64,000 bases of DNA from Burkholderiales bacterium PBB6 (GTDB lineage Bacteria > Pseudomonadota > Gammaproteobacteria > Burkholderiales > Burkholderiaceae_C), in the NCBI GenBank assembly GCA_002255925.1, contig NKIH01000007.1, positions 62,001 to 126,000 on the forward strand, written 5' to 3'. The stretch's first letter is position 1. Each line of letters opens with the position of its first letter. A model generated the notes under the pieces. That model worked only from the letters and a program-made list of their open reading frames with translations. It made no database searches and had not been told where the DNA came from. The position numbers and the translations under genes were made by a program. Positions 1 to 64,000 of this stretch are shown here, piece by piece.

Positions 1-28
1 GCAACCAGCGCGGCAGGCTCACCCCAGC

Positions 29-805
29 TCAGAGGCCGCTGGCCGCGAAGTGGGGGTTGTCGAAACCGGGCTTGCCGTAGCGCAGGTCAGCGCCATCAGA
101 CACCACGGTCACGCGGCCACCGGCGGCGCGCAGCACGGCGTCGCCGGCGGCAATGTCCCACTCCATCGTGCGGCCCAGGCGCGGGTACAGGTCAGCCTCA
201 CCGGCCGCCACCAGGCACAACTTCAAAGACGAGCCAGCGTTGGTACGCGAAGCCACCACGCGGCCATTCAGGAAGGCGTCGAGCGCGGTTTCATCACCAT
301 GTGAGCGGCTGGCCACCACCGTCAGGCCCTCAGCGGGCACGGCGCGGCACGCGATGCTGCGGCGGCCAGCGGCGTCTTCCAGCCAGGCACCATGGCCCAC
401 GGCACCACCAAACAAGCGGCCAATCGCCGGGGCATACACCAGGCCCAGCACGGGGCGGCCGCCATCGATCAAGGCGATGTTGACGGTGAACTCACCGTTG
501 CGGCTGATGAACTCCTTGGTGCCGTCCAGCGGGTCGACCAGGAAGAAGCGGCCTGCCACCTCGGGCACGTGCCCGGCCGCCACGGCTTCTTCAGCCACCA
601 CCGGAATATCAGGGGCGATCTTGGCCAAGCCGGCCAGGATGACGGCTTCGGCTTGCTGGTCGGCCAGCGTCACCGGCGATGCGTCAGATTTGTTCTCCAC
701 CGAAAAGTCAGTGGCATAGATGCCCATGATGACTTCACCGGCTGCATGCACCAGGGGCGTCAGCTCTTCCAGCAAGCGGGGCAGATCGAGGTTGGCTTGT
801 GACAT
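29..805 (-). CDS. cysQ: 3'(2'),5'-bisphosphate nucleotidase CysQ
   Basis: A 258-residue inositol-monophosphatase-fold enzyme that hydrolyses PAP (and possibly PAPS) to AMP, removing the inhibitory by-product of sulfotransferases and PAPS reductase; cytoplasmic. Visible metal-site motifs are AEE at residues 71-73, DPLDGTKEF at 91-99 and WDIAAGD at 216-222. The frame stays open to 850, but the ATG at 805 gives the normal CysQ N-terminus ([10 protein letters not shown]). It is divergent from the cysD reading frame, with about 85 bases between the likely starts, which fits shared control of sulfate activation and PAP removal. Family assignment is secure; substrate preference is inferred. Confidence 0.93.
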
Positions 806-822
806 TGGTGGATTTGCAGCGG

Positions 823-871
823 TTAGGGGGTGCCCGATTGTGCACGGCACATGCGAAAATCAGCCCCCTAA
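823..871. promoter_or_regulatory. Inverted repeat in the cysQ-cysD divergent intergenic region
   Basis: An 8-base inverted repeat, TTAGGGGG at 823-830 and CCCCCTAA at 864-871, encloses a second one (GTGCC and GGCAC, 830-850). It lies between the divergent cysQ and cysD starts, so it could be an operator for a shared regulator or a leader hairpin. No CysB-type site was recognised. Function is inferred from position only. Confidence 0.3.
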
Positions 872-891
872 AACATTTATTGACCAGACTT

Positions 892-1764
892 GTGTCGACC
901 CTGACGCCCGACATCGCTGAACTCAACCAACGCCGCCGGCGTGCGGTGGAGTTGCGCCTGGACGGCCTCACGCTCAACAACATCAAGGAGTCGACCGGCC
1001 TGAGCGTGCCCACCATCATCAGCGCCTGGCAGGCGTTTGTGGCGGGCGGCTGGCAGGCGATTGATGTGGCGGCCCGCGGCAGGCCCCGCGGCGACGGCCG
1101 GGTGCTGAGCGCCGAGCAGGAAGCCGAGTTGCGCCACAGCGCGCTGCACACCCCACCTGAGCAGCACGGCCTGCCGGCTGGCTTGTGGGACGTGGCCGCA
1201 CTGCAAACCCTGGCGCAGCAGCGCTGGGGCGCCGAGTTGAACAACCGCGCGGCCACCCGCCTGCTGGAGCGCTGGCAGCTGGGTGTGCAGGGCCTGCGCG
1301 AAACCGCCGAGCGCCACCCGGCTCATCTCGACTGGCTGGACACCACCTGGCAAAGCCATGTGAAACGCGGCCAGCAGGGTGGTGCGCGCCCGTGGTGGGC
1401 AGGCAGCATCAGCCACCCTGACGTGGCAGCACCCGGCGGCGTGCGTGTGGCCATCACGCCGCGTGGCAGCCTGCACTGGCTGGGCACCCGCCACCTGAGC
1501 AGCGCAGAAGATATCGAATCCTTTCTTGAGCGCTTGCCCGAAGCGCACAGCCAGGGCGCCTGCGTGCATCTGCACGGCGTGGCGTTCGGCGCGTCACCGC
1601 GGCTGCTGGCCTGGCTGGCTGCGCGGCCGCACATCGAGGTGCTGGCTTGCCCGGTGGCACCCAACCGGCCGCAAGCCAAAGCCGCCATCCCTGTTTCAGC
1701 CCCAGCTGCCGTGCCCAAACCGGCAGTTTCCTCACTTTCCATCCCGCCCAGAACGGACCATCCC
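892..1764 (+). other. IS630-like helix-turn-helix and degenerate DDE region fused to CysD
   Basis: This is the N-terminal part of the cysD reading frame. Residues about 10-50 form a helix-turn-helix ([20 protein letters not shown] and following, ending ..VPTIISAW). Residues about 65-125 resemble the second winged helix of IS630/Tc1 transposases (RGRPRGDGR, then SAEQEAEL). Residues about 165-265 resemble the transposase catalytic core ([12 protein letters not shown], then a FLERL stretch, [19 protein letters not shown] and VAPNRPQ), but the expected acidic residues are absent. A Pro/Ala-rich linker joins it to CysD. I infer a domesticated, catalytically dead transposase acting as a DNA-binding domain. 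The resemblance is by eye. Confidence 0.55.
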
Positions 1765-2664
1765 ATGAGCTTGACCCACCTTCAGCGTCTGGAAGCCGAG
1801 AGCATCCACATCATGCGCGAGGTCGTCGCCGAGGCTGACAACCCGGTGATGCTGTACTCCATCGGCAAGGATTCAGCCGTGATGCTGCACCTGGCCCGCA
1901 AGGCGTTTTACCCCGCCCCGCCGCCCTTCCCGCTGCTGCACGTGGACACCACCTGGAAGTTCCGGGCGATGTACGAGATGCGCGATCGCATGGCCAAGGA
2001 ATTGGGCATGGACCTGCTGGTGCACCACAACCCTGAAGCGCAGGAGTTGGGCATCAACCCGTTCACCCACGGCTCGCAGATCCACACCGACATGTGGAAG
2101 ACGCAAGGCCTGAAGCAGGCGCTCGACAAGTACAACTTCGACGTGGCCTTTGGCGGCGCCCGCCGCGACGAGGAAAAGAGCCGCGCGAAGGAGCGCATCT
2201 TCTCGTTCCGCTCGGCACAGCACCGCTGGGACCCGAAGAACCAGCGCCCGGAACTCTGGCGCCTGTACAACGGCCGCAAGCAAAAGGGCGAGTCGATCCG
2301 CTGCTTCCCGATCTCGAACTGGACCGAGCTCGACATCTGGCAGTACATCCACCTCGAGAACATCCCGATCGTGCCGCTGTACATGGCGGCTGAGCGCCCG
2401 GTGGTGGACCGCGACGGCACGCTCATCATGGTCGACGACGACCGCTTCCCGCTGCGCGAAGGCGAAGTGCCGATGATGAAGAAGGTGCGCTTCCGCACGC
2501 TGGGTTGCTACCCGCTGTCGGGCGCCGTGGAGTCGGAAGCCGAGTCGCTCACCGACATCATTCAAGAGATGCTGCTGACGCGCACCTCCGAGCGCCAGGG
2601 CCGCATGATCGACCACGATGCCGCAGCCTCGATGGAGAAAAAGAAGCAAGAGGGGTACTTTTGA
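892..2664 (+). CDS. cysD: Sulfate adenylyltransferase subunit 2 (CysD) with an in-frame N-terminal transposase-like extension
   Basis: CysD is the small subunit of ATP sulfurylase, which makes adenosine 5'-phosphosulfate from sulfate and ATP. The C-terminal 299 residues (from the ATG at 1765) are a full-length CysD, with the PP-loop SIGKDS at CysD residues 32-37 and the [15 protein letters not shown] block. The frame is open without a stop for about 290 codons upstream. With a GTG at 892 the product is 590 residues (TTG at 880 and GTG at 799 are alternatives), whereas CysD is normally about 300. The ATG at 1765 has no strong Shine-Dalgarno sequence, but internal initiation there remains possible. 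The next gene is cysNC, 115 bases downstream. Confidence 0.85.
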
Positions 2665-2745
2665 GCCCCCACGCTCCCTGGCGGTCGCTGCCCCCCATGG
2701 GGGCTCGCGCAGCGGCCCGGCAAAGCCGGCTCCGCGCACGCCACT
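2665..2745. repeat. GC-rich intergenic palindromic sequence
   Basis: The spacer between cysD and cysNC holds a C/G-rich segment with a CCCCCATGGGGG palindrome at about 2692-2703 and further complementary arms (GGCCCGGCAAAGCCGG at about 2715-2730). It resembles the short intergenic palindromic repeats common in Burkholderiales, but no second clear copy was found in this window. A role in mRNA folding or processing between cysD and cysNC is possible. Confidence 0.3.
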
Positions 2746-2779
2746 TGGTTAAAACCACAGAATCTCTGAAGGAATCGAC

Positions 2780-4684
2780 ATGGCCCACGTATCAGACCTG
2801 ATCGCCAGCGACATCGAGCAATACCTCAAGCAGCACGAGCGCAAGAGCCTGCTGCGCTTCATCACCTGCGGCTCGGTGGACGATGGCAAATCGACCGTCA
2901 TCGGCCGGCTGCTGTATGAATCGAAGATGCTCTTCGAAGACCAGCTCGCCGCTATCGAAAACGACTCCAAGAAGTGGGGCACGCAGGGTGGCGACATCGA
3001 CTTCGCCCTGCTGGTGGACGGCCTGGCCGCCGAGCGCGAGCAAGGCATCACCATCGACGTTGCCTACCGCTTCTTCAGCACCGACCGCCGCAAGTTCATC
3101 GTCGCCGACACCCCGGGCCACGAGCAGTACACGCGCAACATGATCACCGGCGCGTCCACCGCTGACGTGGCTGTGATCCTGATCGATGCGCGCAAGGGCG
3201 TGCTGACGCAAACCCGTCGCCACAGCTACCTGGTCAGCCTGATCGGCATCCGCAAGGTGGTGCTGGCGATCAACAAGCTCGATCTGGTCGACTACTCGCA
3301 AGAGGTGTTCAACCGCATCAACGAGGAATACCGCGAGTTCGCCAAGCAGATCGGCCTGGACGACATCACGTCCATTCCGTTGTCGGGCCTGAAGGGCGAC
3401 AACATGCTGGAGCGCAGCCCGAAGACCCCGTGGTACCAGGGCCCGACGCTGATGGGTTTCCTGGAAACCTGCGAGATCGACGAAACCCGCCTGCAGAAGG
3501 AAGCCTTCCGCCTGCCCGTGCAGTGGGTGAACCGCCCGAACCTCGACTTCCGCGGCTTCTGCGGCGTGATCACCAGCGGCGCCATCAAGCCGGGCGACCG
3601 CATCCGCGCCCAGCCCTCGGGCAAGGAAAGCACCGTCGCGCGCATCGTCACGCTGAACGGTGACCTGCCTGAAGCCGTGGCCGGCCAGAGCGTGACGCTG
3701 ACGCTGGACGACGAGATCGACATCTCGCGCGGCGACGTCATCTCGCTGGCCGAGAGTCCAGCCGAAGTGGCTGACCAATTCGAAGCCACCGTCGTCTGGA
3801 TGACCGACGAGCCGATGCTGCCCGGCCGCCCTTACCTGCTGAAGATCGGCTCACAAACCGTGACGGCCACGGTGACCGAGCCGAAGTACAAGGTGAACGT
3901 CAACACGATGGAGCACCTGGCCGCCAAGAAGCTCGATCTCAACGAGATCGGCGTGGTGAACCTGGCACTTGACCGCCCGATCGCGTTTGATCCGTACAAG
4001 ATGAACCGCGATACCGGCGGCTTCATCCTGATCAACCGCCTGACCAACAACACGGTCGGTGCCGGCATGCTGCACTTCGCGCTGCGCCGCGCCCACAACA
4101 TCCACATGCAGCCGGTGGACGTGAACAAGCAGGCCCGTGCCAGCGCCAAGGGCCAGCGCCCCGGCGTGGTGTGGTTGACGGGCTTGTCAGGGGCCGGCAA
4201 GTCGACGATTGCCAACATCGTGGAGCGGAAGCTGCACGCGATGGGCCGCCACACCTACCTGCTGGACGGCGACAACGTGCGCCATGGCCTGAACAAGGAC
4301 CTGGGCTTCACCGAAGCCGACCGGGTGGAGAACATCCGCCGGGTGTCCGAGGTATCGCGCCTGATGGTGGACGCCGGCCTGATCGTGATCACCGCGTTCA
4401 TCTCGCCGTTCAAGTCGGAACGCGCAATGGCCCGCCAGCTGATGCAAGACGGCGAGTTCGTCGAAGTGCACGTGGACACCCCGCTGGCCGTGGCGGAAGA
4501 CCGCGACGTGAAGGGCCTGTACAAGAAGGCACGCCGCGGCGAGATCGCCAACTTCACGGGCATTTCCAGCCCTTACGAAGAACCGGACGCACCGGAGCTG
4601 CGCGTGAACACCACCACCTGCTCGGCCGAAGAAGCCGCGGATGTGGTGATTGCGCGCATTCGTGAGCTGGGATTGATCGACTGA
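2780..4684 (+). CDS. cysN: Bifunctional sulfate adenylyltransferase subunit 1 / adenylylsulfate kinase (CysNC)
   Basis: A 634-residue fusion of the GTPase subunit of ATP sulfurylase (CysN, about residues 1-440) with APS kinase (CysC, about 455-634), like NodQ. The GTPase motifs are GSVDDGKS at 31-38, DTPGH at 110-114 and NKLD at 165-168. The kinase P-loop is GLSGAGKST at 468-476, followed by [11 protein letters not shown]. With CysD it produces APS and then PAPS, the sulfate donor for assimilation and for sulfotransferases. It follows cysD on the same strand and is closed by a strong terminator. The length matches known CysNC fusions. Confidence 0.97.
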
Positions 4685-4727
4685 TGACCTGACGCGGGGT
4701 TTGTGCCCCGCTCAGGCTTGAGCCGGA

Positions 4728-4759
4728 AACAAAAAACCCCGCCTAGGCGGGGTTTTTTT
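4728..4759. terminator. Bidirectional intrinsic terminator after cysNC
   Basis: AACCCCGCC and GGCGGGGTT form a 9-base-pair stem around CTA-like loop sequence, with A-runs on the left and a seven-T run on the right. It can end cysNC on the plus strand and the convergent PEP-CTERM gene on the minus strand. Confidence 0.9.
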
Positions 4760-4777
4760 ATGAGCGCTGATGCGAGA

Positions 4778-5269
4778 TCAGGCTTGCTTGCGGCGACGCG
4801 ACATCAGGCCCAGAGCGGCCAGGCCTGCGGCGAACATCGCGTAGGTTTCCGGTTCCGGCACCGGGGTGATGGAGTAGGCCACGTCGTAGCCACCCTTCTT
4901 GCCCTTGGACACGTCCGTGTTCAGGAAGATCTTGTCGGTCTTGTTCAGCGTGAACGTGCCGGTGTACAGGCCGGGCGACAGCGTTGCCGGCTCGGTCAGG
5001 ACACGGATGTCGTCGACGCCGTTCGAGTACTTGTCACCCGAGGTGCTCAGCCAGACCACGTCAACGGCCGTCTTGCCGGCGGTGGCGAACTGGAAGGAGT
5101 ACGAATAGGTACCCGCAGCCAGCGTAGCCATGAAGCTGGCGTTGCCGGTCAGGTGAGCATCATTGCCGGTGAGCGAGTTGTAGCTCAGGTCGGTGCCGAT
5201 GTCGGTATTGACGGCGAAGGAGGCGACTGACGTCACTGCCAGAGCCGAAGCGATGATGAATTTTTTCAT
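4778..5269 (-). CDS. PEP-CTERM sorting-domain protein (copy 1 of a tandem pair)
   Basis: A 163-residue exported protein with a signal peptide (MKKFIIASALAVTSVASFA), a small beta-rich middle region of unknown function, and a C-terminal PEP-CTERM signal at about 137-163: VPEPETYAMF, a hydrophobic stretch, then SRRRKQA. Such tails are recognised by exosortases and removed during transfer to the cell surface or matrix. The likely processing enzyme is XrtB at 36.4-37.3 kb. It is a close paralogue of the next upstream gene, including its promoter region. Shine-Dalgarno GGGGG precedes the ATG. Confidence 0.93.
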   Translation of the reverse strand: MKKFIIASALAVTSVASFAVNTDIGTDLSYNSLTGNDAHLTGNASFMATLAAGTYSYSFQFATAGKTAVDVVWLSTSGDKYSNGVDDIRVLTEPATLSPGLYTGTFTLNKTDKIFLNTDVSKGKKGGYDVAYSITPVPEPETYAMFAAGLAALGLMSRRRKQA

Positions 5270-5329
5270 GAATAACCCCCACTTGATGAGGCAAAACGGA
5301 CCTTCCGCCTCGCCGATTTCCTGTAACGA

Positions 5330-5358
5330 ATGTTAAGCGTCACAATTTGATACGTCAA
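5330..5358 (-). promoter_or_regulatory. Sigma-70 promoter of PEP-CTERM copy 1
   Basis: On the minus strand, TTGACG (5353-5358) and TAACAT (5330-5335) are separated by exactly 17 bases. The same boxes and spacing recur before the second copy, and a GTGACGC segment in the spacer is also conserved. This supports a vegetative promoter with a leader of about 55 bases. Confidence 0.65.
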
Positions 5359-5494
5359 ACCTCTAACCCCCATCCATTGGGGGGAGAGCGTCGTGCAAAG
5401 TTGGCGAATCAGAAGCGGAATGGCCACTGAGAGCGAAAAGAGTCGTTCGCGCGCAGCACCCCAGCCTTCGCGGCCAAGCAGCGCGAAGTGCCAA

Positions 5495-5521
5495 TAAAAA
5501 ACCCGCCGAAGCGGGTTTTTC
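5495..5521 (-). terminator. Intrinsic terminator after PEP-CTERM copy 2
   Basis: On the minus strand, AACCCGC and GCGGGTT form a stem around TTCG, followed by a T-rich run. It sits 19 bases past the stop of the 5540-6031 gene and upstream of the promoter of copy 1, so the two copies are probably separate transcripts. Confidence 0.85.
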
Positions 5522-5539
5522 GCGAGCGCTGATGCGAGA

Positions 5540-6031
5540 TCAGGCTTGCTTGCGGCGACGCGTCATCAGACCCAGAGCGGCCAGACCAGCGGCGAACATC
5601 GCGTAGGTTTCGGGTTCCGGCACCGGGGTGATGGAATAGGCCACGTCGTAGCCGCCCTTGGTGGGCTTCACGGCGTCGATGTTCAGGAAGATCTTGTCGT
5701 TCTTGGTCAGCGTGAACGTGCCGGTGTAGGTGCCAGCCGTAGCCGAAGCGTTCGAGAACAGAACCTGGAGGTCGTCAGCGCCGGTGAACGAGTTGTCGCC
5801 CGTCGTGCTCAACCAGGCAGAAGCCAGGGTGGTCTTGTTGTCGCGTTCGAACTGGAACGAGTACGAGTAGGTGCCGGCCGTCAGGTTGGCGAAGAAGCTG
5901 GCGTTGGCGGCCAAGTGAGCATCATTGCCGGTGAGCGAGTTGTAGCTCAGGTCGGTGCCGATGTCGGTGTTGGCGGCGAAGGAAGCGACTGAAGCCACTG
6001 CCAGAGCCGAAGCGATGATGAACTTTTTCAT
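5540..6031 (-). CDS. PEP-CTERM sorting-domain protein (copy 2 of a tandem pair)
   Basis: A 163-residue paralogue of the 4778-5269 product with the same length. The N-terminus (MKKFIIASALAVASVASFAA, then NTDIGTDLSYN) and the C-terminal VPEPETYAMF, hydrophobic and TRRRKQA signal are nearly identical. The middle (about residues 65-110) differs most, for example ERDNKTTLASAWLSTTGDNS. The substrate role for exosortase is established for the family; the mature function is unknown. It has its own promoter and terminator. Confidence 0.93.
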   Translation of the reverse strand: MKKFIIASALAVASVASFAANTDIGTDLSYNSLTGNDAHLAANASFFANLTAGTYSYSFQFERDNKTTLASAWLSTTGDNSFTGADDLQVLFSNASATAGTYTGTFTLTKNDKIFLNIDAVKPTKGGYDVAYSITPVPEPETYAMFAAGLAALGLMTRRRKQA

Positions 6032-6090
6032 GAATAACCCCTATTGATGAGGCAAAACGGACCTTCCGCCTCGCCAATGTCGTTCAACGA

Positions 6091-6119
6091 ATGTTAAGCG
6101 TCACAAATTGCTACGTCAA
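6091..6119 (-). promoter_or_regulatory. Sigma-70 promoter of PEP-CTERM copy 2
   Basis: On the minus strand, TTGACG (6114-6119), a 17-base spacer and TAACAT (6091-6096) match the boxes in front of copy 1. The spacer GTGACGC motif is also retained while surrounding bases have drifted, which argues for selection on the promoter. Confidence 0.65.
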
Positions 6120-6206
6120 ACCCCTGCACCCCCGACCTTTGGGGGGAGGTGTCGTGCATAGTTGGCAAAAACACCTCAGAAATAGACAAGCAAGATTTAA
6201 GCCACC

Positions 6207-7400
6207 TCAGCGCCACCACAGCTGACCGTAACAAGACGCTACGTTGGCATTGAACGCGTAAGTGAGCAGTGCGTTGGCATTGCCCACGCTGCGTTGCTCA
6301 CGCTGCAGGCGGCAGCCCAGCTCCACCGACCGCATGGGCTGGTAGCTGGCGGCCACCGACAAGGTGTGGGTGGCGTCTGAGGCCTGCTGCGCTGTGGTCA
6401 GCACCAGAAAGGTGCTGTCGATCTGCCGCTGCACCCGGCGCGCCTGCACTTGCACATTCACCTTGGAGGTGGCCAGCCAGTTGCCTGTCACTTCAAAGGT
6501 GGTGCGCAGCTTGGCATCGGCCAGCACGCTGCCCTGGTCGCTGGCGCCGGCATCGCTGTCGCGCACCACCCGGGTGCTAACGCCCAGTTTGCCGGTGGGC
6601 TGCCAGGCCCATTTGACCGACCCGGACCAATAGGTGGCGCTGCGGCTGGTTTGCAGACTGTGGCGCTCACGACTGACGGATGCCGACGCGTCGACCGTGC
6701 TGGCGCCGCTGGGCCGCCAAAAGACATCGGTACGCAACTCGTTGCGAGTGAACTCGTCACCCGTCGACAGCTGAGGGTACTCCCCTTCGGAGTAAGACAC
6801 CGCGCCACGCACATTGAAATCTGGCTGAGGCTGCCAGCGCACACCCATGTCGGCCCGGCGCCAGTTCAGGTCGCGGCTTTGGAAGCGTTCCGTCGAATAG
6901 GTGCGGCGGTAGTTCTCGAAACCGGCATCGAAGGTGAAGGCCGTAACCACGCCCACCCGAGCCCGGGCGAACACCCGATCGGTCCGCTCTTCGGTCTTTT
7001 CGCTCACCGGGGTCACTGTGCTCAGGTCGTACAGGAACAGCTGGTTGGATGCTGATGCACCCACCTCGCCGCGCCACAGACCCGCCGCCGTCCAGTCCAG
7101 ACCCACATCGGCCTGGTAGCTGTTGTTGTTCAGGTAGTCGAGGTTGCTGTAGCGGTTCATGTCGTACGACGCGCTCGCATGCAAGCGGTGACGGCCCAGC
7201 GGCTGGTCCAGCATCAAGCGCAAGCCTGATGCCGAGATGGTGTCGCTTTGCGCTGCAGCGTCAATCGCGCGCAGCACGTTGGAATCACGCACGAACTGCT
7301 GCGACACGGCCACGCCGTAGGGGCTGGTTTCAGCGCGGGCGGCACCGGCCAGGGCCAGTGGGGCCAGCAAGGCGGCCAGAAGTCGGGGTTTGAATTGCAC
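6207..7400 (-). CDS. epsL: EpsL-like outer-membrane beta-barrel protein of the exopolysaccharide locus
   Basis: A 397-residue exported protein: signal peptide LLAALLAPLALAGAARA, then alternating beta-strands to a C-terminal aromatic/Arg residue (YGQLWWR), typical of an outer-membrane barrel. It resembles EpsL, a putative barrel encoded with exosortase-linked exopolysaccharide operons, and may form the outer-membrane exit or a periplasmic scaffold. The frame is open to 7451, overlapping wcaJ. I prefer the GTG at 7400 because AAGG lies 8 bases upstream and the signal peptide then starts normally. Last gene of the manC-wcaJ-epsL run. Specific name moderately sure. Confidence 0.75.
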   Translation of the reverse strand: MQFKPRLLAALLAPLALAGAARAETSPYGVAVSQQFVRDSNVLRAIDAAAQSDTISASGLRLMLDQPLGRHRLHASASYDMNRYSNLDYLNNNSYQADVGLDWTAAGLWRGEVGASASNQLFLYDLSTVTPVSEKTEERTDRVFARARVGVVTAFTFDAGFENYRRTYSTERFQSRDLNWRRADMGVRWQPQPDFNVRGAVSYSEGEYPQLSTGDEFTRNELRTDVFWRPSGASTVDASASVSRERHSLQTSRSATYWSGSVKWAWQPTGKLGVSTRVVRDSDAGASDQGSVLADAKLRTTFEVTGNWLATSKVNVQVQARRVQRQIDSTFLVLTTAQQASDATHTLSVAASYQPMRSVELGCRLQREQRSVGNANALLTYAFNANVASCYGQLWWR

Positions 7401-7431
7401 GGGTAAAACCTTCAGGGCAGGCCGACGGCGC

Positions 7432-8826
7432 TCAATAAGCGCTGCGGTCAAAGAACATCAGCTTGGCGGTGCGGGCGATGATGAGCAGATCGAGGCCCAG
7501 CGACCAGTTGCGCAGGTATTCGAGGTCGTACTCCACCCGGCGCGCCATCTTGTCGAGGGTGTCGGTTTCGCCGCGCAGACCGTTCACCTGGGCCCAGCCG
7601 GTGATGCCGGGCTTCACCTTGTGGCGGGCCATGTAGGCCTTCACGATCTTGCGGTATTGCTCGTTGTGGGCCACGGCGTGCGGGCGCGGGCCCACGATGC
7701 TCATCCGGCCCTGCAACACGTTCACGAACTGCGGCAGCTCGTCGAGCGAAGTACGGCGGATGAACGCACCAAACGGCGTGATGCGGCTGTCACCCCGGGT
7801 GGCCTGCTTCACGTCGCTGCCGTTGTCCTGCGTGGTCATCGAGCGGAACTTGTAAACATCGATGATTTCACCGTCCAGCCCCGTGCGGCGCTGGCGGAAG
7901 ATCACCGGCCCCGGTGAGCTCATCTTCACGCCAATGGCCAGGCCCGCCAGGATGGGCGAAATGCCGATCAGGATGAGCGTCGACAACACGATGTCGCTGG
8001 CACGTTTCACCAGGCCGTTCACACCCGTGAATGGCGTGACGATCAAGCCCACCACCGGCACGCCGCCCATGTCTTCCAGACGGCCTTGGATGATGTTCAC
8101 ACCGAACACGTCAGGCACGAAGTGCAGCGAGGCCGTGGTGTTCTGCAGCGCCGCCATCAAATTAAGAATGCGCGGCTGCGAGGTGAGCGGCAGCGTGATG
8201 AACACGTCTTTCACGCCGTGCTCGTCGATGTAGCCCGCCAGCAGCTCCAGCTTGCCCAGCAGTTCGTGGCCATCCGGCACGGTGATGCGGTCGTCGGCGC
8301 GATCGTCAAAAAAGCCCAGGCACTGCTGGCCCAGGTGGCTACGGGAGGCCAGCATCTTGGCCACGCGCTCACCCATGGCGTTGGCGCCCACCACCACGGC
8401 GGGCCTCCTCGCTGAGGGCAGGCTGGCATGGTGGTGCATCCAGGCCGTGCCGCCAGCGGTCAACAACCACAACACCAGCGGCGTGCCCACGCCCCAGGCC
8501 AGCAGCATGTGCTTGTTGAAGCCACCCAGCGCGCCCGTGGCATAGCCCAGCATGGCCAGCACGAACAACACACTGAGCCACGACAAGGCAATGTCGATGA
8601 ACACACCGACACCGGTTTTGCCAAAGCGGTTCACCCCCGGGAACATCAACACCACCAGCAAGGCCAGCAGCGCCATCGAAGGGCCTTCAAACGCCTGACC
8701 AAACGCCGAGTGGCACACGCCCAGCATGATGCCGGCGACTGCGGGCTCCATCAGGGCAGACACCCCTGCCGCCACCGTGGGTGGGGCACTCAAAAACTGC
8801 TTGCGGGCGCTGCGTTCTTCAAACAT
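7432..8826 (-). CDS. wcaJ: Undecaprenyl-phosphate glucose-1-phosphate transferase (WcaJ/EpsB type)
   Basis: A 464-residue polyprenyl-phosphate hexose-1-phosphate transferase that places the first sugar phosphate on undecaprenyl phosphate at the inner membrane. The N-terminal third has several hydrophobic segments. A nucleotide-binding-like domain follows (VVVGANAMGERVAKML at about 143). The C-terminal third is the bacterial sugar transferase domain: KRASDIVLS, PVIFRQRRTG, YKFRSM, DELPQF, VGPRPHAV and KPGITGWAQVNG. Glucose as the sugar is inferred from the subfamily. It follows manC by 14 bases. It probably primes the Wzx/Wzy-dependent polymer. Confidence 0.92.
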   Translation of the reverse strand: MFEERSARKQFLSAPPTVAAGVSALMEPAVAGIMLGVCHSAFGQAFEGPSMALLALLVVLMFPGVNRFGKTGVGVFIDIALSWLSVLFVLAMLGYATGALGGFNKHMLLAWGVGTPLVLWLLTAGGTAWMHHHASLPSARRPAVVVGANAMGERVAKMLASRSHLGQQCLGFFDDRADDRITVPDGHELLGKLELLAGYIDEHGVKDVFITLPLTSQPRILNLMAALQNTTASLHFVPDVFGVNIIQGRLEDMGGVPVVGLIVTPFTGVNGLVKRASDIVLSTLILIGISPILAGLAIGVKMSSPGPVIFRQRRTGLDGEIIDVYKFRSMTTQDNGSDVKQATRGDSRITPFGAFIRRTSLDELPQFVNVLQGRMSIVGPRPHAVAHNEQYRKIVKAYMARHKVKPGITGWAQVNGLRGETDTLDKMARRVEYDLEYLRNWSLGLDLLIIARTAKLMFFDRSAY

Positions 8827-8840
8827 GGGTCAGGGTCAAT

Positions 8841-10289
8841 TCAGGCCGTGCGGCCGTAGGTGTCTTCAAATCGAACAATGTCGTCTTCGCCCAGGTAACT
8901 CCCTGACTGAACCTCGACGATTTCGAGATTCACCTTGCCGGGATTGGTCAGGCGATGCACTTCGCCGAGCGGAATGTAAGTGCTCTGATTTTCGGTCAGC
9001 AAAATCTTCCGCTCACCCACCGTCACTTCAGCGGTGCCGCTCACCACGATCCAGTGCTCGGCACGGTGGTGGTGCATCTGCAGGCTCAGGCTGGCGCCCG
9101 GCTTGACCATGATGTGCTTCACCTGAAAGCGCGGGCCGATGTCGATGCTGTCGTACCAGCCCCAGGGGCGGTGCACCTTGCGATGCACCAGTTGCTCACC
9201 TCGGCCGATGGCGTGCAAGCGGTTGACGATCTTCTTCACATCCTGGCTGCGGCTGCGGTCGGCCACCAGCACAGCGTCGGCGGTTTCCACCACCACCACG
9301 TTGCTCAAACCCACCGTGGCCACAAGGCGGCCCGATGAATGCACATACGTGTTGATGCTGTCTTCCAGCAGTGCGTCGCCCACCGCCACGTTGCCGCTGG
9401 CGTCTTTGGGGGCCACTTGCCACACAGCGTCCCAGGCGCCCAGGTCGTTCCAGCCTGCGTCCAGCGGCACCATGCGAATGTCAAAGGCGCTGCCGGGGCA
9501 ACGCTCCATCACGGCATAGTCCACCGACTCCGAAGGCACCTGCTCAAACTCAGCCTTGCCTGGGCGCACAAAGCGGCCGTCGCTGCTGCGCGCGGCCCAG
9601 GCTGCCTGCGTGGCCGCGAGGATGTCTGGACGGAACTGGCCCAAGGCCTTCAGCCACACCGAAGCCTTCACCACGAACATGCCGGAGTTCCAGCTGTAGC
9701 CGCCCTCTGCCAGGTAGCGCTGCGCCGTGGCCAGATCAGGCTTCTCAACGAACTGCGCCACCGTGCGGGCGCCATCGGCACTGGCTTCACTGCGGATGTA
9801 GCCGTAGCCAGTTTCCGGGGCATTCGGTGTGATGCCCAGAATGGCAATGGCACCACCCGCCGCCACACGCACGGCCTGCTGCAATGCAGCCGTGAACGCC
9901 GCGGCATCACCCATGGTTTGATCCGCCGGGCTGACCACCAAAACGGGGTCAGAGTCATTTTCCAGCGCTTGCAAGGCGCCCAGCGTCAAGGCTGGTGCGG
10001 TGTTGCGAGCCGATGGCTCCAACAACACGGCCGCCGGCTCGACCTCGGCTTCACGAAGTTGCTCGAGTACGAGGAAGCGGTGGTCTTCGTGGCAGAGCAC
10101 TACAGGCGTCTGAACTGCGATGCCTGCGGCAGCCAAGCCCATCAGGCGCGCCGTGGCTTGTTGAAACAAGCTGTCATCACCGGACAAAACGAGGAACTGC
10201 TTTGGATAGCCCGCTCGCGAAAGTGGCCACAGCCGAGTGCCACTACCCCCCGCCATCACAAGCGGCAGAACGGGAATGACCGCGCTCAT
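8841..10289 (-). CDS. manC: Mannose-1-phosphate guanylyltransferase / mannose-6-phosphate isomerase
   Basis: A 482-residue bifunctional enzyme. The N-terminal nucleotidyltransferase domain ([13 protein letters not shown] at 13-25, then YPKQF) makes GDP-mannose, and the C-terminal type II isomerase cupin (HRPWGWYDSID, QMHHHRAEHW) interconverts fructose-6- and mannose-6-phosphate. The frame is open to 10364, but the ATG at 10289 has a good GGGAGA ribosome site and the normal N-terminus. GDP-mannose feeds gmd and fcl (12.9-15.1 kb). No separate phosphomannomutase gene is in the window. First gene of the manC-wcaJ-epsL run. Confidence 0.95.
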   Translation of the reverse strand: MSAVIPVLPLVMAGGSGTRLWPLSRAGYPKQFLVLSGDDSLFQQATARLMGLAAAGIAVQTPVVLCHEDHRFLVLEQLREAEVEPAAVLLEPSARNTAPALTLGALQALENDSDPVLVVSPADQTMGDAAAFTAALQQAVRVAAGGAIAILGITPNAPETGYGYIRSEASADGARTVAQFVEKPDLATAQRYLAEGGYSWNSGMFVVKASVWLKALGQFRPDILAATQAAWAARSSDGRFVRPGKAEFEQVPSESVDYAVMERCPGSAFDIRMVPLDAGWNDLGAWDAVWQVAPKDASGNVAVGDALLEDSINTYVHSSGRLVATVGLSNVVVVETADAVLVADRSRSQDVKKIVNRLHAIGRGEQLVHRKVHRPWGWYDSIDIGPRFQVKHIMVKPGASLSLQMHHHRAEHWIVVSGTAEVTVGERKILLTENQSTYIPLGEVHRLTNPGKVNLEIVEVQSGSYLGEDDIVRFEDTYGRTA

Positions 10290-10343
10290 GTCGTCTCTCC
10301 CTTCTGTCATTCGGGTTGTTTTCAAATGTTTCCTAGTTTGCAT

Positions 10344-10363
10344 TGTCACTGACCGACGTGACA
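10344..10363. promoter_or_regulatory. TGTCAC-N8-GTGACA inverted repeat upstream of manC
   Basis: A perfect 6-base inverted repeat (TGTCAC 10344-10349, GTGACA 10358-10363) lies 55 bases before the manC ATG, between manC and the TPR gene. Its symmetry and position fit a regulator site for the manC operon. The regulator is unknown and no convincing sigma-70 boxes were found beside it. Confidence 0.35.
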
Positions 10364-10402
10364 TCTGACTGAAATCAAGAGGTTACTGCCGCGTTACCGC
10401 CC

Positions 10403-12874
10403 TCATTGCGCTGCACCGGCGCCACACCGGGCGGCAGCCAGTTCCCGGGCTGCTTCAGGCACCGGGCCATACCAAGCCAATTGCGGGTTGGGCGGCATCA
10501 CAACCAAGGGCGCCACCACATCACCCAAACGCGCCGGCCCAAGCGCATGCTGAAGGGCCTGGAACCACAGCGCGTCGGCCTGCTGGCTCTGGGTGTTGAA
10601 GCTGTTCAGTGGCGCGGTCAGGCTGGCGCGGCGCCACAACAGGGCGGCAAAGCTGCCGGGCTGCAAAGGCCGCTCGGGCCTGAATTGAAGGTGCAAGCCC
10701 GGCCCCACACGCAACCCACGCGGACGAACCGCTACCCAGTCAGGGTTGGCCTGCAGCGTGGCGCACTGCACAGCCAGCAAATCCGGGTGCCACCATTGGC
10801 CCGGGGCCGCCAGCGCCAGCAATGGCGCCTGAGCCTGCTGCACGGCTTGATTGCGGGCATGGCCGGGGCCTTGCCACAACGGAACGGCCACGGTGCGCAC
10901 CCGCGCATCGGTAGCGGCGGCTTGGGCAGTCAACGGCCAAGCAGCGGGCCACTCGTCGGCATGGGCCAGCAGCACCTCCAGGGCCACACCCTGCTGCGCC
11001 AGCACCGCCTGCAACGTGGCAGCCACGGCGGCATCGTCGCCTTCGGCGTTCAACAACACGCTGACGAACGGCGCCGCCCCTGCCTGTGGAGCGGCCGGGG
11101 GCGCATCAACAAGCACGGCAAGCGCACCTGCTTGATGCCAAGGGGCGTCAAGCGCAGCCAGACGCCAAGGCCGCGCGCCCACCGATTGCAGCAAAGGGTT
11201 GAATGCCTTGGCCGCCGCTTCGTGTTGACCATCGGCCTGCAACAAACCCGCCAGCGTACCCACCAGATCGACACTCAAAGGCAGCAGGGCGATACGGCTT
11301 TGCGCTTCATCCAGCAAGTCTGCCAAGCCAGCGCCACCTTCCGCGACGTTCACGGCGGCCAAGGCCAGCACATGGTCTTGCACCGCGGCTGGCGCGGCCC
11401 AGCGCCATGCGTCAGCCGGCCCAGCTTGCTCACCCCAAGCCACCAGCAAGCCGGGGGCTTTCAGGCCATGCAGGCAGATGTCGGCCATGCGGGTGCTCAA
11501 GGCTTCACGGGGTTCGCCTTCAAGCTCGGCCTGTTGCAACACCGCCAAGGCGGCATCCAGTTGCCCCAGCCTGATCAGGGCACCGTAGCGCACCACCAGC
11601 ACCTGCCAGCGCACATCAGCTACGGACCACAACTGGCGCGCGGCCTCCAAGTTCACAGCGTCAAGGGCTTGCAGGGCCACATCAGGCCAGCCTTGCTGCA
11701 GCAGCAAGCGCGCCACCATCAAGCCCTGCACCGGGTTGAGGCTGGCAGCCAAGGGCAGCGTTTGGCCGCGGGCTGCACAAAGCCCCAGTTCCAGCAAAGG
11801 CACCCAGGCCGCTGCCGTGGTGTTGTCAGCTTGTTGCTGCAACGCGTGCAGGGCCATCTCCAGCGCTTCGCCCCAGCCCTCACCCACCAGCAGCACCAAG
11901 GCCTCCACCAGCGCGGCGGCTGGCTGCTTGCCGCCGCCTGGCGCGCTGACCAGTTCGGCGTGCAGCAAGGCATGCACCACATGCGCGGCGAGGAAGGGCG
12001 CATCTGCCTGCCCGAGCGTGGCCCGCATCGCCGTCATCAAGGTGGCGCGGCCAACGGGCAAGCTTTCAGGCTGGGCCAGGCATTCACGGGCCCGTGCAAA
12101 TTCGAGCTTGTCGAGGTGAACCGACGCCTCTGCCAAGGCCCACTGCGGCGCTTCGGGCTCGGCCTGCCGAAGACGCTGCACCACCGTCTGGGCCAAGGCG
12201 TGATCACCAAAACGGCGCGCCGCACGCAGCACGCCCTTGGCCACGCGCAACGGCGCCTTGGGTTGGGCCAGCAGCGCCTGGGCTACTGCGAACGCCTGCG
12301 GGTGCTGCCCCAGTTGCGTGTGGCAAGCCAGCACACTCAACGACGCTTCAGGTTCGAACCGCTCACGCGTTTGGAGCACCTGCCATGCCGACAGCGCCAA
12401 CACGGGCTGCTGCAGCTTGGTGGCCGAACGCGCCACCCACTCCTGCATGGGCCACCGATTGGCGTCGTGGGCCAGCACCCGTTGTGCGGCCTGCAAACTG
12501 CCTTGTGCATCACCCAGGTGCCACAAGCACTTGGCCTTCAGCGCCCACATGGGGATGCGGCCGGGCTCAGCCTCCAGCACACGGTTGATCGACGCCATGG
12601 CCTCAGCCCAACGGCCCATTGCCGTGAGCGCACGTGCCAGCCCGCCCTGAGACACCAGCCGATCCGGCGCGGCTTCCAGGCTGGCGCGCCAGCGCTGCTC
12701 GGCCTGCGCCCAGTCTTCCAGGCCTTCGGCTACGCGCGCGGCCTCGTCCCACAGGCGAACGGGCACACGGCCTTCGCTGTCGCGAGCAGCCCACGCAGCC
12801 TCGGCGTCGTCAAATTGCTTCAAAGCCACAAAATGGCTGAGCCGGTCCAGCAGAGCCTGGGCGTTACTTTGCAT
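10403..12874 (-). CDS. Large TPR protein with a degenerate GT2-like C-terminal domain
   Basis: An 823-residue protein with no signal peptide. The first two-thirds are Ala/Leu-rich helical repeats of TPR type (for example DWAQAEQRWRASLEAAPD and GRWAEAMASINRVLEAEPGR). Residues about 605-715 follow a family 2 glycosyltransferase layout: PFVSVLLNAEGDD, QQGVALEVLLAHADEW, GPGHARNQAVQQAQ, then LLALAAPGQWWHPDLL. The metal-binding DxD position reads APGQ, so catalysis is unlikely. The frame opens at a GTG at 12904, but the ATG at 12874 has a better ribosome site. It lies divergent from gmd. Perhaps an assembly or scaffold protein for polysaccharide synthesis; function unknown. Confidence 0.75.
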   Translation of the reverse strand: MQSNAQALLDRLSHFVALKQFDDAEAAWAARDSEGRVPVRLWDEAARVAEGLEDWAQAEQRWRASLEAAPDRLVSQGGLARALTAMGRWAEAMASINRVLEAEPGRIPMWALKAKCLWHLGDAQGSLQAAQRVLAHDANRWPMQEWVARSATKLQQPVLALSAWQVLQTRERFEPEASLSVLACHTQLGQHPQAFAVAQALLAQPKAPLRVAKGVLRAARRFGDHALAQTVVQRLRQAEPEAPQWALAEASVHLDKLEFARARECLAQPESLPVGRATLMTAMRATLGQADAPFLAAHVVHALLHAELVSAPGGGKQPAAALVEALVLLVGEGWGEALEMALHALQQQADNTTAAAWVPLLELGLCAARGQTLPLAASLNPVQGLMVARLLLQQGWPDVALQALDAVNLEAARQLWSVADVRWQVLVVRYGALIRLGQLDAALAVLQQAELEGEPREALSTRMADICLHGLKAPGLLVAWGEQAGPADAWRWAAPAAVQDHVLALAAVNVAEGGAGLADLLDEAQSRIALLPLSVDLVGTLAGLLQADGQHEAAAKAFNPLLQSVGARPWRLAALDAPWHQAGALAVLVDAPPAAPQAGAAPFVSVLLNAEGDDAAVAATLQAVLAQQGVALEVLLAHADEWPAAWPLTAQAAATDARVRTVAVPLWQGPGHARNQAVQQAQAPLLALAAPGQWWHPDLLAVQCATLQANPDWVAVRPRGLRVGPGLHLQFRPERPLQPGSFAALLWRRASLTAPLNSFNTQSQQADALWFQALQHALGPARLGDVVAPLVVMPPNPQLAWYGPVPEAARELAAARCGAGAAQ

Positions 12875-12987
12875 GTGCGATTTCCATGGATGGGAAATTT
12901 TCACATGCGATAGAACTTGCGAGAGCCCCCTGAACGAATGAGATGTTCGACGGCAGCTGCCCGGCAGGTCGCCGATACTTCCGCGCC

Positions 12988-14136
12988 ATGCAGCAGCACA
13001 CGCCCCAAGCCCCCAAAGTCGCCCTGATCACCGGCATCACCGGCCAGGACGGCGCCTACCTCGCCGAGTTTTTGCTGGCCAAAGGTTATGTGGTGCACGG
13101 CATCAAGCGCCGCAGCAGCCTGTTCAATACCGACCGCATCGATCACCTGTACCAAGATCCGCAGGACCCCGAGCGCAAGCTCATCCTGCACTACGGTGAT
13201 CTGACCGACGCCACCAGCCTGCTGCGCATCGTGCAGCAGGTGCAGCCCGACGAGATCTATAACCTGGGCGCGCAGAGCCATGTGGCGGTGTCGTTCGAAG
13301 AGCCCGAATACACCGCGAACGTGGATGCCCTGGGCCCCCTGCGCCTGCTGGAAGCGATGCGCATTCTGGGCCTGCAGCAGCGCACGAAGTTCTACCAGGC
13401 CAGCAGCAGCGAGCTGTATGGCCTGACCCAGACCAGCCCGCAGAACGAGCGCACGCCCTTCTACCCGCGCAGCCCTTATGGCGCCGCCAAGCTGTATGCC
13501 TACTGGATCACGGTGAACTACCGCGAGGCCTACGGCCTGCACGCCAGCAACGGCATCTTGTTCAACCACGAAAGCCCGCGCCGCGGCGAAACCTTCGTGA
13601 CCCGCAAGATCACCCGCGCGCTGTGCCGCATTGCGCTGGGCCTGCAAAGCACGCTGTACCTGGGCAACCTGAGCGCCTTGCGCGACTGGGGCCACGCGCG
13701 TGACTACGTGGAAATGCAGTGGCTGATGCTGCAGCAGCCCAAACCCGACGACTACGTGATTGCCACCGGCGTGCAGCACAGCGTGCGCGAGTTTGTACAA
13801 ATGGCCGCCGCCGAGCTGGGCATGACCTTGCGTTTTGACGGCGAAGGCGCCAACGAAACCGCCACGGTGGCCGCCGTGCAAGCCCTGCCCGGGCTGCCCG
13901 CACCGATGTGCCAGCCCGGCAGCGTGGTGGTGCGCGTGGACCCGCGCTACTACCGCCCGACCGAGGTGGAGCACCTGCTGGGCGACGCCAGCAAGGCCCG
14001 CGAGCAACTGGGCTGGGCGCCCCGCACATCACTGCATGAGTTGGTGAAGGAAATGGTGCAGCACGACCTGCAACTGGCACAGAAGCACCACCTGGTGCTT
14101 TCAGCTGGCTTCAACGCGCCCCAGCGCCATGAATAA
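12988..14136 (+). CDS. gmd: GDP-mannose 4,6-dehydratase
   Basis: A 382-residue short-chain dehydrogenase/reductase that converts GDP-mannose to GDP-4-keto-6-deoxymannose. The NAD(P)-binding loop GITGQDG is at residues 16-22, the ASSSELYG catalytic block near 138-145 and YGAAK (Tyr164, Lys168) downstream; [17 protein letters not shown] is the usual C-terminal signature. The ATG at 12988 is chosen over 12943 because the extra 15 residues are not part of the family. It overlaps fcl by 8 bases, indicating coupled translation, and together they give GDP-L-fucose from ManC product. Confidence 0.96.
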
Positions 14137-15058
14137 GCAGCACCGCGTGATGGTGGCCGGCGGCACGGGCCTGGTGGGCAGCGCCCTGGTGCGGCGCCTG
14201 CACGCCGGCGGTTATGCGAACGTGCTGGCCCCCACACGACAAACGCTGGACGTGGCCGACGCCGCCGCCGTGCGCGCCTACCTGCAGCAGCACCAGCCCG
14301 ACGTGCTGTTCATTGCGGCAGCCAAGGTGGGCGGCATCCAGGCCAACAACACCCACCGCGCCGACTTCCTGCTCGACAACCTGCGCATTCAAACCAGCCT
14401 GATCGGCGGCGCACATGAGGCCGGCATCCAGCGTCTGATGTTCCTGGGCTCCAGTTGCATCTACCCCCGCATGGCCGTGCAGCCCATCACCGAAGACGCG
14501 CTGCTGACCGGCCCGCTGGAACCCACGAACGAGCCCTATGCCGTGGCCAAGATTGCCGGCATCAAGCTGTGTGAGGCCATGGCGCACCAGCACGGCCGCG
14601 CCTACGTGAGCGTGATGCCCACCAACCTGTATGGCCCGGGTGACCACTACGACCTGGCCACCAGCCATGTGCTGCCTGCGTTGATCCGCAAGGTGCACGA
14701 AGCCAAGCAACGTGGCGAAGCCGCGGTGCCGGTGTGGGGCACGGGCACGCCGCGTCGCGAGTTCTTGTTTGTGGACGACCTGGCCGATGCCTGCGTGTAC
14801 CTGATGGAGCAGGCATACGCCGGCCCCTTGCTGAACATTGGCACCGGCGAAGACATCAGCATTTGTGAGCTGACCGAACTGGTGATGAGCGTGGTGGGCC
14901 ACACCGGCCACCTGCAGTTCGATACCAGCCAGCCCGACGGCACGCCGCGCAAGCTGCTCGACGTGAGCCGCCTCACGGCCCTGGGCTGGCAGGCACGCAC
15001 CAGCATGCGTGAGGGCATTGCGCTGGCCTACGCCGACTATCTGGCGCGGTTCGGCTGA
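14129..15058 (+). CDS. fcl: GDP-L-fucose synthase
   Basis: A 309-residue epimerase/reductase that converts GDP-4-keto-6-deoxymannose to GDP-L-fucose with NADPH. The nucleotide loop GGTGLVG is at residues 11-17, the GSSCIYPR segment near 107-114, and Tyr137/Lys141 (YAVAK) form the catalytic pair. The ATG lies inside the gmd 3' end (8-base overlap). It converges with rmlD, with 27 bases between stops. The product is consistent with fucose as a component of the exported polymer. Confidence 0.96.
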
Positions 15059-15085
15059 GGCTGCCTTTTCAGGCAGCCCACAACG

Positions 15086-15955
15086 TCAGCCCAACACCTC
15101 GGCCAACATCCGCAGCACCCCCGGCTGCCAGTGCGGCAACTGCAAACCAAACGCCTGTTCCAACTTGCTGGTGCTCAAGCGTGAGTTCAACGGCCGCTGA
15201 GCCGGCGTGGGGTAAGCGCTGGTCGGAATCGCCTTGACGGCGTCCGCCGCCACCTTCAGCGGCACGCCCTTGGCGCGCGCCCACTCGATCACCAGGCTGG
15301 CGTACCCATGCCAGCTGGTTTCGCCACCCGCCACCAGGTGGTAGGTGCCAGTTTGCGGTGCACGCACTGCGTGGGCGGTGACGTCGGCGATCAGGTCAGC
15401 GCCGGTGGGGGCACCGATCTGGTCGGCGATCACGTTCAGTGCGTCGCGCTCAGCCGCCAGGCGCAGCATCGTCTTGGCGAAGTTGCCACCCCGCGCGCCG
15501 TACACCCAGCTGGTACGGAAGATCATGTGCTGGCAGCCGGACGCGCGAATCAGCTCTTCGCCTTCCAGCTTGGTGCGGCCGTACACACTCAAGGGGTTGG
15601 TGGCAGCGTCTTCGGCGCGTGGCTCAGTGCCTGAGCCATCAAACACGTAGTCGGTGCTGTAGTGCACCAGCAAGGCGCCCAGGCGGGCGGCCTCATCGGC
15701 CAGCACACCCGGCGCGGTGGCGTTCAGGGTGCGGGCGAGCTCAGGTTCTGATTCGGCCTTGTCAACGGCCGTGTGCGCCGCGGCATTCACGATGACGTTG
15801 GGGGCCAACTCGCGCACCAGCGCGGCCAGCGCTTCTGGCTGCGCCAGGTCACCACCCCGGTGGCGGTCAAGCGCGTGCAGCTCACCCAGCGGGGCCAGGG
15901 CGCGTTGCAGCTCCCAGCCCACTTGCCCGTTCGGGCCCAGCAGCAAGATCTTCAT
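15086..15955 (-). CDS. rmlD: dTDP-4-dehydrorhamnose reductase
   Basis: A 289-residue NADPH-dependent reductase for the last step to dTDP-L-rhamnose. The nucleotide loop GPNGQVG is at residues 7-13; STDYVFDG and YGRTKLEGE (catalytic Tyr/Lys) follow. It is the last gene of the minus-strand rmlA-rmlC-rmlB-rmlD run, 6 bases after rmlB, so one mRNA is likely. Confidence 0.96.
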   Translation of the reverse strand: MKILLLGPNGQVGWELQRALAPLGELHALDRHRGGDLAQPEALAALVRELAPNVIVNAAAHTAVDKAESEPELARTLNATAPGVLADEAARLGALLVHYSTDYVFDGSGTEPRAEDAATNPLSVYGRTKLEGEELIRASGCQHMIFRTSWVYGARGGNFAKTMLRLAAERDALNVIADQIGAPTGADLIADVTAHAVRAPQTGTYHLVAGGETSWHGYASLVIEWARAKGVPLKVAADAVKAIPTSAYPTPAQRPLNSRLSTSKLEQAFGLQLPHWQPGVLRMLAEVLG

Positions 15956-15961
15956 GGTGCT

Positions 15962-17020
15962 TCAGCGGGCCTGGTAGTTGGTGCTCAGCCAATCTTTGTA
16001 GGCGCCGCTTTGCACTTCGGCCACCCAGGCCTCGTTCGCCAGGTACCACTCCACGGTCTTGCGGATGCCGGTTTGGAAGGTCTCGGCCGGGCGCCAGCCC
16101 AGTTCCTGCTCGATCTTGCGGGCATCGATGGCGTAGCGGCGGTCATGGCCGGGGCGATCGGTGACGTAGGTGATCAGGCGGCTGTAGGGGCCGGCTGGGT
16201 CAGGGCGCAGCTCATCGAGCAGGCTGCAGACGATCTTCACGATGTCGATGTTGGCCTGCTCGTTCCAGCCGCCGATGTTGTAGGTTTCACCCAGGCGGCC
16301 ACCAGCCAGCACGGCACGAATGCCACTGCAGTGGTCTTTCACGTACAGCCAATCGCGGATCTGCTGGCCGTCGCCATACACGGGCAGCGGCTTGCCGGCC
16401 AGCGCGTTCACGATCATCAGCGGGATCAGCTTCTCGGGGAAGTGATAGGGGCCGTAGTTGTTGCTGCAATTGGTGGTAACCACCGGCAGGCCGTAGGTGT
16501 GGTGCCAGGCGCGCACCAGGTGGTCGCTGGCTGCCTTGCTGGCCGAGTAAGGGCTGTTGGGCTCATACGGGTTGGTTTCGGCGAAGGGCGGGTCGGTGGG
16601 CTTGAGCGAGCCGTACACCTCGTCGGTTGAGACATGGTGGAAGCGGAACCCGGCCTTGGCCTCGCCTTCCAGGCCTTGCCAATACGCACGGGCGGCTTCG
16701 AGCAAGGTGAAGGTGCCGTCGACGTTCGTCTTCATGAACGCGCCGGGGCCGTGGATGGAGCGGTCAACGTGGCTTTCAGCCGCGAAGTGCACGATGGCGC
16801 GCGGCCGGTGCGTGGCCAGCAGCTGGTCCATCAACTCGCGGTTGCAGATGTCGCCATGCACGAAGGTGTGGCGGGCATCGCCCTGCAGCGAAGCCAGGTT
16901 GGCCAGGTTGCCGGCGTAGGTGAGTGCGTCGAGGTTCAGCACGGGCTCATCGCTCTGGGCCAGCCAGTCGAGCACGAAGTTGCTGCCGATGAAGCCGGCG
17001 CCGCCGGTAACGAGAATCAT
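15962..17020 (-). CDS. rmlB: dTDP-glucose 4,6-dehydratase
   Basis: A 352-residue extended short-chain dehydrogenase converting dTDP-glucose to dTDP-4-keto-6-deoxyglucose. The NAD loop GGAGFIG is at residues 6-12, the catalytic Thr-Asp-Glu at 132-134 (STDEVYG) and the Tyr158/Lys162 pair in YSASK. The length and motifs match RmlB. It lies 42 bases after rmlC in the rml operon. Confidence 0.97.
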
Positions 17021-17062
17021 GAATGCTCCAGAAATCGAGGGGTCAGTGGGCTGCGCGGGTGA

Positions 17063-17602
17063 TCAAAGATCACGCAACAAGCCCGCGGCAGCGTCTTTGC
17101 CAGACAGCTGCGGGGCCATGCCCACGTCGGGCCAGGCAATGGCCAGGTCGGGGTCGTTCCAGGCCACCGCGCCTTCGGCCTGGGGCGCGTAGTAATCGGT
17201 GGTCTTGTAGAGGAAGTCGGCGGTGTCGGTCAGCACCAGAAAGCCGTGTGCCAGGCCAGCCGGAATCCACAGCTGGCGGTGGTTGTCGCCGCTCAGCTCG
17301 GCGCCCACCCATTGCCCGTAGGTGGGGCTGCCCTTGCGAATGTCGACGGCCACGTCAAACACCGCACCGGCGGTGGCCCGCACCAGCTTGCCCTGGGCAT
17401 GCGGCGCATTCTGGAAATGCAGGCCGCGCAGCACGCCCTTGGCCGAGCGTGAGTGGTTGTCCTGCACGAAGCGCACGGGGCTGCCCACGGCTTCATCGAA
17501 GCGCTGCTGGTTGAAGCTTTCCATGAAGAAGCCGCGGGTGTCGCCAAACACCTTGGGCTCGAAAATCAGCACGCCTTCGATGGCGGTTTTGACCACATTC
17601 AT
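17063..17602 (-). CDS. rmlC: dTDP-4-dehydrorhamnose 3,5-epimerase
   Basis: A 179-residue cupin-type epimerase. Visible features are the FVQDNHS segment (45-51), RGLHFQ with the catalytic His62, and the KTTDYYAP block with active-site tyrosine. Its ATG shares one base with the rmlA stop (TGATG), indicating translational coupling. Confidence 0.96.
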   Translation of the reverse strand: MNVVKTAIEGVLIFEPKVFGDTRGFFMESFNQQRFDEAVGSPVRFVQDNHSRSAKGVLRGLHFQNAPHAQGKLVRATAGAVFDVAVDIRKGSPTYGQWVGAELSGDNHRQLWIPAGLAHGFLVLTDTADFLYKTTDYYAPQAEGAVAWNDPDLAIAWPDVGMAPQLSGKDAAAGLLRDL

Positions 17603-18492
17603 CAGAACACCTGGTCCTTCAAGATCTGTTGCAGGTATTTGCCATAGCCGCTCTTGGCCAGCGGCTCAGCCAGTGCCATCAGTTGGTCGTCGGTGATCCA
17701 ACCTTGGCGCCAGCAAATTTCTTCCGGGCAGCAGGCCTTCAGGCCCTGGCGCTTTTCCAGCGTCTGCACAAAGCCGCTGGCTTCCAGCAGGCTGTCGTGG
17801 GTGCCGGTGTCGAGCCAGGCATCGCCGCGGCCGAAGATCTGCACGTCCAGCTCGCCGGCTTCCAGGTACACGCGGTTCAGGTCGGTGATTTCAAGCTCAC
17901 CACGCGGGCTGGGCTTCAGGGCCTTGGCACGCTCCACCACCTTGTCGTCGTAGAAGTACAGGCCGGTGACGGCGTAGCGGCTCTTCGGCTTGGCAGGCTT
18001 TTCTTCCAGGCTGATGGCCTGGCCGTCGGCGTTGAACTCCACCACGCCGTAGCGTTCGGCGTCGGTCACCGGGTAGGCAAATACGGTGGCGCCTTCAGTT
18101 TTGGCAGAAGCCTCCACCAAGCGGCGGCCGAGGTCGTGGCCGTAGAAGATGTTGTCGCCCAGCACCAGCGCGCTCGGGGCACCGGCCAGGAATGCTTCGC
18201 CGATGAGGAAGGCCTGCGCCAGGCCGTCCGGGCTGGGCTGCACCGCGTATTGCAGCGAGATGCCCCAGCGTGAGCCGTCACCCAGCAGCTGCTCAAACCG
18301 CGGCGTGTCTTGCGGGGTGCTGATGATGAGGATGTCTTTGATGCCCGCCAGCAGCAACGCCGAGAGCGGGTAATAGATCATCGGCTTGTCATACACGGGG
18401 ATCAGCTGCTTGCTGATGGCCAGCGTGGCCGGGTGCAGGCGCGTGCCCGACCCACCGGCCAGGATGATGCCTTTGCGGGGCTGTTGACTCAT
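17602..18492 (-). CDS. rmlA: Glucose-1-phosphate thymidylyltransferase
   Basis: A 296-residue nucleotidyltransferase making dTDP-glucose, the first step to dTDP-rhamnose. The N-terminal [16 protein letters not shown] loop, [10 protein letters not shown] and GDNIFYG are diagnostic. The frame remains open to 18903, but the ATG at 18492 has an AGGGAG ribosome site 4 bases upstream and gives the standard length. First gene of rmlACBD. The spacer to the divergent PEP-CTERM gene (241 bases) must hold its promoter, but no convincing boxes were found. Confidence 0.97.
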
Positions 18493-18733
18493 GGAACTCC
18501 CTGTTGCGCATGGCTGCGCGGTTTGCCGGATTATCTCCAATAGATTGAACGAAAAAGGCGCGTGCAGGGCGCCCCTTGGGGGTGGACAAAGCTCGCCAAC
18601 GAGCGGCGCTTGTTCGGGCGCCCGCCACTTCTGCCGCCCAAAGCCACCAAACCTCCACCCATCGCCCGATGGGAAAACCACACATAACTGGTTACTGTTG
18701 GCACATACCAAATTCACGAGCTGAGGAGTGACT

Positions 18734-19555
18734 GTGCTGACACGTAAAACCTTGATCGCCGCCCTGCTGCTGGCGGCTTCCGTGGCCCACGCCGAGACCG
18801 TTGGCTCGGGCCTGACGCTGACGACCAACGGCACTTCGGTGGTGTATGGCGGCAGCACCGTCTCTACCGCCAACAACGAAAACACCAACACCGCCCTGAA
18901 CAAGGCTGTTGTTGATTACGCCGGCGGCACCAGCCTGCGCGTGGAAGACACCGCCACCCGCGTTCGCGTTTACGAAGACACCCAGGTTTATCGCAACACC
19001 GAGTACAGCGACTCGGCCAGCGCGACCAGCAACTTCAACAACAGCGGCTTCAGCACGGGCACCGTGGCCGTTTCGTACTCGGGCACGCTGAGCTTCAGCG
19101 CCGGCAGCAGCCAGCTGACTGCCGTTGGGCAACTGCTGTCTTTGACGCTGGCCGGCACCTACCTGCCTGGGTTCTCTCCCGTTCCGGGCACCCAGGTGGT
19201 GCCGGGCCTGCCTTCGCTGTACTACAGCCTGAATGGCGGCGGCTACCAGGCATTGAACGTCTCGAACGAAACGTTCTCTGATAGCACGCAGTTCATCACC
19301 CGCTCCAGCCTGTACGTTCCGCTGGAGACCGGCTCAACCAGCTTCCAGTTGCTGGCTGTGGGCGGCGCTGGCCTGAAGCTCAACTCGATCGGCCTGACGA
19401 CTTCGCTGTTTGAAACGAACGGCTACGCCGTGGTAACCAGCTCACGCCTGATCAGCGAGACCATCAAGTCGCCGGTGCCGGAACCCGAGGCCTACGCCAT
19501 GTTCCTGGCGGGCCTGGCCGCAATGGGCGTGCTGCGCCGCCGCAAGCTGGGCTAA
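18734..19555 (+). CDS. PEP-CTERM sorting-domain protein, Ser/Thr/Asn-rich
   Basis: A 273-residue exported protein. The GTG at 18734 is chosen because GAGGAG stands 5 bases upstream (a GTG at 18728 would overlap it). Signal peptide [14 protein letters not shown]; a long Ser/Thr/Asn/Gly-rich region of beta type (possible glycosylation substrate); C-terminal sorting signal at about 246-273: [10 protein letters not shown], hydrophobic stretch, RRRKLG. It is not closely similar to the tandem pair at 4.8-6.0 kb except in the signal. Probably anchored or released through XrtB. It is followed by its own terminator. Confidence 0.92.
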
Positions 19556-19609
19556 GTTCAGCTGAAAACAACTGGCAAGCTGGGGCGATTTGCCCTGCTC
19601 GCCAAACCC

Positions 19610-19643
19610 ACGCCCCGCCACACCAGCGGGGCGTTTTTGTTTG
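19610..19643 (+). terminator. Intrinsic terminator after the 18734-19555 PEP-CTERM gene
   Basis: CGCCCCGC and GCGGGGCG form an 8-base-pair stem with a short loop, followed by TTTTTGTTTG. It separates the PEP-CTERM gene from the ugd promoter. Confidence 0.88.
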
Positions 19644-19657
19644 TACCTGCCCCAAAC

Positions 19658-19674
19658 TTGGCACCCTAATTGCT
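19658..19674 (+). promoter_or_regulatory. Sigma-54 (-24/-12) promoter of ugd
   Basis: TTGGCAC at 19658-19664, then CCTAA, then TTGCT from 19670, gives the exact GG-N10-GC spacing and matches the sigma-54 consensus TGGCAC-N5-TTGC at every key base. Transcription would start near 19685, about 70 bases before the ugd ATG. It lies just after a terminator, so ugd is probably transcribed independently under RpoN and an activator. Confidence 0.7.
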
Positions 19675-19754
19675 GCCGGTGGGCCACAAACTGTCACAAG
19701 CGGCGCTTGATAATCGGGCCGCTTGAAACACTCCGCTCACCACCCAGGGAACCC

Positions 19755-20921
19755 ATGAAGATCGCAGTTGCAGGTACCGGCTACGTTGGCCTTTCGAACG
19801 CCGTGCTGTTGGCGCAGCACCATGAGGTGGTGGCCCTGGACATTGACGCCGCCAAGGTGGCGATGCTGAACCAGAAGCAAAGCCCGATTGCCGACAACGA
19901 GATTGAGCACTACCTGGCTACCGCCAAGCTGAACCTGACGTTCACGCTGGACAAGCAACAAGCCTATGCCGGTGCCACCTACGTGGTGATTGCCACGCCC
20001 ACCGACTACGACCCCGTCACCAACTACTTCAACACCAAATCGGTTGAAGCCGTGGTGCGCGACGTGATGGCCGTGAACCCCGATGCGGTGATGGTCATCA
20101 AATCGACCATTCCGGTGGGCTACACCGAGAAGCTGCGTGAAGAGCTGGGCTGCCCGAACCTGATCTTCTCTCCAGAGTTTCTGCGTGAGGGCAAGGCGCT
20201 GCACGACAACCTGCACCCCTCACGCATCGTGGTGGGTGAGAAGAGCGAGCGCGCGCAGGTGTTTGCGAACCTGCTGGCCGAAGGCGCCATCAAGCAGAAC
20301 GTGCCCACGCTGCTGACCGACAGCAGCGAAGCCGAAGCCATCAAACTGTTTGCCAACACCTACCTGGCGATGCGCGTGGCTTACTTCAACGAGCTGGACA
20401 CCTACGCCGCCAGCCACGGCATGGACACCCGCCAGATCATTGAAGGCGTGTGCCTGGACCCGCGCATTGGCAGCCACTACAACAACCCGAGCTTTGGCTA
20501 CGGCGGCTACTGCCTGCCGAAAGACACCAAGCAGCTGCTGGCCAACTACTGCCAGGTGCCGCAGAACATGATCGAAGCGATCGTGAACGCCAACACGACG
20601 CGCAAAGACTTCATTGCAGTCGACATCCTCGCGCGCAAGCCCAAGGTGGTGGGCATTCACCGCCTGATCATGAAGGCCGGCTCAGACAACTTCCGAGCCA
20701 GCAGCGTGCAGGGCATCATGAAACGCATCAAGGCCAAGGGCGTTGAGGTGATCGTTTATGAGCCGGCACTGCACGAAGAGACCTTCTTCGGATCGAAGGT
20801 GACGCATGACTTGGCTTGGTTCAAGCAGAACGCGGACGTGATTGTGGCGAACCGGCAGGTGGGGGAACTCAGCGACGTCAAGGACAAGGTCTATACGCGG
20901 GATCTGTTTGGGCAGGATTGA
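19755..20921 (+). CDS. ugd: UDP-glucose 6-dehydrogenase
   Basis: A 388-residue NAD-dependent enzyme oxidising UDP-glucose to UDP-glucuronate. The Rossmann motif GTGYVGLS is at residues 7-14, the [11 protein letters not shown] segment near 135-145 and the catalytic Cys253 in [10 protein letters not shown]. The length equals that of the short enterobacterial Ugd class. The ATG at 19755 has AGGGA upstream; the open frame from 19590 crosses a terminator and is ignored. It supplies an acidic sugar for the exopolysaccharide or capsule. Confidence 0.96.
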
Positions 20922-21393
20922 ATTCCCTCTTTGGCCAGCTCACAGCATTGAGTCTGGATAAAAGCCCTCAGGGTCGAGCATGACGCCCAATCGCAGGCCC
21001 GCCGGCTAAGCAGCGGGTCCACGAGCCTGCTGCAGTTGATGTGACCAACCTGCACGCGAACTGTGGTCCATTGCGGCGGACACCTAAGCTACTCGCTGAA
21101 TTTGCTGCACCTCACCAGCCGCTCTCTTTCGAGTCGGACCGCGCTCGCAGCCGCCAGGTCTATACGTGCTGGGGAAACCCACAGTGATGCTGGCGCCACA
21201 AGCCCGCAAGGGCAATGGCGGTCTGGCGTCAGCAAAACAACGCAGCGCGATAAAAGTCAGCGCACCCAAACCACCGTACGGCAATAACCTGCTCAATCAA
21301 ACCAAGCAGGCAATCAACGAAACAAAGCCAACGCTGCCGATTCACCATCGGTATTGGCGAATCGGCCAGACATCAGATAAAAACACCTCGCTG
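20922..21393. other. Intergenic stretch without a recognisable gene
   Basis: About 470 bases between ugd and the acyltransferase gene. The first half is GC-rich; the second half drops in GC toward the low-GC acyltransferase gene. Short open frames (for example 21084-21296 minus, 21166-21522 plus) show no domain, ribosome site or codon pattern that supports them. It could be decayed sequence at the edge of an acquired segment. Confidence 0.4.
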
Positions 21394-23298
21394 TTAAGGC
21401 AGCTTAAGCATTTCTTTCTTAAGCAAAGATTTAACCAAAAAATCTGCACCTTCAAGCGTGAAGTGCCCGTAGTCCCAAACCATTGGCACGCCATCCTTAG
21501 TAAGGATACGGCAGCTTACTGAAGAGCAGAACTCTTGGACGATCGGAACGTAAAGAGCATTTTTGGATTTCAAGGCCAAACCCATCTGATCAGATAACGC
21601 AAACCGTTCTTGATCAGTGTACCGCCTGATCGCCTCACTGTCCCCGACCTTGCTTTTTAGTTTTAGTATCAGCAACGGCAAAGACGGTCGATACTCGACA
21701 GTGGGCCCCATAACGTAAACAATAGAAACGTATTTAGAGAGATGGTCAACAGTACCCTTTAGGGATTCAATATCATTTGTAGCCCACCGAGCGGAAAGAA
21801 TAATTCCATCGATCTTGTTGCTAGGCAAAAAGCTGCCATAGATAAAATTGACCAAATCTGTACATCTCTTTTCACCAGCCAATGGCAACACAGGCTTACA
21901 GCCAGATGCACTTGCCTGAAGAAAGTTATGCTGAGGGAAATTATTTCTAAAAGCATCTGCCAAATGCGCAGAATGCGAATCGCCCAGCACGAGATAGTTC
22001 TTCTTTTTCGTCGAGATCGCGAGGCACTCCGACCTATCAAAATACTCGAAAGAATTCAACTCACTTCCGTAAAAGCAAGTTCCATACCGGTATCCACGCT
22101 TGAATTCAGCACTCTCGCCGTATTTCGTATACGAAATTATCTCCTTATCAGCCGAACCTACGCGATTTTTAAAATAGTAATCTTCGAATCCGTTTTGCTT
22201 GTAGCCGACCAGTCCGACGAGCAAGAAGAACCCAGTCCCTAACAGAACAAGACCAAAGATATAACGTCGACTAAAGGCGCCCTTTCGTCTAAATGGCGCC
22301 TCAACAAATCGCCAACTAAGGTAAGCCAACCCTATTGTTAATAGCGAAAGACCGAGAAACAGTAAAGCACTGGGTTCAGAAACGCTCTTATGCCTAGTGA
22401 ATGCGAAAATCGGCTGATGCCAAAGATATGCGCTGTAGCTTATCAAGCCTATGCCAACAAACGCCTTGTTACCCATAATCCGGCCAACAGTCGTCTGCTG
22501 TGACGCGAACACAATAATCAGTAAAGCGCCCAAGGTGGGAACGAGCGCATAGAAGCCAGGAAACGGTGTTATTTTGCTGTAAGCGAATATCGCGTAAAAA
22601 ATCAACGAGACGCCAAGCCAGCCAGCAAGCTCACTTACGCCCCTCCCGACGTCTTTACGATTGGCTTGGGACAAGTAAAAGGCCGCGAAGGCGCCAATCA
22701 ACAACTCCCAAATACGTGTCGGCAAAAGATAGAAGGCTGCGGCCGGCTTGGCGTAAGCGCCCCACTGCGCACCAGCAAGACTAACTACGAATACAAAGAC
22801 CAGGGCTATAAGTATCCACCGCTTACCCAGCCGCCAACATAGCATTAGGAATAATGGGAACAGAACATAGTACTGCTCCTCTACTGCCAAGCTCCACGTA
22901 TGCAGCAGGGGCTTGAGTTCCGTCGCGGAATCAAAGTACCCACTTTCACTCCAGAATAAAATATTTGAAGCAAAGAGAGAAACGACAGCCAAGCTTCTAG
23001 AGAAATCCCTCAAATCACTAGGCAAAAGCCAAAACCAAGCAAAAGGAATACAAACCACCATCACCAAGAACAACGCGGGCATTATTCGCCGGGCACGTCG
23101 CTCATAGAAATTAACAATCGAAAAACTTCCCCGCTCAAGCTCAGCAAGAATGATTGTCGTAATCAGATAGCCGCTGATTACGAAGAAGATGTCCACGCCT
23201 ACAAAGCCACCGCTGAACGCCTCGAAGCCCGCGTGAAAAAGTATCACCGGAATTACAGCAAGTGCCCTGAGCCCGTCTATCTCTCTTCTGTGATCCAT
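21394..23298 (-). CDS. O-acyltransferase of the OafA type with C-terminal SGNH domain
   Basis: A 634-residue membrane protein. The N-terminal part (about 1-360) is an acyltransferase-3 domain with about ten hydrophobic segments, the catalytic VILFHAGF and the LISYSAYLWHQPIF and RFVEAPFR blocks. The C-terminal part (about 420-634) is an SGNH hydrolase-like domain with YLVLGDSHSAH and WDYGHFTLEG. Such fusions O-acetylate O-antigens and exopolysaccharides. GC content and codon use are clearly lower than in neighbours, suggesting horizontal acquisition. It is separated from the long glycosyltransferase operon by 325 bases. Acceptor unknown. Confidence 0.9.
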   Translation of the reverse strand: MDHRREIDGLRALAVIPVILFHAGFEAFSGGFVGVDIFFVISGYLITTIILAELERGSFSIVNFYERRARRIMPALFLVMVVCIPFAWFWLLPSDLRDFSRSLAVVSLFASNILFWSESGYFDSATELKPLLHTWSLAVEEQYYVLFPLFLMLCWRLGKRWILIALVFVFVVSLAGAQWGAYAKPAAAFYLLPTRIWELLIGAFAAFYLSQANRKDVGRGVSELAGWLGVSLIFYAIFAYSKITPFPGFYALVPTLGALLIIVFASQQTTVGRIMGNKAFVGIGLISYSAYLWHQPIFAFTRHKSVSEPSALLFLGLSLLTIGLAYLSWRFVEAPFRRKGAFSRRYIFGLVLLGTGFFLLVGLVGYKQNGFEDYYFKNRVGSADKEIISYTKYGESAEFKRGYRYGTCFYGSELNSFEYFDRSECLAISTKKKNYLVLGDSHSAHLADAFRNNFPQHNFLQASASGCKPVLPLAGEKRCTDLVNFIYGSFLPSNKIDGIILSARWATNDIESLKGTVDHLSKYVSIVYVMGPTVEYRPSLPLLILKLKSKVGDSEAIRRYTDQERFALSDQMGLALKSKNALYVPIVQEFCSSVSCRILTKDGVPMVWDYGHFTLEGADFLVKSLLKKEMLKLP

Positions 23299-23623
23299 AA
23301 TTTCTTGCTTATTGTCTTTGATCTATCGCTGACTGCGCCTACCAGCCAAACCATTGCGACCGAATACGCCCGGGGTACGCTTTCTCATGCATACCCGCTC
23401 GCCTCTAACTCGATTCGGAATTCCAAAAGGCCGCCAGTCGTTTGAAAGGTCAGTGTTCTGAGATATTCCGCATTGGAAATAGGTCTCGACTGATCAGCAC
23501 TGCATATTCGCCCACAGACAAGGTGTCCGGCTTAACAGGTCGGCCATCACCGAGGGAACAGCCAGCGGCGCTTAGTGCCGATTAGGAAGGCCACTTGATT
23601 CCGATAGAACTACTCGCTACCAG
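23299..23623. other. Intergenic stretch upstream of the acyltransferase gene
   Basis: About 325 bases, AT-richer than average, between the end of the long eps operon and the acyltransferase start. It should contain the acyltransferase promoter and the operon end, but no clear promoter boxes or T-tailed hairpin were identified. Short frames here look spurious. Confidence 0.4.
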
Positions 23624-24733
23624 TTACCCAATTCGCTCGCATATCGCGTCAATATTTTTCGCAATGCGCACCCACGCAAAATCACTTGCGGCGATTTTAT
23701 TGCTGACCCGACCTAATGGTGTGACATTCTCCGATGCCAATAGATCCAAAACGACGCTGCTAAAGCGGTCAATATCATTCGGCTTCACCAGAAACCCGTT
23801 GCGCCCTTCCAAAACCACGTCACGGTAGAAAAGGTAGTCCCACGCCACCACGGGCAGTCCAACCGCCATCGCCTCAAGGCAGGTTCCCGGCAGACCTTCG
23901 TAATACGACGTCGATACATAAACCTTGCTTCGCCGGTAATGGTTGAGCACTTGATCAAATGGCACCTTGCCGTGCAACAGCACCTGGGGCTGCATTCCGC
24001 CTAGCTCCGCTTCAACATAGGCCATGTCGTCGCCGTAGCCAACAATGCCAATTCGAATATCAGGCTTGGCCGCCACAAGGGCTTTGCACACCTCAACCAT
24101 TGGCCTGCTGCCCTTGCGGCGCTCAATGCGCCCCGCAAAGATCAAATCAACATCCTTCCTGACAGTTGTGTCAGGCGTGAATTGATCAATTGATACTCCA
24201 TTGGGCATCAATTCAATCGGCTTGTCTTGCCGGTACTCCATCAATTCCTGGCGGCCCTGTTCAGTCAAGGTCAGCAGCAAGGTGGCCTTGGCAAAAATGA
24301 TGTGCTCGAACTGCTTCTTGATGAAGACAGACAACCACGACCATTGGCTATCAAACTGGCGGGGTTTGTAGAACTGACCGCTCATGCCCAGATAGGTGGT
24401 GTGCGCGGTAACAATAATGGGCGCCACCTTCGGCAGGAACAAGCCGGGCAACAAGGGGGGAATATGAAGGTTGATGGTTGATACCTTCCCTTGTTCGGCC
24501 ATTGTCTGCAATGTCTTGCGCAGTGCCCATGACCAGCGCACGAGCCCAAGGCGCCCCTTTGGTTTGGGCAAATGCACGAAGTCGACGTTCTTGATTTGCA
24601 AATCTCGAACATCTTCATTGGCAGCAATGAGGCAAACCGTTGCAGCGTCAGCGGGCCGTGCCTTGAGGTACGACTGCACATACCGTGCGATGCCGTGCAC
24701 GCCGTAGAACTCGGGACAAACAATCACATGCAT
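23624..24733 (-). CDS. Family 4 glycosyltransferase
   Basis: A 369-residue GT-B fold transferase. The C-terminal domain has LIFAGRIERRKGSRPMVEV, a donor-binding loop and the EX7E element in YYEGLPGTCLEAMAVG. The N-terminus (MHVIVCPEFYGVHGIARYVQ) is a typical GT4 start. The frame is open to 24880, but this ATG sits 10 bases after the stop of the preceding GT gene. Last gene of the operon beginning at epsD. Donor and acceptor cannot be read from sequence. Confidence 0.88.
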   Translation of the reverse strand: MHVIVCPEFYGVHGIARYVQSYLKARPADAATVCLIAANEDVRDLQIKNVDFVHLPKPKGRLGLVRWSWALRKTLQTMAEQGKVSTINLHIPPLLPGLFLPKVAPIIVTAHTTYLGMSGQFYKPRQFDSQWSWLSVFIKKQFEHIIFAKATLLLTLTEQGRQELMEYRQDKPIELMPNGVSIDQFTPDTTVRKDVDLIFAGRIERRKGSRPMVEVCKALVAAKPDIRIGIVGYGDDMAYVEAELGGMQPQVLLHGKVPFDQVLNHYRRSKVYVSTSYYEGLPGTCLEAMAVGLPVVAWDYLFYRDVVLEGRNGFLVKPNDIDRFSSVVLDLLASENVTPLGRVSNKIAASDFAWVRIAKNIDAICERIG

Positions 24734-24743
24734 GGCTGGTTTC

Positions 24744-25910
24744 TCAATGCGCCAGGGCGCGTTCGTAGATGGCGAATGTCTGACGTGCCACCGAATCAAT
24801 GGAAAACGCCGCCATCCATGGGCTCCAGTCCACGGCTTGTGGCGGGTTCGTGGCCACAGCCATGCGCTCACGCATCGCATTCGCCCACTGGGCTACGTTC
24901 TCGGCGTCTGCATAGCACTCAGCTGGCAAGCCCAGGGCGTCGAGGCTAGGCAAATGGCTGACCAACACGGGTGCGCCAACGGCCATGGCCTCCAGCAGGG
25001 AAATTGGCAGCCCCTCATGCGTGCTGGGCAACACAAACAAGCCGGTATGGCTGAGTAGCTGGTTGATGTCAGCAGGTGGCAGCACGCCGGCCATCACCAC
25101 ACGCTTGTCGGCACGCGCCGCGCTTCGAACCAGTTGTTCGTATGCGTTGGGGTGGTCGTTGCCGCCGGCCAGCACCAGCTTCCATCGGGCGTCAGGCAGT
25201 TGCGCCAAGGCTTGAATCAAGTCGAGCTGGCGCTTTTCGGGAACGATGCGCCCGACATGCAGCACATAGGCGCCGGCTTCGATGTTGAGGGCCCGCAGCA
25301 TGTGTGTTTGAGAACCCCGGGTGAAGGCTGGCGCGGCATTGGGCACGTAGTGGAATTGGCTGCCGTACATGGCCAGCAGTTGTGCGTCCAGGCCCGGTGC
25401 AATCACGATCCGCTCGTTCGCAAACCGGGCTGCAAAACGCTCACCCGTCTTCAACATCATGCGCGCGAAGGCACCCCACTTTTCGCGTGCGTAGTCTTGC
25501 CCGTGGTGCGTCACCACCACCCGCAAGCCAAGCAGGCGGGCCAGCGGCGTGAGCAACGCAGGGCCAATGCCATGAATATGCAGGATGTCAGGCCGTGTGA
25601 GGCCCGCGCGCAAAACGCCCAGAAGCGTGTGCACGATCGCCTCAGCGCCAGTCGATCTCGGACTCCAGATGGCCTTGAGCGCCAGCTTGGTCGCCCACTC
25701 AGGCACTTGCCTGTTGGGATCAACGTAAGGCTGCCGCTCGATGACCTCCAGTTGCACCCCATCAGGGAACGCCTCAAGCAGGCCCTGCGATACATCGCGA
25801 GCGTGCGTCTCAATGCCGCCTTGCGCGCCAAACAGTGCGCGCAAGCCAAGCATGGTCACTCGAATGGGCCGCTGCTGCGCGCCATTGGTCTTGTTCATTC
25901 GGCCAGCCAT
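24744..25910 (-). CDS. Family 4 glycosyltransferase
   Basis: A 388-residue GT-B protein: an N-terminal acceptor domain (MLGLRALFGAQGGIETHARD), HGIGPALLTPLARLLG, and a C-terminal donor domain with LHVGRIVPEKRQLDLIQAL, then THEGLPISLLEAMAVGAP as the EX7E motif. Its start overlaps the preceding glycosidase gene by 16 bases (ATG at 25910; a second ATG at 25898 overlaps by 4), indicating coupling. It adds a sugar to the repeat unit; the sugar is unknown. Confidence 0.9.
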   Translation of the reverse strand: MAGRMNKTNGAQQRPIRVTMLGLRALFGAQGGIETHARDVSQGLLEAFPDGVQLEVIERQPYVDPNRQVPEWATKLALKAIWSPRSTGAEAIVHTLLGVLRAGLTRPDILHIHGIGPALLTPLARLLGLRVVVTHHGQDYAREKWGAFARMMLKTGERFAARFANERIVIAPGLDAQLLAMYGSQFHYVPNAAPAFTRGSQTHMLRALNIEAGAYVLHVGRIVPEKRQLDLIQALAQLPDARWKLVLAGGNDHPNAYEQLVRSAARADKRVVMAGVLPPADINQLLSHTGLFVLPSTHEGLPISLLEAMAVGAPVLVSHLPSLDALGLPAECYADAENVAQWANAMRERMAVATNPPQAVDWSPWMAAFSIDSVARQTFAIYERALAH

Positions 25911-28090
25911 TCGAAATAAGGCGTCACGGCGTCACCCAGTGAAGACAGTTTGATCACTGCAGCGGCGCGTCGTCCGCCCAGTTCTTCCACCTTCAACTCG
26001 GTGGTTCTGCGGCCCGTGAAGTCGAGCGCGTAGAGCCGCCAGCGCTTGCCAGTGGGCGGCGCTGGCATGGTGACTTTGGCGGTAGCGTCATGCAGCTGAA
26101 CCGGGAAGGTGCCAAGCCGGCCGAGCACCTTGTTCTCGGTATCAAGAAACTGCATGCCTGAGTTGCGGGAATCTGTTGAGATAACGGTCAGCGCTCTGCC
26201 ACCACGGCTCAAGTCTTGAGCGTCAAGCACGCTGGTAACAACAGCGCCTTCACCATCGATCAGTTCGGTGCTCACTGCCCCCTCAACCTTGGCGCCTGTG
26301 CTGCCAAGCAAGCCAACGCTGGCCGGGGTAACGATGGTCATCACCATGCGCTTGGTGTCCAGGGCCAGCTCTTTGGTCGAGCTCAAGTAGCGCCCGCCTG
26401 TAACCGCCTGGGCCACGTCCTTCGGCAGCATGGCCTGGGCGGCCATTCGCTGGGCCAACTCTGGCGCCTTGATGCCGTCTTCTTTCCACGAGAGCGCCAA
26501 TCGATTGGCACTGGTGGCCTGCGCCGCCCCGCGGATGTCTACGCCCACGGCAGCAACGTATTGGAACTGCGCCGTGTTCCAGTTCACGAAGGTGTCTGCG
26601 GGTTGAGATGCGGCAAATGCCGGGTCTACATTCATCGCCACAGACACCTTCGAAGGTGACACATCGCCACGCGCGAACAGGAAGGCGGCGATGGTTTCAC
26701 CAGCGCGCAAGGTGGGGTCGGTGCCCGTGTCGAACGGCACGATCATCTGCCGCCACTTGCCTTTGCCTGGGCGACTGAGGTTGAAGGTGTCACCGTAATG
26801 GGCGATCAATGACCAGTTCTGCAGACGCGCGTAGGCCGCCGTGAACGGCCCGACCTCCCACCGCCAGGTGTTCCAGAAAGGTTGGCCATATTCGGTGACC
26901 GTGAATGGCTTGCCCCACGCACGCGACCAGGCCAGAAAATCAAAGTACCTGTTGCGCCCGTCGAGCAACCGCCATTGATTCAACTTCGTCCCAGGCTCTA
27001 TCGCTCCGCCAGCGGGGTGGTCCGCGTAGCTGTGCATGTCGGTGAACGAAAGCTGACGCTGGCCACGCATGGCATGTAAACCCATGCCGGCATTGAAGGC
27101 CGTTACCGGCCCCTTGTAGCCAAACTCCGCCAGTCGGCCTTTCATCCAGTCAACTTGCTCGTCCTGCAACTCTGCGGTGTATCGCTGAAAGGCCGCACCC
27201 ATCGGGCTGGTGTCTTGCACGCGGGGCAATGTGCTCTCGGTGGGCCATGCCCCAAGCGCCTGCTGCGCCGCTCCCTGGCTGCCAAACTGTTTGACCAGCC
27301 ACTGCTGAAACGACGCCAGCAACACCGGCGACGGCCCCTTGCGCAGCAGAAAGTCTGCCGCGCCTTCATTCACCAAAACCACGCCTGCCAACGCGGTGTC
27401 TTGCAAGGTGCTCTGGCCGGTGTAGGGGTTCTTGAGCACCCACAGCTTCTTGACCAGCGCCAACCAGTGCTCACGCTCATCCCCGGGCAGGAGTGAGCCG
27501 AGAACCGCGTCGTGCTGCCCTCGCGCCCAACGATGGCTCTTCAAATCACCGTAGGCGCCGTTCCACGAACCGAGCATGTCAACGAACAGATACATGCCCT
27601 GCTTGCGCAGCGCACCAAGCAGGTAATGCAGCCGGTCCAGCTGCTGCGGGTCAAAGTTGAAATCACCCCGGCGCGAATCCATCAGCATGGCTTCGACCAT
27701 GTGCACGCGCACGGCGTTGTAGCCACCACGGCGAACCATGACTGCCAACCTGTCAGCTTCGGCGTGATCAGGGAAGCCGGCGGTGTTCGGGGTAAGGGCC
27801 AGGGTTGCGCAAAAGAACCGGACCGCGCTTGAAGTGGGCTCAGGCCCAAGTTCAAACCCGTCAGTGCCAACTCGCAGCGGCAAACCACCAGCCCCGTCCT
27901 TGAATCGGGCAATCGGTATCTGACTCAAATCAAGAGCGCTGCCTGCAACTACCTCCAGCGAACCGTTCGGCAGCTTGATCCATTGCTGGGCAACGGCAAC
28001 AGCTGGCATCGAAGCAAGCGCGAACATGAAGCCAGCTGAAAGCAGTTTCGCAGCCCATGCCTCGGCAGCCTTCAAGGTTGAATCAATCAT
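25895..28090 (-). CDS. Secreted clan GH-A glycoside hydrolase-like protein
   Basis: A 731-residue exported protein: signal peptide to about residue 34 (ALASMPAVAVA), then a TIM-barrel domain at about 90-430. Candidate catalytic residues are Glu242 in GVVLVNEG (acid/base) and Glu400 in FTVTEYGQP (nucleophile), the clan GH-A pattern seen in GH5/GH39-like enzymes. The C-terminal 250 residues are beta-rich. The frame is open to 28384, but the ATG at 28090 overlaps the previous stop by 8 bases and begins the signal peptide. In a polymer operon it may trim or release the polysaccharide. Specificity unknown. Confidence 0.8.
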   Translation of the reverse strand: MIDSTLKAAEAWAAKLLSAGFMFALASMPAVAVAQQWIKLPNGSLEVVAGSALDLSQIPIARFKDGAGGLPLRVGTDGFELGPEPTSSAVRFFCATLALTPNTAGFPDHAEADRLAVMVRRGGYNAVRVHMVEAMLMDSRRGDFNFDPQQLDRLHYLLGALRKQGMYLFVDMLGSWNGAYGDLKSHRWARGQHDAVLGSLLPGDEREHWLALVKKLWVLKNPYTGQSTLQDTALAGVVLVNEGAADFLLRKGPSPVLLASFQQWLVKQFGSQGAAQQALGAWPTESTLPRVQDTSPMGAAFQRYTAELQDEQVDWMKGRLAEFGYKGPVTAFNAGMGLHAMRGQRQLSFTDMHSYADHPAGGAIEPGTKLNQWRLLDGRNRYFDFLAWSRAWGKPFTVTEYGQPFWNTWRWEVGPFTAAYARLQNWSLIAHYGDTFNLSRPGKGKWRQMIVPFDTGTDPTLRAGETIAAFLFARGDVSPSKVSVAMNVDPAFAASQPADTFVNWNTAQFQYVAAVGVDIRGAAQATSANRLALSWKEDGIKAPELAQRMAAQAMLPKDVAQAVTGGRYLSSTKELALDTKRMVMTIVTPASVGLLGSTGAKVEGAVSTELIDGEGAVVTSVLDAQDLSRGGRALTVISTDSRNSGMQFLDTENKVLGRLGTFPVQLHDATAKVTMPAPPTGKRWRLYALDFTGRRTTELKVEELGGRRAAAVIKLSSLGDAVTPYFEWLAE

Positions 28091-28598
28091 GGCCACTCCG
28101 GATTGGACGAGCAGGTATGCCGACAACCGTGATTCCGGCAGGTACATCGCGCGTGACGACAGCGTTCGCGCCGACGCGCGCATCATCGCCAATGTGTATA
28201 CGGCCAATGATGACTGCGCCTGCGCCCACCTCAACTCTGTTCCCGAGCACCGGCGCCCCCGTCGGGTCAGCGTCACCCCGGTTGCCGATCGTGACCGACT
28301 GCCGCAACAGGCAGTCGTCGCCAATCCTGGCGTTGCCATGGATGACAACAGGCCCAAAATGCTCAATTCGCAGTCGCCGACCAATAACAGCAGACTCGGG
28401 AATAGTCATCCCGCACAGCATTTCGACGAGCTTTTGCAAAACAACGTTCATCAACCACCAAGGTGCCCGCACAAGTCTGAACCGACAAGACATGCGCAGA
28501 TGGCTGAATCTATGAACGAGCAAAGCCCAGGACGCCTGTGCAAATAGACCCTCACGCTGCGTCCGGAAATCCTCGACGATCAGCTGAGCAACATTCAT
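28083..28598 (-). CDS. Hexapeptide-repeat acetyltransferase, serine acetyltransferase-like
   Basis: A 171-residue left-handed beta-helix protein with hexapeptide turns (IPESAVIGRRL, VVIHGNARIGDDCLL, NRVEVGAGAVIIGRIHIGD, ARVGANAVVTRDVP). It resembles the short CysE/WcaB-like acetyltransferases of capsule loci that use acetyl-CoA to acetylate a sugar. The frame is open to 28691, but the ATG at 28598 lies 13 bases after the preceding stop, whereas the longer form would overlap that gene by 80 bases. Overlaps the glycosidase start. Substrate inferred as a polymer precursor, not free serine. Confidence 0.82.
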   Translation of the reverse strand: MNVAQLIVEDFRTQREGLFAQASWALLVHRFSHLRMSCRFRLVRAPWWLMNVVLQKLVEMLCGMTIPESAVIGRRLRIEHFGPVVIHGNARIGDDCLLRQSVTIGNRGDADPTGAPVLGNRVEVGAGAVIIGRIHIGDDARVGANAVVTRDVPAGITVVGIPARPIRSGHD

Positions 28599-28611
28599 AG
28601 CTGAACCGTAT

Positions 28612-29802
28612 TCATCGCACGACCTCTGCCAAACGCTTTGCCAAGGAAGCGGCGCATACGTCATAGCTGCGGTTTGAAACCACCCATTCACGGCCTCGTG
28701 CGGCCATCAAACTGCATGCCGCTTTATCGTTCAGCAGTTGCAATACAGCAGATGCAAAGGCAGTCGCATCAAAAGCGACACACAAACCGGCGCCGCTGGC
28801 AGACAGCACCAAGTTCTGATCCGGATGCTGATTACCGACGACCGGGCGGCCCATCGCCAAATACTCAACTAGCTTGGTCGGGCTGGCTGCATCCAGAAGA
28901 GGATCGGGCGCCACCAGCGCCAATGCCACCTCGGCCTGTCCAAACACCTCGGCAACTTGATCGGATGGGATCCACCCAGTTATCTGCACGTGGTCTTGAA
29001 CACCAAGCTCCGCGATACGGTCAGCAAGCCACTGCCGGTCCGCATCGTCCAATGCATCACCAACAATCAACAGCAACACTTCAGGCATGCTGCGCTTGAT
29101 TATCGCGACGACCTCAAACAGAAAATCAACGCGCCTTACTCGGCTGCTTTCACCCAGATAACCGATGACCCTTCTGCCGTCATTTCTCTCAACAAAGGGG
29201 AGTGGCGCCTTGAAGCGATCAAGGTCGACGCACATTGGAACGGGCGTCATGCGCTCGGCCTTCAGGCCAAGCAACACCATGTCCTCCTTCATGCGATCGC
29301 TCTGAACAAAAATGTGGTGCGCCCGGGGCAGCACTACCCGGTGCAACAGCCAACCACCAACGTGGCCCCGCCACCCTAGATAGGCACGCCGAACCCATTG
29401 CCGCTTGTCAAGCGTTTCACGCAATCGAACCAGTGATTCAGCCATCGGAAATGACATCCAATAAATGAATGGCAATCCGCGCAGTCGGGCCCACAGCAAT
29501 GCAAAAACAGTTATGAATGCCTTGTCGCGAACAATCACTGCGTCGTAAGGGTCGCGCCGCAAGCGCCAGAGCATTTTGCAATCATGTGCAAATGTCTTCA
29601 GAAGCTCAGCCATCTTGCTGCCACCAGGCGCAACAAGCCAAGCTCGGCCCGCCGGCCACGGTTGATCTTGATGGTCGGCCGTTGTAGCCTGAGTTACCAA
29701 GTCGGCATGCACGTCGTGCGTCAACAGATGCCGCCCCCACAGGGCAGAAACATCGGGCCGAAAGGTTGGCCAGCCATCCAAAATGAAAAACAGAAACCGC
29801 AT
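28612..29802 (-). CDS. Family 4-like glycosyltransferase
   Basis: A 396-residue GT-B protein (MRFLFFILDGWPTFRPD start). Features are an RVIGYLGESSRVRRVDFL donor-domain entry and the DAASPTKLVEYLAMGRPVVG element, where the usual first Glu of EX7E is replaced within a SPTKLVEY pattern common in GT4 proteins. The long upstream extension to 30006 overlaps the previous gene and is rejected in favour of the ATG at 29802. Part of the epsD operon; donor unknown. Confidence 0.85.
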   Translation of the reverse strand: MRFLFFILDGWPTFRPDVSALWGRHLLTHDVHADLVTQATTADHQDQPWPAGRAWLVAPGGSKMAELLKTFAHDCKMLWRLRRDPYDAVIVRDKAFITVFALLWARLRGLPFIYWMSFPMAESLVRLRETLDKRQWVRRAYLGWRGHVGGWLLHRVVLPRAHHIFVQSDRMKEDMVLLGLKAERMTPVPMCVDLDRFKAPLPFVERNDGRRVIGYLGESSRVRRVDFLFEVVAIIKRSMPEVLLLIVGDALDDADRQWLADRIAELGVQDHVQITGWIPSDQVAEVFGQAEVALALVAPDPLLDAASPTKLVEYLAMGRPVVGNQHPDQNLVLSASGAGLCVAFDATAFASAVLQLLNDKAACSLMAARGREWVVSNRSYDVCAASLAKRLAEVVR

Positions 29803-29807
29803 GGTAT

Positions 29808-30785
29808 TCAAGTCCTGCGAAGGGCAATCTTTGCAATCACCTTGAGGAGGCGTAAACCTAGACGCCAATAGCCAAGAAGACCGAAATTGTTTAAAAACGC
29901 CCGCAGCATAGGGCGGCAAGCCCGCGTGGCTTCTGTCAACGCAAGGTTGAACAGGCCGCGGCCTTGAGCGGCCTCGGCGAGCCGAACGCCACGATAAGCG
30001 GCCCAAATCGCAGGCAAGCGCCCTTCGTCGACGGCGCCGTCAGTACCAGCGTGGCCAGCGCCCACGCTCAACCCATTGCGCTCCAGCGCGGACAGTGTCG
30101 CCCGCAATGCGCTATCAACCTGCGGAACCAGATTTTTAGCCGAAAGCGAACCCGAATGGATTCGATAGTCGAGCAGCGGCAACTGCAAAAGCCCAAGCTC
30201 GCCGCGTTCGGCCAATCGTAGAAACAGGTCGTAATCTTCCGCATGTGAAAACCCGTGCCGATAACCGCTCAACGCTTTCAGGTCTGCGGTCCGCAGCAGT
30301 ATGGAAGGATGCGGAAGCGTTGTGATTCGCGGGGGAAAGATGGTCAAGTCGGTTTGCGGCAAGTTCCCAAAAGGTTGCTGTACAGCAGTGATCCGGCCAT
30401 CGCTGTCCATCAGCCGATAGAGGCTACCCACACAAACGCAGTCGGGGTGGTCGCGCAGATAGCTCACCTGGAGGGACAGTCGCTCAGGGTGGGAGCGGTC
30501 ATCGCCGTCCATGCGCGCCACGTACTCGCCGCGAGCCAAACCAAGCGCCGTGTTCAACGCGTCGACGATGCCTTTGTTGGCGGTATGAACGACACGCAGT
30601 CGTGGCTCTTCCAGCGCGAGTGCGTCGAGCAACGCACCGGTTCCGTCTGCGCTTCCATCGTTCACGACAATGATCTCGATATCGTGAAGAGATTGGCATG
30701 TCAATGAAGCAATAGCTTCACCAAGCGTACCGACGCAGTTGTAGGCCGGAAGTAACACTGAAACTAGCGGGGGCGTTTGTTCCAT
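29808..30785 (-). CDS. Family 2 glycosyltransferase
   Basis: A 325-residue GT-A protein: VSVLLPAYNCVGTLGEAI at the N-terminus, IIVVNDGSADGT, and the metal-binding DGDD in YVARMDGDDRSHPERL, followed by an HAEDYDLFLRLAERG acceptor-site segment. The ATG at 30785 is preferred; a GTG at 30818 would overlap the preceding gene. Inverting GT2 adding one residue of the repeat unit, at the cytoplasmic face. Confidence 0.9.
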   Translation of the reverse strand: MEQTPPLVSVLLPAYNCVGTLGEAIASLTCQSLHDIEIIVVNDGSADGTGALLDALALEEPRLRVVHTANKGIVDALNTALGLARGEYVARMDGDDRSHPERLSLQVSYLRDHPDCVCVGSLYRLMDSDGRITAVQQPFGNLPQTDLTIFPPRITTLPHPSILLRTADLKALSGYRHGFSHAEDYDLFLRLAERGELGLLQLPLLDYRIHSGSLSAKNLVPQVDSALRATLSALERNGLSVGAGHAGTDGAVDEGRLPAIWAAYRGVRLAEAAQGRGLFNLALTEATRACRPMLRAFLNNFGLLGYWRLGLRLLKVIAKIALRRT

Positions 30786-30792
30786 AAGAATA

Positions 30793-31710
30793 TTAGGCAC
30801 TTGCCCTGCGACGCTCACGAAGAAGCAAGGCTAGTTTTACCAGCATCTTGACTGACCCGCGTCGATCCAAGAATCGCCAGAAATCGTTAGGATTCAATGA
30901 AAATCCATAATACGGCGAATAAACCTGAAGCAACAGTTTTTGCCTGCGAACCACCGAGCCCTCACCGTGCTTCATAAACATCAAGGCATACGCCTTCAGA
31001 ATCTTCTCCTTTTGGAGTGAGGAAATTCGATCGTCCCTTGGCATCAGGTCGAAATGATAGGTTGGAGCATCAAACAAGCGAGCCGGACCAAAGAGCTGCA
31101 GAACTCGATAGAAGAATTCCAAGTCCTGCCACGCAGGCATTTGTTCATCGAAGAGACCAGCGTCGATGAAACGTTGCCGCGGTGCGAAAATTTGGTTGCC
31201 GACAAAGTTCGCCTCGAACAAGTCCTCAGAACAAACTCTACTACGCTTGGCGCTCTCGCAAAGACCGCTAGGTAGCCGCTGGAGATATTGGACGTATAGG
31301 CAAGAAACCTCTACTTCTGCACGTTGCAGACTGGACCAGTAAGCGACCAGGCCCTCGAGATGCCCCGGGTGAAGTTCGTCGTCATCATCCAAGCCGGTGA
31401 CAAACTCACCTCGCGCCAGTCTAATGGCGCGGTTTCGTGCTGCGCACGCGCCGGCTGATTTTTCATTCCTCAGAAAAATTATCCGGGAATCTCCAGCTAC
31501 GGCCTTGGCGATTTCCTTGCATGTGCGTTCATCCGAACCGTCGTCAACAATGATCAATTCAAAGTTGGATAACGTCTGACGCTGAACCGAAGACACCGCC
31601 AGAAGAACGCTCTCCAGCCGATTTTTCGTTGGCATATAGACGGAGACTTTAGGCCCCTGCTCCTCCAGTGCACCCGAAATCACAAATCCAGCCTCTTTAG
31701 CTTCAGCCAT
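30793..31710 (-). CDS. Family 2 glycosyltransferase
   Basis: A 305-residue GT-A protein with VSVYMPTKNRLESVLLAV, IIVDDGSDERT, AGACAARNRAIRLARGEF and the DDDD metal site in VTGLDDDDELHPGHL. The ATG at 31710 overlaps the wzy-like stop by 8 bases. GC content is lower here than in the flanks, like the polymerase gene before it. Confidence 0.9.
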   Translation of the reverse strand: MAEAKEAGFVISGALEEQGPKVSVYMPTKNRLESVLLAVSSVQRQTLSNFELIIVDDGSDERTCKEIAKAVAGDSRIIFLRNEKSAGACAARNRAIRLARGEFVTGLDDDDELHPGHLEGLVAYWSSLQRAEVEVSCLYVQYLQRLPSGLCESAKRSRVCSEDLFEANFVGNQIFAPRQRFIDAGLFDEQMPAWQDLEFFYRVLQLFGPARLFDAPTYHFDLMPRDDRISSLQKEKILKAYALMFMKHGEGSVVRRQKLLLQVYSPYYGFSLNPNDFWRFLDRRGSVKMLVKLALLLRERRRASA

Positions 31711-32989
31711 TCTTCGCCCCCGCAACCGCTTCGAGCCGAGGCTCAACCCTTAGCGCCTGGGCTAAGACAAAAACAAACCAACCCAGCGTTGGTAAGAACA
31801 GCTTTTCCGACGCTGTTATTCCGCCAACAATACAGATCAACCAAAGCGCGAAGGCGAGAGTATTCTCGCGCCTCGGACTACTAAGAACGCTTGAAATGAT
31901 ACGCCAACTTGGCCAGATCACAGCCAACACAAAGGCGCCCCCTCCAAACCAGCCGTAAGCGAGCAACGCCTCCAGATAACTGTTGTGCGCCGTAGTAAAC
32001 AAGGTGCCTAACCGAAATTTCTCGAGAAGCCCGACAGAAATAAAATTAACGCCGATCCGACCGTACCCGTATCCCTCAAGGGGCATGAACTGCAGCAGAT
32101 ATGAGCTCAGCGCCCAAATTCTGTCGCGTCCCGTGAACGTTGAATCCCGCCCAAAGAATTTCAGAAAGTCGTCAAGATTGGCGAATGAATACCAAACGAC
32201 AGCGAATAATCCAACTACAAAGGCAGCAGTCACGGCAACCATCGGATGCTTCAACAACCGCGTTCGAGCTGCGCCGAAGTGGATAAATGCAGCCAAGCCG
32301 AATAGAATAATACCCTGAACTGATCGCGCTGCTCCGAGCAACGCAATGACAGTCAACAGACAAGCAGAACGACATATTAGACTTGTATTGCGAGGCGCGC
32401 ACAGCACCAAACAACCACAAATCACCGCCAGGTATGCCAAGTCGTTTCGATGCGCGGAAAGCCCTCGATAATACCCGGAGAATTCGCCAAGCATCATTGA
32501 TTGAGATGGAACCACTGCAATGGCCACATTCGCAAATAGCAGTACAACCGCGGTCCTGAACAAAACATCAATGAGACGCTGAGAGCCAACAATAGCCACA
32601 GCCAAGCTCAGCACGGCAAAGCATTCAAAATACCCGAGTACGTAGAGCAGTACGTTTAACTGAAACTCGCCTACTAAAATCGCGCTCGCCAAAGCATAAA
32701 CAACAAATCCAGCGATGACAGGCGCGCGCAAAACCGATCCCCACAGAACCCTCGCATTTACAAATGAAAGCGCGAATGTGGCCGCGGTGACTGCAAACTC
32801 AAAATAATAGACCAGCCTTGACGGTTCATAAGCCTGCCCAAGATAGCCGTGAGACCAAAACCGCAGCCCGGAAACCTTAACAAACAAGGCCACAACCAAC
32901 CATTTGACCCAAATTTCATTGGGGAAAATGAACATCCGGCCGTCATTTAAGGCAGATGCCGCTGAATTAGCTCGTGATTCATTCAGCAT
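31703..32989 (-). CDS. wzy: O-antigen ligase/polymerase-type membrane protein (Wzy-like)
   Basis: A 428-residue protein with about eleven hydrophobic segments. A large periplasmic loop carries motifs of the Wzy_C/O-antigen ligase family: YYRGLSAHRNDLAYLA, TFTGRDRIWALS and FTTAHNSYLEALLAYGW. Placed between wzx-GT and GT2 genes it is the best candidate for the polymerase of the Wzx/Wzy pathway. Low GC is typical for wzy genes. Its start overlaps the preceding GT4 by 11 bases. Ligase activity cannot be excluded. Confidence 0.82.
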   Translation of the reverse strand: MLNESRANSAASALNDGRMFIFPNEIWVKWLVVALFVKVSGLRFWSHGYLGQAYEPSRLVYYFEFAVTAATFALSFVNARVLWGSVLRAPVIAGFVVYALASAILVGEFQLNVLLYVLGYFECFAVLSLAVAIVGSQRLIDVLFRTAVVLLFANVAIAVVPSQSMMLGEFSGYYRGLSAHRNDLAYLAVICGCLVLCAPRNTSLICRSACLLTVIALLGAARSVQGIILFGLAAFIHFGAARTRLLKHPMVAVTAAFVVGLFAVVWYSFANLDDFLKFFGRDSTFTGRDRIWALSSYLLQFMPLEGYGYGRIGVNFISVGLLEKFRLGTLFTTAHNSYLEALLAYGWFGGGAFVLAVIWPSWRIISSVLSSPRRENTLAFALWLICIVGGITASEKLFLPTLGWFVFVLAQALRVEPRLEAVAGAKNG

Positions 32990-34124
32990 GCAGCGCCCTC
33001 ACCTGATCGTATACACGTTCCAATTCGGCGACGTTAGTCTTCAGATTGAAGTTCAAATTCACGAAAGTGCGGCCTGCTTTTGAGTACTCCTCGCGGCTGG
33101 CCGAACTACCCAAGAGAAACTCGAGTTCTTTAGCTAGTTCCGACACATCCCCCGCCTTTGGCAAACTTCCAGCCTCAGCTGCCGCTAACATTTCGGCCAT
33201 CGGTTGGTCATCGAAAATACAGACGGGCGTAGCTGCAGCCAATGCTTCCATGATCGCGATCGGCATGCCTTCAGCATCGCCTGTGAGTGCTCGTATGCTG
33301 GGAAGGCAAAAAATAGCGGCCTGGCTAAGTTGAGCCATGACCTCGCTGCGCGCTTGCGAACCAAGGAATGTCGGTGTCACACCCAATTCTTTGGCTTGTT
33401 GTTCCAGGCTGGCCCGAAGTGGGCCATCTCCAATCAGCAAAAGAGGATGCGCCTCACGCAGCTTCTCGGGCAATTTCGCCCAAGCAGCGATCAGCAAATG
33501 CGTTCCCTTCTTCTCCACCAGCCTGCCAACAGCAAGTACGCCTTTTCGTGCGCTTGTTGCCTGCTTCACCTCGGGGAAGGCAGACAAATCAATACCCAGG
33601 TGACTTACGACGAGCTTCTTTTCGGGGTAACCACGAGCCACCATCTCATCTTTGATGAACTGGGACACGCAAAGAATCTTGTCGACGCGCTCGATCAGTT
33701 TTTGACGACGTCGCAATAGTCGTTCGCCATCTGGAAACTTTGCGAGATGCTCGTCATAGGTAGTGGCATCGAAGCCGTGGGCAGTGACGATGAACGGCAG
33801 GTCATTCCCCGCCATGAATGGCAGCAATTTGGCAGCGTCAGTCAGAAAATGGGCATGAACCAATTCAGGTTTTTCGCGCTTGATCAATGCGCTGAGCGCA
33901 GGTGCCCAACCAAAGTTTTCAAACAGCCGACGCCCAATTCGTCCTTGTCCCACCTGCAATACCGGATGGGAGGTGCGATGGTTGACAGGCATATCGCGCT
34001 GGCAAACCACCAATGGCTCGTATCGCTTGAGCGTACGAAGATGATCCGAGACAAACGTTTCGGAAACAGGCAAGTAGTCAGACCGAAAAATCAGAACCTT
34101 GGGGCGCGCTTCTTTATCAGTCAT
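32979..34124 (-). CDS. Family 4 glycosyltransferase
   Basis: A 381-residue GT-B protein. N-terminal KVLIFRSDYLPVSETFVSDH, then ELVHAHFLTDAAKLLPF and FIVTAHGFDATTYDE. The donor domain has AVGRLVEKKGTHLLIAAWA and GDAEGMPIAIMEALAAATP as the EX7E motif. This layout resembles colanic-acid WcaL/WcaK-type GT4 enzymes. The ATG follows the wzx stop directly (TGAATG). Sugar specificity unknown. Confidence 0.9.
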   Translation of the reverse strand: MTDKEARPKVLIFRSDYLPVSETFVSDHLRTLKRYEPLVVCQRDMPVNHRTSHPVLQVGQGRIGRRLFENFGWAPALSALIKREKPELVHAHFLTDAAKLLPFMAGNDLPFIVTAHGFDATTYDEHLAKFPDGERLLRRRQKLIERVDKILCVSQFIKDEMVARGYPEKKLVVSHLGIDLSAFPEVKQATSARKGVLAVGRLVEKKGTHLLIAAWAKLPEKLREAHPLLLIGDGPLRASLEQQAKELGVTPTFLGSQARSEVMAQLSQAAIFCLPSIRALTGDAEGMPIAIMEALAAATPVCIFDDQPMAEMLAAAEAGSLPKAGDVSELAKELEFLLGSSASREEYSKAGRTFVNLNFNLKTNVAELERVYDQVRALHAE

Positions 34125-35624
34125 TCAGGCTGCCTTGCGCCGCTTCAGGGCATTCGAGAGGTCCATCACAATTTCCACCCAAAGCCGTTTGACGGCGGGG
34201 TCCATCAGAGCAAGCAGCGTTGCCCCGATCGTTATCGTCACCCCCACCACCAGTGCCAACCACGCTTGCCCGGGCCACGCAAATTGCCTGATGGCTAAAC
34301 CAACGGCAACTACCAAGCCCGCACACACCAAGCCGGGCCGAACGGCCGCCCATTGCCCAGGCATTGAAACTGGCCCTTTACGGCCCATGATCCAAAAAAC
34401 AATAGGGACGGTGATGAACAGTGTGGACACACCAAAGGCGGCTGCAACGCTGATGGCACCGAGTGACACACCAATAGCCGAAGCACCGGCGCGAATGAAG
34501 GCGTCGCCGAAACCCCAGTGCCGCAGCTCACTGCTTCGGGCTTGGCTGAGAAGCACATTGCCAGTTTGGCTTGCCAGGCCAACAGCCATGATTGAAAGCC
34601 CGAACCAGCGGTACATCTGGCCAGCCGCCTCCCATTGAGGCCCGAGCAGAACACGCGCAACAGCATCACCCGCCACAACAACAAAGGCGCCGAGCAGGCC
34701 AAAGAAGAGACTGGTTCGCTGCAGCAGATGCAGGTAGTAGGCTCTGTAGCCCTCTGCGTCGCTCTGTAATCTGCTGAGTACCGGCAGCGTGGTCTGGCTG
34801 ATGGGGCCCATCAGGGTACTGCCAGACAAATTCAGCAGCTGTTGTGCCCGGTTGAAGTGGCCAGCTGCACCGGCGCCAAGCCAGGCCCCGGTGAGAATGG
34901 CGCCAAGCTGATTCGAAAAGAAGTTGAGCAAGCTGAAAACCGACAGGTTCGCGCCGAAGCGGATCAGGGCCGCAGCCGAGCGCAGCTGACGCGGTGCGCC
35001 AGGCCGCCACGGCAACGCAATCAACATGACAAGCGATGTAGCCAAGGCGGCGGCCAATTGCGAAGCCACGATGGCCCAATAGCTCCGCGTCCACCACGCC
35101 AGCCCGACCCCGATGACCAGGCCGCACAGTTGCCCGACTATTTCGCCCCACATGAGAGGGGCGAAATTCAGTTGTCTGCGCAACAGGGCGGTGTGCGCAC
35201 CTGTCAGGCCCACCGCAAGCAAACTCGTGCACAGCGCGTAGACGATGGGCTGCAAGGCGGCTTCTTTGTAAAACGCAGCAACCCAGGGTGCGGAAAGCGC
35301 CCCCAAGACGGCAAAGCCCAGCGTCACATAGAGGTTGATCCAGAAGACCGCATCCAGTTGGTCTTCGTTCAATGCTTCACTTTGAACAACCGCGGTGGTC
35401 AAGCCGAAGTCTTTCAAGAGGTTCAGCAGCAGCATCAACGACATGGCCATGGCCACCAAGCCGTAATCGGCGGGCGACAGCAAGCGCCCCATCACAGCAC
35501 TGGACAACAGGCCCACAGCCATGCCACTGACCCGCGAGCCCGCCATGAACAAGGTGCCACGCCTACCGAGTGCGGCGGCGTCGCCGCCTGTGCGTCGAAG
35601 GACCTCAGAGGTGGATATGGGCAT
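34125..35624 (-). CDS. wzx: Polysaccharide flippase, MOP family (Wzx/RfbX type)
   Basis: A 499-residue membrane protein with about 12-14 hydrophobic segments. GTLFMAGSRVSGMAVGLLSS at the N-terminus, GRLLSPADYGLVAMAMSL and FGLTTAVVQ are typical of polysaccharide flippases of the MOP superfamily (WzxC-like). It moves undecaprenyl-linked repeat units to the periplasm for Wzy polymerisation. It follows epsI by 93 bases in the long operon. Confidence 0.93.
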   Translation of the reverse strand: MPISTSEVLRRTGGDAAALGRRGTLFMAGSRVSGMAVGLLSSAVMGRLLSPADYGLVAMAMSLMLLLNLLKDFGLTTAVVQSEALNEDQLDAVFWINLYVTLGFAVLGALSAPWVAAFYKEAALQPIVYALCTSLLAVGLTGAHTALLRRQLNFAPLMWGEIVGQLCGLVIGVGLAWWTRSYWAIVASQLAAALATSLVMLIALPWRPGAPRQLRSAAALIRFGANLSVFSLLNFFSNQLGAILTGAWLGAGAAGHFNRAQQLLNLSGSTLMGPISQTTLPVLSRLQSDAEGYRAYYLHLLQRTSLFFGLLGAFVVVAGDAVARVLLGPQWEAAGQMYRWFGLSIMAVGLASQTGNVLLSQARSSELRHWGFGDAFIRAGASAIGVSLGAISVAAAFGVSTLFITVPIVFWIMGRKGPVSMPGQWAAVRPGLVCAGLVVAVGLAIRQFAWPGQAWLALVVGVTITIGATLLALMDPAVKRLWVEIVMDLSNALKRRKAA

Positions 35625-35717
35625 TTCTAGCTAAAACTCATGGTGCTGCCACGCCACTTGGCGAGCGGTGCACAAATATCTTCAAGGGGCAGCGCAAGCG
35701 TCAAACGACGCCGTCGA

Positions 35718-36413
35718 CTAGTTCAGTCCGGTCAGTCGCGGCAGCGCTGCCGCGTCCAGAGCATCAACCAGTGCATGCGCAAAATCGGCCTGCAGCGCAA
35801 ATGCGTGTTGCGGGTCGGCATCAATCGTTGAGAGGCGAAACAGCAAGCCGTCAGGGATGGTTCTCTGTTTGGCGTATCGGAATTCGACAATCTTCTTGTC
35901 GATGCCGCTGCGGGTGGCCTGATCACCAATCACCACCCAATAAGTCACCGGCTCATTGCGCCTGCCCTGCCTTGCAACCAATTGCCTGACAGGAACCTGG
36001 CCCCGCGATGTAGCAACGACCGAGGTTTGGTTGGTGAGGATCTCAAAACCTTGCGATGGGTAACAGACCTCTGGGTAGTGCAAGGCCATTGCATCGCGCT
36101 GGTCTTCGCCGTAGGCCACCACCATCATCAAACGGTTGCCCTCCGGATCAACGTAGGTGCGGCTGACGACCTGGTTGTAAATCGCAGCCAAGGCAGCTTC
36201 TTGTTGCGGGTTCACAATTTGACCGCTACCCGCAGTGTCCAACTGCCAGCTGCCTACCTTGGCTGGCAATGCCGCGGCAATGTTGATACGCCCGACCTTG
36301 TCGATGAGCTTCTGGTTCGGCTTGGCAAACTCGGTGAGCGTGAATGCCAATGTAGCCAGCAGCAAGACCAGAACAGCCTTCACCTGGAATGAGCGCTGCA
36401 GATATTCACGCAT
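35718..36413 (-). CDS. epsI: EpsI, exosortase-associated protein
   Basis: A 231-residue protein with an N-terminal membrane anchor (VLVLLLATLAFTLTEF) and a periplasmic domain with the EpsI signature MALHYPEVCYPSQGFEI. EpsI proteins occur next to or fused with exosortases and are linked to exopolysaccharide production. The ATG at 36413 overlaps the xrtB stop by 8 bases, so the pair is coupled; the open frame to 36461 is not needed. Biochemical role unknown. Confidence 0.92.
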   Translation of the reverse strand: MREYLQRSFQVKAVLVLLLATLAFTLTEFAKPNQKLIDKVGRINIAAALPAKVGSWQLDTAGSGQIVNPQQEAALAAIYNQVVSRTYVDPEGNRLMMVVAYGEDQRDAMALHYPEVCYPSQGFEILTNQTSVVATSRGQVPVRQLVARQGRRNEPVTYWVVIGDQATRSGIDKKIVEFRYAKQRTIPDGLLFRLSTIDADPQHAFALQADFAHALVDALDAAALPRLTGLN

Positions 36414-37293
36414 GCGGCACCGCCCTGTTACGGCTGAAGAAAAGGTGCAGCAGGTTATCAACGCTGACGATCAGCACCAGCGCGGTCAGGAAAAGCACCA
36501 TGCCAGCGAAACCGTGCAGGAAACCTTGCCCGGCCGCATCACCGAAGTGATAGGTCACCAGCGTCAAAACAATCACGCGGATGACGTTGGCCGTGAACCC
36601 GATCGGCACGATCAAGATCGCCAGAGCCACGTTTCTAGCCAACGATGTTGACTTCACAACATTCAAATATAGAAGCCCCATGGCTTCCAGAGTGAACAGG
36701 GTGTGCAGGCCAGCGCAGGCATCAGCCACGAGCATCTGGTATTGGCCAATTTGCAATATCACCCCAGACCTGGCAATGGGGTAGTGAAGAATATTGAGTA
36801 TGTACTCGGCAACCCAAGAAACCGCAATTTTCATGGGATGCGTCAATGCATCGACCATGGCCCCCGGCAAGGGCACCATGAAAGCCATGAAAAACAGTGC
36901 GAACCAGACGGCTTTGAGGGTGTTGGTGCCACGGAATATCAATATGACTCCGGCCAGCACTGGCACAGCCGCCCCCACCTCCATGGTGAGCACGCCCAAG
37001 GTGCGCCCGAACACATATATGGCGCAACCCAATATGAGGACGCACCACCCAGCCGCCACCGCGCCTCGCTCCGCAACTGCGCTCGCTGCTTCGGTGGGCC
37101 AACGAGTCAGCAACAGCCAAAGGCTGATCGCGAGCACCACCGGGCCATGGCCTTGGGAATCTGTGCTCCAGGCGCCATGAAACAAGTCCCAGAGCGTGGG
37201 CACGAAAAGAATTCCCAAGGTAGCCGTGATGACGGCTGCCAAAGGAAGATGGCTCTTCGCCTTCTCGAAGGTGGTTGCAGACAGCAATGACAC
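36406..37293 (-). CDS. xrtB: Exosortase B
   Basis: A 295-residue integral membrane protein with about eight hydrophobic segments. The proposed catalytic residues are visible: Cys193 in VADACAGLHTLF, Arg239 in TANVIRVIVL and His260 in QGFLHGFAGM. Exosortases process PEP-CTERM proteins, cleaving near the Pro-Glu-Pro motif and probably joining the product to a carrier or polymer. It uses a GTG start 5 bases after epsG. Candidate substrates in the window are the three PEP-CTERM proteins at 4.8, 5.5 and 18.7 kb. Type B is inferred from the epsG/epsI context and sequence style. Confidence 0.93.
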   Translation of the reverse strand: MSLLSATTFEKAKSHLPLAAVITATLGILFVPTLWDLFHGAWSTDSQGHGPVVLAISLWLLLTRWPTEAASAVAERGAVAAGWCVLILGCAIYVFGRTLGVLTMEVGAAVPVLAGVILIFRGTNTLKAVWFALFFMAFMVPLPGAMVDALTHPMKIAVSWVAEYILNILHYPIARSGVILQIGQYQMLVADACAGLHTLFTLEAMGLLYLNVVKSTSLARNVALAILIVPIGFTANVIRVIVLTLVTYHFGDAAGQGFLHGFAGMVLFLTALVLIVSVDNLLHLFFSRNRAVPHA

Positions 37294-37298
37294 GAGAT

Positions 37299-38213
37299 TC
37301 AGAACTCGTTCATCACAACGCCAGCGATCTGACTGCCGGTGGCCTCAAGGTTCCGGACAACCTCCTGCAGCGAGGCAATCTTGGCTTTGTCTTTGCGGGC
37401 AACAACCAGCGAAACGCCGCAGCGTGCCGCAACAACGATGCCGTCAGCACCGTATTGCGCTGCGGGCGTATCAACGATCACATGATCAAATTTGGTGAGC
37501 AGTTCATGGAGCAGCAAGCCAAAAGCGGGGCCTTGCAGCAGCTCCAAGGGGTTGGGCGGGCTGATGCCCACAGCCAGCACAAACAGGTTGGCCACGCCGG
37601 GCACAGCGCGAATGACGCTGTCGCCGCGACGGCCGGCCAGGAGGCCTGACAGACCGCTCTTGGCATCCACGCCGAACACGTCGTGCAGGCGCGGGCCGCG
37701 CAAGTCGGCGTCAACGATCAGCGTGCGTCCGCCCAGCTGCGCCAGCGACACGGCGAGGTTGGCGCAGAAGTAGGTTTTGCCGTCACCCGTATTCGGGCTC
37801 ACCACGGCAAGGGCCTTCTTCACCCTGGGTGCGCCTTCCACGCTGCCCGGCTGGGTGCGCAGCAGGATTTGCGCGCGAATGGCCCGGAAGGCCTCGGCCT
37901 GCTGGCCAAAAGGCTGGTTCAGCACGGCCAGCTCAGGGTTCGACTTTTCAGTCGCCTCGCCGCCGTAGGAGTAGTTGAACTGCTGAGCCAGGGCATGCAG
38001 CACGTCATCAGGCGTGGCAAAACCCAAGGCAATGGCGGCCTCACCAAACTTCACGCCGTGGCTGCGCTGGTATTTCAGGATCTGCTCAACCTGCTCGGCG
38101 CTCAGGTTGCGGGTGTCACGGATGATGTCGCCGATGCTGCGAACGTCGTCGTGCGTGGGCAGGTTGCCGAAGGTAGAGGCCTGTGCGTCAGGCGAATTGA
38201 ATTCTTGTGCCAT
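37299..38213 (-). CDS. epsG: EpsG, chain-length-determinant tyrosine kinase-like ATPase
   Basis: A 304-residue cytoplasmic BY-kinase-like protein. Residues about 25-85 resemble the MshE/GspE N-terminal domain. The ATPase core follows: Walker A SPNTGDGKTYF, Walker A' LIVDADLRGPRLH and Walker B HVIVDTPA. There is no C-terminal tyrosine cluster (it ends GVVMNEF), unlike Wzc, so autophosphorylation may be absent or at another site. It partners the separate membrane protein EpsF to set chain length. Twelve bases after epsF. Confidence 0.92.
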   Translation of the reverse strand: MAQEFNSPDAQASTFGNLPTHDDVRSIGDIIRDTRNLSAEQVEQILKYQRSHGVKFGEAAIALGFATPDDVLHALAQQFNYSYGGEATEKSNPELAVLNQPFGQQAEAFRAIRAQILLRTQPGSVEGAPRVKKALAVVSPNTGDGKTYFCANLAVSLAQLGGRTLIVDADLRGPRLHDVFGVDAKSGLSGLLAGRRGDSVIRAVPGVANLFVLAVGISPPNPLELLQGPAFGLLLHELLTKFDHVIVDTPAAQYGADGIVVAARCGVSLVVARKDKAKIASLQEVVRNLEATGSQIAGVVMNEF

Positions 38214-38225
38214 GGGTCAGGGCTC

Positions 38226-39647
38226 TCAGCCTTGTTTCTTGTCGGGGGCCGGCAGGCGGCCCGAAATAACGCGCTGCGCCATCAACGAGGGTGGACCATG
38301 CTTGACCGCGGGCTTCGGCATCACGCCAAGGATGGGCAAGCCCAAGGAAACGACCAGGTCTTCACTGCCTCGAATCCGGCGGTCCATGACTTCACGCACA
38401 TAGGCCAGCAAGATGGCAAAAAAGGCGCCGACCAACACACCGAGAACGATGTTGCGGAGCACCTTGGGGCCCGATGGCAGCAAAGGTGGGCTGGCCGGGC
38501 TCAGCACATTCACGTTGCTTTGCTGGGTTTGGCTTTCAAGGTTGCTCTGGTTTGTTCGGGCCACCAGCACGTCGTAGGCCTTCTGGGCGTTGTCAACGTC
38601 GCGCTGCAGCACGCTCATCTCGTCGCGGCCACCCTTCAGCTTCAGCACCTTGGCACGCTGGGCTTCCAGCTGCGCACGCACATCAGCCACTCGGGCAGAG
38701 TTCACGTTGGCATTGATGGTGGTGCTGCCTGCGGCGCGCTTGGTTTCAAGCTCCAGGCGGCTACGCAGTTCGGTGATGTTGGCGCGGGCTTGCACTACCT
38801 GCGGATGGTTGGCGCCCAAGCGGGTGTTCAACTCTTGCAGGTTGGCTTCAGCACGACCCAACTCCAACCGGATATTGCTGACGACCGGGTTGTTCAGCAC
38901 CTCGCTCATGCGGTCGCCACTGCCCGCCGATTGCGCGCTGCGGCTGTTTGATTCAGCAGCCAGCGACTGCAACATCACCAATTGGCTGTTCAGCTCATTC
39001 AGGCGCTGGGTTTCAACGTCCAGGCGTTCGTCGCTGCCGATGATGCCGCTGGTTTGCTGGTATTCGCTCAAACGGGCTTGGGCTGCTTCCAGCACTTCGC
39101 GGGCTTCCTTCGAACGCTGATCGAAGAAGCCGCTGTACTGGCGGGCCGGGTCCACGCGCAGTTCGATGGCCGTGTCGATGTAGGCCTGCACAAAGGCGTT
39201 CGCCACACCGGCCGCGAATTGCGGGTCAGGCGCTTGATAGCTGACGCTGATGACATTCGACTCGCGGCTGGGCTTCACGTCGAGTTGCTGCTGAAACACG
39301 TTGCCCAGCCAGTCCTCAATCGTGCCCTCGCCCTTGGTGGCGTCTTGCCACTGCTCTCGCACCTGCGGGTTCTGGTCGAGCTTCAGGTTGCGAATCACGC
39401 GGCGGGCCACGCGGTCGCTGGTGATGATGTCGACCTGCGTGGCCATCAACGCAAGATTGGCCATGCCGCCACCAATCATCCCGGTGATCGGATCAGGCTT
39501 CACGTCCACCACCACACTCGCCGTCGCCGTGAACTTCTTCGGCAGCAACAAACTCACCACCACGGCAGTCAACACAGTCAGCGCAAACACCAGCGCCGAC
39601 AACTTCCAGCGCGCACGCAGGATGGACAGGAATTGAGTAAAGGTCAT
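38226..39647 (-). CDS. epsF: EpsF, chain length determinant (Wzz/PCP family)
   Basis: A 473-residue polysaccharide co-polymerase: an N-terminal transmembrane segment (LVFALTVLTAVVVSLLL), a Wzz domain with KFTATASVVVDVKPDPI, a long helical/coiled-coil periplasmic middle (about 180-390), and a second transmembrane segment near 415 after a Pro-rich SPASPPLLPSGPK. It controls polymer length with EpsG and connects to EpsE. Confidence 0.93.
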   Translation of the reverse strand: MTFTQFLSILRARWKLSALVFALTVLTAVVVSLLLPKKFTATASVVVDVKPDPITGMIGGGMANLALMATQVDIITSDRVARRVIRNLKLDQNPQVREQWQDATKGEGTIEDWLGNVFQQQLDVKPSRESNVISVSYQAPDPQFAAGVANAFVQAYIDTAIELRVDPARQYSGFFDQRSKEAREVLEAAQARLSEYQQTSGIIGSDERLDVETQRLNELNSQLVMLQSLAAESNSRSAQSAGSGDRMSEVLNNPVVSNIRLELGRAEANLQELNTRLGANHPQVVQARANITELRSRLELETKRAAGSTTINANVNSARVADVRAQLEAQRAKVLKLKGGRDEMSVLQRDVDNAQKAYDVLVARTNQSNLESQTQQSNVNVLSPASPPLLPSGPKVLRNIVLGVLVGAFFAILLAYVREVMDRRIRGSEDLVVSLGLPILGVMPKPAVKHGPPSLMAQRVISGRLPAPDKKQG

Positions 39648-39661
39648 CTGGGTTCAGGCAG

Positions 39662-40510
39662 TCAGAACAGGCTCTCGCGAACGTAGATCACGTCGCCGTC
39701 ACGCAGGGTTTCGTCCATGGCGGGTTGCAGCACTTCAGGCTTGCCCTCGCCGCTGCGGCGGTGCACGCGAATGCCCTTTTCAGTGCCGCGTTGCGTCAGG
39801 CCACCACCGGCGGCCAGGCCTTGCAGCAGCGTCATGCCGCGCTCCAGGCGCAGCTGGCCGGGGCGTTGCACTTCACCGTAGATGTAGACCAGCGGTGCGC
39901 GCTCAACGTAAACCACGTCGTTGCCTTGCAGCACCAGGTCTTCGCTGCGCTGGGCGCCGGTGAACACGGTGGGCAGGTCAACCTGCTTGCGGAACGGCTG
40001 CTGGTTGCGGGTGCCCACCACGGTGATGGTGTCGCCACCCACGTTGGTCAGCACGCCGCCGGCCAGGGCCAGCACGTCGCTCAGGCGGGTGCCGGCTTGC
40101 TCCAGCGCGTAGCGGCCGGGGCGGCCCACCTGGCCCAGCACGCTCACCTGGCTGCCGCGGGCTTGCATCAGCACCACGGTCACTTGCGGGTTCTTGACGA
40201 AGTCACCCTTCACCAGGCCGCTGGCGATGAGCTTTTCAGCTTCGCCCACGCTCAGGCCGCCCACACGCAGGCCGCCCAGCAGGGGGTAAGAGATGACGCC
40301 GCCGTCAGACAGGCGGGTTTCCAGGCTCAGGTCGAGGTTTTGGTAAACGGCGATGCGGATCACATCACCGGGGCCCAGCTTGTATTCAGCCACTTCAGCC
40401 GGCACGTTGGCGGCGGCTTGTTGGGCATTCGCGGGGCTGGAAGACAGCCAGGTGGCCAGCAAGGCGGCGGTGGCGAACACCGCCAGGCGCAGAGAACGGG
40501 GTTGCAGCAT
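39662..40510 (-). CDS. epsE: EpsE, polysaccharide export protein (Wza-like)
   Basis: A 282-residue periplasmic/outer-membrane export protein: signal peptide ALLATWLSSSPANA, then a polysaccharide export domain (EYKLGPGDVIRIAVYQN) and SLBB-type regions (VSVLGQVGRPGRYAL; VYIYGEVQRPGQLRL). It has no lipobox. The ATG at 40510 shares one base with the epsD stop (TGATG); the GTG at 40513 is an alternative. It forms the outer-membrane channel part of the Wzx/Wzy export route. Confidence 0.93.
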   Translation of the reverse strand: MLQPRSLRLAVFATAALLATWLSSSPANAQQAAANVPAEVAEYKLGPGDVIRIAVYQNLDLSLETRLSDGGVISYPLLGGLRVGGLSVGEAEKLIASGLVKGDFVKNPQVTVVLMQARGSQVSVLGQVGRPGRYALEQAGTRLSDVLALAGGVLTNVGGDTITVVGTRNQQPFRKQVDLPTVFTGAQRSEDLVLQGNDVVYVERAPLVYIYGEVQRPGQLRLERGMTLLQGLAAGGGLTQRGTEKGIRVHRRSGEGKPEVLQPAMDETLRDGDVIYVRESLF

Positions 40511-41499
40511 CACTTGATTCCAAGGCCTTTTTTGAGCGTGGCTTCGTCGAGCCCACCGGAAGCCGGGGTGGCACTTGGTGCAGCCGGGGTGGCAGCAGTG
40601 GGTGCAGGGGCAGGTTGAGCAAGATTTGCGCCGGAGGCCGCATCGGCCGCCTTCTCTGCAAACTTGCCGAGGTACTCAACTTTGGCAGCCGTGCGCAACG
40701 CTTTGATGTCAGCGGCCACGGTGTTGCGCTTGCGGTCGTTGGACAGGAACAACTCGATGGCCGGACGGGCCTGTTCCAGCGTCACCGGCTCCGACTTGCT
40801 GCTCGCGATGTTCACCACCTTCAAGCCACCGGGCAGCGGCAGCACCAGGCTTTGGCCGTCGGCCAGCGTGCCCAGCTTGGCCACCAACGACAGCGGCAGC
40901 GCTTCGGCGGGCTGGGTGGCAGCGTTGTTGCTCGATGGCAGTTGCAGCGCCTTCAACACCTCTTGCACGTCATGCGTGCTCTTGGTGGCCTGCAGGCGGG
41001 CCTGGGCCTCGACCATGCGGGCTTCAGGCACCTGCACATTGAACTCTTGCAGGTTGTAGATGCGGCGGTTGCTGAACAGCGCAGGCGTGTCGTTGAAGTA
41101 CTTCTGCACTTCGTCAGGCGTGGGCTTGGCCACTGACTCAGCCACCTTGTCGCCATAGGCGCGGGCAATGATGTCGCGCTTGGCGGCTTCAATGGCGGCC
41201 ACCACCTGCGGCTGTCGGTCGAGCTTCAGCTCTTCAGCCTTCTGCACAGCCAGTTCCTGGTCGATCAGGCGTTCCAGCAACTGGCGGCTGACGGCTTCGG
41301 TTTGCTCAGGGGCCAGGCCGCGCTGCTGTTGCAGCGCCTGGTTGATCTGGTGCACGGTGATTTCACCGCTGTTCACACGGGCCGCGGCCTGCGTGGCCGC
41401 CTTGTCTTTGCTACCGCCACAACCAATCAAAACCACTGACGCAACGACGCCGAGCGCCATGGCCGCCGAGCGGCTGGCGCTCATCTTGTAACTCTTCAT
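40510..41499 (-). CDS. epsD: EpsD, peptidyl-prolyl isomerase-like lipoprotein
   Basis: A 329-residue exported lipoprotein: signal peptide with lipobox LIGC (Cys27), a SurA/PpiD-like N-terminal helical domain (INQALQQQRGLAPEQ, LLERLIDQELAVQKAEEL) and a weak parvulin-like middle domain; the C-terminus is Ala/Pro-rich. It is annotated in related loci as the EpsD family peptidyl-prolyl isomerase, probably a chaperone for outer-membrane export parts. The ATG at 41499 has AGGGAA upstream. First gene of the long minus-strand operon. Confidence 0.9.
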   Translation of the reverse strand: MKSYKMSASRSAAMALGVVASVVLIGCGGSKDKAATQAAARVNSGEITVHQINQALQQQRGLAPEQTEAVSRQLLERLIDQELAVQKAEELKLDRQPQVVAAIEAAKRDIIARAYGDKVAESVAKPTPDEVQKYFNDTPALFSNRRIYNLQEFNVQVPEARMVEAQARLQATKSTHDVQEVLKALQLPSSNNAATQPAEALPLSLVAKLGTLADGQSLVLPLPGGLKVVNIASSKSEPVTLEQARPAIELFLSNDRKRNTVAADIKALRTAAKVEYLGKFAEKAADAASGANLAQPAPAPTAATPAAPSATPASGGLDEATLKKGLGIK

Positions 41500-41766
41500 G
41501 CTGTTCCCTGAGCTGATGGCCGGCCAGATGCCGACAGACCGCACTGATTGTGTGCGGCATGGCAGGAATTGACCATCGGACAATCTGCGGATGTAACCAA
41601 AGATTTTAAGCGGGCGAAGCTTTGTTACGGGTTACTACCGAGCAACCGTTACGTCTCTGACGCCGCATCCCCCTACCTTGTTGAAGGGAGCAATCCCCAC
41701 ACCCGGGCCCGGTCTTTGACTGCACAATGTGCGGTGCAACAGAACTCACTGCACAAAGGTGGTTAC
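41500..41766. promoter_or_regulatory. Divergent regulatory region between epsD and the HU-like gene
   Basis: A 267-base spacer that must contain the promoters of the eps operon and of the HU-like operon. It has several GTTAC/GTAAC pentamers (41593, 41624, 41631, 41648), and an inverted repeat around TGCCGCAC/GTGCGG near 41551-41572. No clean sigma-54 site was found. Which boxes drive each gene is uncertain. Confidence 0.45.
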
Positions 41767-42171
41767 ATGGGTATGAAGGAACTGGCCGCAAAAGTGGCCG
41801 CTGAACACGCTGACATCCCGGCCAACAAGGTCACGGCACTGGTTCGCGCCACGCTGAAGGCCCTGCACCAGGAACTGACCGACACCACCGAGAAGACGGT
41901 GAAGCTGCCGCCGCTGGGCAGCTTCGTGCTGGTCAACAAGGCTGCCGGTGAAGACGACGGCGAAGGCCGCCGCAAGGTGCATCTGCGCCTGACCAAGCCG
42001 AAGGACGAGTCTGAAGAAGCCCCTGAAGGCAAGGCTGAAAAGATCGCCGAGAAGAAGGCCGCCAAGGCAGCCTCCCCCGAGCGTGAAGCCAAGAAGGCAG
42101 AGCGCCAGGCTGGCAAGGCTGACAAGCAGGCTGCCCGCAAGGCCGCCAAGTCACAGAAGGCCGAGAGCTGA
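41767..42171 (+). CDS. HU/IHF-like DNA-binding protein with Ala/Lys-rich C-terminal tail
   Basis: A 134-residue basic protein. Residues 1-60 follow the HU pattern ([52 protein letters not shown]), but the DNA-intercalating arm is replaced by [18 protein letters not shown]. Residues about 80-134 are a low-complexity Ala/Lys/Glu tail like eukaryotic histone H1 ([18 protein letters not shown]). ATG at 41767 with AAGGTGG upstream. It leads a three-gene operon with an acyltransferase and a sulfotransferase, and is divergent from epsD. It may be a nucleoid or regulatory protein for this locus; role inferred. Confidence 0.82.
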
Positions 42172-42182
42172 GTTCTGGCCGG

Positions 42183-42980
42183 ATGCCGCTTGCGCTGAGC
42201 AGCGACGCCATCAGCCGCCTGGCGGCCGGTGGCGTCACGATGAACTTGAAGCCGGGCGCCCGGCTCCCCGACGAATCCATCTTCGAGCCGCCCTGCAGCT
42301 TGAAGTGGATGGAAGTGCAGCACTCGCTGCACCTGGGCGCGTTCAGCTACGGCGTGAGCGGTTTTTACTACGGCTGCCGCATCGGGCGTTATTGCTCGTT
42401 CGGCGAAGAGGTGCAGATTGGCCGGCACCCCCACCCGATGGCCTGGGCCAGCACCTCACCGTTCTTCTATGAGCGCACAGAGGGCATCCTCAACCAGCCC
42501 TTGCCGGCGGGTGAGACGCTGTCACCGGCCGATGATTTCCGGCGCAGCACGCCACCCGCGGTGGCCACGCTCACCCATATCGGCCATGACGTGTGGATAG
42601 GCCACGGCGCGTTTGTGCTGCCGGGCGTGCACATTGGCAATGGCGCGGTGATTGCGGCCAGGTCGGTGGTGACGAAAGACGTGCCGCCGTATGCGGTGGT
42701 GGCGGGCTCACCGGCCACCATCAAGCGCATGCGCTTTGACGACGCCACCATTGAAGCGCTGCAAGCCTCAAGCTGGTGGGATTACGCCCCTTGGCAACTC
42801 AAGGGCCTGACGGTGGACGAGCCTCTGGCGTTTGCCGCCGCCGTGAGCGCCCTGCGGGCACGCGGCTTGCAGCCCTGGCAGCCAGACAAGCTCGACGCCG
42901 CCGCCGAGTTGGCCCAACTACCCCCCCGGCCAAAGCGGTCGCTTTGGCAGAAGATCTGGAAGAAAGCAGGCTTTCGATGA
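42183..42980 (+). CDS. Hexapeptide-repeat acyltransferase
   Basis: A 265-residue left-handed beta-helix protein of the CatB/LpxA-like group: [57 protein letters not shown] and [16 protein letters not shown]. These enzymes acetylate sugars or antibiotics with acetyl-CoA; the polysaccharide setting favours a sugar. Starts 11 bases after the HU-like stop and overlaps the sulfotransferase start by 4 bases (ATGA). Confidence 0.85.
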
Positions 42981-43819
42981 CCGCCCCCATCTTTATCAAA
43001 GACGTGTGGCCCGATCCGCACTTCAAGAAGATCGGCGAGCACTTCGACCTCTGCTCCCGTGCCCAGCTGGCAGAAGACCGCCAAGCCCTGGCCGCCGAGC
43101 TGAACAGCCTGACCTCGTTCTACGTGATCTGCTTCACCAACCGGTGCGGCTCGAACCACCTGGCCCAGTGCCTGGCCTCAGACGGCCGGCTGATGCAGGC
43201 CAGTGAGGTGCTGAACGAGGAAGCGGTGATCAACAACGCACTGAAGCATGGCTTCACCAGCTTTGATCAGTACCTGACCTGGCTGATCAAGACCCAGAAG
43301 GGTGCGCATGGCGTGTTCGGCCTGAAGGCCAGCGCCGGCCAGCTGCTGGGGCTGTACAACCTCGGCATTCTGAAATTGCTGGGGCCGCGGCTGAAGTTGA
43401 TCCACTCGTTCCGCCGCGAGGTGATGGCGCAGGCGGTGTCGCTGTTCATCGCCAACAAAACCAAGCGCTGGACAAGCACGCAAACCGCGCAGGCCGGCGA
43501 AGACGCCGTGCAATACAACAGCGTCGAGCTGATGGCGATTGCCAACAGCATTTGCCACCAGAACGCCCTGCTCACGCTGCTGTTCAACGTGATGCAACTG
43601 GACGCTGCCAAGGTGCCCTACGACAAGCTGGTGGAAGAGCCCGAAAAGGTGGTGCGCCGCCTGGGCCGCCAGCTGGGCGTGACGCAACTGCGCCTGGTGC
43701 CTGAGAAGCTGGCCTACCAGAAGCAGGCCGACGCCCTGAACGACCGGCTGCTGATGCAGCTTGCCGCCGACCACAGCCTGGGCGGCACCGGTGCGCCGCC
43801 CCCGATGCCCGAGCCCTGA
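42977..43819 (+). CDS. Sulfotransferase, Stf0-like
   Basis: A 280-residue cytoplasmic protein. The N-terminal phosphosulfate-binding loop fits [18 protein letters not shown] at 53-70 (family pattern YxxxRSGST with Cys for Ser and Asn for Thr). The [20 protein letters not shown] segment near 143-162 matches the 3'-phosphate-binding region, and [18 protein letters not shown] is a usual C-terminal element. It would move sulfate from PAPS to a sugar; PAPS comes from CysD/CysNC at the left edge. Its ATG overlaps the acyltransferase stop. Acceptor unknown. Confidence 0.78.
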
Positions 43820-43823
43820 CCGA

Positions 43824-45260
43824 TCAGTTCTGCGGGCCGACGTACAGCTGGCTGAAGCTGCCGCCAATCGAGGCCTGCCGGCCGGCGATGGGGTTGTGCA
43901 CCTCCTGCGCCTGCGCCACAGACATCAAGGCCCAGGCCGTGCGGTCATTCCAGCGGCTGCCCCAGGTGCTGGCCATCTGCGCATCAGACACCGCCGACGG
44001 CGTGGAGCCGTTCTGGCGCGCCACCACGATGCGCAGTGCGTTCAGCAGCTGATCAAAGCTGATGCGCAGGTCGAAGTCGAGGTTGCTGAAGGCCTGGAAC
44101 TGCGCCGTGTTGCCACGCGAGACGAACAAGCCGAGGCCGGTGGAATCATCGGTGATGGTGGTGCCCGCCGCCTTGGCCGGCCCCTCGATGACCGGGATGC
44201 CGCCCTGCGCCGCGTCAAACCACACCTTGCCGTTCTGGAACCAGGCGACCGACGACCAGTCGTCGATGCCGGCGCGCTGGATGGCCGTGTTGAACAGGTA
44301 ATGCAGCTGGCAGGGCCGCGCCGACGTGACGCCGCCGTCCACGCAACTGGCGTTGACGAAGTTCACCGTGATCTGCTGCTTGGCCTGCACGGGCGAGCCC
44401 GAGATCACCTCGGTGCCCACATTGATGGCCCTGACCGTCTGGCTGGCCACCACGCGCGCATCGGCCACCGTGGGAATGGGGCTGCCCACCCACGGACGGC
44501 GCGGTGCTGAGCGCCAGTCTTGCCGGAACTGCACGAAGGTGCCGTTGATGTTGGCATTGGTGCCGTTGCCGTTCTGCCCGGCGCTGGTGTAGGGCTGCAG
44601 CAGGCTGGCGTTGCCCGTTGAGACACCCGTGCCGGTGTACAGGCCCACACCGCCGCCCGTGGCCGTGCTCGGGTTGAGCACCACCATGTTCGGGCCGCTC
44701 AAACCTTGTGAATCAGCTGCGCAGGCCGAAAACGCGCCCGACGGCGACCAGCGCCGCAGGCCGCTGGCGGAGGTATCAATGCCGGTGCGCGTGCCCACGT
44801 CACTCAAGGCGGCGTCGTCACCATTGGCCACCGGGCCGTCGTTCGCGGGCGTGTTGCAGCCCCGCCCCTGGCCGAAGAAGTTGATCTTCATGCCGGCCGC
44901 GTACAGGCGCTCGCTGCCCGTGGGGTTCCAGGTGGCGAACACCGCGCCGCCGGCTGCGGCCTGCAGGCCGTCGTCGGTGCTGAGGGCGCTGTTCACCTGG
45001 AAGCGGAAGGACTCGGCGGTGGGCACGATGGCATCGATCACCACCGCAGTCGATCCGCCCCCGCTGCTGTTGTTGTTCGACTGCGGGGTTTCGGGTGTGA
45101 CCACCGCGCTGCTGCCACCGCCCCCGCCGCCGCCGCCACAAGAAGCCAGCGCCAGACTGACGAGCACCGCGCCCGACGTGCGCACGAAGCCACCGGCCAG
45201 GCCGGGGTGATCTGCAAGCCGTATGGGCAGATCGAAGGGTGAAACAACGGGTGCGGACAT
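43824..45260 (-). CDS. Lipoprotein of unknown function with poly-Gly after the lipid cysteine
   Basis: A 478-residue exported protein. The signal peptide ends in the lipobox LASC followed by eight glycines, then a Ser/Asn/Gly-rich linker. The mature part is rich in Gly/Thr/Asn/Ser with aromatic beta-strand segments; I recognise no domain. The ATG at 45260 precedes the signal peptide; the frame extends to 45347. It converges with the sulfotransferase gene (4 bases apart). It may be an outer-membrane lipoprotein tied to polysaccharide attachment, an inference from location only. Confidence 0.7.
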   Translation of the reverse strand: MSAPVVSPFDLPIRLADHPGLAGGFVRTSGAVLVSLALASCGGGGGGGGSSAVVTPETPQSNNNSSGGGSTAVVIDAIVPTAESFRFQVNSALSTDDGLQAAAGGAVFATWNPTGSERLYAAGMKINFFGQGRGCNTPANDGPVANGDDAALSDVGTRTGIDTSASGLRRWSPSGAFSACAADSQGLSGPNMVVLNPSTATGGGVGLYTGTGVSTGNASLLQPYTSAGQNGNGTNANINGTFVQFRQDWRSAPRRPWVGSPIPTVADARVVASQTVRAINVGTEVISGSPVQAKQQITVNFVNASCVDGGVTSARPCQLHYLFNTAIQRAGIDDWSSVAWFQNGKVWFDAAQGGIPVIEGPAKAAGTTITDDSTGLGLFVSRGNTAQFQAFSNLDFDLRISFDQLLNALRIVVARQNGSTPSAVSDAQMASTWGSRWNDRTAWALMSVAQAQEVHNPIAGRQASIGGSFSQLYVGPQN

Positions 45261-45440
45261 GCGAAACCTCGGCAGCAGGCACACCGCACGACATGCGCGG
45301 CGTCTGTCCGTGGTTTCGGAAGAACTGGCTTCGGGGTTGACCGACAACTGCGGTCATTTGCCCGGCTTCATCTCATTCAAGTGGCCGCCAAAACAGGCGC
45401 TGTCGACCACATTTCCGGCAACTTGAGAGCCGGAACAGCA

Positions 45441-45478
45441 CAAAAAAAAGCCCCCGGTTCTTCACCGGAGGCTCGTTT
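45441..45478 (-). terminator. Intrinsic terminator after kpsD
   Basis: On the minus strand, AGCCTCCGGT and ACCGGGGGCT form a long stem with a GAAGA loop, followed by eight T residues. It lies 36 bases after the kpsD stop and ends the capsule export operon. Confidence 0.88.
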
Positions 45479-45513
45479 TGAAGCGTTGAATTGCGGCGCT
45501 TGGCCGCTTCAGG

Positions 45514-47235
45514 TCAGAGGCCCAAGGCCACCTTCGCGGCAACAGCGATCTGGTAAATGATCTGCGTGATGCCGCGCGTGATCTCGACGTTCTTCGAGTC
45601 GATCTTCGGCAGGATCATGATTTCGTCGCCGGGGCCGGGCACTGAGCCCGGGGGCGCCACCGAGCCGTCGCCGCGCATCACCAGCTGCTTGGAGGTGTCG
45701 GCCTTCTGGGTGTAGCCGCCAGCCAGGCTGACGTAGTCTTCCAGCGTGGCGTTCGTGTTGTAGACCAGCGCGTTCGGGAACAGCACTTCGCCGCTCACCA
45801 GCACCAGGTTCTTGCTTTCCGGAATGTTCAGCACGTCGCCGTCTTCAACCAGAATTTCGCCGGCCTGACCGCCCGTCAGCACCACCTGGCCGAGCGGCTG
45901 CACCTCGCGGGCGCGGGCCACGAAGGCCAGCATCAGATCGGCTTCCACCTTGCGCAGCTGAGCTTCTTCGTTGGTCGCCGAGCGCGCGGTGAGCGCGGCC
46001 GTTTCGAGGTTGCGCAGGGCGATGTCCAGCGTCTGCTTTTGCCGGGCCTGCACCGAGCGGCGGAAGAGCTGCAGGTTGGCCATGTTGGCCGTGGGCGACG
46101 GGTTCAGTTTGGCGATCACGTCCTTCAGACGCGCACCATTCGGCAGCACCAGCGAACGTTCACCGCGCTGGGCGCCGTCCACGCGCACCAGCAAGGTGGT
46201 GGCGTACTTGTCGGCGGTCACCGTCACCACGTCGCCGCTTTGCAGCATCAGGTTGGCGGTATTGGCCAGCGGGTGGTATTCACTCTTCAGCTCCACGCCG
46301 GTGTTGCGCATGATGCTGAGGTGGGTGGCCGACGGCTTCGGCACCGCCAGCGCCAGCAGCTCGGCGGCCGAGACGGTGGGGCGGGTGGTTTCAAAGACGT
46401 ACGGGTTCTGCGTTTCGCCGATCACCGTCACCGAATAGCGGCGGGGTTGCACCACCACCGTGTCGCCGTCCTGGAACTGCAGCTTGTCGAGCTTGCCCTT
46501 CAGCAGGAAGTCGTAGAGGTTGAACGAGGCGCGCACCTTGCCGCCGCGCTGCACCAGCACGTCGAGGTAGCTGCCGCGGTCGGGGTCAATGCCGCCGGCC
46601 TTGTCGAGGAAGCCCAGCACGGCGTCTGACGACACGCCCGAATACAGGCCGGGCGCCCGCACGAAGCCGGTCACATACACCTTCACGGGCTGGGCCGAAT
46701 CGAGCGAGGCGTACACGCCCACATTGGCCTTGAACACGCGCTTGACCTGGTCTTCGACGTGCTTGTTGAGCTCGATGTTGCGCACCCCCAGCACCGACAC
46801 CGGGCCGACGTTCGGGATGAACACATTGCCTTGCGGGTCAACCGTCTGGAAGGCTTCCCAGGTGACGGCGCCCCAGGTGCGCAGCAGCACGCGGTCGCCG
46901 GTGGTGACCAGGTATTCAGGGTTGAAGCCGGTGAAGGCCTGCGCGCCAAACCGGCCCGAGAAGATCTGCGAGCCGAACACCACGGGCTTGCCGCTGAGCG
47001 ACGGGTCAGGCGGCAGTGGCAGGCTCAGCAAGGGTGCAGCCACCGGCGAGGCAACCTGCGCACTGGTCAAGGGCATCACGGGCATCTGGGAGGCCGTCAT
47101 GCCGGGCGGCAATTGCAGGGCCGGCACGGCGGGCATGCCGGTGGCCGTAGGTGCGGCAGTTTGGGCCTGCACCACCGGGCTGAGGGCCAGGGCCAGCAGC
47201 AGCGCGTGCGCGAAGGAGGGTTTGAACAGGGTCAT
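45514..47235 (-). CDS. kpsD: Capsule polysaccharide export protein, KpsD/Wza-like with SLBB domains
   Basis: A 573-residue periplasmic/outer-membrane export protein: signal peptide LLLALALSPVVQA, Pro-rich segment, polysaccharide export domain near 100-190 (LVTTGDRVLLRTWG, VFIPNVGPVSVLG), then several SLBB repeats (VYVTGFVRAPGLYSGVSSD, VTVIGETQNPYVFE, GYTQKADTSKQLVMRGDGSV). It forms the outer-membrane part of an ABC-dependent capsule exporter. The ATG at 47235 follows the kpsE stop by 5 bases with AGGA upstream. Last gene of kpsMTED. Confidence 0.9.
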   Translation of the reverse strand: MTLFKPSFAHALLLALALSPVVQAQTAAPTATGMPAVPALQLPPGMTASQMPVMPLTSAQVASPVAAPLLSLPLPPDPSLSGKPVVFGSQIFSGRFGAQAFTGFNPEYLVTTGDRVLLRTWGAVTWEAFQTVDPQGNVFIPNVGPVSVLGVRNIELNKHVEDQVKRVFKANVGVYASLDSAQPVKVYVTGFVRAPGLYSGVSSDAVLGFLDKAGGIDPDRGSYLDVLVQRGGKVRASFNLYDFLLKGKLDKLQFQDGDTVVVQPRRYSVTVIGETQNPYVFETTRPTVSAAELLALAVPKPSATHLSIMRNTGVELKSEYHPLANTANLMLQSGDVVTVTADKYATTLLVRVDGAQRGERSLVLPNGARLKDVIAKLNPSPTANMANLQLFRRSVQARQKQTLDIALRNLETAALTARSATNEEAQLRKVEADLMLAFVARAREVQPLGQVVLTGGQAGEILVEDGDVLNIPESKNLVLVSGEVLFPNALVYNTNATLEDYVSLAGGYTQKADTSKQLVMRGDGSVAPPGSVPGPGDEIMILPKIDSKNVEITRGITQIIYQIAVAAKVALGL

Positions 47236-47240
47236 GGTCT

Positions 47241-48359
47241 TCAATCCTGATGTTCGCGGATCGTGGCGATCACGAGTCGGACGATCGAAAAGAGCATTCC
47301 GCACAGCGCAAGCACCGTCAGGAAGTCATAAAGGCGGGCGGGGTACACGGCCGATTCAGGCTTGACCGGAGGATCAACCACCACCAGCGTACGCACCTTG
47401 CGCAGGGTGTCGGCGCGGGCCGCTTCAATGCCGATCAGCGCGGCGCGGTAGGCCTCGTCGTGGAAGGTGGCCTGGGCCAGCAAGCCCTGGTACTGCACGG
47501 CCAGCGCGGTGAGTTGCTCGCCGCTGCTCGACACCGTCACGCGCAGGCGTTCGGCTTCGAGCTGGGTGCGGGTGGCGGCCAGCTGGCTGCGCAGCGCCTT
47601 CACCTGGTAGGTATCTTCGGCCAGGAAGTCCAGCGCCGACTTCAGATCGGCTTCCTGCTTGGCCAGCGCAGCCTGCAGCGTGCCGGTCAACTGGTTGTTG
47701 GCCTGCGCCTGCGACAGCGGATCCAGCAGCTTGTTGCGGGCCTGGAAGGCCACGATCTGCGCCTTCACCTCTTGCGAGCGGCCCAGCGCCAGCTTGGCCT
47801 CGCTCTCGGCGAAGGTCAGGCGCTCGCGGGCGATGCGGTGGGTGTAGTCGTTGATGAAGCGCTCGCCCTCTTCCAGCACGGCCTGGGCCATCTGGCGGGT
47901 GAACTCGGGCTCGAAGCCCTGCACGTCGATGGTGAGCAGGCCGGTGTAGTCGTCGCGGGTCACTTCCACGCGGCTGCGGAAGTAGCGCAGCATCCACTCC
48001 TGGCTGGCACCGGGCCACAGGCGATAGAACGGGTCGTACCAGGGCTGCTCGTAGTGCTTGCGCAGGTTCAAGCGCGCGTCCAGCCGGCGCATCATGTCCA
48101 TCGACTGGATGTAGTTCTGCAGGTACACCGTGTCGCTGATGGACGGCGCCGCGCCGCCACCGCCGCCCAGCAAGGCCGCCACGGCACCGGCGGCACTGCT
48201 GACGTTGCCGCTGCTGCTGGTGTCGCGCACGCTGACCACCGATTGGCTGACGTAGCGGTCAGCCGCCACGGCGCCGTAGTACACGGCGGCTGCCAGCACC
48301 GGCGCCGCAAAGAGCAGCACGAACAGGGCCTTGCCGCTAGTGAATGTTTTGAGTTTCAT
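47241..48359 (-). CDS. kpsE: Capsule export inner-membrane protein, KpsE/PCP-2b family
   Basis: A 372-residue polysaccharide co-polymerase of the ABC capsule pathway: an N-terminal transmembrane segment (ALFVLLFAAPVLAAAVYYG), a large coiled-coil periplasmic region (about 160-310) and a C-terminal transmembrane segment (LYDFLTVLALCGMLFSIVRL). A Gly/Ala-rich insert (AAVAALLGGGGGAAPS) lies near residue 65. It bridges KpsM/KpsT with KpsD. The ATG overlaps the kpsT stop by 4 bases. Confidence 0.92.
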   Translation of the reverse strand: MKLKTFTSGKALFVLLFAAPVLAAAVYYGAVAADRYVSQSVVSVRDTSSSGNVSSAAGAVAALLGGGGGAAPSISDTVYLQNYIQSMDMMRRLDARLNLRKHYEQPWYDPFYRLWPGASQEWMLRYFRSRVEVTRDDYTGLLTIDVQGFEPEFTRQMAQAVLEEGERFINDYTHRIARERLTFAESEAKLALGRSQEVKAQIVAFQARNKLLDPLSQAQANNQLTGTLQAALAKQEADLKSALDFLAEDTYQVKALRSQLAATRTQLEAERLRVTVSSSGEQLTALAVQYQGLLAQATFHDEAYRAALIGIEAARADTLRKVRTLVVVDPPVKPESAVYPARLYDFLTVLALCGMLFSIVRLVIATIREHQD

Positions 48360-49042
48360 CGTTGGGGAACGGCCTGGTGTTGCCGCTGCATGTTCCGGTA
48401 GGCCTCGAGGCCGGTTTCAACGTCTTCAAACAAGGTGGCCTGACCGTCTTCCACCACCACCACCATCTGGCAGTACTCGCGGATGTCGTTCTGGTTGTGC
48501 GACACCAGAATCAGGTTGGAATCTTTCACGCGGTCGGCAAACACGGCTTGCGCCTTCTTGCGGAACAGCGGGTCGCCAGTGGCCATGGCCTCGTCGATCA
48601 GGTAGTAATCAAAGTCGAAGGCCATGCTCAGGCCGAACGTGACGCGGCTGCGCATGCCCGACGAGCAGGTCTTCATGGGCAGGTCGAAGAACTTGCCGAT
48701 CTCGGCGAACTCTTCGACAAACCTGACGCGCTCGCGCATTTCTTCAGGGCTGTTGCTGTGCACGCGGGCCACGAAGCGCACGTTGTCGCGCGGACTGAGT
48801 GAGCCCTGGAAACCACTGCCCAGGCCCACGGTCCAGGAGATGCGCTTGTCGGTCTTGACCTGGCCATAGTCCGGTGTGTCCATGCCGCCGATGAGTTGCA
48901 GCAGGGTTGACTTGCCAGCGCCGTTGCGCCCCATCAAGCCGATGCTGACGCCCTCGGGGAAGACGAAGTTCAGGTCGCGGAACACATAGTGCCGGCCCTT
49001 GGACGTGGCGAATGACTTGGTGAGGTTGATGAGCTCAATCAT
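48356..49042 (-). CDS. kpsT: Capsule polysaccharide ABC transporter ATP-binding protein
   Basis: A 228-residue ATPase. Walker A GRNGAGKST is at 38-46, the signature TCSSGMRSRV near 125-134, and Walker B YYLIDE at 146-151, followed by AMATGD. The SSGMRSR form of the signature is characteristic of KpsT/CtrD. It powers capsule export with KpsM, 10 bases upstream. Confidence 0.96.
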   Translation of the reverse strand: MIELINLTKSFATSKGRHYVFRDLNFVFPEGVSIGLMGRNGAGKSTLLQLIGGMDTPDYGQVKTDKRISWTVGLGSGFQGSLSPRDNVRFVARVHSNSPEEMRERVRFVEEFAEIGKFFDLPMKTCSSGMRSRVTFGLSMAFDFDYYLIDEAMATGDPLFRKKAQAVFADRVKDSNLILVSHNQNDIREYCQMVVVVEDGQATLFEDVETGLEAYRNMQRQHQAVPQR

Positions 49043-49052
49043 GCGGCGGCAC

Positions 49053-49841
49053 TCACGACATCACCAGATTGCGGCGGCGCAGCCAGTAGAGGTTCAGCGC
49101 CAGCGTCCAGACCCCGATGACCCAGGCCAGCGGCAGCGTCCAGTTCACACCTGGCAGCAGCGAATAGCCCGGCAACCAGGCCGCGCGGCACAGCTCCACC
49201 AGGTGCAGCACCGGGTTCCAGAGCAGCAGCGACACCATGTCCTGCGAGAACCCATGCACCGAAAAAATGATGCCCGACAGCAGGTAGAGCGGCATGGCCA
49301 GCAGTTGCACGAACAGCTGCCAGCGCGGCAGCACTTCCACGATCACGGCCGACAGCACGCCCAGCCCCATGCCCAGCAGCACCAGCAACAGGATGGTGGC
49401 CATCACGGCGAAGGCATCAAGCGGCACCACCGGCGCATACCCGATGCGGCCGAGCAGGGCCATGGCCACCGCCAGCACCAAGCAGTCGATGCAGGTTTCG
49501 AGCACCGTGCGCGCCACCATGGTGTCCATCGGCTTGACCTGCTTGAAGCCAAACAGGCCGTGGTTGGCCGACACCGAATTCATCACCTGCACCCACAGCC
49601 CCTTGAAGAGCTGGTACGGCATCATGCCGATGAGCAGGAAGAGCGGGAACTCAAAACTGCCGCGCGTCAGACGACCGCGCAGCATGGTGTTGATCCACAC
49701 CAGCACGGCCAGCTGCAGCAGCGGTGCGCCCAGCACCCACACCACACCGGCGAGGTTGCCGCCAAAGCGTGTCTTGATCTCGCGCATCAACAACGCGAAA
49801 ACAACCGCTTTCTGGATTTGCCACGAGGAACGGCGCTTCAC
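49053..49841 (-). CDS. kpsM: Capsule polysaccharide ABC transporter permease
   Basis: A 262-residue ABC-2 type permease with about six hydrophobic segments; the MREIKTRFGGNLAGVVW amphipathic start and PVLHLVELCRAAWLPGY segment are typical of KpsM/CtrC. It uses a GTG start at 49841. It is 64 bases after the giant glycosyltransferase gene, so all five genes may share a transcript. Confidence 0.94.
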   Translation of the reverse strand: MKRRSSWQIQKAVVFALLMREIKTRFGGNLAGVVWVLGAPLLQLAVLVWINTMLRGRLTRGSFEFPLFLLIGMMPYQLFKGLWVQVMNSVSANHGLFGFKQVKPMDTMVARTVLETCIDCLVLAVAMALLGRIGYAPVVPLDAFAVMATILLLVLLGMGLGVLSAVIVEVLPRWQLFVQLLAMPLYLLSGIIFSVHGFSQDMVSLLLWNPVLHLVELCRAAWLPGYSLLPGVNWTLPLAWVIGVWTLALNLYWLRRRNLVMS

Positions 49842-49905
49842 GTCAGGGCGCTGCGCACAGACAGGGTCAAGGTCATCGCGTCACTGTAGCGCAGCGCGGT
49901 GACGC

Positions 49906-52587
49906 TCAAGCGCCGAACCAGCGGCTGTCGAGCTGTTGTTGTTGGGGGAGCGCAGGCCGATCGAAGTCGGGCGCGCGTGAGCTGCGGTCCAGCATACGTG
50001 CCAGCGCCAGCGGGTCTTCAGCCAGCGCCAGCGGCAGCACCAGGTGGTGGCGGTCATGGGCGCGCACGCGGTCGGCCTGGGCGCCGAGGTCAAACACCGC
50101 CACCCGGCGGCCACTGCGCAACGCGCCTGAGAGCACGTAGCAGTAGGTTTCGGGCCAGATGGACGGCACGAGGATGATGTCGGGATCGGCCTCGTCGATG
50201 CGCTCGGCCATTTCATGGTCGAAGTAGCGGCCCATCAGCTGCACGCCGGCTGCGGCCAGCTGGCCGTCGTCTTGCGAGTAGCCGAGCAGCGTCAGGCGCA
50301 TCGGCAGGCCTTCAGCCACCACCGCCCGGGCCATGCCCAGCAGCACGTCGTAGCCCTTGATCTGGCTGATGGCGCCCACCACCAGCACGCGCACCGGCTC
50401 ATTCACCGGCACCAGCAGCGAGCCGGACACCCGTGGCGGCGGCTCTTCTTCGTGGGGCTCGACCGTGAAGGTGATTTCCGGGGCCAGCGGCGTCATGCGG
50501 CGCAGCACGTCAACCGACGGCACCACCACGGTTTTGGCCACCGACAACATGCGGCCGTGCGCGCGGCGCCAGGCGCCGATCGGGCCGGTGCTTTCGAGCA
50601 GGCCGTCCTGCAGCAGGCACTGGTTGCAATCGGCTTCGTCAGGCTGGCCGCAGTGCCGGCCGGCCGGCGTGACCATGTTCACCCGCGGGCAGGCCATGTA
50701 GTAGTCATGCACCGCCACCCGCAGGTCGGCGCCGATCTTCTCGGCCAGCTGCGACACCACGGTGGCGCTGGCGGTGGGGAAGTCGATCAGGTGGTGGACA
50801 TGGATTTCGTCGATGCCCAGCTCGCGCAGCGCTTCTTCCAGCAAGCCGCCGGCCTCCAGGTGCAGCGAGCCCACATTGCTCAGGCCGAACATGCCCGGGT
50901 GGTTCAGGCTGACCATGCGTGAATCGCGGATGGGGCGCAGCTCGAACACGCCGAAGCCCTGGGCTTCGAGGGCGGTGGTTTGCTCCAGCAGGTGGCGCTC
51001 AGTGCCACCGCCGCGGTTGTGCGACACCAGCAGCACGTTGCGCCGCTTGCGCTGGGCCGCCAGGCGGGCCAGGTCGATGCGCACGCGGTGCGGATGGGCG
51101 AGGTCGTTCTGGATGTAGCGCTGGATTTGCGCGTCGTAGCCCGGATGCAGCTTTTCCAGCATGCGCAGCGCGCGCGTCGTGCGCTCAGCCGCTTCGCCCT
51201 TGAAGCTGACCGAGCCCACGTGGCGCACGTACACGTCGGTGGCCAGCGCATTGCGCCAACCGCTCTTCAGGGCGCGCTGGCAGAAGTCGTTTTCTTCCCC
51301 GTAGCCACGGCCGAAGTTCTTTTCGTCGAGCAGGCCCACTTCACGCAGCGCGGCACGGCGCATGAACATGCAGAAGCCGACGCCCGTGGGCACATCCACC
51401 CACTGCTGGCGGTTGACGCGGGCTGCCAGCTCGTCGATGTCGCGGTGCTTGAGCTCCAGCGACTGGCGGTTGTCGCTCAGGGTTTCGGGGTAACTGCAGA
51501 TGGTGGCGTTGTTCGACAGCGGCGTGATGGTGGCCATGCGCGGATGCCGCGCGGCGTGGGCCAGCAGGCGGTCCAGCCAGTCGTTGTAGACCTCGGTGTC
51601 GCTGTTGAGGATGACGACGTCACGCTCACGGTGCAGTCGCAGGCCGCGGTTCACGGTGCGCACGAAGCCCTGGTTGTTGCGGTTCAACTCGAGCTCGAAC
51701 AGGCCGCGCGCCGCCAGGGTGCGCAGCATGGCATTGAGCTCAGGCACCGGGCCGGCGTCGTTGTAGACCACCACCTGGTGCGGCGTGGCCACCGGCGCGG
51801 TCAGCACGCTGTGCAGGCAGCGCAGGGTTTCATCAAGGCCGCTGTAGACGGGGATGAGCACATCCACCACCGGCGCGCTGGCCCAGCGGCGCGGCTGCAC
51901 ATCGGCCCACAGCGCCGGGTCGAGCATGTGGCCAAGCTCAGGTTGCGGCACCAGTGGCACGACCTGGCCGGAGCCCGCGCGCGGCGTGCGTTGGCCGTGG
52001 TGGTCAGCCTGCATGTAGCCGTGCATCCAGTCCGTGGCGAACACGGCCAGGGCATTGCCCTTGACCACCCGCATCTCGGGCTGCGCGGCCAGCAGCCGGC
52101 GCATGTCGAGCCCGGGCAGCGGGCTGCGACTCTCGCGCCAGCCCCACTTCTGGAAGTGGCGCAGGGGGTCGAGCCCGCTGTTGGCCACGTCGGGGTTGCT
52201 GCGCAGGTAGTACTCGGCATCGAACCAGGGCGACGGCGACACGCCCTTGAACCGGCCGACCAGACCGTAATGCAGCAGGCGGTTCACGCCCAGCGGGCCT
52301 GGGCACTGCTTGTCGTAGTGCGCCACGTTGAACATCGGGCACGGCGCCAGGCCGGCGGCATTGCCGTGCCGGATGTAGTGGCGCAGCGGTGACAGGCCGC
52401 CCAGTTCGGACGCATCAACGCGCGACAGATAGAAGTCGCGGTCGAACAGGCCCAGCCGCCGGGTGAGCGTCAGCTCGAACTCTTGCAGCGATTCACTTTT
52501 GCCCACCGCGCGCCCGAGCAGACGCACCAGGCGGATGCCTTGCAGCATCACCCGGGCGTCAAACGCGCGCTTGGGGACCTCGATCAT
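49906..52587 (-). CDS. Giant two-domain glycosyltransferase (GT2-GT4)
   Basis: An 893-residue protein. Residues about 35-170 form a repeat-rich N-terminal region (FDRDFYLSRVDASELGGLSP, LLHYGLVGRFKGVSPSPWFD). A GT2 domain lies near 245-480: VVDVLIPVYSGLDETLRC, VVILNSDTEVYNDWL, VPTGVGFCMFMRRA and GYGEENDFCQRA. A GT4-like domain lies near 520-870: VLLVSHNRGGGTERHL, RVLVVGAISQIKGYDVLLG and ILVPSIWPETYCYVLSGAL. It resembles rhamnan or O-antigen multi-domain transferases. Directly upstream of kpsM, so it probably builds the capsule. A paralogue sits at the right edge of the window. Confidence 0.88.
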   Translation of the reverse strand: MIEVPKRAFDARVMLQGIRLVRLLGRAVGKSESLQEFELTLTRRLGLFDRDFYLSRVDASELGGLSPLRHYIRHGNAAGLAPCPMFNVAHYDKQCPGPLGVNRLLHYGLVGRFKGVSPSPWFDAEYYLRSNPDVANSGLDPLRHFQKWGWRESRSPLPGLDMRRLLAAQPEMRVVKGNALAVFATDWMHGYMQADHHGQRTPRAGSGQVVPLVPQPELGHMLDPALWADVQPRRWASAPVVDVLIPVYSGLDETLRCLHSVLTAPVATPHQVVVYNDAGPVPELNAMLRTLAARGLFELELNRNNQGFVRTVNRGLRLHRERDVVILNSDTEVYNDWLDRLLAHAARHPRMATITPLSNNATICSYPETLSDNRQSLELKHRDIDELAARVNRQQWVDVPTGVGFCMFMRRAALREVGLLDEKNFGRGYGEENDFCQRALKSGWRNALATDVYVRHVGSVSFKGEAAERTTRALRMLEKLHPGYDAQIQRYIQNDLAHPHRVRIDLARLAAQRKRRNVLLVSHNRGGGTERHLLEQTTALEAQGFGVFELRPIRDSRMVSLNHPGMFGLSNVGSLHLEAGGLLEEALRELGIDEIHVHHLIDFPTASATVVSQLAEKIGADLRVAVHDYYMACPRVNMVTPAGRHCGQPDEADCNQCLLQDGLLESTGPIGAWRRAHGRMLSVAKTVVVPSVDVLRRMTPLAPEITFTVEPHEEEPPPRVSGSLLVPVNEPVRVLVVGAISQIKGYDVLLGMARAVVAEGLPMRLTLLGYSQDDGQLAAAGVQLMGRYFDHEMAERIDEADPDIILVPSIWPETYCYVLSGALRSGRRVAVFDLGAQADRVRAHDRHHLVLPLALAEDPLALARMLDRSSRAPDFDRPALPQQQQLDSRWFGA

Positions 52588-52636
52588 CGATCGACGCCCT
52601 CAACAGCAAAAATCGGCAAAAATGGCATATTTGGAT

Positions 52637-52665
52637 GCAAAAAACCCGCCAAAGATGGGCGGGTT
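52637..52665 (-). terminator. Intrinsic terminator after the GT29-like gene
   Basis: On the minus strand, AACCCGCC and GGCGGGTT form an 8-base-pair stem with a CATCTTT-like loop, followed by TTTTTTGC. Because it lies downstream of the 52801-53787 gene on the minus strand and just upstream of the 52587 start, the two transcripts are separate. Confidence 0.85.
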
Positions 52666-52800
52666 GGCGGCTTTCTCATCTTCGGCCGGAGGTGGGAAGG
52701 GCTGAAGCCGCTCGCAAGAAATGTAGCGTAGGTGTTACAGATTTGCGTCCCCAGAACGGTTGATTTCTACCCCTAGGACGCGACGACCACGTTTACAAAT

Positions 52801-53787
52801 TCACCGTAATCGCAGCAATCCTTGTGACTGCCACGCCACAAGCAGCGCAGTCTCAGCCGGCCAGTCATGGCGCTGGCCCACGCGGCGTTCTCCCGAACGC
52901 ACGATGTGGTGCGCGGCCGCTGCCTCCCGCTGCACACCGGCTCCGACCCCCGTCACAGACACGCCCTGCCAGCCCGTTGGCCGCAACGCCTGCAGCCAGG
53001 CCAAGGCCAGCACGCCAGCACTGGGTGGTGCGCTGAGCTCAGCCACCAAGCCGCGCCAGATCGGCAGCGGCACCGTCAGCACCGGCACGCCGGCCGCCTG
53101 CAACGCATCAAGCAAGGGCCAGCGGCGTACCTGAAACGCCACATCCGGCCCCGACACGATCGCCCATCGAAGGCCGGCGGGCACCGGCCCCTGGTGGCCG
53201 GGCGACACGACCCACACATCACAACGCGTACCGATGTCTGACGCGGGCGCATCGGCCTGCTGCCAATGGTTGAAGCGCACCACGGCCGCGTGTGCGTCGA
53301 TGGCTGCACCGAGGCCGCTGCCGCGCAGGCTGGCGGCGTTGCCCACCACGACCAGATCGGCAAGGCTGGCCAGCCACGCCGCGAAGGCGGCCGGTGACGA
53401 TTCAGGCGGCGAGGCAATGCTCAGCGACGCAGGCGCAGACGCAGAGGTTGGCAAGGCAGCCGCCACACCGGGCAACGCCGACGCTGCCTGCAGCCACGCC
53501 GGCTTCAAGCCCGCCAAGCGGTGCGGGGCCACCTCAGCCAGCAGGCCAATGGCACGGTGGCGCAAGGCGGGCGGCAGATCAGGCAATGCGGCCGCCACGC
53601 TCGCCACCCAGCGCTGGGGCAGCGGCCGGCCCAGATCACGCCGGAACAGCGCCAGGCGCACCAGCGCCGCCGGTTGACGGCCGTCCAGCCACACACGCCA
53701 GAACAGCCGCAGCGTGTGTGCGTTGTAGTGCCCGGCTTGCCGATGCCGCCAGGCCTGCCAGCGCCACCAGACGCTGCGCCAGCTCAT
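52801..53787 (-). CDS. Sialyltransferase-like protein (GT29 type)
   Basis: A 328-residue protein. Residues 146-173 match sialylmotif L of GT29 enzymes (VVVGNAASLRGSG, AAIDAHAAVVRFN). Residues 254-281 match motif S (PSAGVLALAWLQALRP, GVSVTG), and HDWPAE at 307-312 resembles motif VS with its His and Glu. The first 130 residues are Ala/Arg-rich and lack a recognisable domain; there is no signal peptide. The ATG at 53787 overlaps the upstream GT stop by 4 bases. No CMP-sialate synthesis genes are present in the window, so the donor may be another CMP- or nucleotide-sugar. Confidence 0.75.
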   Translation of the reverse strand: MSWRSVWWRWQAWRHRQAGHYNAHTLRLFWRVWLDGRQPAALVRLALFRRDLGRPLPQRWVASVAAALPDLPPALRHRAIGLLAEVAPHRLAGLKPAWLQAASALPGVAAALPTSASAPASLSIASPPESSPAAFAAWLASLADLVVVGNAASLRGSGLGAAIDAHAAVVRFNHWQQADAPASDIGTRCDVWVVSPGHQGPVPAGLRWAIVSGPDVAFQVRRWPLLDALQAAGVPVLTVPLPIWRGLVAELSAPPSAGVLALAWLQALRPTGWQGVSVTGVGAGVQREAAAAHHIVRSGERRVGQRHDWPAETALLVAWQSQGLLRLR

Positions 53788-54920
53788 GCTTTCCCCACAG
53801 GCAGCCGGCCCTGCACCCAACCCAGCCAGGTGCGCGCGTCGGCATGGATGTCGGCCACGGCCAGTACCCGCTCGCGCAGATCACTGGCCAGTGCGGCGCG
53901 GTGGGCGGGCTCAAACAACACGCGCTCCAGCTCGATGCGCCAGGCGTCGAGGCTGCAGGCTTGAACCGCCCCGGCGCCGGCCTGCGCCAGCCGGTGGGTG
54001 TCGGCATTGGGTGAGCACAGCGTGGGCACGCCCCACCAGGCTGCTTCCACCACCTTCAAACCCGATTTGCTGGCATTGAAGCGGGTGGGCTCCAGCGGCG
54101 CCAGGTTCACGGTGGCACCACACACGGCGGTCTTGTACTGATCAAACGGCAGCTTGCTGCGCTGGCGCACCTGGGCCAGCGGGAATGGCTCGGGCAAGGT
54201 CAGCGGGCCGACGATGTCGAACTGCACCTCGGGGTGCTGCTGCAGCAGGCTGGCCAGCACCGGCGCCACGGCGGCGAAATCTCGCTCGTGGCTGCGGGTG
54301 CCGGGCAGGTAGCGGATCACCGGGCCGGGGTGTGTGGCGTCGGTGCCGGGTGGCTGCAGCGTTGATGCTTCAGTCCGCCAGCTGTGATGTACCGCGTTGT
54401 GCAGCACCAGCACCGGCTTGCCCGGCCAGCGCGCGGCCACCTCCGATGCCAGCGCAGTGGTGGACACCGTCACGCCGTCGACCAGCGCCAGCGCTGCAGC
54501 GTGGGCGGCAAAGCGCCGGCGGATTTCAGGCAAGCCCACCCAGCCGTTCAATACACCGGGGCTTTGTGGCGCCAACTCGGGCAGGAACACCAGATCGTCC
54601 ACATCAGCCAGCACCAGCGTGCCCTGGCGCCGCCACCACCACAGCCGGGCGCGCAAACCCAGGCTGAGTTGCGGGCGGTGCAGCACGATGATGTCCGGGG
54701 CACGGCGTGCTGGCCGTTCGTCTGTTTCAGCAGCGCGCCCGACAAGCTGCCGGACAGCGGCGCCACCAAATCGCCGCCAGTGCCCTTGATGCACCGCGTG
54801 CCCGGCCTGACCCAGCGCGGCGGCAAGGTTGTCGCAGCGGTACAGCCACGACGCGTCCTCGCGGAAGCGATCAGGGTTCTTGTTGCAGGCCAGAAAGGCG
54901 ATGGTCAGCGGGCGCGGCAA
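53784..54920 (-). CDS. Family 4-like glycosyltransferase
   Basis: A 378-residue GT-B-like protein: ITIAFLACNKNPDRFRED-type start, DIIVLHRPQLSLGLRARLW, DGVTVSTTALASEVAARWPG and a donor domain with RYLPGTRSHERDFAAVAPVL, KTAVCGATVNLAPLEPT, then FNASKSGLKVVEAAWWGVPT. The FNASKSGLKVVEA block is common in GT4 proteins acting on rhamnose- or mannose-type polymers, but specificity is not determined. Coupled with the GT29-like gene; 51 bases after comM. Confidence 0.82.
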   Translation of the reverse strand: MPRPLTIAFLACNKNPDRFREDASWLYRCDNLAAALGQAGHAVHQGHWRRFGGAAVRQLVGRAAETDERPARRAPDIIVLHRPQLSLGLRARLWWWRRQGTLVLADVDDLVFLPELAPQSPGVLNGWVGLPEIRRRFAAHAAALALVDGVTVSTTALASEVAARWPGKPVLVLHNAVHHSWRTEASTLQPPGTDATHPGPVIRYLPGTRSHERDFAAVAPVLASLLQQHPEVQFDIVGPLTLPEPFPLAQVRQRSKLPFDQYKTAVCGATVNLAPLEPTRFNASKSGLKVVEAAWWGVPTLCSPNADTHRLAQAGAGAVQACSLDAWRIELERVLFEPAHRAALASDLRERVLAVADIHADARTWLGWVQGRLPVGKA

Positions 54921-54971
54921 GGCTGGGGCGTGTCTCTTGTACGGGGCAGCGCCCCGGCTCGGCCCAGTTTA

Positions 54972-56492
54972 TTACTCAGGCAGGCTGCGGCGGTATTGCA
55001 CGGCCTCGGCCACCGCGGCGGGGCCAACCGCCTCAGCCCCCGCCAGATCGGCGATGGTGCGAGCGAGCTTCATCACCCGGTGCAGGCTGCGGCCCGACCA
55101 GCCCAGCCGCTCGGCGGCCTTGCGCACGAAGGCGGCGGCCTCGGGCGTGAGGGCACAGTGCGCATCCAGCGTACCGGTGGGCAAGGCGCTGTTCAGGCAA
55201 CCTTGGCGGGCCCACTGCCGCGCGCGGGCCGCGGCCACCCGGGACGCCACCACCGGGCTGCTTTCACCCTCGGGCTGAGCCATCAGTTCAGCAGGACGCA
55301 CGGCGGGCACATCGAGCTGCATGTCGATGCGGTCGAGCAGCGGGCCCGACAGCCGCCCTTGGTAACGCGCCACCGCGTCAAGCGTGCAGCGGCAGCTGCG
55401 GCCGGTGGCGGCCTGCGCGCCCAGCCAGCCGCAGGGGCACGGGTTCATCGCCGCGACCAGCTGAAACCTCGCCGGGAAGCGCGCCTGCCGCGCCGCTCGC
55501 GAGATGGTGATGTGGCCACTTTCCAGCGGCTCACGCAGGGCCTCCAGCGCAGCGCGCTGGAATTCAGGGAGCTCATCGAGAAACAGCACGCCAGCGTGGG
55601 CCAGTGAAATCTCACCCGGCCGGGGTGGTGATCCACCGCCCACCAGGGCCACCGCACTGGCCGAGTGGTGCGGCGTGCGATTCGGCCGGCGGGCCCAATC
55701 CACCGGGTTGAAACCGCCCGCCGACACGCCCTGCACCACTGCGGCCTCCAGCGCTTCGTCGTCGGTCATGGGCGGCAACAAACCCGGCAAGCGCTGCGCC
55801 AGCATCGACTTGCCCGTGCCCGGGGAGCCGCACAACAACAGGCTGTGGGCGCCCGCGGCGGCAATTTCCAGTGCGCGCTTGGCAGCCGCCTGGCCTTTCA
55901 CATCACGCAAGTCAGGTTCGGGCGGGCGCTGGCCGGGCTCAGGTGCACGGGCCTGGGGCAGCGCGACGGCGTCTTCCAGCAGCAGCGACTGCACCACCTC
56001 AGTCAGGTGGCTGGCTGAACGGATGTCGAGTCCGCTGACCCGCGCGGCCTCGGCGGCGCTGGCGGCGGGCAGCACCAGCCGCCGCCCAAGCGAGCTGCGC
56101 CGCGCCGCCAGCGCGATCGCCAGGGCGCCACGCACCGGCCGAAGCTCACCGGCCAGCGACAGCTCCCCGGCAAATTCATGGCTGGCCAGGCGGCGGATGT
56201 CGATCACCTCCTGCGCCGCCAGGATGCCCAGCGCAATGGGCAAGTCAAACCTGCCGGACTCTTTCGGCAAGTCGGCCGGCGCCAGATTCACCGTGATGCG
56301 TTTGTTGTGGGGAAAGGTGAACCCGCTCTGGGCCAGGGCGGCGCGCACACGCTCGCGGGCCTCTTTCACCTCGGTGTCGGCCAGGCCCACCAGGGTGAAA
56401 CTGGGCAATCCATTGGCCAGGTGCACCTCCACCTGCACTTCGGGTGCCGTCAAACCATCCAATGCACGACTGAAGACCACGGCCAATGTCAT
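54972..56492 (-). CDS. comM: ComM/YifB-type AAA ATPase
   Basis: A 506-residue Mg-chelatase-like AAA protein. In bacteria such as Vibrio and Acinetobacter ComM is a helicase that promotes branch migration during natural transformation. The N-terminal region (LAVVFSRALDGLTAPEVQVE) and the LVGLADTEVKEARERVRAAL block define YifB. Walker A is GSPGTGKSMLA near 221-231, followed by ISLAHAGVLFLDELPEF (Walker B) and NPCPCGW with later Cys residues. The ATG at 56492 gives the usual length; the open frame to 56810 overlaps the porin promoter. Backbone gene. Confidence 0.95.
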   Translation of the reverse strand: MTLAVVFSRALDGLTAPEVQVEVHLANGLPSFTLVGLADTEVKEARERVRAALAQSGFTFPHNKRITVNLAPADLPKESGRFDLPIALGILAAQEVIDIRRLASHEFAGELSLAGELRPVRGALAIALAARRSSLGRRLVLPAASAAEAARVSGLDIRSASHLTEVVQSLLLEDAVALPQARAPEPGQRPPEPDLRDVKGQAAAKRALEIAAAGAHSLLLCGSPGTGKSMLAQRLPGLLPPMTDDEALEAAVVQGVSAGGFNPVDWARRPNRTPHHSASAVALVGGGSPPRPGEISLAHAGVLFLDELPEFQRAALEALREPLESGHITISRAARQARFPARFQLVAAMNPCPCGWLGAQAATGRSCRCTLDAVARYQGRLSGPLLDRIDMQLDVPAVRPAELMAQPEGESSPVVASRVAAARARQWARQGCLNSALPTGTLDAHCALTPEAAAFVRKAAERLGWSGRSLHRVMKLARTIADLAGAEAVGPAAVAEAVQYRRSLPE

Positions 56493-56582
56493 GGGGCGCG
56501 ATGTTGTGGGGCATGCGCCGGCCCAACCATCCCTCTTCAGACGGACTGGGGTGGGCTTGGACGGTCGGGAATGCTGGACAAA

Positions 56583-56599
56583 TGCACCAAAAGCGTGCA
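56583..56599 (+). promoter_or_regulatory. NtrC-like binding site upstream of the porin-glnK-amtB operon
   Basis: TGCACC-AAAAG-CGTGCA matches the NtrC consensus TGCACC-N5-GGTGCA with one mismatch. It is about 100 bases upstream of the sigma-54 promoter at 56690-56706, a usual enhancer distance. A further TGCACC half-site lies at 56655-56660. Confidence 0.6.
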
Positions 56600-56689
56600 A
56601 TTTACGGGCTTGGCACGTTGGCGGTGCGGTTTGGCGGCTCAAGCGCACCCGGAATGCACCGGGAGCACGAACAAGCACCAAGCCGGAAC

Positions 56690-56706
56690 ATGGTACGGAA
56701 GCTGCA
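56690..56706 (+). promoter_or_regulatory. Sigma-54 promoter of the porin-glnK-amtB operon
   Basis: TGGTAC-GGAAG-CTGCA has the exact GG-N10-GC spacing and differs from the TGGCAC-N5-TTGCA consensus at two positions. It gives a start near 56718, about 40 bases before the porin ATG, and lies downstream of an NtrC-like site, as expected for a nitrogen-regulated glnK-amtB operon. Confidence 0.6.
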
Positions 56707-56758
56707 AGGGAGAGTGCGGACCCAATTTCTGACTCAACCCACATAACGGAGCCCCTCC

Positions 56759-57863
<1,105 letters not shown>

Positions 57864-57897
57864 GTCCGCACACAACACCTCAAGAGACATTCAAATC

Positions 57898-59421
57898 ATG
57901 AGAAAGCTGATTGCTTCCCTCGCCCTGGGCCTCACGGTCCTGGGCTTTGCAGGGGCCGCCTTCGCGCAAGAGGCAGCTGCCTCGGCGCCTGCCGTGGCTG
58001 CTGCCGCGTCTGAAGTGGCTGCCGCTGTGGCACCCGCTGCCTCGGCTGCTGCCGACGCCGCGTCTGCCGTGGCCGCACCCGCACCGGTGCCCAACAAGGG
58101 CGACACCGCCTGGATGATGGTCTCCACGCTGCTGGTGATCCTGATGACCGTGCCTGGCCTGGCGCTGTTCTACGGCGGCCTGGTCCGCAGCAAGAACATG
58201 CTGTCGGTGCTGATGCAGGTCATGGTGACGTTCTCGATGATCGTCGTGCTGTGGGTCATCTACGGCTACTCCCTGGCCTTCACCGAAGGCAATGCCTTCA
58301 TCGGTGGTTTCGACCGCCTGTTCATGAAGGGCATCTGGGACAACGCCGCTGGCACCTTCGCCAACGCCGCCACGTTCAGCAAGGGTGTCTACATCCCTGA
58401 GATCGTGTTCGCAGCCTTCCAGGCCACGTTCGCCGGCATCACCTGCGCCCTGATCGTCGGTGCGTTCGCTGAACGCGCCCGCTTCTCGGCCGTGCTGCTG
58501 TTCATGGTGCTGTGGTTCACCTTCAGCTACGCCCCGATCGCCCACATGGTCTGGTTCTGGATGGGCCCTGACGCCTACACCGGCGCCGAAGTGGTCGATG
58601 CCATGAACGCCAAGGCTGGCTACATCTGGCAGATGGGTGCACTGGACTTCGCAGGCGGCACCGTGGTGCACATCAACGCCGCTGTCGCTGGCCTGGTGGG
58701 TGCCTTCATGATCGGCAAGCGCATCGGCTACGGCAAGGAAGCCATGGCTCCGCACAGCCTGACGCTGACGATGGTCGGTTCCGCCCTGCTGTGGGTGGGC
58801 TGGTTCGGCTTCAACGCCGGCTCGGCACTGGAAGCCAACGGCTTCGCTGCCCTGGCCTTCATGAACACCTTCGTGGCAACCGCCGCTGCGGTGCTGGCCT
58901 GGTCGGTGGGTGAAGCGCTGCACAAGGGCAAGGCCTCGATGCTGGGCGCTGCGTCTGGCGCAGTGGCTGGCCTGGTGGCCATCACCCCGGCAGCCGGCAA
59001 CGTCGGCATCGGTGGTGCGCTGATCATCGGTGTGCTCGCTGGCTTCGCCTGCCTGTGGGGTGTGACCGGCCTGAAGAAGCTGCTGGGCGCTGACGACACG
59101 CTGGACGTGTTCGGCGTGCACGGCGTCGGCGGCATCCTGGGTGCCCTGCTGACCGGCGTGTTCAATTCGCCGAACCTCGGCGGCCCGAGCGCCGTTGGCG
59201 ACTGGGTCACCGTCGGCATGATCGCCCCGGACGCCTACAGCATCGCATCTCAAGTGCTGGTGCAAGCCAAGGCTGTCGGCATCACCGTGGTGTGGTCGGC
59301 CATCGTCTCGATCATCTCCTTCAAGGTGGTTGATCTGGTCATCGGCCTGCGTGTGCCGGAAGACGAAGAACGCGAAGGTCTGGACATCACTTCCCACGGC
59401 GAAACCGCCTACAACAAGTGA
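57898..59421 (+). CDS. amtB: Ammonium transporter AmtB with a long Ala/Pro-rich N-terminal spacer
   Basis: A 507-residue inner-membrane channel for ammonium/ammonia. A signal peptide (LGLTVLGFAGAAFA) is followed by about 45 residues of Ala/Val/Ser/Pro-rich sequence (AAVAPAASAAADAAS, PAPVPNKGD) before the first channel helix (WMMVSTLLVILMTVPGLALF). Conserved AmtB segments include the FYGGLVRSKN, MVWFWMG, DFAGGTVVHINA and GVHGVGGILGALLTG blocks with the pore His pair. The ATG at 57898 fits; the open frame from 57745 overlaps glnK. Followed by a terminator. Confidence 0.95.
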   Translation: MRKLIASLALGLTVLGFAGAAFAQEAAASAPAVAAAASEVAAAVAPAASAAADAASAVAAPAPVPNKGDTAWMMVSTLLVILMTVPGLALFYGGLVRSKNMLSVLMQVMVTFSMIVVLWVIYGYSLAFTEGNAFIGGFDRLFMKGIWDNAAGTFANAATFSKGVYIPEIVFAAFQATFAGITCALIVGAFAERARFSAVLLFMVLWFTFSYAPIAHMVWFWMGPDAYTGAEVVDAMNAKAGYIWQMGALDFAGGTVVHINAAVAGLVGAFMIGKRIGYGKEAMAPHSLTLTMVGSALLWVGWFGFNAGSALEANGFAALAFMNTFVATAAAVLAWSVGEALHKGKASMLGAASGAVAGLVAITPAAGNVGIGGALIIGVLAGFACLWGVTGLKKLLGADDTLDVFGVHGVGGILGALLTGVFNSPNLGGPSAVGDWVTVGMIAPDAYSIASQVLVQAKAVGITVVWSAIVSIISFKVVDLVIGLRVPEDEEREGLDITSHGETAYNK

Positions 59422-59480
59422 TGACGTGATCCACCGGGCGGTGCGCCGCCCGGTGTCAAGAGAGAGTTACGGAGCGAGTT

Positions 59481-59514
59481 TGGGGATGGCATCACTGCCG
59501 TCCCCATTTTTTTT
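59481..59514 (+). terminator. Intrinsic terminator after amtB
   Basis: GGGGATGGCA and TGCCGTCCCC form a stem with a TCAC loop, followed by ATTTTTTTT. A GC-rich hairpin without T-run (about 59434-59455) precedes it. It separates amtB from gshA. Confidence 0.85.
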
Positions 59515-59588
59515 GTGCACGCTTGATAAACCCGTTTTCAGCCCGATCTGACAGAATTCCCGAATCCCCCCAGCCGTATCCGTCCATC

Positions 59589-60884
59589 ATGGTTCCGCAC
59601 CTCATCACAGCGCTCAACGGCCCGATCAACGAGCTCGAGCAGCGCATCCTGGAGTCCATGCCGGCGATCGAACGCTGGTTCCGCCTCGAATGGATGGAGC
59701 ACACGCCGCCGTTCTACACCTCGGTTGACATCCGCAATGCCGGCTTCAAGCTGGCCCCGGTCGACACCAACCTGTTCCCCGGCGGCTTCAACAACCTGAC
59801 GCCCGAAATGCTGCCGCTGGCGGTGCAGGCGGCCATGGCGGCGATCGAAAAGATCTGCCCGGAAGCCAAGAACCTGCTGCTGATTCCGGAAAAGCACACC
59901 CGCAACCCGTTCTACCTGATGAACGTGCAGCGGCTGATGCAGATCTTCGGGCAGGCCGGCCTGAACGTGCGCCTGGGCACGCTGGACGAAGGCATCACCT
60001 CGCCCACCGACGTGGCCCTGCCTGATGGCAGCACGCTGACGCTGGAGCCGCTGGAGCGCAGCGCGCGCCGCCTGGGCCTGAAGCACTTCGACCCCTGCAC
60101 CATCCTGCTGAACAACGATTTGTCGGCCGGCATTCCGAAGGTGCTGGAGAACCTGCACGAGCAGTACCTGCTGCCGCCGCTGCACGCCGGCTGGGCCATG
60201 CGGCGCAAGTCGCAGCACTTCCAGAGCTACGAGGAAGTGGCCAAGAAGTTCGCCAAGCTGCTGGGCATGGACCCGTGGCTGATCAACCCGATGTTCAGCC
60301 AGTGCGGCGAAGTGAACTGGGATGAAGGCACCGGCCTCGACTGCGTGCAGACGCAGGTCGACGCGCTGCTGACTAAGATCCGCCGCAAGCACAAGGAATA
60401 CGGCATCAACGAGAAGCCGTTCGTGGTGGTGAAGGCCGACAACGGCACCTACGGCATGGGCATCATGACCGTGCGTGACGCGAAGGAGCTCGACGAAGTC
60501 AACCGCCGCACCCGCAACAAGATGGGCGTGATCAAGGACGGCCAGGAAGTCACCCAGGTCATCATCCAGGAAGGCGTGCCGACCTACGAGCGCATGAACG
60601 AGGCGGTGGCCGAGCCCGTGGTCTACATGATCGACCGCTATGTGGTGGGCGGCTTCTACCGCGTGCACGCCGACCGCGGCATCGACGAGAACCTGAACGC
60701 CCCGGGCGCGAGCTTCGTGCCGCTGGCCTTCTCGGAAAGCCACCACCTGCCCAAGCCCGGTGCCAAGCCGGGCGCCAGCGCGCCGAACCGCTTCTACATG
60801 TATGGCGTGATCGGCCGGCTGGCGATGCTGGCGGCCTCCTACGAGCTGGAAGCCACCGACCCCGACGCCGAGGTCTACGACTGA
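59589..60884 (+). CDS. gshA: Glutamate-cysteine ligase (proteobacterial type)
   Basis: A 431-residue enzyme for the first step of glutathione synthesis, of the non-E. coli type found in beta-proteobacteria and acidithiobacilli. Features include SVDIRNAGFKLAPVDTNLFP near 45-64, a PEKHTRNPFY segment, FVVVKADNGTYGMGIMTV (ATP-grasp-like) and YMIDRYVVGGFYRVHADRG. The ATG at 59589 gives the standard start; the frame is open from 59523. The 3' end overlaps the convergent giant glycosyltransferase gene by 10 bases. gshB, often next in related genomes, is not present here. Confidence 0.94.
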   Translation: MVPHLITALNGPINELEQRILESMPAIERWFRLEWMEHTPPFYTSVDIRNAGFKLAPVDTNLFPGGFNNLTPEMLPLAVQAAMAAIEKICPEAKNLLLIPEKHTRNPFYLMNVQRLMQIFGQAGLNVRLGTLDEGITSPTDVALPDGSTLTLEPLERSARRLGLKHFDPCTILLNNDLSAGIPKVLENLHEQYLLPPLHAGWAMRRKSQHFQSYEEVAKKFAKLLGMDPWLINPMFSQCGEVNWDEGTGLDCVQTQVDALLTKIRRKHKEYGINEKPFVVVKADNGTYGMGIMTVRDAKELDEVNRRTRNKMGVIKDGQEVTQVIIQEGVPTYERMNEAVAEPVVYMIDRYVVGGFYRVHADRGIDENLNAPGASFVPLAFSESHHLPKPGAKPGASAPNRFYMYGVIGRLAMLAASYELEATDPDAEVYD

Positions 60885-63800
60885 AGCGACGGCGCGGTCA
60901 CGCCCAGGGCCTGCCACAGGGCCCGAGGCTGCTGCGCCAGTGACAGCGGCACGATGTAGTCGGTGAAGCCCATGGCGCGCAGGCGCCGGGCCGGCGCGCC
61001 GATGTCGAACACCGCCACGCGGCAGCCCGAGGCAATCGCCGCGCTCAGCACGTAGCTGTAGGTTTCCGGCCAGATCGACGGCAGCAAGATCAAGTCAGGC
61101 GCCGTCCGGGCCAGCAAGCCGGGCAACTGGGTGTCGTCATAACGGCCCAGCACGTGCACGCCGGCGGCCGTCAGCGCCGCATCGTCCATCGAATAGCCCA
61201 GCAGGCTGATGCGCGTGCCAAGCTGGTCGCGCCGGCTCTGCAGCGCCAGCTGGCGCACCACCTCATAGCCCTTGATCACGCCGAGCGCGCCGATCACCGC
61301 CACATGGCGCACGGGGCCACGCTCCGCCCAGGGGAGCGGGTCGGGCGATGCCACTTCATCGTGCGGGGCCACCTGCACACCGAGGCCGGGGAAGTAGCGC
61401 GCCATGCGCTGCGCCACATCGTCGTCGGGCACCCGCACCTGTCGGGCGGCGCGCAGCAGCGTTTCAGCGTCGCGGCGCCAGTGGACGATGCTGAGCGGCT
61501 CGTCGGTCGGGCCGGCCAGCGGGGCCACGCAGCGGTCACAGGTGGCCGCCTCCACGGGCTCGCCGCAGAACTGCCCGTCGGCATTCACCAGATTGATGCG
61601 CGGACACACCAGGTGGTAGTCGTGCAGCGTCACGTCCATCGACACGCCCAGCCGCTGCACCAGCGTCTGCATGTGGCGGCGGAACACGAGCGGGAAATCA
61701 ACGAGGTGGTGCAGTTGCACGGCCTCGACTGCCAGCGGCTGCAGCAGGCTGATCAACTCGTCCAGCGGCTGCTCGCCTTCCAGCGGAATGACGCCCAGGT
61801 TGGGCAGCTCCAGCACATCGGGCGCGCGCAGGCACAGGCCCTGCCCGTCAGCCGAAGGGCGCAGCAGCAGCACACCGCGGCCGAGCGCTTGCAGGCGCCG
61901 GGCTTCTTCGGTCTCGTGGCGCGCGGTGCCGCCGCCGCGGTCGTGGCTGACCATCAACACCACCGGGCCGGGCATGGCGGCCTGGAGCCGGGCGATGTCG
62001 AGGCGGGCCCGCACGCCGCGCAGCGGATCGTCTTTCAGCCAGTCGTCGATGCGCTGCTGGTAATCGGGATACAAGCCTTGCAGGGTGCTCAGCGCGGCCT
62101 GGATGCGCGGGCTGGTTTCACCCTGGAACGAGACGGAGCCCAGGTGCTCCACATACACATCGGTGGCCGCCAGATGGCGCCAACCGGCCCGGCTGGCACG
62201 CATGCACCAGTCGTTTTCCTCGCCGTAGCCGCGGCCGAAGCGCTCGGCGTCGAGCAGGCCGATGTCGGCCATGCAGGCCCGGCGCAGGAACATGCAGAAG
62301 CCCATGCCGGTGGGCACTTCAATGCCCACGCCGGCGTGGGCCTCGGCCATCAGGTGATCGACCTCGGCGGGCGGCAAATCAGGCAGCGCCGGGTTGTCGA
62401 AGTTCATCAGCGGATAGCTGAAGATCGTCGCGTTGTTGGACATCGGCGTGATGCTGGCCACCGTGGTGTCTCGGCGCGCATGGGCCGTGATGCGGCTCAG
62501 CCAGTCGCCGTGCACCCGGGTGTCTGAGTTCAGGATGATCACGTCGCGCTCATCGTGCAGCGCCAGACCGCGGTTCACCGTGCCCACGAAGCCCAGGTTC
62601 TGCGGATTGACGTGCAGGCTGATCAGACCGGCCTGTGCCAGCCAGCGCAAGCGGGCGCTCAAGGCGGGCTCAGGGCTGCAGTCGTCCAGCACCACCAGCT
62701 CGAACGGCAAGGGCTCGGCGGCGGCCAATACAGACCACAAACAACGCAAGGTTTCCTGCGCGCCGGCATACACCGGCACCACCACATCCAGCGTGGCCGC
62801 AGCCTGCCGGGCAGCGCTGTCGCCGCGGGGCGTCAGGCCTTGCCACGGTGCATCGGCCAGGTAGTTCACACCGTCCAGCGACTGCGGCGTCTGCCACGGC
62901 AGCAAACCGTGGGTGGGCCGCGGCACGTTGGCGGGCAAGCCCGCCAGCAGCGCAGCCATGCGGGGGTCGGCCACGCGGGCGCTCAAGACCCGGCCCATGC
63001 GCTGCGCCAGCGGCTGGTTCAGCTTCGGTGCGGTGTCAAAGCCGGGGCAGGTGGCGCGGCCTTCGCGCCAGCCCCAGGCCAGGTAGTGCAGCAGCGGGTC
63101 CAGCGTGCTGGCCCGCACATCGGCATAGGTCTGCAGGTAAAACGGTGCGTTGAACCACGCGCTGGGCGAGCAGCCCTCGAAGCGGCCAACCAGCGCGTAG
63201 TGCAGCAGGCGGTTGATGCCGGGGTGGCGGCGGCCGGGCAGCTGGCCCGTGTAGAAGCGCGCATCGAACAAGGCCTGCGGCACCAGCACCCGGGCGTCGC
63301 CGTGCATCACGTAATGGCGCAGCGCCGACAAGCTGCCCAGCTCGCCCGGGGCCAGCTGGCTCACATAAAGCGTTGAATCAAACAGGCCGGTGGCGCGGGT
63401 GAGCTTGATCTCCAGGCGATCGGCCCGCTCGCTCTGGCCCGCTGTGCGGCGCAGCAACAGCAGGGTTTGCAGCGCCAGGCGGCACCACCAGCGTTTGCGC
63501 AGCCAGTGTTGCAGGCGGCTTTCCAGCAACTGGGGCTGCACCTCGAAGGTGCCTGGTCCATCGCCTGGGGCAGCCTTGCTGGTGGTCGGCAACAAGGCGT
63601 CTTGCCAGCCCCAGCTCTTGGCCAGCCGCAGGGCCAGGGCCCGATCGGCCGGCAAGGCGGCGTGCATCGACCCCGCATGCATGAGGTGCTCGATCACCAG
63701 CCGGCCGGTGCGCTCGCGCCAGGCCAGGTCACCGGAGCGATCAGCGGCCTGCAGCAGCGGCCACAGTTGCCGGCGCTCCAGCACCAGGCCGTCACCCAGC

Positions 63801-64000
63801 GGCTGCCCGGCGACGCGCACTTCCAGCTGCAGGATCGAGGCGTCGCCGCCGTGCAGCTGAGCCCAGAGCGCACCGGGCAACTCGATCTCGAAGCCCAGGC
63901 CCTCGGCGGGCACACCCAGCGCGGCGGCCACATCGGCCCGGTCCACCCGGCGGATGGGCACATCCACCAACGCGCCGTGGCACCACAACTCAACCGGGCC
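60875..64000 (-). CDS. Giant two-domain glycosyltransferase (GT2-GT4), cut by the window end
   Basis: At least 1,041 codons; the frame is open to the last base (GPVELWCHGALVDVPI), so the N-terminus lies outside. Layout: an N-terminal beta-rich domain, a region parallel to residues 35-170 of the 49.9-52.6 kb protein (FDSTLYVSQLAPGELGSLS, LLHYALVGRFEGCSPSAWFN), a GT2 domain (LDVVVPVYAGAQETLRCLWS, VIILNSDTRVHGDWL, GYGEENDWCMRA) and a C-terminal GT4-like domain (VLMVSHDRGGGTARHE, HVAVIGALGVIKGYEVV, ILLPSIWPETYSYVLSAA). Paralogue of the kps-linked transferase. Probably makes a surface polymer. 10-base convergent overlap with gshA. Confidence 0.88.
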   Translation of the reverse strand, partial: GPVELWCHGALVDVPIRRVDRADVAAALGVPAEGLGFEIELPGALWAQLHGGDASILQLEVRVAGQPLGDGLVLERRQLWPLLQAADRSGDLAWRERTGRLVIEHLMHAGSMHAALPADRALALRLAKSWGWQDALLPTTSKAAPGDGPGTFEVQPQLLESRLQHWLRKRWWCRLALQTLLLLRRTAGQSERADRLEIKLTRATGLFDSTLYVSQLAPGELGSLSALRHYVMHGDARVLVPQALFDARFYTGQLPGRRHPGINRLLHYALVGRFEGCSPSAWFNAPFYLQTYADVRASTLDPLLHYLAWGWREGRATCPGFDTAPKLNQPLAQRMGRVLSARVADPRMAALLAGLPANVPRPTHGLLPWQTPQSLDGVNYLADAPWQGLTPRGDSAARQAAATLDVVVPVYAGAQETLRCLWSVLAAAEPLPFELVVLDDCSPEPALSARLRWLAQAGLISLHVNPQNLGFVGTVNRGLALHDERDVIILNSDTRVHGDWLSRITAHARRDTTVASITPMSNNATIFSYPLMNFDNPALPDLPPAEVDHLMAEAHAGVGIEVPTGMGFCMFLRRACMADIGLLDAERFGRGYGEENDWCMRASRAGWRHLAATDVYVEHLGSVSFQGETSPRIQAALSTLQGLYPDYQQRIDDWLKDDPLRGVRARLDIARLQAAMPGPVVLMVSHDRGGGTARHETEEARRLQALGRGVLLLRPSADGQGLCLRAPDVLELPNLGVIPLEGEQPLDELISLLQPLAVEAVQLHHLVDFPLVFRRHMQTLVQRLGVSMDVTLHDYHLVCPRINLVNADGQFCGEPVEAATCDRCVAPLAGPTDEPLSIVHWRRDAETLLRAARQVRVPDDDVAQRMARYFPGLGVQVAPHDEVASPDPLPWAERGPVRHVAVIGALGVIKGYEVVRQLALQSRRDQLGTRISLLGYSMDDAALTAAGVHVLGRYDDTQLPGLLARTAPDLILLPSIWPETYSYVLSAAIASGCRVAVFDIGAPARRLRAMGFTDYIVPLSLAQQPRALWQALGVTAPSLQS

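Follow-up and report, generated by a model that had tools for sequence, protein, structure and literature searches.

The window, by which we mean the whole stretch of 64,000 nt of DNA analysed here, contains a cysD reading frame that stays open far upstream of the usual CysD start. This raises the question whether the upstream codons belong to a protein that the cell uses and what they would contribute to an enzyme of sulfate activation. The openness of the frame by itself is little proof, because in this DNA long frames often arise spuriously; on the antisense strand, an ORF of 232 aa (877..1575) runs across part of the very same stretch. About 290 open codons ahead of the CysD start, and no stop between the two parts, had been described in an earlier note on this DNA. 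Both statements hold: 291 codons precede the ATG at 1765, and 892-2664 is a single frame.

The fusion gene and its transposase-like extension

The stop-free frame extends over 799..2664 (+), and translation from the GTG at 892, which lacks a Shine-Dalgarno sequence, gives a protein of 590 aa (892..2664, +; stop codon 2662-2664) that consists of a transposase-derived domain, a linker and CysD. The CysD part (1765..2664, +; 299 aa from the start ATG 1765) matches NCBIfam TIGR02039 over residues 297-590 (E 2e-150, 500 bits, cut-off 396.6) and PRK12563 with 547 bits against a cut-off of 413. Like the proteins of these families it is a whole CysD, scores far above the cut-offs, has an intact PP-loop (SIGKDS) and is followed by CysNC (2780..4684, +; a CysN GTPase fused to an APS kinase, Pfam GTP_EFTU and APS_kinase); the difference lies in the approximately 290 extra N-terminal residues of the fusion. 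Judged by its sequence, this half is intact and is predicted to have ATP sulfurylase activity together with CysN. No second CysD was found in the genome besides the fused one. A Pro/Ala-rich linker joins the halves, as previously proposed, at 1669..1764 (+); it is modelled with low confidence, and its length differs among species. The internal CysD ATG is preceded by a Shine-Dalgarno-like CGGA (1754..1757, +; dG -3.2). Scanning positions 700-2800 for sigma-70 promoters and terminators yielded no promoter match and no terminator on the coding strand.

The extension is composed of a first helix-turn-helix (HTH1; 907..1047, +), an RGRPRG motif (1075..1092, +), a second, HTH_33-like helix-turn-helix (1111..1272, +) and a degenerate RNase H-like core, formerly of the DDE type (1294..1647, +). 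It matches the IS630 transposase model NF033545 over residues 14-144 (E 3e-14) with 53 bits, under the family cut-off of 100, while Pfam HTH_29 and HTH_33 match HTH1 and the second HTH, each below cut-off. The profile comparison of residues 1-290 with the IS630 family, which the earlier note had suggested, gave a probability of 100 and an E value of 1.8e-42 over 253 columns (hhalign). Within the RGRPRG motif, which sits between both HTHs and which we take to be GRPR-like, comparable to the GRPR of Tc1 and Pax, the residues R60, G61 and R62 are invariant among 24 diverse extensions. In the AlphaFold model of the extension (mean pLDDT 89.8), helices are present for the two HTHs, followed by a mixed alpha-beta core. 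Foldseek ranked TnsB, ISCth4 and retroviral integrases high, and its matches include reverse transcriptases; these matches are weak, with one E < 0.001 and low TM-scores, and a sequence search of solved structures with the extension profile returned a single chain at E 0.9, hence nothing useful. The AlphaFold model of the full-length fusion is too uncertain for conclusions on how the domains dock, given a mean pLDDT of 75.8 and a pTM of 0.47.

Active transposition can be ruled out, as the DDE residues are lost. When 11 extensions (10 fused and one separate gene) were aligned with IS630 transposases, the first Asp of the catalytic triad was gone, LDN was replaced by xxG (by LHG in six of them) and the NPxE stretch was missing, so that all three acidic positions are lost. 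The IS630 family belongs to the IS630-Tc1-mariner superfamily. With its transposases (NF033545) the extension shares the two HTHs, the GRPR-like motif between them and the RNase H-like core, with 253 homologous columns; it differs by the lack of the DDE residues and of the C-terminal part and by its fusion to an enzyme. In nine genome pairs picked for closeness, dN/dS ranged over 0-0.20 in HTH1, 0.05-0.41 in the second HTH and 0.20-0.48 in the core, compared with 0-0.86 in the linker and 0.02-0.12 in CysD, where the zeros stem from the pair G014-G010 and are based on few changes. The extension is under purifying selection, strongest in HTH1, its best-conserved section. The helix-turn-helix, the second winged helix and the DDE-type core without acidic residues that had been read from the letters alone were thus borne out by profiles, AlphaFold helices and hhalign, and an origin of the extension as an IS630-like, catalytically dead transposase domain is well supported.

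Among the 26 records found in a search of plasmids, the 12 listed match the extension at 26-31% identity; approximately seven of these are annotated as IS630, and no fusion is claimed in them. Unannotated stretches of the Cupriavidus plasmids NZ_AP025174.1, NZ_CP032520.1 and NZ_CP043441.1 encode relatives of the extension with 30-31% identity, which are perhaps IS630 copies.

Fused, shortened and separate forms among relatives

Counting the genome of the window itself, 15 of 16 genus members match the fused protein, and in all 14 complete genus loci the fusion is in frame despite differing linker lengths. G002 was counted as partial: its contig is suspect, and unrelated sequence precedes what is present of the extension, namely its end. 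Neither CysD nor the extension was found in G009, a genome of the same genus that is 95% complete and consists of 1220 contigs; this points either to assembly loss or to another route to sulfur. Profile searches yielded matches in 47 of 299 genomes of the family, 12 of 369 of the class and 12 of 398 of the phylum, and among these further fusions were found in G329, G177, G260, G206, G091, G145, G286, G098, G249, G235, G491, G694, G685 and G590. G283, in which the contig ends within the gene, and a second copy in G329 (contig C76) were left out. The fusion is present in other genera and in other families of the class. Most of the remaining matches, of which a subset was opened, are frames of about 300-370 codons, as in IS630 elements. 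The sole match of a GTDB scan, in Zobellella endophytica (NZ_PXYG01000001.1, L043), shows 38% identity and has the same architecture, with CysNC after the fused gene. The search for the same fusion in related genomes, proposed earlier as a check, hence had a clear outcome: because all 14 genus loci as well as other genera and families are fused in frame, the fusion is not a local accident. A chance frame or an assembly error is rejected by its conservation in many genomes and by the purifying selection.

Some fusions have kept one half of the domain. In G018, G025, G336 and G394 (L232, L233, L231 and L229), CysD is joined to the second HTH and the core, and HTH1 is lost; by hhalign, this core-only extension is related to the full extension with a probability of 93.8 (E 1.7e-7). 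G018, G025 and G394 possess a second CysD elsewhere in the genome. In G590 (L069), all that is left of the extension is HTH1 with RGRPR and a short linker. Since G018, G025, G336 and G394 do without HTH1, specific binding is not the only use of the extension.

A different arrangement prevails in the family of G696, in which 31 of 201 genomes match the domain. With G1145 excluded (a weaker match only, 97 bits, in a frame of 303 codons), each of the 30 opened loci encodes the domain in a gene of its own, unfused, upstream of cysD. The gap to cysD ranges from -4 to 628 nt, these lengths being approximate because some CysD starts were set on TTG by a mechanical rule. The two 4-nt overlaps (L240, L260) are a possible step towards fusion; the separate gene of L258 looks broken, with a stop at ~168 aa.

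A first CysD tree with 40 rows placed 25 fused, three adjacent and one plain CysD together (support 93/95) and suggested a single clean clade of fused CysDs. A second tree of 52 rows does not bear this out; its input had been enlarged by 26 plain CysDs from the class, two of which the pattern dropped. In it, fused and adjacent rows lie on one side, with six plain rows among them, and the fusion label requires six changes. The four core-only fusions form one strongly supported group in this tree, and so do the five adjacent rows. Because plain CysDs interleave with fused ones at the cost of six label changes, repeated gain or loss is likely.

The neighbouring genes are similar across these loci. 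Sharing the promoter region with the fusion, a divergent gene at 29..805 (-) encodes a CysQ-like member of the inositol-phosphatase family (Pfam Inositol_P, E 3e-53, 29-850; the start at 805 was read from the sequence), which is presumably CysQ. The divergent cysQ-type motif occurs in all 14 genus loci and in nine other fused loci. Both cysQ and TauE/SafE are found on the divergent side in G025, and in G235 TauE/SafE is directly beside the fusion. A divergent SLC13-like transporter motif was detected in 28 of the 30 separate-gene loci. CysN follows downstream in 34 of 36 loci (three of the 36 being separate-gene loci); of the two loci without it, G694 offered 687 nt only. With cysQ, TauE/SafE and CysN as neighbours, the domain therefore sits among genes for sulfate uptake, activation and PAP removal, the functions of these gene families.

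A candidate operator and the chains that may be made

Ahead of the fusion start, at 864..884 (+), lies a candidate operator, CCCCCTAAAACATTTATTGAC, a TAAA-N3-TTTA dyad that resembles the terminal inverted repeat of IS630. The 21-nt site is present in all 14 genus promoters, where a leave-one-out matrix recovers each, and within the 64-kb window 864-884 is the only place that scores ≥14. An in-frame TGA lies between the candidate operator and the fusion start in G011, G015, G008, G005 and G013, so the site is non-coding in these genomes. Allowing up to two mismatches, the pattern was matched 16 times across the 16 genomes, and 13 of these matches lie at the fusion, the other three elsewhere; the reversed-pattern control gave eight in the same set. 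The three non-fusion matches (G000, G010, G014) lie 46-71 nt ahead of one orthologous gene, identified as TauE/SafE by Pfam TauE. In G000 (contig C4) this second operator copy, L127 1501-1517, is placed before the TauE/SafE gene and after a gene which we take to be xdhC-like.

Six of the 13 genus TauE/SafE upstreams beat all 500 shuffles (G000, G010, G014, G003, G006, G007) when scored with a matrix that included the same genomes' own cysD sites; the candidate operator thus stands before TauE/SafE in six of the 13 genus members that have this transporter. In G003 and G006 the TauE/SafE site shares unusual bases with the genome's own cysD site. Weak sites (scores 4.6-6.4) were seen in G001 and G013 (p 0.010), G008 (0.048) and G005 (0.054), and none in G011, G012 and G015 or in nine upstreams from other genera; G235 was left out because the anchoring motif is missing. 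The orientation of the candidate operator at TauE/SafE is opposite to the gene. Before fusion-less cysD genes the site was not found in any of 24 cases (best score 6.1 vs 19.4-37.5 in the genus), a control that covers 600 nt each and mostly another CysD subtype, with a promoter further up being possible. Among the genera outside the matrix, g163 scores strongly (21.6-21.9), g77 weakly (12.5) and the others less, and the site is hard to recognise in G145, G491, G685 and G235. The operator claim rests on this conservation, because palindrome searches in single promoters reach p ≤ 0.03 in five of 30 only (G329, G260, G206, G091, G098). The earlier idea of a link to transcription thereby gains a conserved candidate operator and, with TauE/SafE, a second candidate target gene.

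The near IS630 relatives G232, G071 and G281 carry the terminal repeat TATTGATCCGGCACTAAACATTTGAACT. In the separate-gene loci up to 14 bases are identical to it, and the mean alignment score is 22.8, whereas 100 shuffled repeats average 13.2 (sd 1.2, maximum 17.3); the bases concerned also encode conserved residues of the N-terminus. The likeness is lower in the fusion upstreams (mean 17.5 vs 14.2; one of 100 shuffles as high). Among the 30 upstreams of this test (29 fused plus the separate gene of G696), six show likeness at p ≤ 0.05, some with matches away from the operator; it lies clearly at the operator in G329, G177 and G260. The window differs from an IS630 element in that no second terminal repeat was found in it, neither within three mismatches of CTAAAACATTTAYTG nor at a score ≥14. 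In the simplest reading, domain and site would derive from the same element.

The earlier note had posed an either/or: the cell makes a DNA-binding sulfurylase subunit, or the CysD region is translated separately from internal starts. No ATG or GTG occurs in the 66 nt preceding the CysD body in G590, G018, G025 and G394. In G590 the single start codon from -198 to the CysD body is a TTG at -39; in G394, 149 nt ahead of the CysD body are free of start codons; in G025 the nearest is at -123, and G018 has a GTG at -69. G336 has a TTG at -45 and an ATG at -42. A plain CysD could therefore be made in G336 from the ATG at -42 and in G590 from the TTG at -39, and it seems less likely in G590, G018, G025 and G394 than in G336. 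In G590, rated 100% complete, no CysD was found other than the fused one; with this sole CysD and only a TTG at -39, the fused chain is the simplest source of CysD there. It would also be the simplest source of the gene products in question in G018, G025, G336 and G394.

The start-site statistics of the whole group point to internal initiation as well. Where the CysD body has a start codon, which is the case in 28 loci (G002 included), the Shine-Dalgarno energy at this start has a mean of -4.33; linker windows average -1.73 (Wilcoxon p 5e-7). The internal site of the window itself (dG -3.2) is not significant alone, 14% of its linker windows being as good; an internal Shine-Dalgarno sequence is absent in G145 and no better than the linker in G491. 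In 30 upstreams (29 from fused loci, one from a separate gene) the mean energy at the nearest start of the extension is -0.62, and 21 of these starts are GTG or TTG. The best among all in-frame extension starts averages -2.17; G000 is one of several genomes in which the chosen start is preceded by another in-frame start with a better Shine-Dalgarno sequence. As most fusions have retained a Shine-Dalgarno-like site ahead of the CysD ATG, plain CysD is probably also made, and for most species we infer two products, little fusion and more plain CysD. Rather than one of the two alternatives, the evidence suggests both, since some relatives are without a nearby ATG or GTG and the fusions as a group keep the internal Shine-Dalgarno sequence.

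Proposed role, competing explanations and known systems

We consider it reasonably probable that a domesticated transposase DNA-binding domain, attached to the enzyme, autoregulates sulfate activation. As the comparisons show, an IS630-type transposase landed directly upstream of cysD-cysNC and lost its catalytic residues; the dead transposase may then have turned into a host DNA-binding protein. One family has it as a separate gene before cysD, and in other lineages the reading frames show it joined to CysD via a flexible linker. The protein most likely binds the TAAA-N3-TTTA site at its own start, a putative transposon-end relic, and in some species it may bind the same site at the gene of the TauE/SafE (sulfite/sulfate) transporter; binding would tune the transcription of sulfate uptake and activation. 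Being attached to CysD, the extension probably senses the engagement of CysD with CysN or substrate, similar to PutA-type enzyme-regulators. In most species, as the start-site statistics suggest, the internal start with its Shine-Dalgarno-like site would yield ordinary CysD and the poorly initiated GTG or TTG start less of the fused form. More specifically, the transposase domain and half a transposon end may have been co-opted as repressor and operator and welded onto the enzyme, such that CysD-CysN occupancy sets the transcription of cysD-cysNC, cysQ and the transporter gene; this version is tentative, falling somewhat short of an even chance.

The persistence of core-only fusions without HTH1 in four genomes, which form one strongly supported group, together with the weaker but real constraint on the core (dN/dS 0.20-0.48), would be expected if the extension were translated with CysD as a non-regulatory passenger that serves folding, stability or assembly or that tethers CysD near DNA. 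HTH1 is, however, the best-conserved part of the extension, the G590 fusion keeps only HTH1 and RGRPR, and in the genus the DNA site is conserved alongside the extension, which makes a passenger rather unlikely. We assign a comparably low probability to the explanation that the site is a promoter element or is bound by another sulfur regulator, e.g. a CysB-like LysR protein, and that the extension has another DNA target or none. That the extension binds the site is a sequence-based proposal, the site also occurs at a distant transporter gene, and the fusion-less control spans just 600 nt; against this stand the failure to find the site ahead of any of the 24 fusion-less cysD genes (none above 6.1), its orientation opposite to the gene at TauE/SafE and its resemblance to a terminal repeat from the transposase family to which the extension itself belongs.

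Two products without a lasting fusion, namely CysD from the internal start and a DNA-binding part freed by linker cleavage or early termination, would agree with the internal Shine-Dalgarno sequence conserved in the group, with a linker that is long, fast-evolving and of low confidence in the model, and with the unfused form in the second family. Yet no stop separates the parts in any of the fused loci that were read, and there are fusions lacking a nearby ATG or GTG, one of which, in G590, is the sole CysD found in its genome; we regard this explanation as quite improbable. A chance open frame, an assembly error or a recent insertion in a single genome would draw on the frequency of spurious long frames in this DNA, but with the same fusion in many independent genomes and under purifying selection its probability is negligible. 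The preferred reading is thus autoregulation by the attached transposase-derived domain.

LysR regulators, e.g. CysB, are the usual explanation for how proteobacteria control sulfate assimilation. Here, a metabolic enzyme seems to bear its own regulator, built from a mobile element: the enzyme may help to control its own pathway, because the conserved short DNA sequence before the gene may be a binding site. PutA and other 'trigger enzymes' are bifunctional enzyme-regulators. As in PutA, a metabolic enzyme would share one chain with a DNA-binding domain, both being encoded here by one conserved reading frame, and a candidate site would be located at the own promoter, here in all 14 genus loci; fold and enzyme are different, and in the present case the DNA-binding part is transposase-derived and its binding predicted. 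The Pax/Tc1-type paired domain has the layout PAI-GRPR-RED and resembles the extension in the order HTH, GRPR, HTH and in its transposase origin, whereas Pax proteins are eukaryotic transcription factors without an attached enzyme. The PAPS reductase of Tuber melanosporum, reportedly proposed to have transcriptional activity, is likewise an enzyme of sulfur assimilation with a proposed action on transcription; it differs as a fungal moonlighting enzyme for which no transposase domain is mentioned. In BzdR, a DNA-binding domain is linked to a shikimate kinase-like domain that has lost its activity and has an effector role (PMC3602430). BzdR shares with the fusion the sequence of DNA-binding domain, linker and enzyme-like domain; its enzyme-like domain is inactive, whereas the CysD of the fusion looks intact.

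Literature searches for the fusion and for domesticated bacterial transposase regulators revealed no report of a CysD fusion among the matches listed, and the combination of IS630 with cysD retrieved no paper. PMC10853773 was rejected as a prior report: its passages on CysD and transposases treat DndC and Tn7-type ATPases, a different subject. A CysD annotated from the internal ATG would conceal the fusion. The relatives display a series of states, from the separate gene and overlapping genes to fusions with an internal start, fusions without a nearby one and half-domain fusions. If the proposed binding is true, a bacterial transposase and its terminal repeat would have become a transcription factor and its operator, with possible intermediates alive.

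Elsewhere in the window, two alike short proteins of 163 aa each are encoded in tandem at 4778-5269 and 5540-6031 (-), with C-terminal ends that we take to be PEP-CTERM-like. A tRNA-like call with an undefined anticodon is located at 63722-63811 (-).
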